From IMG/VR virus record IMGVR_UViG_3300047327_000021, positions 1 through 36,063 of that record: 36,063 nucleotides of DNA; one strand, 5' to 3'. This DNA comes from a virus. The translations under genes were made by a program, and so were the position numbers. Positions 1 through 36,063 of this stretch are shown piece by piece (the first letter of the stretch is position 1; each line of letters opens with the position of its first letter). The notes below the pieces were generated by a model. That model searched no databases. It was not told the origin of the DNA and was given only the letters and a program-made list of their open reading frames with translations.

Positions 1-554
1 GGCCGGCCGGAGGTGTCGCAGGGCACTGCGCCTTGCTGGCCCGCGGCGAAGCTGGGCAGGGTGGTGTTGGCGAGGCAGCCCAGCAGCGTGGCGTTGGTGG
101 CCGTGGCCGTGCCCGGGGCCACCGGCGCATTGGTCAGGGTTTGGTTGGCGGAGGTAGCCGCACCCGCAGGCAGGGGCAGGCTGGCCGCGCTGACCGGCCA
201 CGCGCTCAGATCGACGCCGCCCACGGTGGGCTTCGTGCGCAACGATCCAGATAGGTCGAGGCTTTCCGGTTGAGATCCGGCCGTATAGGTCGGGGGCGAT
301 GCGCTGGCGGTCGGGCTGGTGCCGCCGCTGCCGCTACACCCCGCCTTGCAGGAAACCCAGAGGTAACCACTCGTATCCACGTCAGGGGTGGCGTAGCCGA
401 GGCCGGAGGGAAGCCACCCCCACATCGCGCCGGAGTTATTCGGCAGGTTCGAAATGCCGTTAAGCCCATTGTATGAAAATTGGCCGGGCGGGTTCTGCGC
501 GCGAGCAACGGCAGGCAAGGCCGCCAGCATGGCAGCGAGAAGAATGCGACGCAT
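1..554 (-). CDS. Exported virion- or surface-associated protein, N-terminal part, cut by the left edge
   Basis: The frame opens at ATG 554 and stays open to position 1, giving 184 residues and no stop. An AGGAG ribosome site lies just upstream, 13 bases after the tailspike stop. Residues 1-19 look like a Sec signal peptide (MRRILLAAMLAALPAVARA, then QN). The mature part is rich in Ser, Thr, Ala and Gly and holds two Cys pairs (CKAGC near residue 70, LGCL to VPC near the edge). It is the last gene seen in the left part of the late operon. The partial frame entering from the right edge (35866-36063) has the same composition and may be its C-terminal end; joining the edges directly would be out of frame, so some bases would be missing. 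Function unknown: a secreted or tail-associated protein is possible. Confidence 0.75.
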   Translation of the reverse strand, partial: MRRILLAAMLAALPAVARAQNPPGQFSYNGLNGISNLPNNSGAMWGWLPSGLGYATPDVDTSGYLWVSCKAGCSGSGGTSPTASASPPTYTAGSQPESLDLSGSLRTKPTVGGVDLSAWPVSAASLPLPAGAATSANQTLTNAPVAPGTATATNATLLGCLANTTLPSFAAGQQGAVPCDTSGR

Positions 555-567
555 CGGGTGTGCTCCT

Positions 568-2667
568 TTAGGGGGTTGTCCAGGTGGGTGACGCCAGCGT
601 TCCGGTTTGCCGATAGAGGGTGCCGTTGCTGATGTTGGTGTAAATCGAGCCGGGACCGGCCTTGCCCGCCCCGGTCCCGCTGGTGCCGTTCGAGGGTGCG
701 CCCGCGGCCTTTATGTCGTATGTGCCCAGCGTGCCCGCGCGCCCGCCTGGCCACGATCCATAGGCCGCATCCCATATCCGCACATCGCAAGGCGTACTCG
801 AGACATTGCCGATGCAGGCAGGGCCGGTGATTTGGTCGATGCAGCCTTCGATGAGGTTGGAGCTATCGACGCCCGCGCCGAAGGTGACAAAGCCGAGGGT
901 GGGGAGGTAGCTATAGAACTGCCCGCTCTCGTCCCAATTCGAAATATTGAACTTCAGCCGAGACGCCTTCACGTAGGCGAGTGACACGCTCGCATACATG
1001 ACTTCGGCCACGTTGCCGGCAGTCACCAGGTTCGGAAAGGCGGTGAGCGTGCTTGCCGGGATGCCGCCCATGTTCACGAGCGTAAGATCAATGTCTAAAT
1101 GCAGGTTCGGATAGGCGGCATCGGAGAAGTTGCCGATTATCACCGCGTTGCCCTGGCTGTCTGGATAAACCGGCCCGACAAGGTTCGCCTGTTCGAAGAA
1201 GGCAACCCCGCGCACAAGGATGCGCCCGCCTCCGTTGATGTAGAGCGCGCACCCGCAAGTATCGAGGACCACGCTCGCCATTTCGATAGACCCGCACGAG
1301 AACATGAAGATGCCCGTGCCGCTCTCCACCGCATTGAAGGTGCCCACGCGCCAATCGTTCGCGAACAGGAAGTTTATGCCGCAGCTGCCGCTCAGTATCT
1401 CGGCCTCGCCTATGATGCCGTTTAGGCCCGTCACCTGAATATTGAACGTGTCGCCGTAAGTGGAGCTGTAGGACCCATGCACGCCGCCCGTGATGTTGAT
1501 GTGCTCAACAATCGTATCGGCCTGCAAAGCACTGCGCTGCGAGGCGGAAATCCCGCCGAACATGCCCCAGCCGCCATAATTATAGTTCCCGCCCGCAAAG
1601 TCCGCGCACCAAGAGGGGAGCCAACTGCATCCCGTGCCCGAACTTGCCGTGGTGCCGTTGGAACGGGTGGCGCGCGCCGCAAGGAAATAGCCGGAATGCG
1701 CCGGATCGAACACGCCGTTAAAGCCGTTCGCCGCCGTCCATTGCTGGATTTGCAGCGCCGGAGGAAGACCAAACGCGCCGCACCCCTGCCCGCCATTGCC
1801 GAGAACGTCACCCTCGTAAACGGTGGCTCCCGTGACGCCGCCCACACCATTTACCGCCGTGACATTGATATATCCGGCCTGGTAGGGGCTTTGCTGAGTC
1901 GATGCGCAATAGATCAGATCGCCCACGCTGTAGCCCGTGCCCGCGCTGCCAATCGTGACCGGCGTTTCATAGAGCCAGCACCAAAAGCGCCCTATGGCAA
2001 TGCCGGAGCCGCGAAAATAAATGCTACCGCTGTTGCCGTTCACATAGAGGTTGCACATGCCCAAATGCGCGCGAGGCGGCACAATGAGCGTGGGCAGGTA
2101 TAGCCCCTGCGACGTGGGGCCGGTGGCGTAGAATGGCCCCTGCGTCAGGCTCCCGCCGATTTGCGCGCCAACATAGGGCGTGCGAACAATGAGGCCAGGA
2201 CCGGTGAGACGCACATATTCCGGCACCACAAGCGTCGAGCTGACAAAATAATACCCGCGCGGTAGGTAGCAATCGACAGTTATACGGAAGGTTACGTTAT
2301 CGAGGCTGGTATTCTTCAATGACAGCGCCATGAGCTGACAATAAAGAAGGAAACTTTGCAGCACCGTCACACAGTCATAAGTCTGTTCGGTGTTCCAGAC
2401 TTCCCCGAAATTATAGACGCCGAGCACCAGGAGCTTATCGTTCAGCGTCAGGCCGGTTTGCACAGCGCGCGGCGTGGGAACCGTGCCGTGGCTGAAGATG
2501 GACGCGCTACCGGGGGCGGCTGTCCAGGCATTGAGGGCGGCGCCGCTGCTTACGCTGCCAACAAGCCTGCCCTGGCTGACAAACCATTGGTACCACGCAT
2601 TGGACACCGCGCCCGTCTGCGCATCGACAACAGGCAGACGGGCATTCGGTGGGTTCTGCGCGGTCAC
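568..2667 (-). CDS. Probable tailspike / receptor-binding protein
   Basis: A 699-residue protein starting at GTG 2667. The N-terminal about 60 residues (MTAQNPPNARLPVVDAQTG..., with a VSNAWYQWF stretch) resemble the short virion-attachment segments of podovirus tail proteins. The rest is rich in Gly, Asn, Ser and Thr with alternating hydrophobic residues, as in parallel beta-helix tailspikes, and has many Cys. Middle stretches such as residues 440-560 read as successive short beta strands. The C-terminal about 50 residues are a Gly/Ser/Thr-rich tail. It would bind, and possibly cleave, host surface polysaccharide. No catalytic residues can be assigned by eye. It lies after the lysis genes and before the exported protein. 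The call rests on length, composition and position; the exact receptor or enzyme class is unknown. Confidence 0.7.
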   Translation of the reverse strand: MTAQNPPNARLPVVDAQTGAVSNAWYQWFVSQGRLVGSVSSGAALNAWTAAPGSASIFSHGTVPTPRAVQTGLTLNDKLLVLGVYNFGEVWNTEQTYDCVTVLQSFLLYCQLMALSLKNTSLDNVTFRITVDCYLPRGYYFVSSTLVVPEYVRLTGPGLIVRTPYVGAQIGGSLTQGPFYATGPTSQGLYLPTLIVPPRAHLGMCNLYVNGNSGSIYFRGSGIAIGRFWCWLYETPVTIGSAGTGYSVGDLIYCASTQQSPYQAGYINVTAVNGVGGVTGATVYEGDVLGNGGQGCGAFGLPPALQIQQWTAANGFNGVFDPAHSGYFLAARATRSNGTTASSGTGCSWLPSWCADFAGGNYNYGGWGMFGGISASQRSALQADTIVEHINITGGVHGSYSSTYGDTFNIQVTGLNGIIGEAEILSGSCGINFLFANDWRVGTFNAVESGTGIFMFSCGSIEMASVVLDTCGCALYINGGGRILVRGVAFFEQANLVGPVYPDSQGNAVIIGNFSDAAYPNLHLDIDLTLVNMGGIPASTLTAFPNLVTAGNVAEVMYASVSLAYVKASRLKFNISNWDESGQFYSYLPTLGFVTFGAGVDSSNLIEGCIDQITGPACIGNVSSTPCDVRIWDAAYGSWPGGRAGTLGTYDIKAAGAPSNGTSGTGAGKAGPGSIYTNISNGTLYRQTGTLASPTWTTP

Positions 2668-2673
2668 AGTGGC

Positions 2674-2898
2674 TTATGCGTTCTGAATTGCCGCATGTGC
2701 CGCGTCGGCCTGCGCGGTCATAGCGGCCTGTCCCGCGTCAAGCTGCGCCTGCGTCTCGGGGGTAAGCTCCTCGCCCGCAAGCAACCGCCCAACCACGCCA
2801 AACGCCTCCTCGACCAGGGGAGAAAGCGCCACGCCGAGTTGCACAAGGTCCTGCAAGAGGGGAAGCGCCGCCTGAAGGAAAGCCAGCGCGGCGATCAT
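2674..2898 (-). CDS. Small hydrophobic protein of the lysis region
   Basis: A 74-residue protein starting at ATG 2898, overlapping the stop of the lipoprotein gene by ATGA. Residues 1-25 are hydrophobic (MIAALAFLQAALPLLQDLVQ), followed by a Val/Gly/Leu-rich stretch and an Ala/Gln-rich tail. It could be a small membrane-active lysis partner or a virion protein; I do not recognise the family. A longer version with an upstream start would overlap the lipoprotein gene, so the coupled ATG is preferred. Confidence 0.6.
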   Translation of the reverse strand: MIAALAFLQAALPLLQDLVQLGVALSPLVEEAFGVVGRLLAGEELTPETQAQLDAGQAAMTAQADAAHAAIQNA

Positions 2899-3137
2899 GG
2901 CGCGACCCCCGCGGCGGCCTTCAGGCGGGCGAGCGCCGCCGGGGCACGCTGGCACGCCGTCGCGGCCTGGAACGCCGACAGATCGGCCGCCTTGATGGCC
3001 GCTTTCTGATCGGCCGACGCCGCCTTGACGGCAGGCAGCGCGGCGGTCGCGGCGGCGGTGTAGAGCGCCAGCGGGGAAGCGGCCGGCGGGGCAGCGCACC
3101 CCGCCAACAGCGCCACACAGAGGGCAAGCGCCCTCAT
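2895..3137 (-). CDS. Small lipoprotein, possible outer-membrane spanin
   Basis: An 80-residue protein with a typical lipoprotein signal: Met-Arg, a hydrophobic core and the lipobox LLAGC, with the lipidated Cys at residue 14. The mature part is about 66 residues, Ala- and Pro-rich. Small lipoproteins beside holin-like genes in phages are usually the outer-membrane spanin (Rz1 type) that fuses the membranes at lysis. It overlaps its upstream and downstream neighbours by ATGA, so the three are translationally coupled. The lipobox is clear; the spanin role is inferred from context. No classical inner-membrane spanin with a long coiled coil is evident. Confidence 0.65.
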   Translation of the reverse strand: MRALALCVALLAGCAAPPAASPLALYTAAATAALPAVKAASADQKAAIKAADLSAFQAATACQRAPAALARLKAAAGVAP

Positions 3138-3616
3138 TGCGCAGGTGTCGTCGGGTGCTGCGCCTGCAAGTCCGCAGCCGCTTGGTTCGCGGCCAAAGCG
3201 CCCGCGTCATCGCACAGCAGCAGTTGCCCGTCGACCAGCTTCGGGTTGTGCTTGGCAATGTCGGGGTCGAGGACTTCCGCCTCGGTCGCGATCCGGCATC
3301 CGGCGTTCACATCGGCAAGAACCTGCGAGTCCTGTGCCGGCGTGCAGGCCATCACAGAAACCGCCAGGCCGAACGCGATCACGCCCACCAGAACCTTGAG
3401 GCCCGCCGCCTGTGCAGCGGCTTCGGCATCGGCCAGCAGGTTGCTTCCAGTGGCGAGTGTGATCGGCCCCTTGCCCGCGTTGGCAGCATCGGCCGCCAGC
3501 TTATCTAGCGCCGACATGATGACGTTCGCGTTCTTGACGTGGAACAGGGCGAGGAGGCCAAGCCCCAGCAGGTTGACAAGCGGCATCGCCGCCAAGATGA
3601 CGTCTACATAAGTCAT
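3134..3616 (-). CDS. Membrane protein with two hydrophobic segments, holin candidate
   Basis: A 160-residue protein from ATG 3616, with AGGA about 9 bases upstream; longer in-frame starts run into the previous gene. Segment one is residues about 4-27 (VDVILAAMPLVNLLGLGLLAL) and segment two about residues 72-92 (KVLVGVIAFGLAVSVMAC). Segment two ends in a lipobox-like VMAC and is followed by a soluble tail with two further Cys, so the protein looks like a membrane protein joined to a lipoprotein-like half. Its position between a one-helix membrane protein and a lipoprotein suggests a lysis function, such as holin. Family not recognised. Confidence 0.6.
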   Translation of the reverse strand: MTYVDVILAAMPLVNLLGLGLLALFHVKNANVIMSALDKLAADAANAGKGPITLATGSNLLADAEAAAQAAGLKVLVGVIAFGLAVSVMACTPAQDSQVLADVNAGCRIATEAEVLDPDIAKHNPKLVDGQLLLCDDAGALAANQAAADLQAQHPTTPAQ

Positions 3617-3627
3617 GGTGTAATCCT

Positions 3628-3813
3628 TCAGTGTTGATTGGGAAAGCGGGTGATTATTTCGCTCTGGAAAACCAGCCAGACCACACCCGCAAATATGGCC
3701 GCCGAAATACCCTTTATTGTCCAGACCGAAAACTTGGCGAACCTCGCATCCATCCATTCGGTGATAGCTTCGCGCATGATGCTGCGCATTTCCTCGCGCG
3801 TGTAATCACTCAT
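3628..3813 (-). CDS. Small single-helix membrane protein, holin or antiholin candidate
   Basis: A 61-residue protein from ATG 3813. The N-terminal half is charged and probably helical (MSDYTREEMRSIMREAITEW), followed by one membrane segment (about residues 31-50) and a short polar tail. It lies 10 bases after the fibre gene and 11 bases before the two-segment membrane protein. Size, topology and neighbours fit a one-helix holin, antiholin or phage membrane accessory protein. The start at 3813 is chosen because the upstream in-frame extension lies in the fibre gene. Confidence 0.6.
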   Translation of the reverse strand: MSDYTREEMRSIMREAITEWMDARFAKFSVWTIKGISAAIFAGVVWLVFQSEIITRFPNQH

Positions 3814-3823
3814 GGAAGCCCCC

Positions 3824-4783
3824 TCACCACTCGATAATGATCGCGCCGGCCGCGCCCGTGCCGCCAAACCCATTGGCGCCGCCATCACCGCCCGCGCCGA
3901 ACATGCCCCCCGCCGCGCCTGACGTGCTGATCGTGGCCGTGTCGGATGCGTTGAACTGCGCTACGCCTCCGTTCGGTGCCGCATAGATGTTCCCGCCGAC
4001 CAGATTTGCCGTAGTGCCGCCCTTACCCGTGACCCAGAAATACAAGCTGCCGCCGATGTTCGCCGCAAAGGCGTTGCCGCCCGACATGCCGGCCGCAAGA
4101 ATGGCTGGGGCCTGCCCGCTGTAGCTTACCGATCCGCCGACGCCGCCGGCATACACACCAAGCGAGCCAGAACCGGACGGAGCATAGCCGCCGCCCGCGC
4201 TCAAACTCAGCGAACCGCCCGCAAAGGTCGATGCCGCGCCGTTGCCGCCCCCACTGCCGCCTGCGCCGGTCGAATAGCTGTAATTGGTCCCGTAGGTGAC
4301 GTTGATGACGCCTTCGATGTAGGCGCCGGAGCCACCGCCGCCGCCGGCACTCGGTGCGCCGCTCGCGCTGCCGCCGCACCCGCCGCCGCCCCACATTCTG
4401 ATTTTGACCTGGGTGACGTTAGCGGGGGGCGTCCAAGTGCCCGAACCGAACAGGTAATACAATGCCTTGCCGAGGTAGGACGTGCCCACGCCGGGAACCG
4501 ATATATTGTCCGTTGTGTAGATCGGGTTTGTCGGGGGGTCACTGTCCGTCGATGGCGACAACACGAACTTATAGGCCGTGCCCTGCACCAGCCAGACAGG
4601 CGCGCATCCATTCGTATCGAGGACCACGGGATTGCTATTCTGCGTGTAGGCGTTGCCATCCGCATACGTGGCGATCTTCGTGGTGGTGCCAGCCAGATAG
4701 GTGAACAGCTTGCCGCCCGACAGCGGCACGCCGCCGATGACGTACTGCAAAAGCTGCGGCGGGGATTGCGATACGGCGGTCAT
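3824..4783 (-). CDS. Tail fibre-like protein with a glycine-rich distal domain
   Basis: A 319-residue protein. Residues 15-100 (PLSGGKLFTYLAGTTTKIAT, then NSNPVVLDTNGCAPVWL) match the recurring N-terminal module of podovirus tail fibres, in which G-x-L-x-T-Y-x-A-G-T-T and N-P-V-V-L-D-x-N-G motifs are typical. From about residue 130 the protein is a glycine-rich domain with many GGG runs, as in fibre or adhesin tips that bind host receptors. Its start overlaps the stop of the PurD-like gene by ATGA. It may be the needle/fibre counterpart of this phage, since no P22 gp26-like coiled-coil needle is seen. Role inferred from the N-terminal module and position. Confidence 0.7.
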   Translation of the reverse strand: MTAVSQSPPQLLQYVIGGVPLSGGKLFTYLAGTTTKIATYADGNAYTQNSNPVVLDTNGCAPVWLVQGTAYKFVLSPSTDSDPPTNPIYTTDNISVPGVGTSYLGKALYYLFGSGTWTPPANVTQVKIRMWGGGGCGGSASGAPSAGGGGGSGAYIEGVINVTYGTNYSYSTGAGGSGGGNGAASTFAGGSLSLSAGGGYAPSGSGSLGVYAGGVGGSVSYSGQAPAILAAGMSGGNAFAANIGGSLYFWVTGKGGTTANLVGGNIYAAPNGGVAQFNASDTATISTSGAAGGMFGAGGDGGANGFGGTGAAGAIIIEW

Positions 4784-6108
4784 GCAAACTCCATTTCAAG
4801 AGCGTATCCATGCTCATGCAGCACCGGAAGCTGCTTCTCCAGCTTGGCGCCAATATCGTTGCGAAAGATCATGTTCGGCAGGCTGATTTGCTTGACCGTG
4901 CCGTAAACGCTCTTACGCGCCTTCTCGACGGTCGCGCCCAGACCTGTTGCGCACAGCACATATTCACCCGTGGTCTGATGCACGCGCGCATCCACCACCT
5001 TGCCCCCCTGCATCTTTTGGCCTCGCCCGATCATCACCGAGGCCAGATGCACATCGTCCCAAACCTCATCAAGGCCCGCGATGGGGTTGCCCTCCACCAG
5101 CTCCGGCGGGCTTTTGTTGTAGGGGTAATTCGGCTGCGCGCAGACGACGCCCAGCGCCACATCGCGTGAAACCTTGAGACTGTCTTTGCCGTTCAGCAAG
5201 TCAATCATCCACTGCGCCACGTCCCCGCGGTGCGATGCAACCTGGATATAAAAGGCGGGCCAGCCCAAGCGGCATGTGAACTCGAAGGGCCAGGCGCGAC
5301 CCTTCGTGTCGATACCCACGCCCACAGCGAAATCGCCACGATGACCGAGCGTGCGCAAGATAGCTTCCATCGGCTTGAGCGCGAGATCAGCCAGCTTTTC
5401 GGCTTCCGCATATTGGCAAACCGTGCCCTGTTCGCCCGTGTTTGGCCCATTGTCCCCCGCCATCAGCTTCTTGTGTTCGAAACAGACTTGCCAGCGTCCA
5501 GGCAAGAAACCTTCCGGCCCGACCCACCCGGAGACGCCAAACTCGCAAAGCATGTCGATTTTGTCCTGCAACATGCAGGGGCCGCGGAGCTTCATGCCCC
5601 GGTCGATCTTGCGTTGCAGCCACCCCACCATTTCGGCCGGATCGTGCGCCACGAACGACAGGCTCTTGTCGTCTTCATCGCCCATGTTTTTGAAAACCAG
5701 GGGCCGCCCGGCCTTGCGCGCAAATGCCTGCGCGTCTTCCAAGGTGCTGAAGCACCGATACGGCGGTATCTCGATCCCAACCGCACGCATGGCCTTCATG
5801 CCGGCTTCCCGGTTTATTTCAAGGGCGGCGCTGGCCTTGCTGGGGCCGAAGATTTTGAAACCTAGATCGCGGTATCGCTCGAGATCGTCCATGTAGCGGC
5901 AGTTGCCGGTGAGAACGACCAGGCCATCCTTGCCGACCCACGGCATTTCGGCCTTCCACTCGTCCACGATCTTGAAGCCCTTGAAGCCCTCGCCGTCGCG
6001 AATTGGCTTCGTGGACCAACGAAACCAGCGCACTTCGTGCCCGGCTTCCGAGCAGCGCAGGGCAAAGTCGAGGCCAAGCGCCTCTTGATCGAGGATCAGG
6101 ATACGCAT
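4780..6108 (-). CDS. PurD-like ATP-grasp ligase
   Basis: A 442-residue protein resembling phosphoribosylamine-glycine ligase (GAR synthetase), an ATP-grasp enzyme. Residues 1-30 form a nucleotide-binding-like start (MRILILDQEALGLDFAL). Residues 136-143 (PLVFKNMG) fit the ATP-grasp Lys strand. Residues 212-228 (HKKLMAGDNGPNTGEQG) closely follow the PurD signature HKR-x5-GPNTGGMGA. Residues 275-284 (FEFTCRLGWP) match the metal-binding EFNxRFGDPE motif, keeping Glu but replacing Asn by Thr and the acidic residue by Trp. These changes suggest a different substrate or weaker catalysis. The length is near normal for PurD. It is embedded in the virion operon between an HExxE protein and the fibre, overlapping the latter by ATGA, which is unusual for a purine enzyme. 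A peptide ligase or auxiliary metabolic role are both possible. Confidence 0.75.
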   Translation of the reverse strand: MRILILDQEALGLDFALRCSEAGHEVRWFRWSTKPIRDGEGFKGFKIVDEWKAEMPWVGKDGLVVLTGNCRYMDDLERYRDLGFKIFGPSKASAALEINREAGMKAMRAVGIEIPPYRCFSTLEDAQAFARKAGRPLVFKNMGDEDDKSLSFVAHDPAEMVGWLQRKIDRGMKLRGPCMLQDKIDMLCEFGVSGWVGPEGFLPGRWQVCFEHKKLMAGDNGPNTGEQGTVCQYAEAEKLADLALKPMEAILRTLGHRGDFAVGVGIDTKGRAWPFEFTCRLGWPAFYIQVASHRGDVAQWMIDLLNGKDSLKVSRDVALGVVCAQPNYPYNKSPPELVEGNPIAGLDEVWDDVHLASVMIGRGQKMQGGKVVDARVHQTTGEYVLCATGLGATVEKARKSVYGTVKQISLPNMIFRNDIGAKLEKQLPVLHEHGYALEMEFA

Positions 6109-6489
6109 TCAGGCGACCGTCCCGTAATCCGGCCCATGCCCAATGAACTGCGCCGCCATGTGCTCGATCAGGCAGGCTTGCCGGTGTTGCCGGCGGTATG
6201 GCGCGGCGGCATCGTCGCCGGGTTCACCTTCGCCGGCAAAGGCCATGTCGAAGGCATCCACCGCCTCTTGCGTGACGCCGCCCTGTGCGCAAAGGCGGGC
6301 TTCCACCAGCTCATGCAGCGCGATCAGCCAGGGGTCATACGGACCCACGAAGCCATCCTCCGGCGCGGGTGCATCCGCAACCTGGATTGCCAATTCGACC
6401 TGACCGGCCTCGTTCTGGCGATAGAACCAATCGCCGACGGTCGCGTATCGCATCTGGTGCCGGGGGATCGTCTCAATTACGATGCGCAT
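6109..6489 (-). CDS. Small HExxE-motif protein of unknown function
   Basis: A 126-residue protein. The N-terminal half resembles a beta-rich module with the phrase RYATVGDWFYR. Residues 59-63 read HELVE in a predicted helix (LIALHELVEARLC), followed by a VDAFD stretch and a conserved-looking APYRRQHRQACLIEHMAA segment. His-Glu-x-x-Glu plus later His residues could bind a metal, so a small metallopeptidase-like or metal-binding fold is possible, but no active-site set is certain. The PurD-like gene starts at the base immediately after its stop. The same general type is common in phage genomes as an uncharacterised protein (from memory, unchecked). Confidence 0.6.
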   Translation of the reverse strand: MRIVIETIPRHQMRYATVGDWFYRQNEAGQVELAIQVADAPAPEDGFVGPYDPWLIALHELVEARLCAQGGVTQEAVDAFDMAFAGEGEPGDDAAAPYRRQHRQACLIEHMAAQFIGHGPDYGTVA

Positions 6490-6534
6490 GTGATTTCAGA
6501 CCTCATTCAGAAGGCGGCCGGTGCCGCCCTTGTT

Positions 6535-8790
6535 TCACTGATTGCCGGGGCCTTGGCCGGCGGCGCCCGCGTAGGGCGCGGCTTGGCGCAGCGCGCGCGC
6601 CAGGTGGTTCCGGGTGTGGGGCATGGTGGCCGCCGCGCGGCGCAGGACTTCGACGCCGCCGCCCGGCCCGGTGCTGGTCAGTATGCGAGCGATGGCCGTA
6701 TCGAGTTGCGGATCAGGCCGGCGCCCAAGAGCCTTCGCCGCCGCCATTCCCTTCCCAAGCGCCGCGAGTAGGTTGCCCTTCAGAGCGTGATCGGCGCCGT
6801 GCGCGGCGTGCATCCCTGCTTCCGCCAGCGGCGTGCCGTCCTCCGCCACACGCGCTGCCGTTTGCGATCCCCCGAGCACCTGAGACCGGGTGGCGAACAT
6901 GGTTCGCTCATTCGTGACGGCATCGACAAACCGGTTAAAGGCTTGCTCGTTTTCGAAGATCGGGCGGAGCTGCATTTTCACGTAGGCGCTTTTTATAAGT
7001 GAGCGCGCTTCATCCGAACTTAGCGGGGTTTTGTTTATTGCGGTTTTGACGGTTTCGGCAACACCAAGCCGATAGAACTCCATATCGTTTGGGTTCAGCT
7101 TTCTTGCTTCTTCTGCAATTTCTTCTGGATGCTTCTTAAAAATATCCCTTCCTGCTTCCAGGGCTTCACGGCTGGCGGTGTCCCCAGACCACTGTTCGCG
7201 CGCCGCTTTATAGGCAGGATTTAGTCTATCCAATTCAGCCAGAAAGGCTTTCTGCAATTTATCGAGCGCAATTCCGTCTTTTGTAAAACGGCGGGTAAGA
7301 GGATCGCGCATTTCTGGGGTTTGCAACATGCGGTCGATGCCCTCTTTCGCCGTTTGCAGCAGGCGCATGGTGGGCACGGTGCCGATGATCGGATCCCCGT
7401 TGCCGTCGTTTCCGACGATGGCGTATTCGCGCGGGTTCATCGGCCGCCCCTCGGCAAGGGCCAAGTGCCGCTCAATCTTGAGGCCGCGCCGAATCCCTTG
7501 CTGCACATCGGGTTCTGACAAGAACTCTTGCAGGCGGGGCGACCACACGGCGCCGGGCGCGTTCGCTGTGCCATCGGCCCGCGCCTGAGCGAGCAATTCA
7601 GAAGCCGCCTGTCGCTCTTCCGCAATCGCTTTCAAGTCTTTGGTGGCTGTCGCGATATTGTCTTGATGGAAGAGCTTCGCGCTCTGATCCGTCTTTTTCA
7701 GCCTCCCGAGATAGCCTTGCGACTTCGCAACCAGTTTGTTCGCCGCTGCCTCGCGTTCTCCAAGCGAGGCAATCTGCTTTTCAAGTTGGGTTTGCAGAGG
7801 CGCCAGGCTACCGCCGGACATGGCCTTATCCCACAAGGGGCGCGCGTTGATTGACCGCGCTTGTGCCAGCGTTTCCGCAGTTTTGTAGGCCGAACCAAGA
7901 GCTATATGCCGATCCACTACGCCGGCAAGTCTGTCACCGGCGCCCGCGTCCCGCTGATCGAGGAAGCCGGACATGACCTGCCGGGACTCGCCGGGGGCGC
8001 GAGCAACCTTGCCAGCCAGCGCCTTGACGTTTGCGCCGCCCACATCGACCGGGGCCATGGGCACGCCCGCTTTCTGCGCCGGGATCAGCAAGTCCAGCAT
8101 ATCTTGCGCGGTGGGGCCGCCCGCCTTCGCGTCCTTCGCGATGCGCTGCATGACGGCTTTCGCGGCCGGATCCTCGGCCACCTTCGGCCCGTGCACCGCA
8201 ATAGCCCAATCCGCGATCTTGCCGACCGCCTGCGCCACATGGGGGGCAAGCACATCGACCGCCTTGCCCAGCGCCGCGCCCGTGGCGGCCCCGGTGGCGA
8301 CCTGGCCCACCTTCTCCCGCAGATAGTTCTTGCCCGGATCCACCGGCTCCGTTAGGCCGGCCAGGGCACCGGCTGCGGCGGCCCCCCTCATCCCCCCGCC
8401 GACCAGCTTTGCGGCGGCCCCGCCGGGCGCCAGGACTGCGCCTGTGAGCTTGCCCGCACCGGAGGCGATAGGATGCGTCGCCTCGTCGGGCTTCATGGCT
8501 GCGTCGATGGCGCGGTTTGCCAACTCGCCCTGATCGGAGAGCTTCTTGCCGGTTTCCGTGAAGCCCAGGGCAGACAGCCCCTTGCCCGCAAGCTGTTCGG
8601 CGCCGAACACACCCCGCGCAGCTCCGGCGCCGATCCCCTTGGCAAACGAAGTCACCGGGCCATCCGCGTGCGGCGCCGCGTTCAAGCGCGAGCGCGCATA
8701 CTGCTTCATCACCCGATCAACCACGGCATCAGGCGTGCCGTCAGGAAAGACGTGCTTCGTGCCGTCCGCGCTTTGCGCTTCGATGCTCAT
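6535..8790 (-). CDS. Large ejection / internal virion protein
   Basis: A 751-residue protein placed third in a trio matching P22 genes 7, 20 and 16, whose products are injected to form a DNA channel across the envelope. The N-terminal segment (DGTKHVFPDGTPDAVVDRVM) is a short module frequent at the start of phage internal virion proteins. Residues 50-200 are Gly/Ala-rich with hydrophobic helices, followed by long charged helices (about 330-400) suited to coiled coils. No transglycosylase active site is evident. Its start overlaps the preceding gene by ATGA. The class call is good; the exact equivalent of gp16 or gp20 is uncertain. Confidence 0.65.
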   Translation of the reverse strand: MSIEAQSADGTKHVFPDGTPDAVVDRVMKQYARSRLNAAPHADGPVTSFAKGIGAGAARGVFGAEQLAGKGLSALGFTETGKKLSDQGELANRAIDAAMKPDEATHPIASGAGKLTGAVLAPGGAAAKLVGGGMRGAAAAGALAGLTEPVDPGKNYLREKVGQVATGAATGAALGKAVDVLAPHVAQAVGKIADWAIAVHGPKVAEDPAAKAVMQRIAKDAKAGGPTAQDMLDLLIPAQKAGVPMAPVDVGGANVKALAGKVARAPGESRQVMSGFLDQRDAGAGDRLAGVVDRHIALGSAYKTAETLAQARSINARPLWDKAMSGGSLAPLQTQLEKQIASLGEREAAANKLVAKSQGYLGRLKKTDQSAKLFHQDNIATATKDLKAIAEERQAASELLAQARADGTANAPGAVWSPRLQEFLSEPDVQQGIRRGLKIERHLALAEGRPMNPREYAIVGNDGNGDPIIGTVPTMRLLQTAKEGIDRMLQTPEMRDPLTRRFTKDGIALDKLQKAFLAELDRLNPAYKAAREQWSGDTASREALEAGRDIFKKHPEEIAEEARKLNPNDMEFYRLGVAETVKTAINKTPLSSDEARSLIKSAYVKMQLRPIFENEQAFNRFVDAVTNERTMFATRSQVLGGSQTAARVAEDGTPLAEAGMHAAHGADHALKGNLLAALGKGMAAAKALGRRPDPQLDTAIARILTSTGPGGGVEVLRRAAATMPHTRNHLARALRQAAPYAGAAGQGPGNQ

Positions 8791-10301
8791 TGCACGCGGC
8801 TCCCGTCCGCGTGGTAGCGGATCACCTTCGACGGCTTGCCGCCGCCGTCACCCTCCGCCGGGGCCTTGCCAGATAGTTCAACCTTCACATCGCCGGGGGC
8901 TTTCTGCGCGGAGGCAATTTCCTTGCCTATCTGGTCAACCACGGCGGCGTATTGCTCCGGGTTTGAAGCGATCGCGAGCATTTCCCGCGCGTGTTCCTTG
9001 TCGCTCACCGTAGGGGCGCCGTTAGGGTTCATGGCGCGCGCATAGACGTTGATGAGCGAGGTATTCGCCGCCACGAAGCGGGCCACGTTCGCGTCCCCGG
9101 TGCCCCGCTGCACCGCCTCAATCGCCCGGTTCAAGGCCACGAACTGGCTGCGCGGCACCGCCTGCGAGGCTTCGAGCGCAAGAGGAATTACGCGCTTCGC
9201 CTCATCCACCGCCATGCCCATCTGCGCCGACCGGGTACCAAGCGCGCGCTCGCCGGATTTCTGGCCTTCAAACTCAGCCAGCTTCGTTGCCACATCGGCG
9301 GGCGACATGCCGGCGGCCTTGGCCTTCGTGTCGATCCGCTCGCGCAGCGCAATCAGGTTTTCCGCACCCTGCGCGCCGCGGCCAAGGTTCTGCATCACGC
9401 TCTTGTCGCCGGCCAGGTATTGCCCGGCCATCTGATCGAGCGTGTCCGCATCGAGCTTGCCGCCAGGACCGCCGCCGGGCTTCTCGGTGCCCACCTTCTC
9501 GGCGCCCTGCGGTGCATAGGGCTTGCCGTCGAGCGTGGTGGCCTTGGCGATTACCGGGTCATACCGGTATTGCGCACCCGTCTTCGGGTCCGTCAGCACT
9601 TCCCACTTTGCCCGCTCACCCCCGCCCGCCTCGGCCCGCGCTTCGCGTGCGGTGGCGTTGGCGTCGAGCACGTCATCGTGCCGTTCCATGCGATCTTCGC
9701 GCCGATCCGCGCGCGTGTCCGCATCGTTCTTCGTGTTCTGCGCGAGGAAGTCTTTATACGTCATCGCCCGCGACCGGACCCTGATCGGATCGAAGTTGCC
9801 CGGCATCTGCTGCGTCTCGTCTTCCGAGAACAGGCCGGATTTCTTCACTTCCGACAGGCCATCCGCGTAGACCTGTTGCGCTTTTTGCGCGGCCTGCGTC
9901 GGAGACATGCCGGCCTTCAGCGCGTCGTCATAGGCGAGGATGGACGGCGACAGCACTTCGTCATGCACAAGCGCCTGTTTCTGCTTCGTCGTCTCCGCCT
10001 GGTGGAGCTGCGCAAGCGACCGCTGTTCTTGCGCGGCGGCCTGCTGCTTGATGAGCACGCCGCCAATTTGCGGGCTGATCGCCATAACCCTGTTCAGCGT
10101 CTCGGGCTTGACGTTGCCCTGCTGATCGCGCGCGTCTGGGTTTGCGAGGAGTTGCGCGAGCGCGTTCTGTTGCTGCTGCTGCGCGGCCTGCATCCGGAGC
10201 GCGCGCAGGGCGTTGGCGTTCTGGATCATGCCGCCAAGCTGCGGGGTTTGAATGCCGGCGCCACCGTCATAGGCAAGCGGGATCATGGCATTAATTGCCA
10301 T
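8787..10301 (-). CDS. Ejection / internal virion protein, second of three
   Basis: A 504-residue protein. The start at ATG 10301 is chosen because it lies one base after the stop of the previous gene (TGACATG) and a longer frame would cover that gene. The sequence is rich in Gln, Ala and charged residues: residues 40-65 hold a Gln run (QAAQQQQQNALAQLL) and residues 200-300 are highly charged helix (DADTRADRREDRMERHDD). The C-terminal 150 residues are more globular. Such helical proteins lie between gp7-like and gp16-like proteins in P22-type phages. A scaffold-like or DNA-channel role is inferred from position only. Confidence 0.6.
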   Translation of the reverse strand: MAINAMIPLAYDGGAGIQTPQLGGMIQNANALRALRMQAAQQQQQNALAQLLANPDARDQQGNVKPETLNRVMAISPQIGGVLIKQQAAAQEQRSLAQLHQAETTKQKQALVHDEVLSPSILAYDDALKAGMSPTQAAQKAQQVYADGLSEVKKSGLFSEDETQQMPGNFDPIRVRSRAMTYKDFLAQNTKNDADTRADRREDRMERHDDVLDANATAREARAEAGGGERAKWEVLTDPKTGAQYRYDPVIAKATTLDGKPYAPQGAEKVGTEKPGGGPGGKLDADTLDQMAGQYLAGDKSVMQNLGRGAQGAENLIALRERIDTKAKAAGMSPADVATKLAEFEGQKSGERALGTRSAQMGMAVDEAKRVIPLALEASQAVPRSQFVALNRAIEAVQRGTGDANVARFVAANTSLINVYARAMNPNGAPTVSDKEHAREMLAIASNPEQYAAVVDQIGKEIASAQKAPGDVKVELSGKAPAEGDGGGKPSKVIRYHADGSRVQ

Positions 10302-10302
10302 G

Positions 10303-11259
10303 TCAGTAGCCTCCCGCGCCGGCCCACGGGTCTGCATCAGTTGTGTTGCCCGCAAGCAGGTAAGAGCCAAGGCTGTTGCTGACGCTGCCCAGGCCGCTTG
10401 CCGCCGCGTTGGCGGTGCCGATTTGCCCGGCCGCAAGCGCGTTGCCGGCATCGGTGAGGTATCCACCCTGCGCCTGCGCGGACTGCGCGCCGAGACTGCC
10501 CAGGTTCGCCGCCGCGTTCTGCCCGCTCCCCGACAGCCCTTGCAGCGCCGAGAGCAAGTAATTCTGATTGCCGCGCGTGGCGTCATACATGGTGGTGTAA
10601 TCTTGCACGCTTGCCGCTTGGTTCTCCTGATAGCCGGAGAGCGCCGCGTTGAATTGCGTGTTGTATGCCTGCGTCTGCGCGCCGAAATTGGCGATGTTCT
10701 GGTTATTGGCCGTGTTCCAGTTCTGATCGGCCAGGCCCACAGCGTTGCTTTGCAGGGCCATCAGGGTATTGCCGCCGATGGCACCGCCGGAAGCTGCCGC
10801 GCTCTGCTGGATGGCCTGCTGCGACTGCTGCAAGGCGTAATTATAGCCGGGCGACGACTGGAACGTGGCGGCGGTCAGTGGGGTGTATGTGGGGGCCGCA
10901 CCGGGCGCGTTGAATGCACCCTGCGGCGTGAATGCGGCCGGGTTGCTCGACAGCGGCGCATTCGGGTTGAAGCTGGCTGGCGTGGTGGTGGTTTTCGCGC
11001 TTGCGCCCGTGCCCGTGGTGGTGGTGCTCGAAGGCGTAATACCAAGCTGTTGCAGCAAGAGCGAGTTGGCGTCAGTCCCGCTTTGCAGGTAGGGCGAGAG
11101 GTTCTTCTGTGTGGTGTCGAACTCGTTTTGCTGGATTTGCGCGGCCTGATCGGAGCTGCTCGCCTGCGTCTGCGCGGCGCTCTGCGAGGCGTTGCCGCCA
11201 ATCACCGCGGACGCAATACCGCCCACGGCGGCGATGCCCGCAGCCCATGCAAACGGCAT
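10303..11259 (-). CDS. gp7-like ejection protein
   Basis: A 318-residue Ala/Gln/Asn/Ser-rich protein. The N-terminus has a hydrophobic Gly/Ala segment (WAAGIAAVGGIASAVIGGNA) and then a Gln-rich helix, the usual pattern of the first internal virion protein in P22-like and related podoviruses. The middle contains SPGYNYALQQSQQAIQQS and QNQNYLLSAL-like repeats typical of these proteins. It follows the hydroxylase gene by three bases and precedes the next ejection gene by one base. It would leave the capsid with the DNA and help build the channel in the cell envelope. Family call by composition, motif style and gene order. Confidence 0.65.
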   Translation of the reverse strand: MPFAWAAGIAAVGGIASAVIGGNASQSAAQTQASSSDQAAQIQQNEFDTTQKNLSPYLQSGTDANSLLLQQLGITPSSTTTTGTGASAKTTTTPASFNPNAPLSSNPAAFTPQGAFNAPGAAPTYTPLTAATFQSSPGYNYALQQSQQAIQQSAAASGGAIGGNTLMALQSNAVGLADQNWNTANNQNIANFGAQTQAYNTQFNAALSGYQENQAASVQDYTTMYDATRGNQNYLLSALQGLSGSGQNAAANLGSLGAQSAQAQGGYLTDAGNALAAGQIGTANAAASGLGSVSNSLGSYLLAGNTTDADPWAGAGGY

Positions 11260-11262
11260 TTG

Positions 11263-11817
11263 TCAAACCCTCCCAAAAAGATTGGTGCGTATGCACACGA
11301 TCAGCGTAATGCGGTCCTCGGCGCTGTCATTGACCACCCAATGACGGTGCCGGTTGTCGATGCGCCAGACTTCGCCCGGCTTGGGGTTCAGGCGCGCGCC
11401 CTCAAAGCAGAAATCCGCACCCAGCGCCGACTTCAGCGACAGATAGAACTTCTCGTAATATTCGACGTGCCAGCCGGTATCAACGTGCGGCGCGATGCCG
11501 GTCCCCGCCGGAATGCGCGTGATGAGCACACCGCCCAGCATTTCGCCCTGCACGCGCGCCATAAGGCGGAACACAACAGGCCGCAGCGCGGTCAGCACAT
11601 GCCAGGCCGGATACCAGACCGGCACATGCTCATCATTGAAGGCGTGGCCCAGGCGTTCGATCCGGTTATACCGCACCCAAATATCCTGCGCGCCGGCAAA
11701 CGGGCTTCCGTCCACGTCTTTGCGCGCCCGGTGCGCGTCCCACAGCTCCGGGTGCTCCTCGATTTGGTTGAGAAGCGGCACATGCGGCATGCGGCAGATG
11801 GGTTCGAACAGCTTCAC
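11263..11817 (-). CDS. Aspartyl/asparaginyl beta-hydroxylase-like 2-oxoglutarate dioxygenase
   Basis: A 184-residue protein. The start is taken at GTG 11817 because it overlaps the sulfotransferase stop by GTGA; a longer frame to 11991 lies inside that gene. The iron-binding triad is visible as His111-x-Asp113 (GIAPHVDTGW) and His159 (RHRHWVVN), with Arg169 in DRITLIV placed to bind 2-oxoglutarate. This is the pattern of the Asp/Asn beta-hydroxylase family, which hydroxylates side chains using Fe(II), O2 and 2-oxoglutarate. The protein is about a single catalytic domain long. It sits between gp10-like and gp7-like genes, so a virion protein could be its substrate; that is inference. Confidence 0.75.
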   Translation of the reverse strand: MKLFEPICRMPHVPLLNQIEEHPELWDAHRARKDVDGSPFAGAQDIWVRYNRIERLGHAFNDEHVPVWYPAWHVLTALRPVVFRLMARVQGEMLGGVLITRIPAGTGIAPHVDTGWHVEYYEKFYLSLKSALGADFCFEGARLNPKPGEVWRIDNRHRHWVVNDSAEDRITLIVCIRTNLFGRV

Positions 11818-12401
11818 GCCGCCAGTTCCGCCAGCACATCGGCCCCAAGCTGGCCTTCGGCCCAGCCACACGCCGCGGAGACGCGCGCCGCCTCGATCAC
11901 CTGATCCGTACAGGCTTGCACGTTCAGACGGCCGAACTCCTCCACCTTCGACGGGCATATGGTGGCCTCCGGCATCAGATGGCGCAGGCACGCGCAGACG
12001 GTGCGCACGCGGGAAAGAGCGGCGAAGTCCACCACCATTACGGCGGGATCGTCGCGCAAGGGATCGAGGCGGCCCGCCAGCACGGCGAGAAACCGCTCGA
12101 CACCGCCGCCGGGCAGAATGGCGCGCAGGGATGCCGCCACGTCCTCACGCCCGCGCGAAACGATCAGCACGCGCGGGCGGAGGACAGCCATCAGTTCCGA
12201 CAGATGGAAGCCCAGGCCGCTATCCGATGCGCCTGCGTAGCGGTATCGTGCATCACGCAGGAGACCAACCACGCCATCCCAGCGCGGCATCGTGGCAAGC
12301 GGCTCGTGATAGCAGATCGCCTCCGGCACCGTGTTGCACAGCGCCGCTAGCCAGGCCGTGCGACTGCGCGGCAGGCCGGTGATGATGAACGGCTCGCTCA
12401 T
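11814..12401 (-). CDS. Sulfotransferase-like P-loop protein
   Basis: A 195-residue protein. Residues 7-18 (ITGLPRSRTAWL) match the 5'-phosphosulfate loop of sulfotransferases (consensus PxSGTTW), and residues 80-92 (IVSRGREDVAASL) match the 3'-phosphate site with Arg83 and Ser91. Sulfotransferases move sulfate from PAPS to hydroxyl or amino groups. The protein is shorter than usual (about 250-300 residues), lacking much of the C-terminal acceptor-binding part. The start overlaps gp10-like by ATGA and its stop overlaps the hydroxylase start by GTGA, so the pair is coupled. Acceptor unknown. A related PAPS-reductase-like gene occurs in the same genome at 32403. Confidence 0.75.
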   Translation of the reverse strand: MSEPFIITGLPRSRTAWLAALCNTVPEAICYHEPLATMPRWDGVVGLLRDARYRYAGASDSGLGFHLSELMAVLRPRVLIVSRGREDVAASLRAILPGGGVERFLAVLAGRLDPLRDDPAVMVVDFAALSRVRTVCACLRHLMPEATICPSKVEEFGRLNVQACTDQVIEAARVSAACGWAEGQLGADVLAELAA

Positions 12402-13861
12402 TGCAGGTCCGCGCCGATCAGAGCGACCGAGAACGGATCCGCGCTCGACAACTCGAAAATGCGATCAAGACCGCCATTGCGCTTCGTGCTGCCCAGGCCG
12501 TTGAACTTCACCCGTCGCGTCGTCTCACCGATGGCGCCGGCAGAGCGTTGCAGTTCCCGCGACCAAGTATGCCCGCCATCGTCGGACCATTTCAGATAGA
12601 CTTGCGGGTTGGGCACGGCGGCGGTCACACCGATGCCCGTCTGCATGTCGATGGTCAGCGACGTAAACCGCACGGGCTGCATGGTGGGGGTGGCGAGCGC
12701 CCGCCAGGACCGGACCCATTTGCGCTGCACGCCATTATCGAGCGTGGTGGTGGTATCGAAGGAGTAAATATTGCCCGATGTGCTGTCACCTATGCACACG
12801 GTCCCATTGAAGTTGACCATGCAATTCCCGATGTGGCGGCCATAGCTGCCGTTTGAGAACGATGCGCGCTGGTGCCAGAGCTTCGTTGCGCGGTCATAGC
12901 ACCAAGTAGCATTAGCGGTGGGGAAGGTGAGCACGTAGAAATCATGCCCATCCTGCTGGTAGCTGTAGCCGATGGCGTCCGAAATGATGCCCGCGTACCG
13001 ATAGCCCTGGATGATGTGGTCGAGCCAGAAGGTGGAGACGGGTTGCGCCTGGTAGCCGACCGCCTCAACAACCCTGGCCTCGCCCTGCGCGTTCTGCGAC
13101 AGCCAGATGAGGGTTTCGCTCGAGCGCGCTAGACTGAGGGGTGCGGCGATGCCCTGGTGCAGGAACACGCCCGGAATGGCGCCGAACGCGAACGGCGACG
13201 TGCCGTTATCGACCCAGATTTCTGTGTTAAACTGCTTGAATACCCATATCTCTCGATGGAGAGAGGCCAACGCGAGCACCTGATCCGCGCTGCCGGTTGC
13301 CGCCTGGAAGGTCAGCGCGCTCCACGCCGACAGGTCGAACAGGTTGCTTTGCCAAATCGTCTGCGAATTGGCTTGGCCGATCAGCCCGTATCCGTCCTGG
13401 TATGCGACTCCGGATATGCCGCCCGTGAATGGCAGGGTGATGGTGGAGAAAGTGCCCGTGGTGCCGACCAGATAGCCGCCCACGCTATCGAAGACGGCGA
13501 GCTGCGCGCCCATGCCGATATTCGTCCCGGTGCCGATCATCCACACGGGGCCGACATAGGTATCGAGCGGGCCCACCACGGTCCAGCCGATGCCGGTGGA
13601 CACAAGAAGTTGGGCGCCGCTCACCACGTAGAGCGTCAACACGTCGTATGTGCCTGCGTTGAAGAAGGCCGCATACATGGCGCGGATGGGGCCAGCGCCC
13701 GCCGCCGGTCCAGTCAAGGTCAGCCCAGGGCAGGGAAAGAACGCGCCGACTTCCTTGCCGCTCCGACCTTCGATCATTTCCGGATAGAGGTTGATGAGCT
13801 TGTTGTCTGCGAGGTTGGTGGACCTGGCAACCGCGTGGCCCCCGAGAAAGGGCGTCTTCAC
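12398..13861 (-). CDS. P22 gp10-like packaged DNA stabilisation / tail hub protein
   Basis: A 487-residue protein. The N-terminus (RSTNLADNKLINLYPEMIEG) is the recognisable beginning of the P22 gp10 family, in which a phrase like N-x-x-R-L-I-N-x-Y-x-E is conserved. The rest consists of repeated Trp/Gly-rich beta strands (IWVFKQFNTEIWVDNG, LIWLSQNAQGEARVVE) that fit the gp10 beta-propeller-like body. It plugs the portal after packaging and binds gp4 and the tailspike. It overlaps the gp4-like gene by ATGA upstream and the sulfotransferase by ATGA downstream. The family call is good. Confidence 0.8.
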   Translation of the reverse strand: MKTPFLGGHAVARSTNLADNKLINLYPEMIEGRSGKEVGAFFPCPGLTLTGPAAGAGPIRAMYAAFFNAGTYDVLTLYVVSGAQLLVSTGIGWTVVGPLDTYVGPVWMIGTGTNIGMGAQLAVFDSVGGYLVGTTGTFSTITLPFTGGISGVAYQDGYGLIGQANSQTIWQSNLFDLSAWSALTFQAATGSADQVLALASLHREIWVFKQFNTEIWVDNGTSPFAFGAIPGVFLHQGIAAPLSLARSSETLIWLSQNAQGEARVVEAVGYQAQPVSTFWLDHIIQGYRYAGIISDAIGYSYQQDGHDFYVLTFPTANATWCYDRATKLWHQRASFSNGSYGRHIGNCMVNFNGTVCIGDSTSGNIYSFDTTTTLDNGVQRKWVRSWRALATPTMQPVRFTSLTIDMQTGIGVTAAVPNPQVYLKWSDDGGHTWSRELQRSAGAIGETTRRVKFNGLGSTKRNGGLDRIFELSSADPFSVALIGADLQ

Positions 13862-14589
13862 CGGGACGATCCGGTGTAGATGTTATAGGTGCTGCCACCC
13901 CTCGACGCGATGTAGGGATCAACCTGCGACACGCGCGGCCGGTAGTTCTTCCGCTTCACGTTGCCCTTCGCCTTCATCGCCAGCGCCAGTTGCGTTTGCG
14001 AAGGGTTGGTGCCGTCCGGCTTGAAGGTGCTCCACGCCTCGACCAGGAGGCACTTTTGCAGCGCATCCTTGTAGCCGGGCGGCAGGCTTAGCGCCGCGTA
14101 GAGGTTCGCGAAACCGGCGAGCGCCAGCGTGCAAACAATGGTGACGGCGATGACCTCGGCCGGCGTCGGGAACAGGTTGACGACGCCGAACGGGAATTGC
14201 GGGTCATAAAAGAGCGTGTCGGGCGTCTGGCTGTTCACGTTGCCCGTGGTGGCAAGGTTGTATTGCTGCTGCGTCACAACATCGACCTGATACACATTCA
14301 GGTTGGCATCGGTCAGAAACACCGTGCCGGGATCGGTGGAGATCGACAGGGGCCGAACGCCGTTCCAGGTGGCGCCCGGCCCGATGGTATAGGCCGAGAC
14401 GCCCGCCACGGTATTGAAATTCTGCGTCAGGTTCGCGAAGACGGTCAGGCTCTCGTTCGACCAGCTATCAAGCATGTCATTCAGGATCGACAGGCACCGC
14501 TCCGCATCGGCATCCGTGATCGTCTCGCCGGGGCCATAGACGCCCATCCGAACCAGCGCATCGGTGATGATGTCCAGTGCGGATGACAT
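13858..14589 (-). CDS. P22 gp4-like tail accessory factor
   Basis: A 243-residue protein. The N-terminus (ALDIITDALVRMGVYGPGET) and the phrase ERCLSILNDMLDSWSNE are the hallmark of the gp4 family of P22-like phages, whose product binds under the portal and stabilises DNA before gp10 is added. A beta-rich middle with YTIGPGATWNGVRP and a C-terminal helical part follow. Some gp4 proteins also carry muramidase activity, but no catalytic motif is visible here. Gene order (coat, small genes, gp4, gp10) agrees with P22. Confidence 0.8.
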   Translation of the reverse strand: MSSALDIITDALVRMGVYGPGETITDADAERCLSILNDMLDSWSNESLTVFANLTQNFNTVAGVSAYTIGPGATWNGVRPLSISTDPGTVFLTDANLNVYQVDVVTQQQYNLATTGNVNSQTPDTLFYDPQFPFGVVNLFPTPAEVIAVTIVCTLALAGFANLYAALSLPPGYKDALQKCLLVEAWSTFKPDGTNPSQTQLALAMKAKGNVKRKNYRPRVSQVDPYIASRGGSTYNIYTGSSR

Positions 14590-14592
14590 GCG

Positions 14593-15045
14593 TTACGCCC
14601 CCGGTGCAGGCGCGGGAGGCAGGGTGTGCGTTCTGCCCTCCGCCGTGGTGATCTTGATGGAGCCATCTTCCATCTTCTCGATGACGACGCCGGGCGCGGT
14701 CAGCATGGCCTCAATCTCGGCATGCGTCGGCGGCCCATCGGGGAAGTCCGCGGGGAACTTCGCCCGATGCGTGGCCTCATCCGCCATCAGCTCGCCATGT
14801 GCCCAGGTCGGATATTCCTGGGGCACGTAAACCAGAGGCGCGGGTTCCTTCGGCAGGAAATAGGAGGGGTCGATCTTGTCCGTGGGCATGTAGCCCTTGG
14901 CCACGTATTCGGCCTCCTGTTCCGCCGTGTTGACCAGCACGGGAGGGAAGCGCGCCGCCATGGCTGGCGCGTCACTCTGCGGGCCTGACACCGTAGCCGG
15001 CGAAAATGCCGGGTGTGTCAGCCACGCGGGATATTGCCGATCCAT
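14593..15045 (-). CDS. Hypothetical virion-operon protein
   Basis: A 150-residue protein of unknown family. The first half is Pro/Ala-rich and contains FPPVLVNTAEQEAEYVAKGY, a phrase common in small phage proteins that sit between coat and head-completion genes. The C-terminal end is an acidic then Pro-rich tail (EKMEDGSIKITT, PPAPAPGA). The start overlaps the previous stop by TGATG. It may be a head-completion or decoration accessory protein. Confidence 0.6.
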   Translation of the reverse strand: MDRQYPAWLTHPAFSPATVSGPQSDAPAMAARFPPVLVNTAEQEAEYVAKGYMPTDKIDPSYFLPKEPAPLVYVPQEYPTWAHGELMADEATHRAKFPADFPDGPPTHAEIEAMLTAPGVVIEKMEDGSIKITTAEGRTHTLPPAPAPGA

Positions 15046-15332
15046 CAGGTGGCGATCAGGCCCAGGAGCTTGAGCGCATGCACGATGCCGGGGAACGTGT
15101 AGTTGTTGCCCGCAATGCCGCCGTTGGTGGCGCTGTCCGCGTACAGCGCGTTGGTGCTGCCGGCGGTCTGCAAGGTGGTCTGGCTAAAGGTGCCAGGCTG
15201 CGCAACCGGGGTGGCGCCATAGAAGCCGATGAGATCGGTGCTGCTGTTGCCCATCACCGTGCCCATATCGTTGCCCTGGCTAAGGGGCGTCGGGACGTTG
15301 GAGGGGCTGATAACCTGAGACGCTACGGGCAT
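15045..15332 (-). CDS. Small head fibre / decoration-like protein
   Basis: A 95-residue Thr/Ala/Gly-rich protein. It contains STDLIGFYGATPVAQPGTFS and ends in IVHALKLLGLIAT. The GFYGxTPVxQ phrase followed by a C-terminal helix is a pattern found in short phage head-fibre or decoration proteins next to coat genes (from memory). It lies two genes after the coat gene and is coupled to the next gene by TGATG. Role inferred from motif style and position. Confidence 0.6.
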   Translation of the reverse strand: MPVASQVISPSNVPTPLSQGNDMGTVMGNSSTDLIGFYGATPVAQPGTFSQTTLQTAGSTNALYADSATNGGIAGNNYTFPGIVHALKLLGLIAT

Positions 15333-15335
15333 GGT

Positions 15336-15524
15336 TTACGATCCTTTCAGAGAGAAAACCCGGAGAACTTCCGGGTCACGAAAATCCTTCTCCCGCCCTA
15401 TCGAGATTTGGAGGCGAATTGCGTCGCACAGCATGTTGCATGCGTCTTCGATCATGGCCGGACCGATGGGCGCGCGCGCGCCTTCGAAATTCGTTACCCA
15501 AGTCTGATAGAGCGGGGCTTTCAT
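15336..15524 (-). CDS. Small hypothetical protein
   Basis: A 62-residue protein between the coat gene (9 bases upstream) and the head-fibre-like gene (3 bases downstream). The sequence is mixed alpha/beta (EDACNMLCDAIRLQISIGRE) with no recognised motif. Its compact spacing in the operon and ATG start support a real gene; function unknown. Confidence 0.55.
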   Translation of the reverse strand: MKAPLYQTWVTNFEGARAPIGPAMIEDACNMLCDAIRLQISIGREKDFRDPEVLRVFSLKGS

Positions 15525-15533
15525 GTGGTGTCC

Positions 15534-16718
15534 TCAGTTGGTCAGGCGAACGCCCAACTCGGGGTAGAAGCAGGTGGTGCCGTAGAGAATGTCGATACGG
15601 CAGGGGAAGGTGGTATCGTTGATATTGTAATCACGAACCACCGTCATGCTTAGGCCCTTGTGGTATTCACGGGCCGCGAAATCGACGCCCTGCGGCAGCT
15701 CGAGCGGCACGCACACCAGGCCAAAGCAATCCTTCACGAAGCCCACGTTTTGCGCGTAGGACGTGCTCGCCGTGCCGACAACCGTAATCGCCGCGTTGTT
15801 GGCCGGCGAGGCGGAGACGGTCTGATAAGCGCCGCTGGTGGTGATCGGCGGGTAGATCGAGAGGGTGGAGGCGCCCGAACCGTTGCTGTTGGCGGTGGCG
15901 GTCACGACAAACTGCGCCAGTGACGGGTTCGCCTGCCGGTTGCGTGGGTTGATACCGTAGACGCCTGCGATGCTGAACACGTCGCCCACGTTCAGCAGGC
16001 CGGTTATGCTGTTGCTCCACCCCTTCGTGACCAAGCTCGATCCCGTCTGGCCAGCTCCGTTGACCAGCGGCGTGCCAGCGTAGGCGCCCACCGTCTGGTT
16101 CTGGATATTCTGATCCATGAAAATTTCGAAGTTGGCGATGTTGGCGAGGAAGCCCTTCAACGCGCTCTCGGCCACGCTCTTGACGTAGAGCGAGACGAAG
16201 GCGTTCGCGAGCGACCAATAGGCGGCCGGGTTCAGCACCAGCACGCGGCCATCCTGCGGCACCGAGCCCTGATCCATCGCCTGGCCCACGGCGGCAAGCT
16301 GCGCGAAGGAAGACGGCAGGGTTCCAGGCGTGCCCACCACGTTGAAAAGCTGGCTGAAGTTGGTAATGCAGTCGTAATCAACTTGGTTGGCAAGCTGTTC
16401 GGCCGCTTCCTTCAGGTAGCGTTCGGAGAACTCCTCCACCGTCAGGGTCAAATCCTGCTGGCTGAAGGTGAAATCGACGTGCGCCTGTTGGTTGACCGTG
16501 ATCGAGGTAAAGGGTTCGCTCACGTCCTGAAGGTTGAGCTGCGGCCCCTTGTTGACCGTGAACTTGACCGGCTTGCGGACGGTCAGGGTCGAGCCGATCT
16601 TGACGAAGCTGTTCTCGAACCGGCGGTTGATCTTCGACGCGAACACCAGATTGTTCGCCAGCCGGATTAGGGTTTCCTTGGTGATGACGGACGGCGTGAG
16701 CAGTGCATTGTTTGCCAT
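15534..16718 (-). CDS. Major capsid (coat) protein, P22 gp5-like
   Basis: A 394-residue protein close in length to P22 gp5 (about 430). The N-terminus (LTPSVITKETLIRLANNLVF) and the segment FENSFVKIGSTLTVRKPVKF match the start of the P22 coat family, and the C-terminus returns to VPLELPQGVDFAAREYHKGL and YNINDTTFPCRIDILYG, also typical of this family. A Gly/Ser/Asn-rich insertion-like stretch (about 230-320) would be the telokin-like I-domain region. The start at ATG 16718 has no Shine-Dalgarno sequence and lies in one arm of an inverted repeat, downstream of a terminator-like hairpin. It forms the icosahedral shell with the scaffold encoded just upstream. Confidence 0.85.
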   Translation of the reverse strand: MANNALLTPSVITKETLIRLANNLVFASKINRRFENSFVKIGSTLTVRKPVKFTVNKGPQLNLQDVSEPFTSITVNQQAHVDFTFSQQDLTLTVEEFSERYLKEAAEQLANQVDYDCITNFSQLFNVVGTPGTLPSSFAQLAAVGQAMDQGSVPQDGRVLVLNPAAYWSLANAFVSLYVKSVAESALKGFLANIANFEIFMDQNIQNQTVGAYAGTPLVNGAGQTGSSLVTKGWSNSITGLLNVGDVFSIAGVYGINPRNRQANPSLAQFVVTATANSNGSGASTLSIYPPITTSGAYQTVSASPANNAAITVVGTASTSYAQNVGFVKDCFGLVCVPLELPQGVDFAAREYHKGLSMTVVRDYNINDTTFPCRIDILYGTTCFYPELGVRLTN

Positions 16719-16799
16719 GCGGAGGGTTCCATAAAAAAAGCCACCCGCTGCCGGGTGGCTTCATGCCTTGCCAAAGGGCGGAATGGCCCCCTCCGCATG
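16716..16799 (-). promoter_or_regulatory. Inverted repeat enclosing a hairpin and covering the coat start codon
   Basis: Positions 16716-16726 (CATGCGGAGGG) and 16789-16799 (CCCTCCGCATG) are perfect 11-base inverted repeats. In the minus-strand RNA they could pair and hide the coat AUG (16718-16716). The hairpin and U run at 16733-16759 lie inside the loop. The left arm begins 13 bases after the first base of the scaffold stop, where a terminating ribosome could cover it. It fills most of the 91-base scaffold-coat gap. Confidence 0.6.
16733..16759 (-). terminator. Terminator-like hairpin ahead of the coat gene
   Basis: On the minus strand an 8-bp perfect stem (GCCACCCG, loop GCAG, CGGGTGGC) at 16759-16740 is followed by seven T (16739-16733). 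This is the form of an intrinsic terminator. It lies after the scaffold stop and 15 bases before the coat start, so it would cut the late transcript unless read through or antiterminated. It could also be an mRNA processing or stabilising element. Confidence 0.75.
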
Positions 16800-16809
16800 A
16801 GCGTAGGGG

Positions 16810-17751
16810 TTAGCGAACGGGGCGCCCGCCGTTTTGCTGGGTGCGGTATGCCTCGTATTCTGCGGTGGTCATCAGGTTCGGGTCTTTCTGCGCACCCGAG
16901 GCCCGGCTTCCCACCGGCTTGATCGGCGGCGGCGCCTTTGAGACAGGCGGCGGAGCTTCAAGCCTCACGGACAGGCGGGCAATCTCCGTAAACTGCTTCG
17001 GCGGCGGCAACGCGGAGATCCGCGCGGCCTCCGCCAGGTTTTTGCCCAGGTGGTAGGCGATGGCGGGGCCGTTGTCCGTGTTGAGCATCGCCGTGGTCAT
17101 TGCCGGGGTGACGGCGAGCGACGGGTTAAAGACGACTTCCTGAAAATCCGGGTGCTCCTCTGCGACCCGCGCGCTCCGTTCCTGCCAGGCGGCGCGGGTG
17201 GCCGCCTCGTGCTGTTGCTGCGCCCGCTGTGCGTCGGCCTGCGCCTGCTGCTGCGGTATCTTGGAGGCCGCCTTCGCGGTGCTCCACTCGATCAGCGCAT
17301 CCTCGTAAGCGTCGGGATTGTCGAAGTTGGCCCGCTGCGGGCGCGGGTTCGGGTCCGCGTCCTGCTTGGGGGCCTGCGACAGCTCCGCAAGGCGCTGCTG
17401 TGCCTCCGCCAGCCGTGCCGCGGCCTCGGTGGCGCGCGTCTCGGCTTCGGCCGCCCGTGCCTCGGCCGCGCGGCGCTGTGCGGTCATTTCCGAGAACCGC
17501 TGCGCCACCCCGTTTTTTGCGGGCCTGGCGGTCGTTTCGGCGTTCTCCGCGCCCTCACCCTCGGCTTGGGTATCTTCCGCCGTCTCTGCCGCCTCGCTGG
17601 CAGTTTCGGCTGCGGTTTGCGCCTCGTCCTCGGCTACCTGCGCCGCGATTTGCTCCGTCTGCGGCGTGGTGTGGGCGGCGGAGGTTTCGGACAGGGCCGG
17701 CGGCGTGGCTGCGGTGGGCGGCCCCGGATCATCGGTGGGGTAATCAGGCAT
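16810..17751 (-). CDS. Scaffolding protein
   Basis: A 313-residue acidic, Ala/Glu/Gln-rich protein directly before the coat gene, the usual place for scaffold in P22-like phages. Residues 30-75 are an acidic low-complexity run and residues 85-125 and 155-200 are long predicted coiled coils (RRAAEARAAEAETRATEAAA). The C-terminal part has a Pro-rich linker (APPPVSKAPPPIKP) and ends with a basic tail (YEAYRTQQNGGRPVR), similar to the basic coat-binding ends of scaffold proteins. It would guide procapsid assembly and then leave. Its start overlaps the 85-residue gene by 8 bases. Confidence 0.7.
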   Translation of the reverse strand: MPDYPTDDPGPPTAATPPALSETSAAHTTPQTEQIAAQVAEDEAQTAAETASEAAETAEDTQAEGEGAENAETTARPAKNGVAQRFSEMTAQRRAAEARAAEAETRATEAAARLAEAQQRLAELSQAPKQDADPNPRPQRANFDNPDAYEDALIEWSTAKAASKIPQQQAQADAQRAQQQHEAATRAAWQERSARVAEEHPDFQEVVFNPSLAVTPAMTTAMLNTDNGPAIAYHLGKNLAEAARISALPPPKQFTEIARLSVRLEAPPPVSKAPPPIKPVGSRASGAQKDPNLMTTAEYEAYRTQQNGGRPVR

Positions 17752-18001
17752 TGCCGGATACCCCCTCGATCATGCTGGGCGCGCTCGTGATGATGCGCGC
17801 CATTTGGATTTGATGGTTGCGGGCGTTCTGCAACAGAACCGCCGCCTCGTTCAGCTCCAACATGGCCCGCGTGAAATCGAGCATCTGATCGTGTGTCGGG
17901 GTGGAGTGTGAGATACCCCGCAACGCGTCGTCATGCGCCAGCTTTGCGCGTGCGTATTCATCGGCGTAGGGGCCAAGCATCCCCCATTCCTGGTCTTTCA
18001 T
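17744..18001 (-). CDS. Small hypothetical protein between portal and scaffold
   Basis: An 85-residue, mostly helical protein (ATG 18001) with a phrase HDDALRGISHSTPTHDQMLD and a C-terminal helix (AAVLLQNARNHQIQMARIIT). It resembles the small helical proteins of unknown role found at this point in alphaproteobacterial podoviruses. It overlaps scaffold by 8 bases and follows the portal stop by 30 bases. Confidence 0.55.
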   Translation of the reverse strand: MKDQEWGMLGPYADEYARAKLAHDDALRGISHSTPTHDQMLDFTRAMLELNEAAVLLQNARNHQIQMARIITSAPSMIEGVSGNA

Positions 18002-18031
18002 TCGGATAACGCTCCCGCGATTGAACCCGGA

Positions 18032-20302
18032 TCAGGCTCCGGTGGCTCCAGCGTTGGCGGGCGCTGGCCCCGACATGCCCGGCCCACCTTGCGGTGCGGC
18101 CGGGGATTGAAGCCCCTGCATGGTCTCGCCAAGGCCAGCCATGAGGGTATGTGTTGCATCGGCCAGGTGCGCGGCCTGCGCGGTGGTCGCGTCGTGTTGC
18201 GCCAAATCGGCCTTCTGCATGATGGCGATTAGCTTCGCCTCGAACGTCTTGTTGATGCTCTCGAGCTTCACCGCGCGATCCGCGGCCTTGTCGCCAAGGG
18301 CCTTGAGCATCTTCATGCGCTCCGCCATCAGCCCTTGCATCTGATGGCCGAGGGTTTGGATAAGCGACTGTGCTTCCGGCGGAATGTCCTTCATCGCCTG
18401 CATTTGCAAATGCGGCGGCACCAGCATCGCCAGGCGCGCGGCCATTTCCTCCGCGCCGGGCCAGTCCTGATTTTTGGCGATCAGGTCCGCAACCACGCTC
18501 GCCGTCTGCGGCATGGCCTGGACGAACTGCATCATGCTTTCGGCCGCCTCGATCCGCTTGGTGGCGTAGGAGGGGCCGGTTTCGACCGTCACGCCGTAGC
18601 GCCCATAGGTCGGGTCAAAGATTTTCAGTTTCTTCGGCTTGCCGTCAGGTCCGCGCTTAATCGCCTGCGTCATCGGCTGTCCACTGCCGGGGGCAAGCAT
18701 AACCTGTTCCTGCTTGTCATCGTTGCGCGTGATCGTGACCATGCGGCGCGCATCGTAAACGTTCGGGATCAGATCGACCAAAATGACACCCGAATGCCGG
18801 AGCGAGCGGCCTAGGTTGTCCACGTAATGGAAGCTGCCCATGTCGCCGTTGCGTTGCAGCTCCCGCAGCGCCCGGCCGCTCTCGTCGCGCAACCGCTCCT
18901 GCAACGTGGCATCGAACCGAATGCCGGTGGTGGCCATCATGTCCTGCGCGGCGCCCTGGATGCTGTTCTCGACCGCCGCATCAAGCGGGTCCGGCGCGAT
19001 CCGTGACGGAGGCGGCGCGTTCTCGCCGTTCAAATTGGTGGGCTTGTAGGTCAGGGTGGTGGTGGTGGCGCGGTTGGCGTTGGCCCATTCGTCTTCGTGG
19101 CCCTCGTCCTGCCCTTCCGCCATCAGCCACTTGGCCTTTGGGGCGAGTGCCACCTTCTCGGTCTGTAAAGTCCTAAAGAAGTTGAACATGCGCTGCGCGT
19201 CTTTGGCGTGCCGAATCACGCCGGAGAAGATCACCTTGCCTTCCACGTCCACTTCATCGCCGGTCACGCGCACAACCGGTATCCAGATGCCCGGCCATTC
19301 TTTCTCGTCCAGCACTTCGACACCGGACATTTTCCACCACATGACCTTGCGCTGTTCGGCCTCGCGCTCCTTCGTGACCTCAACCGTGCCGGCCTCAATC
19401 TGCGCCTTTACCTCGTCCGACAGGTCATCGAAGAAGCCCACATGTCCGTTCGACAGGGCAACCAGGCGCTTCGTGTCCGTCTTGACCTCGAAATACTCGG
19501 CCACGCGGACGGTGTCGCCCTTGATCCAATCGGCCAGCTTTTCGCCCTGCGCGCCCTCGAGAAGCGGCATTGGGTCCGCGTCGGGATATTGCTCCTCGAA
19601 CTCGTCGCGCGGCATCATTTCCGTAACGAAACAGAACCGCGCATCGGCGCCGGTGGGATCCTGGCAATCCGGGTCCATGTAGACCGTGAACGGGTTGCGC
19701 ACCCTCGCCCACCGGATCACCTGATCGAAGCTGTCCGGCTCGTCGTACTCGGTCAGGAAGCGCCAATAGCCCCAGCCAATCGACACCGCGCAATCCGCCG
19801 CCGTATCTATGGCGATATCCGCGTGGCTGTCCCGCTCAATGCTGCGGATCAGGCCGCGATACATAAGCGCCACTTCCTTGTCGCCGGCATCGCCCATGGG
19901 GCTTACGACGATGGAGGGCCGGTTCTCGCGGATGGCGTTGGTGACCTGATGCACGAACGTGGGCATCTTGTTGATGGTCAGGCACGGTTGCCGGTCAAAA
20001 TTGCGCTGCGCCTGGATATCGGACGGCCATTGATCGCCCGACTTGAACCTCAGATCCTCGACGCCGCTGCGCCGATTGTCACCCTCGGCCGCGATGCACC
20101 GCTGCAACCGCTTCTGCGCGCGTGCCATGAGCTTATCGCGGTCAGGCTCGTCTCGGCCCATCATGCGGTCGCGGGCCTTCTCGTCGCCCTTGCTTTCCTT
20201 GTCCGCGGCGAGGGCCTTGGGCGGCAGCTTGTTCATGCCGGGCGCCATCTTGGGCATACCGATCTTGCCGCTGTCCCTTGGCTTGCGCGGGTCCTGTGCC
20301 AT
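18032..20302 (-). CDS. Portal protein, P22 gp1-like
   Basis: A 756-residue protein, near the 725 residues of P22 portal. The start at ATG 20302 is chosen because it overlaps the terminase stop by TAATG and has GGGAGG just upstream. The N-terminal region holds the pattern FKSGDQWPSDIQAQRNFDRQ then CLTINKMPTFVHQVTNAIRE, characteristic of the P22 portal family. The core includes the YWRFLTEYDEPDSFDQ and NPFTVYMDPDCQDPTGADAR segments. The C-terminal 120 residues are a long helix-rich part, comparable to the P22 barrel, ending in a Gly/Pro/Ala tail. It forms the dodecameric ring for DNA packaging and tail attachment. Confidence 0.8.
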   Translation of the reverse strand: MAQDPRKPRDSGKIGMPKMAPGMNKLPPKALAADKESKGDEKARDRMMGRDEPDRDKLMARAQKRLQRCIAAEGDNRRSGVEDLRFKSGDQWPSDIQAQRNFDRQPCLTINKMPTFVHQVTNAIRENRPSIVVSPMGDAGDKEVALMYRGLIRSIERDSHADIAIDTAADCAVSIGWGYWRFLTEYDEPDSFDQVIRWARVRNPFTVYMDPDCQDPTGADARFCFVTEMMPRDEFEEQYPDADPMPLLEGAQGEKLADWIKGDTVRVAEYFEVKTDTKRLVALSNGHVGFFDDLSDEVKAQIEAGTVEVTKEREAEQRKVMWWKMSGVEVLDEKEWPGIWIPVVRVTGDEVDVEGKVIFSGVIRHAKDAQRMFNFFRTLQTEKVALAPKAKWLMAEGQDEGHEDEWANANRATTTTLTYKPTNLNGENAPPPSRIAPDPLDAAVENSIQGAAQDMMATTGIRFDATLQERLRDESGRALRELQRNGDMGSFHYVDNLGRSLRHSGVILVDLIPNVYDARRMVTITRNDDKQEQVMLAPGSGQPMTQAIKRGPDGKPKKLKIFDPTYGRYGVTVETGPSYATKRIEAAESMMQFVQAMPQTASVVADLIAKNQDWPGAEEMAARLAMLVPPHLQMQAMKDIPPEAQSLIQTLGHQMQGLMAERMKMLKALGDKAADRAVKLESINKTFEAKLIAIMQKADLAQHDATTAQAAHLADATHTLMAGLGETMQGLQSPAAPQGGPGMSGPAPANAGATGA

Positions 20303-21609
20303 TAGCCTCCCATCCATGACGTGCCTGCACCGCCGCCGGCCTGCATCATGCGGCGCGGGGCGGCGACGGCTGGTTTCTTTGGCGTGGCGAACCGGTGGCC
20401 CATCGCGAGCTGCTGGAAGGCGTCCGAGCCATTGCTGGCCCAATCGTGTTCAGGCGCGGAGGCAAACACCTTGCGTCGCTCGTCCCACGTCTTGTGGTAG
20501 CTAACGAGCGCCAGGCGCCCGCGTTCGGTGCGCTCGCGGTCGAACCACACCTTAGCGAGGAACGTGCGCGCCGCCTCGATGCTATCCGCCTTGTCGGCTA
20601 CGCGCGGGACCGCGACGAACCTGATGCCGAGATCGGCGGCTACATCCAAGCGGCTGCGGCCTGTGCCCAATTCCTTGACCGCGATATCATGGGGCGCATT
20701 GTGAGTGCCGTAGACGTAGCCACGCTCTTGCAGCGCCTTGGCATACCATGGCAAGCCCTCGCCGCTGTTTTCGAGGTAGTCGATGCAGCGCACTTCACGG
20801 CCAATCGTTTGCGTGAACCAGATTGCCATCGCATCGCGAATGCCCAGGTCCCACCACGTATCGACCGCCACACCGGGTTCAATTGGCACCCGGCAGATGC
20901 GGCCTTCGGCATCGGCTTGGCGCATTTCGCGGCCGAAATAGGCGCCAACCATCGACGCTTCAAAGCTGCACTCGAACTCGGCATCGTATCGGTCCTGCGA
21001 CATTTCTCGCCGCGCCGCGTCAAGCTCACTCTGCGGCAGGATGCGGGTTTCGCTGGCGCGCAGGCGGAGGAATGTCCAGTCGGGATCGTGCTGCGCCCGC
21101 TCGCACAGCTCCGCGAAATGGTTCAGCCCCTTAGGCGTGCCGGCAAACGCTGCCCACCCCTGCCGATCCGCCAGCGTGGCGCGGATCACGTCCGACCAGG
21201 CCCGCGGGTCCATGTCGCCATACTCGTCCAACACCACGCCATCGAGGTAGATGCCGCGCAACCGCTCGTAGTTGTCGGCACCGTAGAGGCGCACGCGGCG
21301 ATCACCGGGCAAGTCCACCCGCAATTCGCCCTCATGGGTACGCGCACCCGGTATGTTGGCCGTGTAGCGTTTCAGGTACCCCCAAGCCACGTCTTTCGCC
21401 TGCGCGAAGTAGGGCGCGACGTAGGCGTGGCGAGGCGATGGGAGCGTGCAGCGCAGAGAGGCGTCAATCAGGTCGTTGATGAGCGCCACGGTCTTGCCGG
21501 CGCGACGATGCGCCACGGAGGCCAGCCAGCGAGTTTTCCGGCGGTGTAGAGGCTGGAATTGCGGACGGGAGACGTAGCCCGTGGAAACCCGCCTAATCCC
21601 GGCTGACAC
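20302..21609 (-). CDS. terL: Terminase large subunit
   Basis: A 435-residue protein using GTG 21609 as the likely start; it overlaps the small upstream gene by 17 bases, and in-frame alternatives further upstream lie wholly inside that gene. Walker A is AHRRAGKT (residues 33-40), Walker B is VVLDEYGD (about 125-132), and the C-terminal nuclease domain shows DTWWDLGIRDAM (about 240-260) and a HNAPHD segment as RNase H-like acidic sites. The ATPase drives DNA into the procapsid and the nuclease cuts concatemers. The type (P22-like context) suggests headful packaging. It is followed by the portal with a one-base overlap. Confidence 0.85.
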   Translation of the reverse strand: MSAGIRRVSTGYVSRPQFQPLHRRKTRWLASVAHRRAGKTVALINDLIDASLRCTLPSPRHAYVAPYFAQAKDVAWGYLKRYTANIPGARTHEGELRVDLPGDRRVRLYGADNYERLRGIYLDGVVLDEYGDMDPRAWSDVIRATLADRQGWAAFAGTPKGLNHFAELCERAQHDPDWTFLRLRASETRILPQSELDAARREMSQDRYDAEFECSFEASMVGAYFGREMRQADAEGRICRVPIEPGVAVDTWWDLGIRDAMAIWFTQTIGREVRCIDYLENSGEGLPWYAKALQERGYVYGTHNAPHDIAVKELGTGRSRLDVAADLGIRFVAVPRVADKADSIEAARTFLAKVWFDRERTERGRLALVSYHKTWDERRKVFASAPEHDWASNGSDAFQQLAMGHRFATPKKPAVAAPRRMMQAGGGAGTSWMGG

Positions 21610-21853
21610 CGGTTTCGACCGTAATGTGCAGGTCCCCGGTGTGGCTGGCATTGACCTGCATAGGCAAAACCTTCCCAACCAGCGTCAGGAAGGCGCCAGG
21701 CGATTTCTCGGCCTGGGCTTGGAGATACGCGACACCGCCAGCCCCGCTGAGGGCTTGCAGGATCATGTCTTTCAGGTCCCCGGTGACCTTGTTCGGGGTG
21801 CCTTTGGCTCGCCCTCCACGCCGTTCGCCGGGCTTTGATCCGCGAACAGGCAT
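21593..21853 (-). CDS. Probable small terminase or DNA-binding packaging protein
   Basis: An 86-residue basic protein directly before the large terminase. The N-terminus GRAKGTPNKVTGDLKDMILQ resembles the G-R-x-K-G-x-x-N-K start of small phage DNA-binding proteins, followed by a helix (LKDMILQALSGAGGVAYLQ) and a phrase PGAFLTLVGKVLPMQV typical of this family in alphaproteobacterial phages. Small terminases are usually longer, so it may be a reduced form or a packaging accessory protein. Confidence 0.55.
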   Translation of the reverse strand: MPVRGSKPGERRGGRAKGTPNKVTGDLKDMILQALSGAGGVAYLQAQAEKSPGAFLTLVGKVLPMQVNASHTGDLHITVETGVSRD

Positions 21854-21876
21854 GGCAATGGTTTGCTACTGTCCCG

Positions 21877-22038
21877 CTATTTCAGCCAACCGGCAGGCGC
21901 ACGGCCGAGCGTGTGCATGTCCGGCGTCTCCTGCGGAACGGGCATCTTGCCGCCGTCCGGACGTGATCCGGAGCCGGTGGCGCCAACGCCAGGGTTCTTC
22001 GTGGTCTTCATGCTGGCAGAGGATTTATTCGTTTCCAT
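21877..22038 (-). CDS. Small hypothetical protein at the head of the late operon
   Basis: A 53-residue protein from ATG 22038 with a GGAG site nine bases upstream. It is polar, Gly/Pro/Lys-rich and apparently disordered (METNKSSASMKTTKNPGVGA) with a short C-terminal MHTLGRAPAGWLK. A longer frame upstream would cross the divergent promoter region. It is probably the first gene of the late operon; function unknown. Confidence 0.45.
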   Translation of the reverse strand: METNKSSASMKTTKNPGVGATGSGSRPDGGKMPVPQETPDMHTLGRAPAGWLK

Positions 22039-22098
22039 GGTCACGCTCCGGTCAAAAAAATGGCCGGGGCATTGGACATGCCTCCGGCGCAGTTGCAT

Positions 22099-22127
22099 CA
22101 CTGCCGAAACGAGCCCGCGTCTGTCAA
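22099..22127 (-). promoter_or_regulatory. Possible late promoter
   Basis: Minus strand TTGACA (22127-22122) is a perfect -35 box. The hexamer 17 bases further (GCAGTG, 22104-22099) is a poor -10. The late operon starts about 60 bases downstream, so an activator-dependent late promoter is possible. Confidence 0.3.
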
Positions 22128-22159
22128 GAAGATATTTTCGGAATTGTACGCTTTGTGGC

Positions 22160-22188
22160 TTGACGCCGACATGTGGTGCCGCTAGATT
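22160..22188 (+). promoter_or_regulatory. sigma70-like promoter for the accessory cassette
   Basis: TTGACG at 22160-22165, a 17-base spacer and TAGATT at 22183-22188. The first plus-strand gene begins at 22255, about 60 bases after the expected start point. Confidence 0.6.
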
Positions 22189-22254
22189 GACTATCACCGG
22201 ACGGCGAAACATTCCGGCCCGCGCCTCGGGGTTCAGTGGGCAGAGACAGCGAAA

Positions 22255-22560
22255 ATGATAGCGATTACCGGCAACACCTTCCCCGTAAAAGATCAACTCA
22301 AGGCTCTCGGCGGCCGTTGGAACGCTGCCGACAGGGTGTGGATGGTCCCGCAGGAAAAAGCGGATGAGGCACGCAAGCTGGTCAACGGCAGTGCCAAGAC
22401 CTTCGTCTGCGACAATGGCTCTACACCTTACCGCCCGACCAAGTGCAAGGTATGCGGCACGACGGCGCGGTGGAACTCTCGCGGATTCCCGATCGGTGAC
22501 CGCATTCTGCGCTCTGGCGAGTGCCAGAGCTGCTACGAAGAGCGGAAGATGGGGTATTGA
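22255..22560 (+). CDS. Small protein with DUF5710-like start and zinc-ribbon end
   Basis: A 101-residue protein. Residues 4-45 (ITGNTFPVKDQLKALGGRWN, then VWMVPQEKADEA) resemble the short module in which K-x-x-x-K-x-L-G-G-x-W precedes W-x-V-P, similar to DUF5710. The C-terminal half has two Cys pairs (CKVC and CQSC) placed like a zinc ribbon. It may bind nucleic acid. First gene of the plus-strand cassette, three bases before the next gene. Confidence 0.6.
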   Translation: MIAITGNTFPVKDQLKALGGRWNAADRVWMVPQEKADEARKLVNGSAKTFVCDNGSTPYRPTKCKVCGTTARWNSRGFPIGDRILRSGECQSCYEERKMGY

Positions 22561-22563
22561 GCC

Positions 22564-22989
22564 ATGGTCAATCACCCCCACCGCAGCAACCCGATCCTCG
22601 CTCTAGTAAGCAGCGCCGTGGCGCGCCGACACCGGATCACGCGCAACGAAATGCGCTCCGTCCTTGATGATCTGTGGCGACACAAGGTGGTCGAACTCGA
22701 CAATGGCTGGCAGACACCCCGCCAAGATGGGGACCACGCCCAGGCGTGGGCCGACATGTGTACTGGCATCACTGTCATCAGTATTTTGGCTAATGACGAT
22801 TCTCCGGTCGCTCGAAATGCCAGCAGTAACCCCGGCTCCATCCGGTACGACGATCCCGGCAGCATGCATCCTTTGATGCGACCCACGTTGATTTTCGCGC
22901 CGGCATCGCTGGCGGACCTGGAATATGACCAGATCGGGCAACTCCGTCGCCGCGCCAGACGTGTCCTGGTTGTCGAGGGAGCAGAGTGA
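22564..22989 (+). CDS. Hypothetical protein of the accessory cassette
   Basis: A 141-residue protein beginning VNHPHRSNPILALVSSAVAR after the initiator Met. The first 50 residues look globular, with a helix pattern (NEMRSVLDDLWRHKVVELDN); the C-terminal part is less clearly protein-like. The reading frame follows the previous gene closely (3 bases) and the next gene starts 6 bases after its stop, which supports it over the long opposite-strand frames here. No family recognised. Confidence 0.5.
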   Translation: MVNHPHRSNPILALVSSAVARRHRITRNEMRSVLDDLWRHKVVELDNGWQTPRQDGDHAQAWADMCTGITVISILANDDSPVARNASSNPGSIRYDDPGSMHPLMRPTLIFAPASLADLEYDQIGQLRRRARRVLVVEGAE

Positions 22990-22995
22990 CCTGCC

Positions 22996-23430
22996 ATGAC
23001 CGGCATCGTCGAAGTCTACCGCCGCTGGCCCGACCACGCGGCCTGCATCAAGCATCTTGAAACGGTCAGGTGGGGCGAATGCCCCACTTGCACTTTCTGC
23101 GGTGGTCGAAAGGTGGCGAAGCACCGCGAGGCAACGCGCGAGCGGTGGCAGTGCTGGGAATGCCAGAAGTCGTTTTCCGTCACCGCTGGCACTATCTTCA
23201 ACAACACACACGTCGATCTGCAACGCTGGTTTCTGCTGATCTCCCTCATGCTGGCCAAGAAGGGCCTGTCCGCCATGCAGGCGGCGCGCGATCTGGAAAT
23301 GCGCCGCCCCACGGTCTGGTCGATGATGCACCGCATTCGTGCCGCGCTGGTGGACGACGGTCATCTGCTTGCTGGCATCGTCGAGATAGATGAAACCGGG
23401 ATGGTGCCGCATCTAGCGGTCAAGCCCTAA
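22996..23430 (+). CDS. Truncated IS1595-family transposase (N-terminal zinc-ribbon domain)
   Basis: A 144-residue protein matching the N-terminal half of IS1595-type transposases: VYRRWPDHAACIKHLETVRW, then a zinc ribbon (CPTCTFCGG and WQCWECQKSF), then GTIF, RWFLLISLMLAKKGLSAMQA and the helix VWSMMHRIRAAL. It stops just after GIVEIDET, which contains the first catalytic Asp; full transposases run to about 300 residues. The other DDE residues are missing, so it cannot transpose. It ends in a new tail (GMVPHLAVKP) and no partner fragment follows. It could be a decaying remnant or a DNA-binding domain kept for another use, since its frame is intact and its cassette has a promoter. Confidence 0.75.
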   Translation: MTGIVEVYRRWPDHAACIKHLETVRWGECPTCTFCGGRKVAKHREATRERWQCWECQKSFSVTAGTIFNNTHVDLQRWFLLISLMLAKKGLSAMQAARDLEMRRPTVWSMMHRIRAALVDDGHLLAGIVEIDETGMVPHLAVKP

Positions 23431-23454
23431 AGCGGACATATGCGGATATTTTCA

Positions 23455-23952
23455 TTATTCGCGCGCGCGCGTGTGCGAGCGCGCGCGGGAGGAGTTTCCC
23501 GCCTGGTGAAGCATTTCGAGCGTCGTTTGCAGGGTGCACAGCCAACGCAAGCCGGGGTGGCGGCCGAGCATCATGCCCTCCACGATGGCGGCGCGATGGC
23601 CGCCGATGGAGCGCATGAGCGCCCGCCATTGGTCGATGCGGTCCCCCTCCTCAGCCTGGAACTGCGGCGCGTCCTCATCGTCCACCGGATCGCGCAGCAC
23701 GTCGATGCGGGCGCAGACACGGGGGTTCAAACCGGCACAGGTCCACAGCGCATGCAGCCACACGGCGGCGCCGTGCTGATCGTCCGACAGCTGGCCGCAG
23801 GCGTGCATGCGGTCATGCAGCTCCGTGTGCAGCACGCGCCGCACGATCACGACTTCGCCTCGCGAAACGCTGCCTCGGTATTTGGCCTCGAGCTCCTCGA
23901 GCACGACCGCGCGGAGATCGGCGGCGGTCGGGGTGATTTTGCCGGCCATCAT
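23455..23952 (-). CDS. Hypothetical early protein
   Basis: A 165-residue protein starting at ATG 23952, overlapping the previous stop by ATGA. It is mainly helical (TPTAADLRAVVLEELEAKYR, then IVRRVLHTELHDRMHACGQL) with a His/Cys-rich middle. Last gene of the leftward early operon; converges with the truncated transposase gene 24 bases away. The family is not recognised; in this position phages often carry replication or late-control genes. Confidence 0.6.
   Translation of the reverse strand: MMAGKITPTAADLRAVVLEELEAKYRGSVSRGEVVIVRRVLHTELHDRMHACGQLSDDQHGAAVWLHALWTCAGLNPRVCARIDVLRDPVDDEDAPQFQAEEGDRIDQWRALMRSIGGHRAAIVEGMMLGRHPGLRWLCTLQTTLEMLHQAGNSSRARSHTRARE
23460..23487. repeat. Alternating CG tract with inverted arms
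   Basis: Positions 23460-23477 alternate pyrimidine and purine (mostly CG), and 23479-23487 can pair with the start of the tract to give a stem of about nine bases. It codes for the Arg-rich end of the 165-residue protein and sits between convergent genes. It could form Z-DNA or a hairpin; no T run follows on either strand. Confidence 0.6.
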
Positions 23953-24440
23953 ACCGACACGCCAGCACGGCGACGCAGCTCCTGCAACGCAGGCCCGGTC
24001 ACGAAGCAGGATCGCGGCCGGGGCCGATCCTCCGGGGGAGGCTCGCTCGACCCACGCAGAATGCGCTTGCATTCCTCTAGGCGCTCTCGAGCGTAAGCGA
24101 GTTCTTCGTCAGTGCGAGGCTTTCGATCCGGAATGTCGCTCGCATCCACGCGACCCGCCAGCAGGCGCACGTCCGCCGGGTCCTTCCGTTGACGGTGCCA
24201 ATCGCTCGACGCCTCCCGCAAAACACCCGCGATCACGTCCCAGGATGGAACTGGGCCGAACCGCTTGGCCTCCACCACAGCGGCGGCGGTGGCCTGCGTG
24301 AAAGCGCCTGGCGCGTATCCCTGCATGTGCCGTCGCATCAGCCGCAACGGCTCTATGGCCAGCCCTGGATTGGCCGGCGACAGCAGCGCGGCGACAACGC
24401 AAATCCACTTCTCGACCGTGGCTTCCGGGGTGCCGGTCAT
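23949..24440 (-). CDS. Hypothetical early protein next to the replication initiator
   Basis: A 163-residue protein coupled to the initiator gene by ATGA. The first part is helical (EKWICVVAALLSPANPGLAI) with PLRLMRRHMQGYAPGAFTQA, followed by SWDVIAGVLREASSDWHRQR and a charged helix (DEELAYARERLEECKRIL). In phages, partners of O-like initiators are often helicase loaders of this size or small helical proteins, so a loader-like role is possible, but no AAA motif is visible. Confidence 0.6.
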   Translation of the reverse strand: MTGTPEATVEKWICVVAALLSPANPGLAIEPLRLMRRHMQGYAPGAFTQATAAAVVEAKRFGPVPSWDVIAGVLREASSDWHRQRKDPADVRLLAGRVDASDIPDRKPRTDEELAYARERLEECKRILRGSSEPPPEDRPRPRSCFVTGPALQELRRRAGVSV

Positions 24441-25288
24441 TGCACAAAACCTCCAAGCGAGGGTTGACGGAAGGGTTCTGGTTCGGCTTCCAGCGATGCG
24501 ATGCGAGACAACTGCGTGGCCAGCGCTGCATCCGACGCGGCTTTTCGAGCATCGAACGGGCTTGGCCGCGACGTTCGTCGTTCGGCCTCAGAGCGGCACC
24601 AGTTGCGCCAAGTGGCGTGCCAGTCGGATTTGCGGCCATCCTTGCCGGGCTTTGCGTGCCAGTAGTCGCGGAACTTGGCGGCGACGGCGCCGGGATCGAG
24701 GTTCAGCGAGGCGGCGAATTTCCGGCCCACGTCATCGGGTTGCCAGTCTTCGGGCAATCGCGATCCTCGGGCCTCCGATGCGCCAAGGGGGACCGACCGA
24801 AGGGAGGGGGTATTTCTTTCTGCTTCTGCTTCTGCTTCTGCTTCTGCTTCTAGGAGGTTAGGGGGGGGGTTATCCCCTGAGGTTATCCCGCCCCCATTTC
24901 CACCCCCATTATCCAAGGGGGTTTTGCTCGATTTAAGGGAGGGGTTGCCGCCCCGTTTACCGTCTTCGCGGGCCTTTTCGGACACCGCGTTATCCCGCAC
25001 CATGCGACGGTTGTAGATCACGGCTTCATCTGTTCGGCTGAATACGCCGGCTTCTTCCAGCTCCTTGATGTAGCTGCGGGCCTGGTTTTCGGAGCACCCG
25101 AAGACGGAAGCAAGCTGCCGAACGGTTGGGGGGCGATTGTTGACCAGCAAATGGCCCTTCGGGTGCGCATCGCTGCAAATCGCCAACATATCCATCCACA
25201 CGCCGCGCGCGCCGGGGCTGCACATGCGCAGGGCAGGATCACGCTGCCAGTCCTGCCACCAGAACTTTGTCCACCGATGTTCGGTCAC
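24437..25288 (-). CDS. Replication initiator-like protein with winged-helix start
   Basis: A 283-residue protein. Residues 1-100 (HRWTKFWWQDWQRDPALRMC, then HLLVNNRPPTVRQLASVFGC) form the start typical of alphaproteobacterial phage replication proteins, with a winged-helix segment (ENQARSYIKELEEAGVFSRT). A low-complexity linker follows (GGGNGGG, then EA repeats), then a C-terminal domain with FAASLNLDPGAVAAKFRDYW and DWHATWRNWC, like the DnaT/O-type helicase-contact domain. It would open the origin and bring in the host helicase. The linker DNA holds a hexamer microsatellite, a C9 run and repeated GGTTATCCC boxes. Confidence 0.7.
   Translation of the reverse strand: MTEHRWTKFWWQDWQRDPALRMCSPGARGVWMDMLAICSDAHPKGHLLVNNRPPTVRQLASVFGCSENQARSYIKELEEAGVFSRTDEAVIYNRRMVRDNAVSEKAREDGKRGGNPSLKSSKTPLDNGGGNGGGITSGDNPPPNLLEAEAEAEAEAERNTPSLRSVPLGASEARGSRLPEDWQPDDVGRKFAASLNLDPGAVAAKFRDYWHAKPGKDGRKSDWHATWRNWCRSEAERRTSRPSPFDARKAASDAALATQLSRIASLEAEPEPFRQPSLGGFVQ
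24821..24850. repeat. Hexanucleotide microsatellite TGCTTC x5
   Basis: Five perfect copies of TGCTTC lie in the initiator gene and encode its Glu-Ala repeat. Each copy lost or gained would change the linker by two residues without breaking the frame. A run of nine G (24861-24869) follows 10 bases later. Confidence 0.85.
24868..24996. other. Iteron-like GGTTATCCC boxes, candidate replication origin
   Basis: GGTTATCCC occurs at 24868-24876 and 24881-24889, GTTATCCC at 24989-24996, and a weaker ATTATCC at 24908-24914. They lie inside the initiator gene, as the lambda origin lies inside gene O. Spacing is irregular, so this is a suggestion only. Confidence 0.3.
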
Positions 25289-25476
25289 GCTGCGCGCCTT
25301 TCTGCAAACGGCAGGACCATGGCGAGCTGCGCAACCGGCGCGCGCTCCCGGCCCTGGTAATCAGCCTCCGCAATCGCCGCGCAAAGGCGGCAGGCGTCTA
25401 TATCGGAAGGGCCAGGCCCGACCGAGACGCACCCCAGATCGGCGCAACTTATGCAGGGCAGGCGGCGACGGATCAT
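25285..25476 (-). CDS. Small Cys-rich protein, probable zinc binder
   Basis: A 63-residue protein from ATG 25476 with CISCADLGC near the start and CRLCAA in the middle, a spacing that could bind zinc. The C-terminal part is helical and basic (YQGRERAPVAQLAMVLPFAE). It overlaps its upstream and downstream neighbours by ATGA, so it is part of the coupled early operon. Function unknown. Confidence 0.55.
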   Translation of the reverse strand: MIRRRLPCISCADLGCVSVGPGPSDIDACRLCAAIAEADYQGRERAPVAQLAMVLPFAERRAA

Positions 25477-25664
25477 GCGCGATCCTCCCGCCGGGTCGAG
25501 CACCAGAACCGCACAAGATCGAGGTCAGGAAACGCTGACAGGTAGCGCGCCGCAGACGGCATTGCGGTGGCTTGGCACGCCTGCAATGTGCCCTGCATCG
25601 GCAGGTTACGGATGGTATCCCCATCGGCGCCATGCAGGACGAGCACGAGATATACGACCTTCAT
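25473..25664 (-). CDS. Small hypothetical early protein
   Basis: A 63-residue protein starting MKVVYLVLVLHGADGDTIRN, with a short hydrophobic beginning and a compact mixed body (ARYLSAFPDLDLVRFWC). ATGA overlaps at both ends support it as real. No family recognised. Confidence 0.5.
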   Translation of the reverse strand: MKVVYLVLVLHGADGDTIRNLPMQGTLQACQATAMPSAARYLSAFPDLDLVRFWCSTRREDRA

Positions 25665-26143
25665 GCCGCGATCCTCGCGGCTGACTGAAACCCATAAAGG
25701 GCAATCATTGCCGCCTCTGCTCGCCCATCGTCTTTGACGCGTGAAAAAGCGCCTGCATGAGAAGGAAACAGTTGCGCCGCCCGCTGGCGACAGTCATCCT
25801 TGTCAGCCCTCACCTGCATCGCCTTTTTCCATTGCTGCGGAGTGACGAAATTGACCGCTACGCCGAGCGCCGCAAGAACGCCTTCGACTGCGCCGGCCGA
25901 ATATCCAAAGGAGAAGCAGGAAGACACCCCCTGCCCGGGCATAGCGCCGACACGCTCGATAAAACTGGCAGAACACGAACGCTCGCGGATCAGGGCCGCC
26001 AACTCCGCGACCGCCAAACGAGTGCGCGTCTTGGCGCCGACCCTCACCTGAAACGAAGGCATGTCGTGAACTGAAATCAGCGCGCCACTGTCCGACAAAA
26101 ATGCAAACGCGCCATGCGCGCCGGGATCAACGCCGACGATCAT
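25661..26143 (-). CDS. RuvC-like Holliday junction resolvase
   Basis: A 160-residue protein from ATG 26143 with GGAGG upstream; a longer frame would cross the neighbouring gene. The RNase H-like fold is shown by MIVGVDPGAHGAFAFL (Asp6), FIERVGAMPGQG (Glu63), the helix-strand KKAMQ segment and a C-terminal KDDGRAEAAMIALY (Asp138/Asp139 and Glu143). These match the acidic catalytic set of RuvC. Length is that of a single domain. It would cut branched DNA during phage recombination or before packaging. It overlaps the previous gene by 17 bases. Confidence 0.8.
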   Translation of the reverse strand: MIVGVDPGAHGAFAFLSDSGALISVHDMPSFQVRVGAKTRTRLAVAELAALIRERSCSASFIERVGAMPGQGVSSCFSFGYSAGAVEGVLAALGVAVNFVTPQQWKKAMQVRADKDDCRQRAAQLFPSHAGAFSRVKDDGRAEAAMIALYGFQSAARIAA

Positions 26144-26645
26144 TTTTGACTGCCCTCCGCAACATCGAAAACCCGTCGCCTTCCCACTCGCTCGCGCGCC
26201 GAGGCTTGATCGGCAGAGGCGCAGGCTCCACAGCCGGCGGCAGATACACGCGCCCGACCGTGCGACGAGACGCAGAGGCGTCAGGCTGCAAGCCCGCCAC
26301 ACGCCTCGACAGGAACTCAGCCGGCACGAAAATACCGAGTGCTGCGGCGATAATGGGCGACGTGTGGCAATTGCGGGTGAGGAACGAATAGGCGCGGTCA
26401 ATCTGCACGTCCTGGTTCACCGACCAGCCCTGCACCCCTCCGGCATCCTTGATCGCAACCCGCAACCGAGCGCGAACATCTTCCCAAAAAATGGCGGCAT
26501 CGACATTCACCGATGCCGCCGAGTTTGAGGAGGAAACGCCCAAGACAGCCCTTACGGGGCCAGCGATCACGGCCTCGGCCGGATTGGGTTGCGCCTCACG
26601 GGCGCGCGATTTTGATGCCGGAACGATAGGACGGTGCGGCGCCAT
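26127..26645 (-). CDS. Hypothetical early protein
   Basis: A 172-residue protein with a Pro/Ala-rich first 35 residues, then a compact middle (FWEDVRARLRVAIKDAGGVQ, VQIDRAYSFLTRN) and a C-terminal basic tail. The middle could be a small DNA-binding fold with PIIAAALGIFVPAEFLSRR; this resembles a helix-turn-helix turn but is not secure. Coupled to the previous gene by TAATG. Confidence 0.5.
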   Translation of the reverse strand: MAPHRPIVPASKSRAREAQPNPAEAVIAGPVRAVLGVSSSNSAASVNVDAAIFWEDVRARLRVAIKDAGGVQGWSVNQDVQIDRAYSFLTRNCHTSPIIAAALGIFVPAEFLSRRVAGLQPDASASRRTVGRVYLPPAVEPAPLPIKPRRASEWEGDGFSMLRRAVKNDRRR

Positions 26646-27034
26646 TACACGCCCTCCGCGCGCACAACGCGCTGACGGATAGCATGGCGGCCCCCACCGC
26701 CTTGAACGCGAACGCCGCGCAGAGCCAAGCGAGTTGCATTTAAGCGATCCCCCAGCGCCGCTTCCGCAGCGCGCAGTTCCAACAATTCTTGTTCCAGGCG
26801 TTCAGCCCTTCGGGCGACGAAATCAGCGTACCATTCGCGCAAACGGTCAGCCTCATCGGAGCGCACAGCCGCGCGGCGATCACCCGCCCAAAATGTGCGA
26901 GCGCGCCGAAACGTCAGGCCGAGGCGACCGGCGGCGCGGCGTATGGACGCCTTGACCGATCCGCCGGGCTCGTGCGGGTATCCGGCCGCCCGCACAATGA
27001 CCTGCATTTCGCAAATGGTGTCACGATCAGCCAC
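26645..27034 (-). CDS. Small DNA-binding (HTH-like) early protein
   Basis: A 129-residue protein from GTG 27034, preceded by GGAG; a TTG one codon upstream is an alternative. Residues 25-55 (SIRRAAGRLGLTFRRARTFW) look like a helix-turn-helix similar to those of other alphaproteobacterial phage early regulators. The rest is a long charged helix (DEADRLREWYADFVARRAER) suggesting dimerisation. It overlaps the stop of the 46-residue gene, so translation is coupled. Its role in early control or replication is inferred. Confidence 0.5.
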   Translation of the reverse strand: MADRDTICEMQVIVRAAGYPHEPGGSVKASIRRAAGRLGLTFRRARTFWAGDRRAAVRSDEADRLREWYADFVARRAERLEQELLELRAAEAALGDRLNATRLALRGVRVQGGGGRHAIRQRVVRAEGV

Positions 27035-27167
27035 CAATGCGCTCCGGGTTTCCGACAGCGCGGCACGGTGGCGTGTGATGGAGTGGGGCCAGCACGCAGA
27101 GGCCCAACCATGCAGACAGAAACCCAGACCAGATGCCGCGCAGCGATGAGGCGGGCGCGGCGGTCAT
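27027..27167 (-). CDS. Short single-helix membrane peptide
   Basis: A 46-residue frame from ATG 27167 that overlaps the cro-like stop by ATGA and overlaps the next gene's GTG start. It has one hydrophobic stretch (IWSGFLSAWLGLCVLAPLHH). The perfect coupling on both sides is the main support. It could be an early phage inner-membrane peptide such as a superinfection or host-takeover factor; no family is recognised. Confidence 0.4.
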   Translation of the reverse strand: MTAAPASSLRGIWSGFLSAWLGLCVLAPLHHTPPCRAVGNPERIGG

Positions 27168-27364
27168 TGGGAAGCCGCCTGCGGGAAGAAATCGTTCGGC
27201 GTCACGGCGCCGTCCGTGTTCTCAAGCACCTTCTGCATCACGGAAGCGGTCGGAACTCGCTTGCCTGTCACATACCTATGCATCGACAGCTCGCAAACAC
27301 CGATAAGGTCACCAAAGGCGCGGGCGCTGATTTTGTTCGATTTCAGGTAATCGCGGAGCTTCAT
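27164..27364 (-). CDS. Cro-like repressor
   Basis: A 66-residue protein, the typical size of Cro. Residues 12-33 (ISARAFGDLIGVCELSMHRY) form a helix-turn-helix, followed by VTGKRVPTASVMQKVLENT and the DGAVTPNDFF end common in small phage Cro/YdaS-type regulators. It is the first gene leftward and divergent from the CI-like repressor gene, with the palindromic operator between them. It would shut off the repressor during lytic growth. Confidence 0.75.
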   Translation of the reverse strand: MKLRDYLKSNKISARAFGDLIGVCELSMHRYVTGKRVPTASVMQKVLENTDGAVTPNDFFPQAASQ

Positions 27365-27371
27365 GCGGCCA

Positions 27372-27401
27372 TGATAACCACACCAGTTACGCTTCCGTCA
27401 A
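27372..27401 (-). promoter_or_regulatory. Leftward early (cro) promoter
   Basis: Minus-strand TTGACG (27401-27396), an 18-base spacer and TTATCA (27377-27372). The operator at 27374-27390 overlaps the -10 box, so bound repressor would block it. The expected start point falls next to the cro ATG (27364), so the message may have almost no leader. Confidence 0.55.
27374..27390. promoter_or_regulatory. Repressor operator over the cro promoter
   Basis: The 17-bp palindrome reads GTAACTGGTGTGGTTAT on the minus strand, with six-base half sites five bases apart. It shares 12 of 17 positions with both sites near 28053 and 28086, covers the -10 of the leftward promoter, and is the expected target of the divergent regulators. 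A degenerate copy with an intact ATAACC half lies at 27417-27433. Confidence 0.65.
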
Positions 27402-27416
27402 CATATGTCGCGAAAA

Positions 27417-27433
27417 ATAACCGGGGCAGTTGT
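27417..27433. promoter_or_regulatory. Weak second operator copy
   Basis: ATAACC, five bases, AGTTGT: the same 17-base spacing as the clear operators, with one intact half and one half matching 4 of 6. It lies 43 bp from the stronger site, between it and the repressor gene, and could serve in control of the repressor promoter. Confidence 0.35.
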
Positions 27434-27466
27434 AGCCAGGGGCGTAGCCCTTTGCACAATGCGCCT

Positions 27467-27820
27467 ATGGCTAACCGGATAGTTGAGCTTCGAAAGGCCC
27501 GAGGGATCAGCCAGCGAAAACTGGCCGGCTTGGTCGATACGTCGTTCCAGCAAATCTACAAACTTGAGAAGGGGATAAACCCCTTAACTCAAGAATGGAT
27601 GGAGAGAATTGCAGCCGCTCTAGGGGTTCGACCGGCGGCGCTGATCGACGCTGACGCGGAACGGCTCCCGGACCCCGAGGTGGAGTCCGAGTTCGTGGAT
27701 GATCCCGACGAACTGGCCCTTTTGTGGCTTTGGCGGGGCGTTAGCGATGACATGAAGACGGCCGCCCTCACTATCCTGCGCAATTCCATGCGCCGCAGCG
27801 GAAACGCGGAAACCATTTAG
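27467..27820 (+). CDS. CI-like repressor without peptidase domain
   Basis: A 117-residue protein from ATG 27467. Residues 4-58 form an XRE/Cro-CI helix-turn-helix domain (IVELRKARGISQRKLAGLVD, then SFQQIYKLEKGINPLTQE). The C-terminal half is short and acidic, then helical (DELALLWLWRGVSDDMKTAA). There is no room for the LexA/S24 self-cleavage domain of lambda CI, so it cannot be cut by the RecA route in the classical way. It is divergent from cro with operator sites between, as for a lysogeny repressor. Confidence 0.75.
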   Translation: MANRIVELRKARGISQRKLAGLVDTSFQQIYKLEKGINPLTQEWMERIAAALGVRPAALIDADAERLPDPEVESEFVDDPDELALLWLWRGVSDDMKTAALTILRNSMRRSGNAETI

Positions 27821-28052
27821 GTCGATAATCTGGCCCATCTGTGACTGACGCCCGCTTATAAGTGTTGTTACATCCCCGGAATTTAGGTCAGGGTCGCAAA
27901 GAAATCATACTTTGTTAGGTGTCCGCAACTAATAGTTGGCAAGTGAGACCCGATTTATCGCGCCCTGGGTGCGGTTTGCACTGCTGATCCTGACCACAGG
28001 CGCGTCACCCCCTTGAATCACCTCCAACCGTAGCCCAGGCGGTTTTAGAAAA
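27821..28052. other. Gene-free region after the repressor
   Basis: No convincing gene in either direction. It contains short dyads such as ACTAATAGT and CTTATAAG, and a separated pair GGTCAGG (about 27887) and CCTGACC (about 27990) that could pair in RNA. No terminator with a T run, tRNA or riboswitch was recognised. With the following 119 bases it forms the upstream region of the rightward operon. Confidence 0.4.
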
Positions 28053-28069
28053 ATAACTGGTTCGGTTAT
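28053..28069. promoter_or_regulatory. Repressor operator, rightward early operon, site 1
   Basis: ATAACTGGTTCGGTTAT, a 17-bp palindrome with the same half sites and spacing as the operator at cro. A weak promoter (TTTAGA at 28044-28049, TATTTT at 28067-28072) overlaps it, so repressor would block rightward transcription. Confidence 0.65.
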
Positions 28070-28085
28070 TTTCTATGGACAGCGA

Positions 28086-28102
28086 ATAACCGATGTGGTT
28101 AT
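28086..28102. promoter_or_regulatory. Repressor operator, rightward early operon, site 2
   Basis: ATAACCGATGTGGTTAT, a perfect ATAACC/GGTTAT palindrome with a five-base centre. Its centre is 33 bp from that of site 1, about three helical turns, which would place two bound dimers on the same DNA face. Confidence 0.65.
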
Positions 28103-28122
28103 CTCTCCACACACCCCCAGCG

Positions 28123-28144
28123 CCCCCGGCAATCCCGCCGGGGG
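28123..28144 (+). other. GC-only 8-bp hairpin in the leader of the rightward operon
   Basis: CCCCCGGC and GCCGGGGG form a perfect stem with a six-base loop, 28 bases before the first gene. No T run follows, so it is not a standard terminator; it may shape the 5' end of the message. Confidence 0.5.
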
Positions 28145-28171
28145 TAGAGGGGGTGGGAAGGCCAAGCAGCC

Positions 28172-28510
28172 ATGTTCCCCAGCACCCTCGTCTTGGACAT
28201 GCGCGTTCCCGCCGACCGCGCCTTGGGCGGTTCGGTCATGGAGCTGCTGGCCTACCCAACCCTGCGCCACGCCCAATCCGCGGCCGACCGCTCCGCCCGG
28301 CACATCACCGAGGCCCGCTGCGAGCTGCGCCGCCTGCTGAACCTGCCCACCAGCACGCACCCGCTCGACCGCATGATGCAGCCGCCTGGCTGGCAATGGG
28401 AGAACGCGCGGCGCCAGTGCTTCCGCATTCGCAATATCCGCCGTTCGCACGCCGCCGCCTTGGCCCGTGTGACGCGCATGACTTCCACCCTCAACCAGAA
28501 GGAAGCTTAA
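28172..28510 (+). CDS. Hypothetical protein, first gene of the rightward early operon
   Basis: A 112-residue protein, Arg-rich and helical (HAQSAADRSARHITEARCEL, then CFRIRNIRRSHAAALARVTR). The ATG at 28172 has GGGAAGG about ten bases upstream; an internal ATG at 28199 is an alternative. It may bind DNA or RNA through its basic helices. No family recognised. Confidence 0.55.
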   Translation: MFPSTLVLDMRVPADRALGGSVMELLAYPTLRHAQSAADRSARHITEARCELRRLLNLPTSTHPLDRMMQPPGWQWENARRQCFRIRNIRRSHAAALARVTRMTSTLNQKEA

Positions 28511-28512
28511 TC

Positions 28513-28776
28513 ATGTTCACGTATTCCAGCATCACAGGCGATCGCCCGCGCAAGGAAGATCGGGCGCGTCCTATCGCCGTATATGCGCCCTACGAAAAGG
28601 CCGTGACCGTGTGCCATCACATCACGGTTGCCGAAGCCCGAACGCTCGCGGCCGAACTCACGCGCGCCGCCAACGAAACCGAAGCGGCCGAGGCGATACT
28701 TGCCCGCCGCGACGAAATCGAAGCGCGTATTCAGGCGGAACTTGCGGCCGGCAATGCGATGCAGGAGGCCGCATGA
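28513..28776 (+). CDS. Small hypothetical early protein
   Basis: An 87-residue protein starting two bases after the previous stop. The beginning is beta-like with YAPYEKAVTVCHHITVAEAR, followed by a long charged helix (ETEAAEAILARRDEIEARIQ). Its stop overlaps the next start by ATGA. Function unknown. Confidence 0.55.
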   Translation: MFTYSSITGDRPRKEDRARPIAVYAPYEKAVTVCHHITVAEARTLAAELTRAANETEAAEAILARRDEIEARIQAELAAGNAMQEAA

Positions 28777-29003
28777 ACCTGGCAGACCGCATTGCCGCCG
28801 CGGCACGCATGATCAATGACCCGCGCGCACGTCGCGCGGTGCTCGACTTGGCGCAACCCGCGTGTGAGCTACAGCAGGAGCGCGACCGCCTGCGCCGCAC
28901 ACTCGAGGAGCTTGCACAAACCGCGCTGGCCGAGGCTATGGCGGCCGAAGCGTGCAACGTGGTGCAGATGCCGCTACCTCGCCCGTTTGGCCGCCGTGGC
29001 TGA
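28773..29003 (+). CDS. Small hypothetical helical protein
   Basis: A 76-residue helical protein with a coiled-coil-like middle (LQQERDRLRRTLEELAQTAL) and a Pro/Arg-rich end. Starts at ATG 28773 with an ATGA overlap. Its stop lies inside the start of the next short frame. Function unknown. Confidence 0.55.
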   Translation: MNLADRIAAAARMINDPRARRAVLDLAQPACELQQERDRLRRTLEELAQTALAEAMAAEACNVVQMPLPRPFGRRG

Positions 29004-29088
29004 CTTTCTTCGCACCCTGGCCTGCACGCTGCTGTTCGTGGCGGTGGTGTATGGCGTCATATGCTCCCCGCTGTTTTTTGGAGATTGA
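28996..29088 (+). CDS. Very short single-helix membrane peptide
   Basis: A 30-residue frame from GTG 28996 that overlaps the previous stop: VADFLRTLACTLLFVAVVYG then VICSPLFFGD. Almost all of it is one membrane helix. The tight overlap before and the 4-base gap after suggest it is translated, as with other tiny phage membrane peptides. Evidence is position and hydrophobicity only. Confidence 0.4.
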   Translation: MADFLRTLACTLLFVAVVYGVICSPLFFGD

Positions 29089-29092
29089 CGCC

Positions 29093-29326
29093 GTGCAAAT
29101 CGAGCGCACCGAGCATCCGGCCGTGTGGCACGTCCTCACCCTGCGCCCGCTGATAAGCGGACGCACGCATGACGGCATCAAATTTCGGTTCGCCGCCCGC
29201 AGCGATGGGCGCGTGACATATTGCGTGGAGGTCATCGGTCAATGGGCCGCCGCCGGTAGTGAGATTGACCTGTCTCGCGCCCAGGCAGAGGCGCAACGCA
29301 TCATCGCGGAGGAACGCACGAAATGA
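29093..29326 (+). CDS. Small hypothetical early protein
   Basis: A 77-residue protein from GTG 29093, preceded by GGAG. Mixed alpha/beta: beta strands (PAVWHVLTLRPLISGR, GRVTYCVEVIGQWA) then a helix (LSRAQAEAQRIIAEE). It overlaps the exonuclease start by ATGA and may be a partner of the recombination genes. Family not recognised. Confidence 0.5.
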   Translation: MQIERTEHPAVWHVLTLRPLISGRTHDGIKFRFAARSDGRVTYCVEVIGQWAAAGSEIDLSRAQAEAQRIIAEERTK

Positions 29327-30000
29327 CCATCCGGTATTTTCCCGAACTCGTGCAGGGCACAGATGAATGGCTATCGGCACGCTGCGGCCTTCTTACCGCT
29401 TCGGAAATGAAGCTGATTTTGACGCCGACGCTTAAAGCAGCATCGAACGACAAAGAGCGCGCGCACCTGTTCGAGCTTCTTGCCCAACGCGAGACGCGAT
29501 TTGTCGAGCCGCAATACGTCAGCTTCGACATGGAGCGCGGCAAAGAAGACGAGATCGAGGCCCGCGCGCTCTACAGCCGGCATTACGCGCCCGTGACGGA
29601 AATGGGTTTCGTTACGAATGACCGATGGGGCTTCACCATAGGTTATTCGCCGGATGGCCTAGTGGGCGACGAGGGCGCGATTGAGGCCAAGAGCCGCAAG
29701 GCAAAATATCAGGTCGAAACCATCCTCGGCCTGACTGTGCCAGATGAATACCTGCTGCAATGTCAAACCGGCCTCCTCGTGTCGGAGCGGCAGTGGATTG
29801 ATTTCATCAGCTACAGCGGCGGCCTGCCCATGATCGTGTTGCGCGTGTGGCCGGACGAGAAGGTGGAGAACGCCATCATCGAGGCGGCCGGCGCTTTCGA
29901 GGAGCGCCTGGCCGCCAAACGTGCGCGATACTTGGAAATCACCAACGGCGGCGGCCGATTGCTGCCGACCATCCGCAAAGAACCCGTGGAGCTTTACTAA
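29323..30000 (+). CDS. YqaJ/lambda-type 5'-3' exonuclease
   Basis: A 225-residue protein of the YqaJ viral recombinase family. Residues 10-28 (VQGTDEWLSARCGLLTAS) are the family start, residues 70-84 (MERGKEDEIEARALY) the helix with GxxxEEExR-like pattern, and Asp111 in SPDGLVG with Glu121-x-Lys123 in AIEAKSR form the metal-binding D-(E/Q)xK centre; Tyr143 and Gln146/Gln148 fit the YxxQ motif. It degrades one strand from DNA ends to leave 3' tails for annealing. The next gene overlaps by one base (TAATG) and is probably its partner. Confidence 0.8.
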   Translation: MTIRYFPELVQGTDEWLSARCGLLTASEMKLILTPTLKAASNDKERAHLFELLAQRETRFVEPQYVSFDMERGKEDEIEARALYSRHYAPVTEMGFVTNDRWGFTIGYSPDGLVGDEGAIEAKSRKAKYQVETILGLTVPDEYLLQCQTGLLVSERQWIDFISYSGGLPMIVLRVWPDEKVENAIIEAAGAFEERLAAKRARYLEITNGGGRLLPTIRKEPVELY

Positions 30001-30779
30001 TGTCCGATCTTTCCGCCGCAATCAAACCGAAGGCCGACCAGCTCACCGCCGACGATTTAATTCCCGGCCCGATCACCATTCAGATTACCCGCGTGGACGT
30101 GACCACGGGCGATCAGCCGGTCTCTGTCCACTTCGAAAATGACCACGGGAAACCCTGGCGCCCGTGCAAGACAATGGCCCGCGTGCTGGCCAACCTGTGG
30201 GGGCCGGACAGCTCCACCTTCACCGGCCGCGCCGTGACGCTCTACCGAGACCCAAAGGTGAAGTTTGGCGGGCTCGAGGTTGGCGGCATCCGCATCAGCC
30301 ACATGAGCCACATCGACGGGCCGCAAACCATGGCCTTGACCGTCACGCGCGGCAGCAAGAAGGCGCACAGCGTCAAGCCGCTGGGCAAACCTGCACAAGC
30401 CCCACAAAGAGCCGCGGCACCCGCACAGCAGCAGGCAGCACCAGCACCGGCCAAAGCTGCACCCGGGCCCGACAAAGCCGCCATCGGCACCGAGGGCTTG
30501 ATTAAGCGGTATGAGGCCGCGGCATCGCTTGCCGAGCTACACGCGATGACGAGAGACGAGGCGATTAAAAATCAGCGCGCCTGGCTGTTCCAGCACCGGC
30601 CCGAACTCGATGCGAAGCTGAAGGCCGCATACCTTGCCGCGCAGGAACGGTTGAGCGTGCCGCCGCCCGTTGAGGAAGAAGACGACTTCCCGGGCGTGGT
30701 GACGCGGGAAGATCCGGACCCGTTCGCCGTCGATGCGACCGTGGCGGGCTATGGGCAAGATACGCGGATGGCGGGTTGA
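30000..30779 (+). CDS. Recombination partner, possible ssDNA-binding or annealing protein
   Basis: A 259-residue protein overlapping the exonuclease gene by one base. Residues 1-125 form a compact domain (LTADDLIPGPITIQITRVDV, CKTMARVLANLWG, GRAVTLYRDPKVKFGGLEVG) seen beside YqaJ exonucleases in other phages (from memory). Residues 130-160 are an Ala/Pro/Gln-rich linker, and the C-terminal part ends acidic (EEEDDFPGVVTREDPDPFAV), like the acidic tails of ssDNA-binding proteins. It may coat or anneal the 3' tails made by the exonuclease. It does not show a clear RecT or Erf signature. Confidence 0.6.
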   Translation: MSDLSAAIKPKADQLTADDLIPGPITIQITRVDVTTGDQPVSVHFENDHGKPWRPCKTMARVLANLWGPDSSTFTGRAVTLYRDPKVKFGGLEVGGIRISHMSHIDGPQTMALTVTRGSKKAHSVKPLGKPAQAPQRAAAPAQQQAAPAPAKAAPGPDKAAIGTEGLIKRYEAAASLAELHAMTRDEAIKNQRAWLFQHRPELDAKLKAAYLAAQERLSVPPPVEEEDDFPGVVTREDPDPFAVDATVAGYGQDTRMAG

Positions 30780-30780
30780 T

Positions 30781-31152
30781 GTGACCGACCCCGCCGCATG
30801 GAGCATCGAGGAGGAGGCCCGCCGTCTGGGTATTTCGCTTCGCCACTTGGCCTGTCAGATGGCCAAGCACAAGCCGCCGATCTTGCGCGCCGGCCGCCGG
30901 GTGCTGTTCGATGCCGTCGCGCACCAAACTCTGATCGAGGCCATGCGATGCCCCGCACCCGCCAGCCCCCCGGCCTCCGCGTCGTCACCCGCAAAGGCAC
31001 CGCCACCTATTACCTCCGGGGAACGGTGCGCGGCATCCGCGTCTACGAAAGTGCTGGCACTACAGACGAAGCACTCGCCCACGAAGCCCGCGCGGCGCGG
31101 GAGGCGCAACTGTTCCGTGGTTCCGTTCACGGGTTCGCGACCGCCCGCGTAA
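30781..31152 (+). CDS. Excisionase-like DNA-binding protein
   Basis: A 123-residue frame from GTG 30781, two bases after the previous stop codon. The first about 55 residues (WSIEEEARRLGISLRHLACQ, then RAGRRVLFDAVAHQTLIEAM) are a winged-helix MerR/Xis-like fold, and the position directly before integrase fits excisionase. The rest of the frame overlaps the integrase start by 205 bases and is Pro/Ala/Ser-rich, so the functional part may be only the N-terminal half. It would bend attP/attL DNA and favour excision. Confidence 0.6.
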   Translation: MTDPAAWSIEEEARRLGISLRHLACQMAKHKPPILRAGRRVLFDAVAHQTLIEAMRCPAPASPPASASSPAKAPPPITSGERCAASASTKVLALQTKHSPTKPARRGRRNCSVVPFTGSRPPA

Positions 31153-32048
31153 GCTGGGCCGAGGCCGCGCTATCCTACCTCCAGGCCGAACCCCGCGCCC
31201 CGTCCACCCTGATCTTCGTTCAGCGCCTCACCCGGCATTTCGGCACCAAGGCGTGCCGCGACATTGACCAGGTTGCCATAGACGCCGCGTGCCGCGCCCT
31301 ATGCCGCCCGACCGCCAAGCCCGCGACCAAGCTCCGCAACGTGGTGGGACCGGCGCGCGCGGTGCTCCTGCACGCCTGCCGCCGCGGCTGGTGCGATGCC
31401 CCGCGCTTCGAGATCGCCCGCCCCAGCCCCGCCCGCACCGATTGGCTGACACCGGCCGAGGCGGAGGCCATGATCGCGGCGGCCGAGCGGTGGACGAAGC
31501 ATGTCCGGCCGCTTCTCATCTTCCTGTTCTGCACCGGCGCGCGGATGGGCGAGGCCCTGGCCCTGACCTGGGATGACGTGGACCTGCGGCACGCTCGAGC
31601 GGTCCTGCGCGACACCAAGGGTGGCGGCGATAGGCTGCTGGACCTGCCGCCGCGGGCCGTGGCCGAGTTGGCGAACCTGCCCGGCCGCAAGGCCGAGGTC
31701 TTCCGCGCATGGGGTGGAGCCGCCTACCGCGCGACCAACGCCAGTCAGGGCGGCGCCTACGGGGGCCAGATCGCAAAGGCGTGGGCGACCTGCGCCAAGG
31801 CCGCCGGCATCCGGCGGCACGTCACCCCGCATCACGCCCGGCACACATGGGCAAGCTGGCACTATGCCGTGCACAAAGACCTGTTGCTCCTCCGCCGCGA
31901 TGGCGGATGGGCCAAGGTGGACATGGCCGAGCGGTATGCACACCTGACGCCGCCCGGCTTGGCGCCCGAGATAGTCCGGTTTTGGGGCGTGTCTGCGTGT
32001 GCACAGATGGTGCAGACCGATTTCCAAGCGGCAAAAAAGGAGGGCTAA
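30948..32048 (+). CDS. int: Tyrosine-type site-specific integrase
   Basis: A 366-residue tyrosine recombinase starting at ATG 30948; upstream in-frame starts lie in the excisionase gene. The N-terminal about 60 residues form an arm-binding-like domain (KGTATYYLRGTVRGIRVYES), residues 70-150 a core-binding SAM-like domain, and the catalytic domain shows Arg199 (CTGARMGEALALTWDDV), Lys224 (DTKGGGDRLLDL), His295-x-x-Arg298 (TPHHARHTWASW), Trp321 and the nucleophile Tyr330 (AERYAHLTP). The full catalytic set is present. The gene ends 39 bases before the tRNA-derived attP core, the usual arrangement. Confidence 0.9.
   Translation: MPRTRQPPGLRVVTRKGTATYYLRGTVRGIRVYESAGTTDEALAHEARAAREAQLFRGSVHGFATARVSWAEAALSYLQAEPRAPSTLIFVQRLTRHFGTKACRDIDQVAIDAACRALCRPTAKPATKLRNVVGPARAVLLHACRRGWCDAPRFEIARPSPARTDWLTPAEAEAMIAAAERWTKHVRPLLIFLFCTGARMGEALALTWDDVDLRHARAVLRDTKGGGDRLLDLPPRAVAELANLPGRKAEVFRAWGGAAYRATNASQGGAYGGQIAKAWATCAKAAGIRRHVTPHHARHTWASWHYAVHKDLLLLRRDGGWAKVDMAERYAHLTPPGLAPEIVRFWGVSACAQMVQTDFQAAKKEG
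31999..32015. repeat. 17-bp direct repeat left of attP, possible integrase arm site
   Basis: GTGCACAGATGGTGCAG is identical to 32220-32236. The repeat also contains a dyad, TGCAC-five bases-GTGCA. The two copies lie about 105 and 116 bp from the middle of the attP core, one on each side. This copy lies inside the 3' end of the integrase gene. Confidence 0.6.
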
Positions 32049-32087
32049 ACCTATGGCAATATTGCTGAACTTCCCGAGTTCCTATAG

Positions 32088-32136
32088 TCCCTTGGTAAGG
32101 GAGAGGTCGAGAGTTCAATCCCCTCCAGCAGCACCA
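32088..32136 (+). other. attP core: 3' half of tRNA-Thr(GGT)
   Basis: The sequence runs through an anticodon stem-loop with TTGGTAA at 32092-32098 (anticodon GGT, 32094-32096), the variable AGGTC, a T-arm with TTCAATC and an acceptor end CAGCAGC-A-CCA (32126-32136). No matching D-arm or 5' acceptor strand precedes it, so it is a tRNA fragment and not a functional gene. Phages that integrate into tRNA genes carry this kind of 3' half to restore the host gene. The T stem has one A-C mismatch. Confidence 0.75.
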
Positions 32137-32186
32137 TTCTTCAGGCACTTAGCGACCGGGCGGCACCTGCACGAACCCGGAACGCT

Positions 32187-32217
32187 GCACCGGAATGCAC
32201 CGCGCGGCACCGGAATG
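32187..32217. repeat. Two direct repeats GCACCGGAATG, 20 bp apart
   Basis: Perfect 11-base copies at 32187-32197 and 32207-32217, starting 20 bp apart, about two helical turns. They lie between the attP core and the right-hand 17-bp repeat and may be accessory protein sites. Confidence 0.5.
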
Positions 32218-32219
32218 TG

Positions 32220-32236
32220 GTGCACAGATGGTGCAG
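32220..32236. repeat. 17-bp direct repeat right of attP, possible integrase arm site
   Basis: Identical to 31999-32015; see there. This copy lies in non-coding DNA, so its identity to the copy inside the integrase gene is not due to shared coding sequence. Confidence 0.6.
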
Positions 32237-32402
32237 GGTGTTCGCGAGTCGTTAACGATGGCGGCGCCGGTCCCCTGCTATGAGTGGCCGGCATGTGCGG
32301 CGCGGTGGGGTTCTCCGCCGGGCTGGCGGCGGGCTTGGCGGTGGCCTTTGGAGCCGGGTGGAGCCCGTAAGAGAGCGAGCCGGGGTTTAAGGGCTAGACG
32401 CC

Positions 32403-33275
32403 TCACGCCGCCATATCGCATGGCAACGTCGGCTCATTGATATCAAACGGCAGGCACCCTTGGTCGCGCACCGTGCGCGCCATGGTGGCGTAATCCTCGC
32501 GGTCGGCGCGAAAGTTCGCGCCCCGTCCGGCGCCGCGCGGAACGGCCTCTTGAGCAGTCCACCAAGCCATGCGGTCAGGGTGATCCTTCCACATGCGTTC
32601 CAGCGCCGCCCTGTTTTTCAGAAAGCAGCCATCGCAGTTGCCCTCCCAAGGGCCGGCGAGGCGCAGATCAAACGGATGCCGCTTCCAGAAGGCGAACACC
32701 TCGGCCTGATCCACCCCAGCTTCGGACAGCGGTAAAGCGTTGTGCCAGCGATCTTTTTTGGTGCGCTCGTGGTCAAGCGCCCGCTCTACGCGCTTAGGTT
32801 CGTCAGCCCGCAAGCCGACGATGCTTGTCCAATGCTCCCACCCCAGGCCGCGCAGGTAGCGTTTGGTCGTGCGTATCTTGGCCTCAATGGTGCAAAACCG
32901 CGCAACGGGGTTAGGCAGCACGGCCTTCGATGCGAACAGCGCCGTCAGCGGTTCTCCGTTGCGGCTGGCGCTATTGTAGTTGACCACGACGCAGATCGGG
33001 CCTGCCGGGCCACGCGCATATTCTAACCAAACAATCGGCGCGTTCCACCGGGCGCCGCATTCACGCACAAAATCCAGCGTGGCGGGCATTTCCCTTCCAG
33101 TGTTTGCAAAACACACCAACACGTCATCCGGCAATGTTTCGCCGTGCGCCTGTAGAATGCGCCACAGCATATAGCCGCTTGTGCGACCGCCGCTGAAATT
33201 TACGACAGCGGGGCCAGTGATGCGGAAGGGATCATGGGTGGAGATTTGTTTCACCTTTCGGGGTTTAAGGGGCAA
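32403..33275 (-). CDS. PAPS reductase-like ATP pyrophosphatase
   Basis: A 290-residue protein of the adenine nucleotide alpha hydrolase/PAPS reductase superfamily. The PP-loop SGGRTSG lies at about residues 28-34 (VVNFSGGRTSGYMLW), followed by FANTGREMPATLDFVRECG, a phrase typical of these phage enzymes, then RFCTIEAKIRT, GLRADEPKRV and a Cys pair in NCDGCFLKN. Such enzymes bind ATP or PAPS and activate or reduce sulfur, and related ones act in DNA phosphorothioation and tRNA thiolation. The substrate here is unknown. The start is uncertain: TTG at 33275 directly follows the methyltransferase stop; GTG 33254 is an alternative. Third gene of its operon. Confidence 0.7.
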   Translation of the reverse strand: MPLKPRKVKQISTHDPFRITGPAVVNFSGGRTSGYMLWRILQAHGETLPDDVLVCFANTGREMPATLDFVRECGARWNAPIVWLEYARGPAGPICVVVNYNSASRNGEPLTALFASKAVLPNPVARFCTIEAKIRTTKRYLRGLGWEHWTSIVGLRADEPKRVERALDHERTKKDRWHNALPLSEAGVDQAEVFAFWKRHPFDLRLAGPWEGNCDGCFLKNRAALERMWKDHPDRMAWWTAQEAVPRGAGRGANFRADREDYATMARTVRDQGCLPFDINEPTLPCDMAA

Positions 33276-33899
33276 TCAGCGAACCCACCGGGCAACCAGC
33301 AGGTAAGAGTGATTCTTGCGAGCGTGGTGCTGCGCCTTGTGTCGCATAAGCGGGGTGACGGTCTGCCGCAACACGAACTCGTCCTCGATCCGAAACCCGA
33401 TCATCGGCAGCACGGTCATAAGCTGAACGTGCGTCATCTTCTGAACGTGGTCGGCCACCGCAGGCTGGCACTTGATGAACAAGACGCCTTGCCGACGCAG
33501 CACGCGCCTAGCCTCTAGGATGCCGGCCAGATAGAGCGCGATCACGTTCTCATGGCACATATTGCCGCCGTTGTCGGCGCGCGAAGTCTTGTAGCACTTC
33601 TCGACGCTGGCCTTCACGTTGCCGCCGCCGTTCATGTATGGCGGGTCGAACACCACGGCATCGAAGCTGCCTGCCTCATAGGGCAAGCGCGTAAAGTCCA
33701 CGCCGGTTTGCAAATCGGACGGGACAAGATCGTATGCGCCGACCGGAATATTCCGCCAGAACACGCCATTGCCATACGTCACGTCTGCCACGCGGGCACC
33801 AGGCTCGACATACAGGCCAAGAGCAATGGGGAACAGTTCGGCGTTCGTCCCCTCGTGGCAAGTCAGAACGGGCTTTTTCGGCTCGGCGGCATCAAACAT
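33276..33899 (-). CDS. DNA methyltransferase (DPPY type)
   Basis: A 207-residue protein from ATG 33899 with AGGAGG five bases upstream. SAM-binding motif I reads ADVTYGNGVFW (about residues 37-47) and the catalytic motif IV is VFDPPYMNGG (about 82-91), typical of N6-adenine or N4-cytosine methyltransferases. The order is motif I before motif IV and no separate target-recognition domain is visible, so specificity may be short or determined by a partner. No restriction gene is next to it. It overlaps the repeat-protein gene by 8 bases, and the PAPS-reductase-like gene follows directly. Confidence 0.75.
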   Translation of the reverse strand: MFDAAEPKKPVLTCHEGTNAELFPIALGLYVEPGARVADVTYGNGVFWRNIPVGAYDLVPSDLQTGVDFTRLPYEAGSFDAVVFDPPYMNGGGNVKASVEKCYKTSRADNGGNMCHENVIALYLAGILEARRVLRRQGVLFIKCQPAVADHVQKMTHVQLMTVLPMIGFRIEDEFVLRQTVTPLMRHKAQHHARKNHSYLLVARWVR

Positions 33900-34350
33900 A
33901 ATACCTCCTGTTGAACGTCCCACCGCCTCTAGCCGCCTCCGCGGCCGGCTTGATGTTAGGGCAGTTCCACACCAACACGTCGGTCGCGGCGGGCATGTCC
34001 GGCAGCGCGGTCAGGCCGGGGCAGTTCCACACCAACACGTCGGTCGCGGCGGGCATGTCCGGCAGCGCGGTCAGGCCGGGGCAGTTTTCCACCCGCACGT
34101 CGGTCGCGGCGGGCATGTCCGGCAGCGCGGTCAGGCCGGGGCAGTTTTCCACCCGCACGTCGGTCGCGGCTGGCAGGTCTGGCAGCGCGGTCAGGCCGGG
34201 GCAGTTCCACACCCGCACGTCGGTCGCGGCTGGCAGGTCTGGCAGCGCGGTCAGGCCGGGGCAGTTCCACACCCTCACGTCGGTCGCGGCGCCCGCTTCG
34301 GCAAAAAAAGTTTCTTGGGAAACAGCTACTTTATTGATGTAAAACGCCAT
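33892..34350 (-). CDS. Leucine-rich-type 20-residue tandem repeat protein
   Basis: A 152-residue protein from ATG 34350 with AGGAG upstream. After a 20-residue head (MAFYINKVAVSQETFFAEAG), the sequence repeats every 20 residues: AATDVRVWNCPGLTALPDLP. Six copies of AATDVxVxNC are seen, five followed by the complete PGLTALPD(L/M)P part. The pattern V-x-V-x-N-C-x-x-L-x-x-L-P matches cysteine-containing leucine-rich repeats (L-x-L-x-x-C-x-x-L-x-x-L-P). Differences are limited to a few positions: W/E, R/L and L/M. It probably folds into a small solenoid for binding a partner. Function unknown; first gene of an operon with a methyltransferase and a PAPS-reductase-like enzyme. Confidence 0.75.
   Translation of the reverse strand: MAFYINKVAVSQETFFAEAGAATDVRVWNCPGLTALPDLPAATDVRVWNCPGLTALPDLPAATDVRVENCPGLTALPDMPAATDVRVENCPGLTALPDMPAATDVLVWNCPGLTALPDMPAATDVLVWNCPNIKPAAEAARGGGTFNRRYYV
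33961..34290. repeat. 60-bp tandem repeat, 5.5 copies
   Basis: Copies start at 33961, 34021, 34081, 34141 and 34201, with a half copy at 34261-34290. The first two are identical over 60 bp; the others differ at few bases, mostly where the encoded W/E, R/L and L/M differ. It codes for the repeat protein. Such close copies allow gain or loss of whole repeats by recombination without frameshift. Confidence 0.95.
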
Positions 34351-34387
34351 CTTTACGCTCCTGAGTTGGGGTTTCTGTGTGCCGCCA

Positions 34388-34416
34388 GTTATACGCCTAC
34401 GCTGTAATACAGTCAA
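34388..34416 (-). promoter_or_regulatory. Promoter of the repeat-methyltransferase operon with a palindrome in its spacer
   Basis: Minus-strand TTGACT (34416-34411), 17-base spacer, TATAAC (34393-34388). A perfect 11-base palindrome CTGTAATACAG (34402-34412) covers the -35 edge and spacer, suggesting an operator. The first gene starts 38 bases after the -10. Confidence 0.65.
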
Positions 34417-34459
34417 CGACAATGTTTGACACGCGGCGCGGTTTGTGCGACAAAGCGGC

Positions 34460-34666
34460 ATGAGCTACACCGCCCCAATGACCAAAAAGCCGCCGCTAGG
34501 CATCCGCTTTGAGCCGTATGAGCAGGACGCCCTAGAGGCAGCCGCCAAGGCAGACGACAGGCCAACCAGCGCGCTTGGCCGGAAGATCATTCTGGATTGG
34601 CTGCGCGCGAACGGGTGGCTTGGCGACGGCCCCGCTTTAGGCCCCAAACCTCCGAGCGCGGTATGA
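34460..34666 (+). CDS. Small ribbon-helix-helix-like regulator
   Basis: A 68-residue protein from ATG 34460 (ATG 34478 is an alternative). The region PPLGIRFEPYEQDALEAAAK followed by DDRPTSALGRKIILDWL fits a ribbon-helix-helix DNA-binding fold: a short strand and two helices. It is divergent from the repeat-protein operon, whose promoter holds a palindrome, so it may control that operon. A TTGACA at 34426-34431 with a weak GACAAA 17 bases on may be its promoter. The serine recombinase follows 6 bases later. Confidence 0.6.
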   Translation: MSYTAPMTKKPPLGIRFEPYEQDALEAAAKADDRPTSALGRKIILDWLRANGWLGDGPALGPKPPSAV

Positions 34667-34672
34667 AAGCCA

Positions 34673-35296
34673 ATGGCACCGACCGAGCCTGCCAAGCCCT
34701 TCCTCGTCGGTTATGCCCGCGTCTCGATGGAGGACCAGGACAACGCCCGGCAGATCGAGGAGCTAACCCGCTACGGCGTGGACCCGCGCGACATCCACAA
34801 GGACAAGGCGAGCGGCCGCACGATGGACCGTCCCGGCTGGCGGGACCTGTGGCGGGACATACGCGAGGGCGACGTGGTGGTGATCCTGTCGCTGGATCGG
34901 CTTGGCCGGGACGTGCTTCAGATCCTTCAGACCGTCGAAGCCATGAAGGCTCGCGGCGTCGAACTGCACGTCATCAACGGCGGCTTCGACACGCAGACGC
35001 CCGTGGGCCGGTTCACGTTCAACATCATGGCGGCGATGGCGCAGTTCGAGCGGGAGCTGATCCACGAACGGACGATGCACGGGCTGGCCAAGGCCAGGGA
35101 GCGCGGCGTCATCGGCGGCCGGCCGGTCACGATCACGGCCAAGATCATCGAGGATTGCCTACAGCGCCAGGCCAAGGGCGAGAGCGTCCGCCAGGTGGCC
35201 GAGAGCCACAAGGTCAGCATGGGCGGGCTGAAGAAGGCTTTGGACCGGCATCACAAGCGCAAGCGCATGGAGGACACTGAGAATGGCCGACACTGA
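34673..35296 (+). CDS. Serine recombinase (resolvase/invertase family)
   Basis: A 207-residue protein. Residues 12-18 (VGYARVS) hold the catalytic Ser18, followed by the resolvase pattern DRPGWRDLWRDIREGDVVVI, SLDRLGRD, and FTFNIMAAMAQFERELIHER (the E helix), then a C-terminal helix-turn-helix (KGESVRQVAESHKVSMGGLK). Length and domains match Hin/Tn3-type small serine recombinases. The target is unknown; no inverted repeat pair for an invertible segment was found by eye. It is cotranscribed with the RHH-like gene and converges with the lysozyme gene. Confidence 0.85.
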   Translation: MAPTEPAKPFLVGYARVSMEDQDNARQIEELTRYGVDPRDIHKDKASGRTMDRPGWRDLWRDIREGDVVVILSLDRLGRDVLQILQTVEAMKARGVELHVINGGFDTQTPVGRFTFNIMAAMAQFERELIHERTMHGLAKARERGVIGGRPVTITAKIIEDCLQRQAKGESVRQVAESHKVSMGGLKKALDRHHKRKRMEDTENGRH

Positions 35297-35323
35297 GATC
35301 AAAACTAGCCGCGAAACCACCCC

Positions 35324-35869
35324 CTAAGCCTGCGCCAGCCACCCCGCCGCCAGCGCCGCATCCTCCGCAATCCGCCGATCCCAGCCGCCGGCGAACCGCG
35401 GCGCCGAACCCAGCCCATCGACAAATGCGCGATACGCCTGCGCAAAGGCATCGACCAGCTGCACCGGATCAGCCGCAGCAATGAGGCCCATGCTCACCGG
35501 CCCCAGCACGCCATCCTGCGCCGCCCCCACACACCCTTGCAGCACCCGCGCAGCTCGCCCGGCCCCCGACATTACCGCCGCTTCAAACGCCAGTAGATCG
35601 ACGCCCACGGGCAGCGCATCGCCCTTCACCGGGCACCAAGCGACCGCGTGAATGACCTCTTGCAGTTCTGATACCGGCGCGGTCTCGAGGTCGCGCAGCA
35701 CCGGCCACGGGTAGCCGTTCAGTCGCCGCCAAGCCGCAAAGGTGGCGAACGTGACGCCCCAGGCCGTGGCCCCGCCCGCATCGCCCGGCGTGACGTGATA
35801 GGGTTGCCCATCGTTCTCCGGCCGCCAGGTCGCGCCATTCAGGCAGCGCAGGAACCCCGCCTCGCTCAC
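35324..35869 (-). CDS. GH108-type lysozyme (endolysin)
   Basis: A 181-residue protein from GTG 35869, overlapping the previous stop by GTGA. The N-terminal half has the GH108 layout: a helix, a likely catalytic Glu18 in the RPENDG segment, then PGDAGGATAWGVTFATF, matching the usual E-G-G ... D-P-G-G-x-T-x-x-G-V-T pattern with a few more residues between Glu and the Gly pair. The C-terminal half (AARVLQGCVGAAQDGVLGP) is the matching peptidoglycan-binding part. It would cleave peptidoglycan at lysis. The family is clear; the catalytic Glu is inferred. No signal peptide is seen, so it needs a holin. Last gene of the late operon. Confidence 0.8.
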   Translation of the reverse strand: MSEAGFLRCLNGATWRPENDGQPYHVTPGDAGGATAWGVTFATFAAWRRLNGYPWPVLRDLETAPVSELQEVIHAVAWCPVKGDALPVGVDLLAFEAAVMSGAGRAARVLQGCVGAAQDGVLGPVSMGLIAAADPVQLVDAFAQAYRAFVDGLGSAPRFAGGWDRRIAEDAALAAGWLAQA

Positions 35870-36063
35870 TTGTAATATACCTGCGCGGTCACCGTATTCG
35901 CGTTGGCAATGGGGCTGGTGTCGCTGTCCCCGAGGTTGCCGGCGGTGATGTCGAAGCTGATGCCGTTGCTGAAGGTCCAGCCGATATCGGTGGAAAAACG
36001 CACGCATAGACCGGCCGGGACGATCTCGCGATCGAACGGCGTGCTGGTGCCGACGGTGGGTGC
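35866..36063 (-). CDS. C-terminal part of a protein cut by the right edge, probably the exported protein at 1-554
   Basis: The frame entering from 36063 runs 65 residues to a TGA at 35866, which overlaps the lysozyme GTG. The sequence (APTVGTSTPFDREIVPAGLC, then FSNGISFDITAGNLGDSDTS and VTAQVYYK) is a beta-rich end typical of small virion or secreted phage proteins whose last strand is of the form VQVxYK. It has the composition of the exported protein at the left edge and lies on the same strand. With the present bases the two pieces are not in one frame, so about 1, 4, 7 (and so on) bases would be missing between them. Confidence 0.6.
   Translation of the reverse strand, partial: APTVGTSTPFDREIVPAGLCVRFSTDIGWTFSNGISFDITAGNLGDSDTSPIANANTVTAQVYYK

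Follow-up and report, generated by a model that had tools for sequence, protein, structure and literature searches.

The window analysed here is an entire viral contig record of 36,063 bases. Its immunity region reads, in order, cro (leftward), the operator group OR, the repressor gene (rightward), the operator group OL and a rightward recombination-integration operon. Compared with lambda this layout is a mirror image, with cro and replication in one direction, recombination and integration in the other, and the repressor gene between them. The features are as follows.

24437..27037, minus strand: leftward early operon 3' of cro (phrog_26665 protein, RuvC-like resolvase, HTH_36 replication-like protein)
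27164..27364, minus strand: Cro-like HTH protein of 66 aa, first gene of the leftward early operon (weak Pfam HTH_3 match)
27374..27390, minus strand: OR operator on the cro side, GTAACTGGTGTGGTTAT, spanning the spacer and -10 of the predicted cro promoter
27396..27401, minus strand: probable -35 box TTGACG of the leftward cro promoter (5/6 to TTGACA), 5 nt upstream of the 27374-27390 site
27417..27433, no strand assigned: degenerate OR operator on the repressor side, ACAACTGCCCCGGTTAT on the minus strand, one mismatch
27467..27820, plus strand: repressor gene, 117 aa, N-terminal HTH_3 (Pfam E 8e-11)
28030..28046, plus strand: possible weak third OL site (uncertain), GTAGCCCAGGCGGTTTT, two mismatches, 23 bp upstream of the 28053 site
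28053..28069, plus strand: inner OL operator, ATAACTGGTTCGGTTAT
28076..28081, plus strand: probable -35 box TGGACA of the rightward early promoter (5/6 to TTGACA), 4 nt before the 28086 site
28086..28102, plus strand: outer OL operator, ATAACCGATGTGGTTAT, spanning the spacer and -10 of the predicted rightward promoter
28172..32048, plus strand: rightward early operon (small ORFs, YqaJ exonuclease, phrog_11517 protein, tyrosine integrase)
29323-30000, plus strand: YqaJ exonuclease (Pfam YqaJ 3.5e-13)
29997-30779, plus strand: phrog_11517 protein (PHROG 11517, 9e-54)
about 30948-32048, plus strand: tyrosine integrase (Pfam Phage_integrase 2.1e-18)

Several other features lie to the right of this region. 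Directly past the integrase stop, positions 32100-32143 carry ggtcgagagttcaatcccctccagcagcacca, which resembles a tRNA gene's 3' end, CCA included, and is likely an attP core; ARAGORN found no whole tRNA at this stretch. Alongside its tyrosine integrase the phage also encodes a serine resolvase (34673-35293, Pfam Resolvase 4e-42). A 189-aa ORF on the minus strand (33892-34461) consists of about five near-identical 20-aa repeats of the ATDVRVWNCPGLTALPDLPA kind, with a 60-bp unit and 95% matches.

The putative operators are 17-bp palindromes of consensus (A/G)TAAC(C/T)-N5-GGTTA(T/C), present in four copies starting at 27374, 27417, 28053 and 28086. A first-pass annotation had listed the 27374, 28053 and 28086 sites and a degenerate copy at 27417-27433. 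The coordinates and sequences of the first three were correct, and the fourth is present with one mismatch to the consensus, 33 bp separating its end from the repressor start. Its account of where they lie, on the two sides of the repressor gene with one group at the promoter of leftward cro and the other preceding the rightward operon, was borne out as well. The distance from OR to OL is 679 bp, start to start.

The symmetric pattern RTAACYNNNNNRGTTAY occurs exactly three times in the 36,063-base record, each time in this region, and the reversed control pattern is absent from the same record. A genome-wide motif search, which the earlier reading had named as a check, returned four matches when up to one mismatch was allowed, exactly the four named sites and no further copies. 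Shuffling the record 400 times with dinucleotides preserved gave 0.11 matches on average at this threshold and never more than one per 730 bp. A free search for palindrome families over whole loci was dropped, being swamped by G+C-rich repeats, and a gap-to-gap test with controls was used instead. Here the best palindrome common to the cro-repressor gap and the post-repressor gap was scored without any motif and compared with 150 control segments. It scored 76.8 against a control maximum of 63.7, a score that no control reached (0/150). Finally, a matrix built only from the sites of related phages gave its three best scores in the 36 kb to 28086, 28053 and 27374, in that order. The site at 27417 came fifth, just under an isolated weak match of chance level at 24870, and is for this reason the least certain of the four.

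Pairs of TAACY-N5-GGTTA palindromes lying 12-42 bp from each other were sought in 2.9 million viral contigs, using no protein information. Of the 95 loci found, three (L049, L090 and L109) encode relatives of both the repressor and Cro immediately beside the sites. Because L049 and L090 are 99% identical and count as one lineage, these amount to two independent relatives with this operator type. When the pattern was permuted with its composition kept, the scan gave 99 loci, none of which encoded a relative of the repressor or of Cro. L090 carries three OR and two OL sites in groups 488 bp apart, and L109 two OR and two OL sites in groups 3,459 bp apart; the spacing of the OL sites is 33-34 bp in both of these and in the present phage. 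A further locus of the scan, L072 (1030-1383), has a weakly related Cro-like gene (30% identity) preceded by two copies of TTGACTGTTAATAACTTTTATGGTTAT in direct orientation; beside this gene a relative of the present repressor was not detected.

The comparison with L090 and L109 also bears on the promoters. At the outermost sites of both groups in all three phages (6/6), a hexamer matching TTGACA in at least five of six positions lies 4-5 nt upstream, with a background probability of about 0.006 at each site. At the outer OL site the counterparts of the -35 box are TGGACA in L090 and TTGACG in L109. None of the remaining sites tested in the three phages has such a hexamer 4-5 nt upstream. With the -35 box in this position the operator would fill the spacer and place GGTTA(T/C/G), its right half-site, in the -10 region. 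A generic sigma-70 scan of 27150-28250 gave no promoter above threshold, the 27396-27401 box included, and both predicted early promoters therefore rest on the comparison with relatives and not on consensus strength. The cro ATG starts 9 bp past the operator, so the cro leader is probably very short or absent.

These observations bear on whether the palindromes could have arisen by chance or could serve some regulator of the host that has nothing to do with the phage switch. Short palindromes are common, and many of the 95 pattern loci are AT-rich or repeat-rich contigs unrelated to this phage. However, such an account has to face the shuffle, control-segment and control-pattern tests, and also the coupling of the sites to cognate repressor and Cro genes and to -35 boxes. 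A chance origin is rejected, and the alternative as a whole, host regulator included, is highly improbable. The sites, their layout, their position at the predicted promoters and their conservation with the cognate genes can be read directly from the DNA.

The repressor is 56% identical to its relatives in L090 and L049, 44% to that in L109 and 41% to that of phage MT835519. For Cro the identities are 42-43% in MT835519, L049 and L090 and 41% in L109, and Cro matches HTH families weakly by profile. Direct searches with the repressor found no relative among viral contigs and only two distant Saccharopolyspora HTH proteins among genome contigs. The 117-aa repressor has no match to the S24 peptidase domain in Pfam, a domain that its relatives in L109 and MT835519 do carry; judged by domain content it is not of the self-cleaving LexA/CI type. 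About 50 residues lie C-terminal to its HTH domain. We considered a SinR-like C-terminus, which a PDB sequence search with the C-terminal part did not support; the whole repressor matches SinR weakly, mainly via the HTH part.

Searches with either protein, repressor or Cro, yielded six phages with a divergent cro/repressor pair: MT835519, Microcystis phage Mae-JY35, Mesorhizobium phage vB_MseS-P1, Acetobacter phage phiAP1 and Rhizobium phages RHph_I1_23 and RHph_Y25. All six have a palindrome, common to the cro-repressor gap and a gap past the repressor gene, that scores above all 150 control segments, a result slightly favoured by choice, since two candidate gaps were tried for some phages. 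The shared site of vB_MseS-P1 is a poor dyad and was given less weight. The sequence of the shared palindrome differs from phage to phage among the six. Queries with the exonuclease and integrase gave contigs L006-L010, which carry related genes and in which this repressor was not found. One of them, L009, which has a related exonuclease, contains an ORF of long GSSGDAARIGSSG-type repeats (1933-2877) near a Cro-like gene.

Across these relatives the operator sequence appears to track the recognition helix of the repressor, a covariation seen by eye in a small set and without statistics. TAACC half-sites go with TSFQQIYKLE in this phage, TSLQQIYKLE in L090 and VSRQQVWKLE in L109, giving the pattern (T/V)S-x-QQ(I/V)(Y/W)KLE. 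The helix of MT835519, VSFSTVAKLE, goes with the operator TTGTCCGC. ATACCA operators are found with TSQPQIRRLE in Mae-JY35 (L015) and TSQPQIKRLE in RHph_Y25 (L020). Because these two helices are nearly identical (TSQPQI[RK]RLE) and the operators are of the same type, we predict that Mae-JY35 and RHph_Y25, recorded from distant hosts, share immunity specificity.

By its layout the predicted system is a paired OL/OR immunity switch of the lambda type, a new member and ordinary in kind. Divergent repressor and cro-like HTH genes have operators between them, and a second group of the same type lies on the far side of the repressor gene, where the opposite, recombination-integration early operon has its promoter, as in lambda. 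The palindromes are of 17 bp, as in the lambda CI/Cro system, and are predicted to overlap the early promoters as the lambda operators do. The operator sequence differs from that of lambda, however, and there are two clear sites per group whereas lambda has three; the groups are 0.6 kb apart and not 2.3 kb, and the 117-aa repressor has no detectable S24 domain. Acetobacter phage phiAP1 (LC644972) has the same layout, with a divergent cro-like gene and a 120-aa repressor flanked by operators about 460 bp from each other, but its operator is TTCGCA-N3-TGCGAA and its Cro is just 26% identical. The phiKO2/N15 immB region resembles the present one in having OR between repressor and cro and OL elsewhere, all bound by one repressor (PMC4997575), and the repressors of both phages are without conserved self-cleavage residues (PMC4997575). 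In these phages, however, OL lies at the replication gene repA, the operators are of 16 bp and of other sequence, and phiKO2 Cro is confined to OR3.

The nearest studied system from an alphaproteobacterial host known to us is that of Rhizobium phage 16-3. The 16-3 operators, with ACAA/TTGT half-sites, differ from those described here. Phage 16-3 is not among the 11 phage records matched by the repressor (tblastn, E 1e-3), a collection that may not include it. PL and PR are the promoters of its control region, on which the C repressor is the only regulator known (PMC3694467).

Taken together, these findings suggest that the palindromes are operators of the phage's own immunity repressor, in a lambda-like layout that would silence both early operons; we put the probability of this reading at about 0.86. 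Control of both early operons by one operator type, as the first-pass annotation proposed, is very likely, because the operator pattern alone recovers cognate repressor and Cro genes and the placement of the -35 box is identical in three phages. Repressor binding, repression, autoregulation and a role for Cro are what we infer from the sequence. Repressor dimers occupying the outermost sites of the two groups in the prophage would cover the spacer and -10, and bound repressor would exclude polymerase from the cro and rightward promoters alike, so that both early operons would be silenced together. The OR site on the repressor side probably tunes expression of the repressor itself. Once the prophage is induced, Cro is likely to compete for OR, at least in part.

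The share of Cro could be narrower than this. The repressor alone may bind both groups, with Cro binding only one OR site or none and acting mainly on the repressor promoter. Compatible with the main explanation, which it refines, this arrangement is plausible if somewhat short of even odds. In phiKO2 the repressor bound all five operators and Cro only OR3 (PMC4997575), and across the relatives the operator follows the recognition helix of the repressor more closely than that of Cro. On the other hand, L090 and L109 keep a Cro relative together with the same operator type, which fits Cro binding too. Binding of Cro at OL is doubtful, since phiKO2 Cro leaves OL unbound and binds only the operator adjoining the repressor gene (PMC4997575).

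A further possibility is that repressor molecules at the two operator groups also interact across the 0.6-kb repressor gene and form a DNA loop, which would strengthen repression and control the repressor promoter. Looping would add to the operator reading and is compatible with it; we consider it rather unlikely. It would require tetramers of the short repressor. In lambda, CI closes a loop of about 2.3 kb between OL and OR (PMC5880393), and SinR, a repressor of similar size for which looping has been proposed, tetramerises via a short C-terminal helical domain (PMC3163267). The roughly 50 residues that follow the HTH domain in the present repressor also count in favour, but they have no sequence match to a tetramerisation or other known oligomerisation domain, and a single-sequence structure model of the repressor (mean pLDDT 51) is too poor for a fold search or for use on this point. 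Furthermore, the OL-OR distance varies from 488 bp in L090 to 3,459 bp in L109, so there is no conserved loop length. Less likely still, and offered as speculation, is a minimal switch in which the 117-residue repressor, having no cleavage domain, bridges an OL-OR loop and is inactivated without RecA-driven self-cleavage. Such a loop would contain little beyond the repressor's own gene.

Given a short repressor that apparently cannot be cleaved, one may ask how such prophages become induced. More broadly, coordination of both early operons by a single operator type appears to recur among phages distant from lambda, and each of these has a palindrome of its own that fits the recognition helix of its repressor. 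Immunity groups may accordingly be predictable from sequence, with Mae-JY35 and RHph_Y25 forming one type and this phage, L090 and L109 another.
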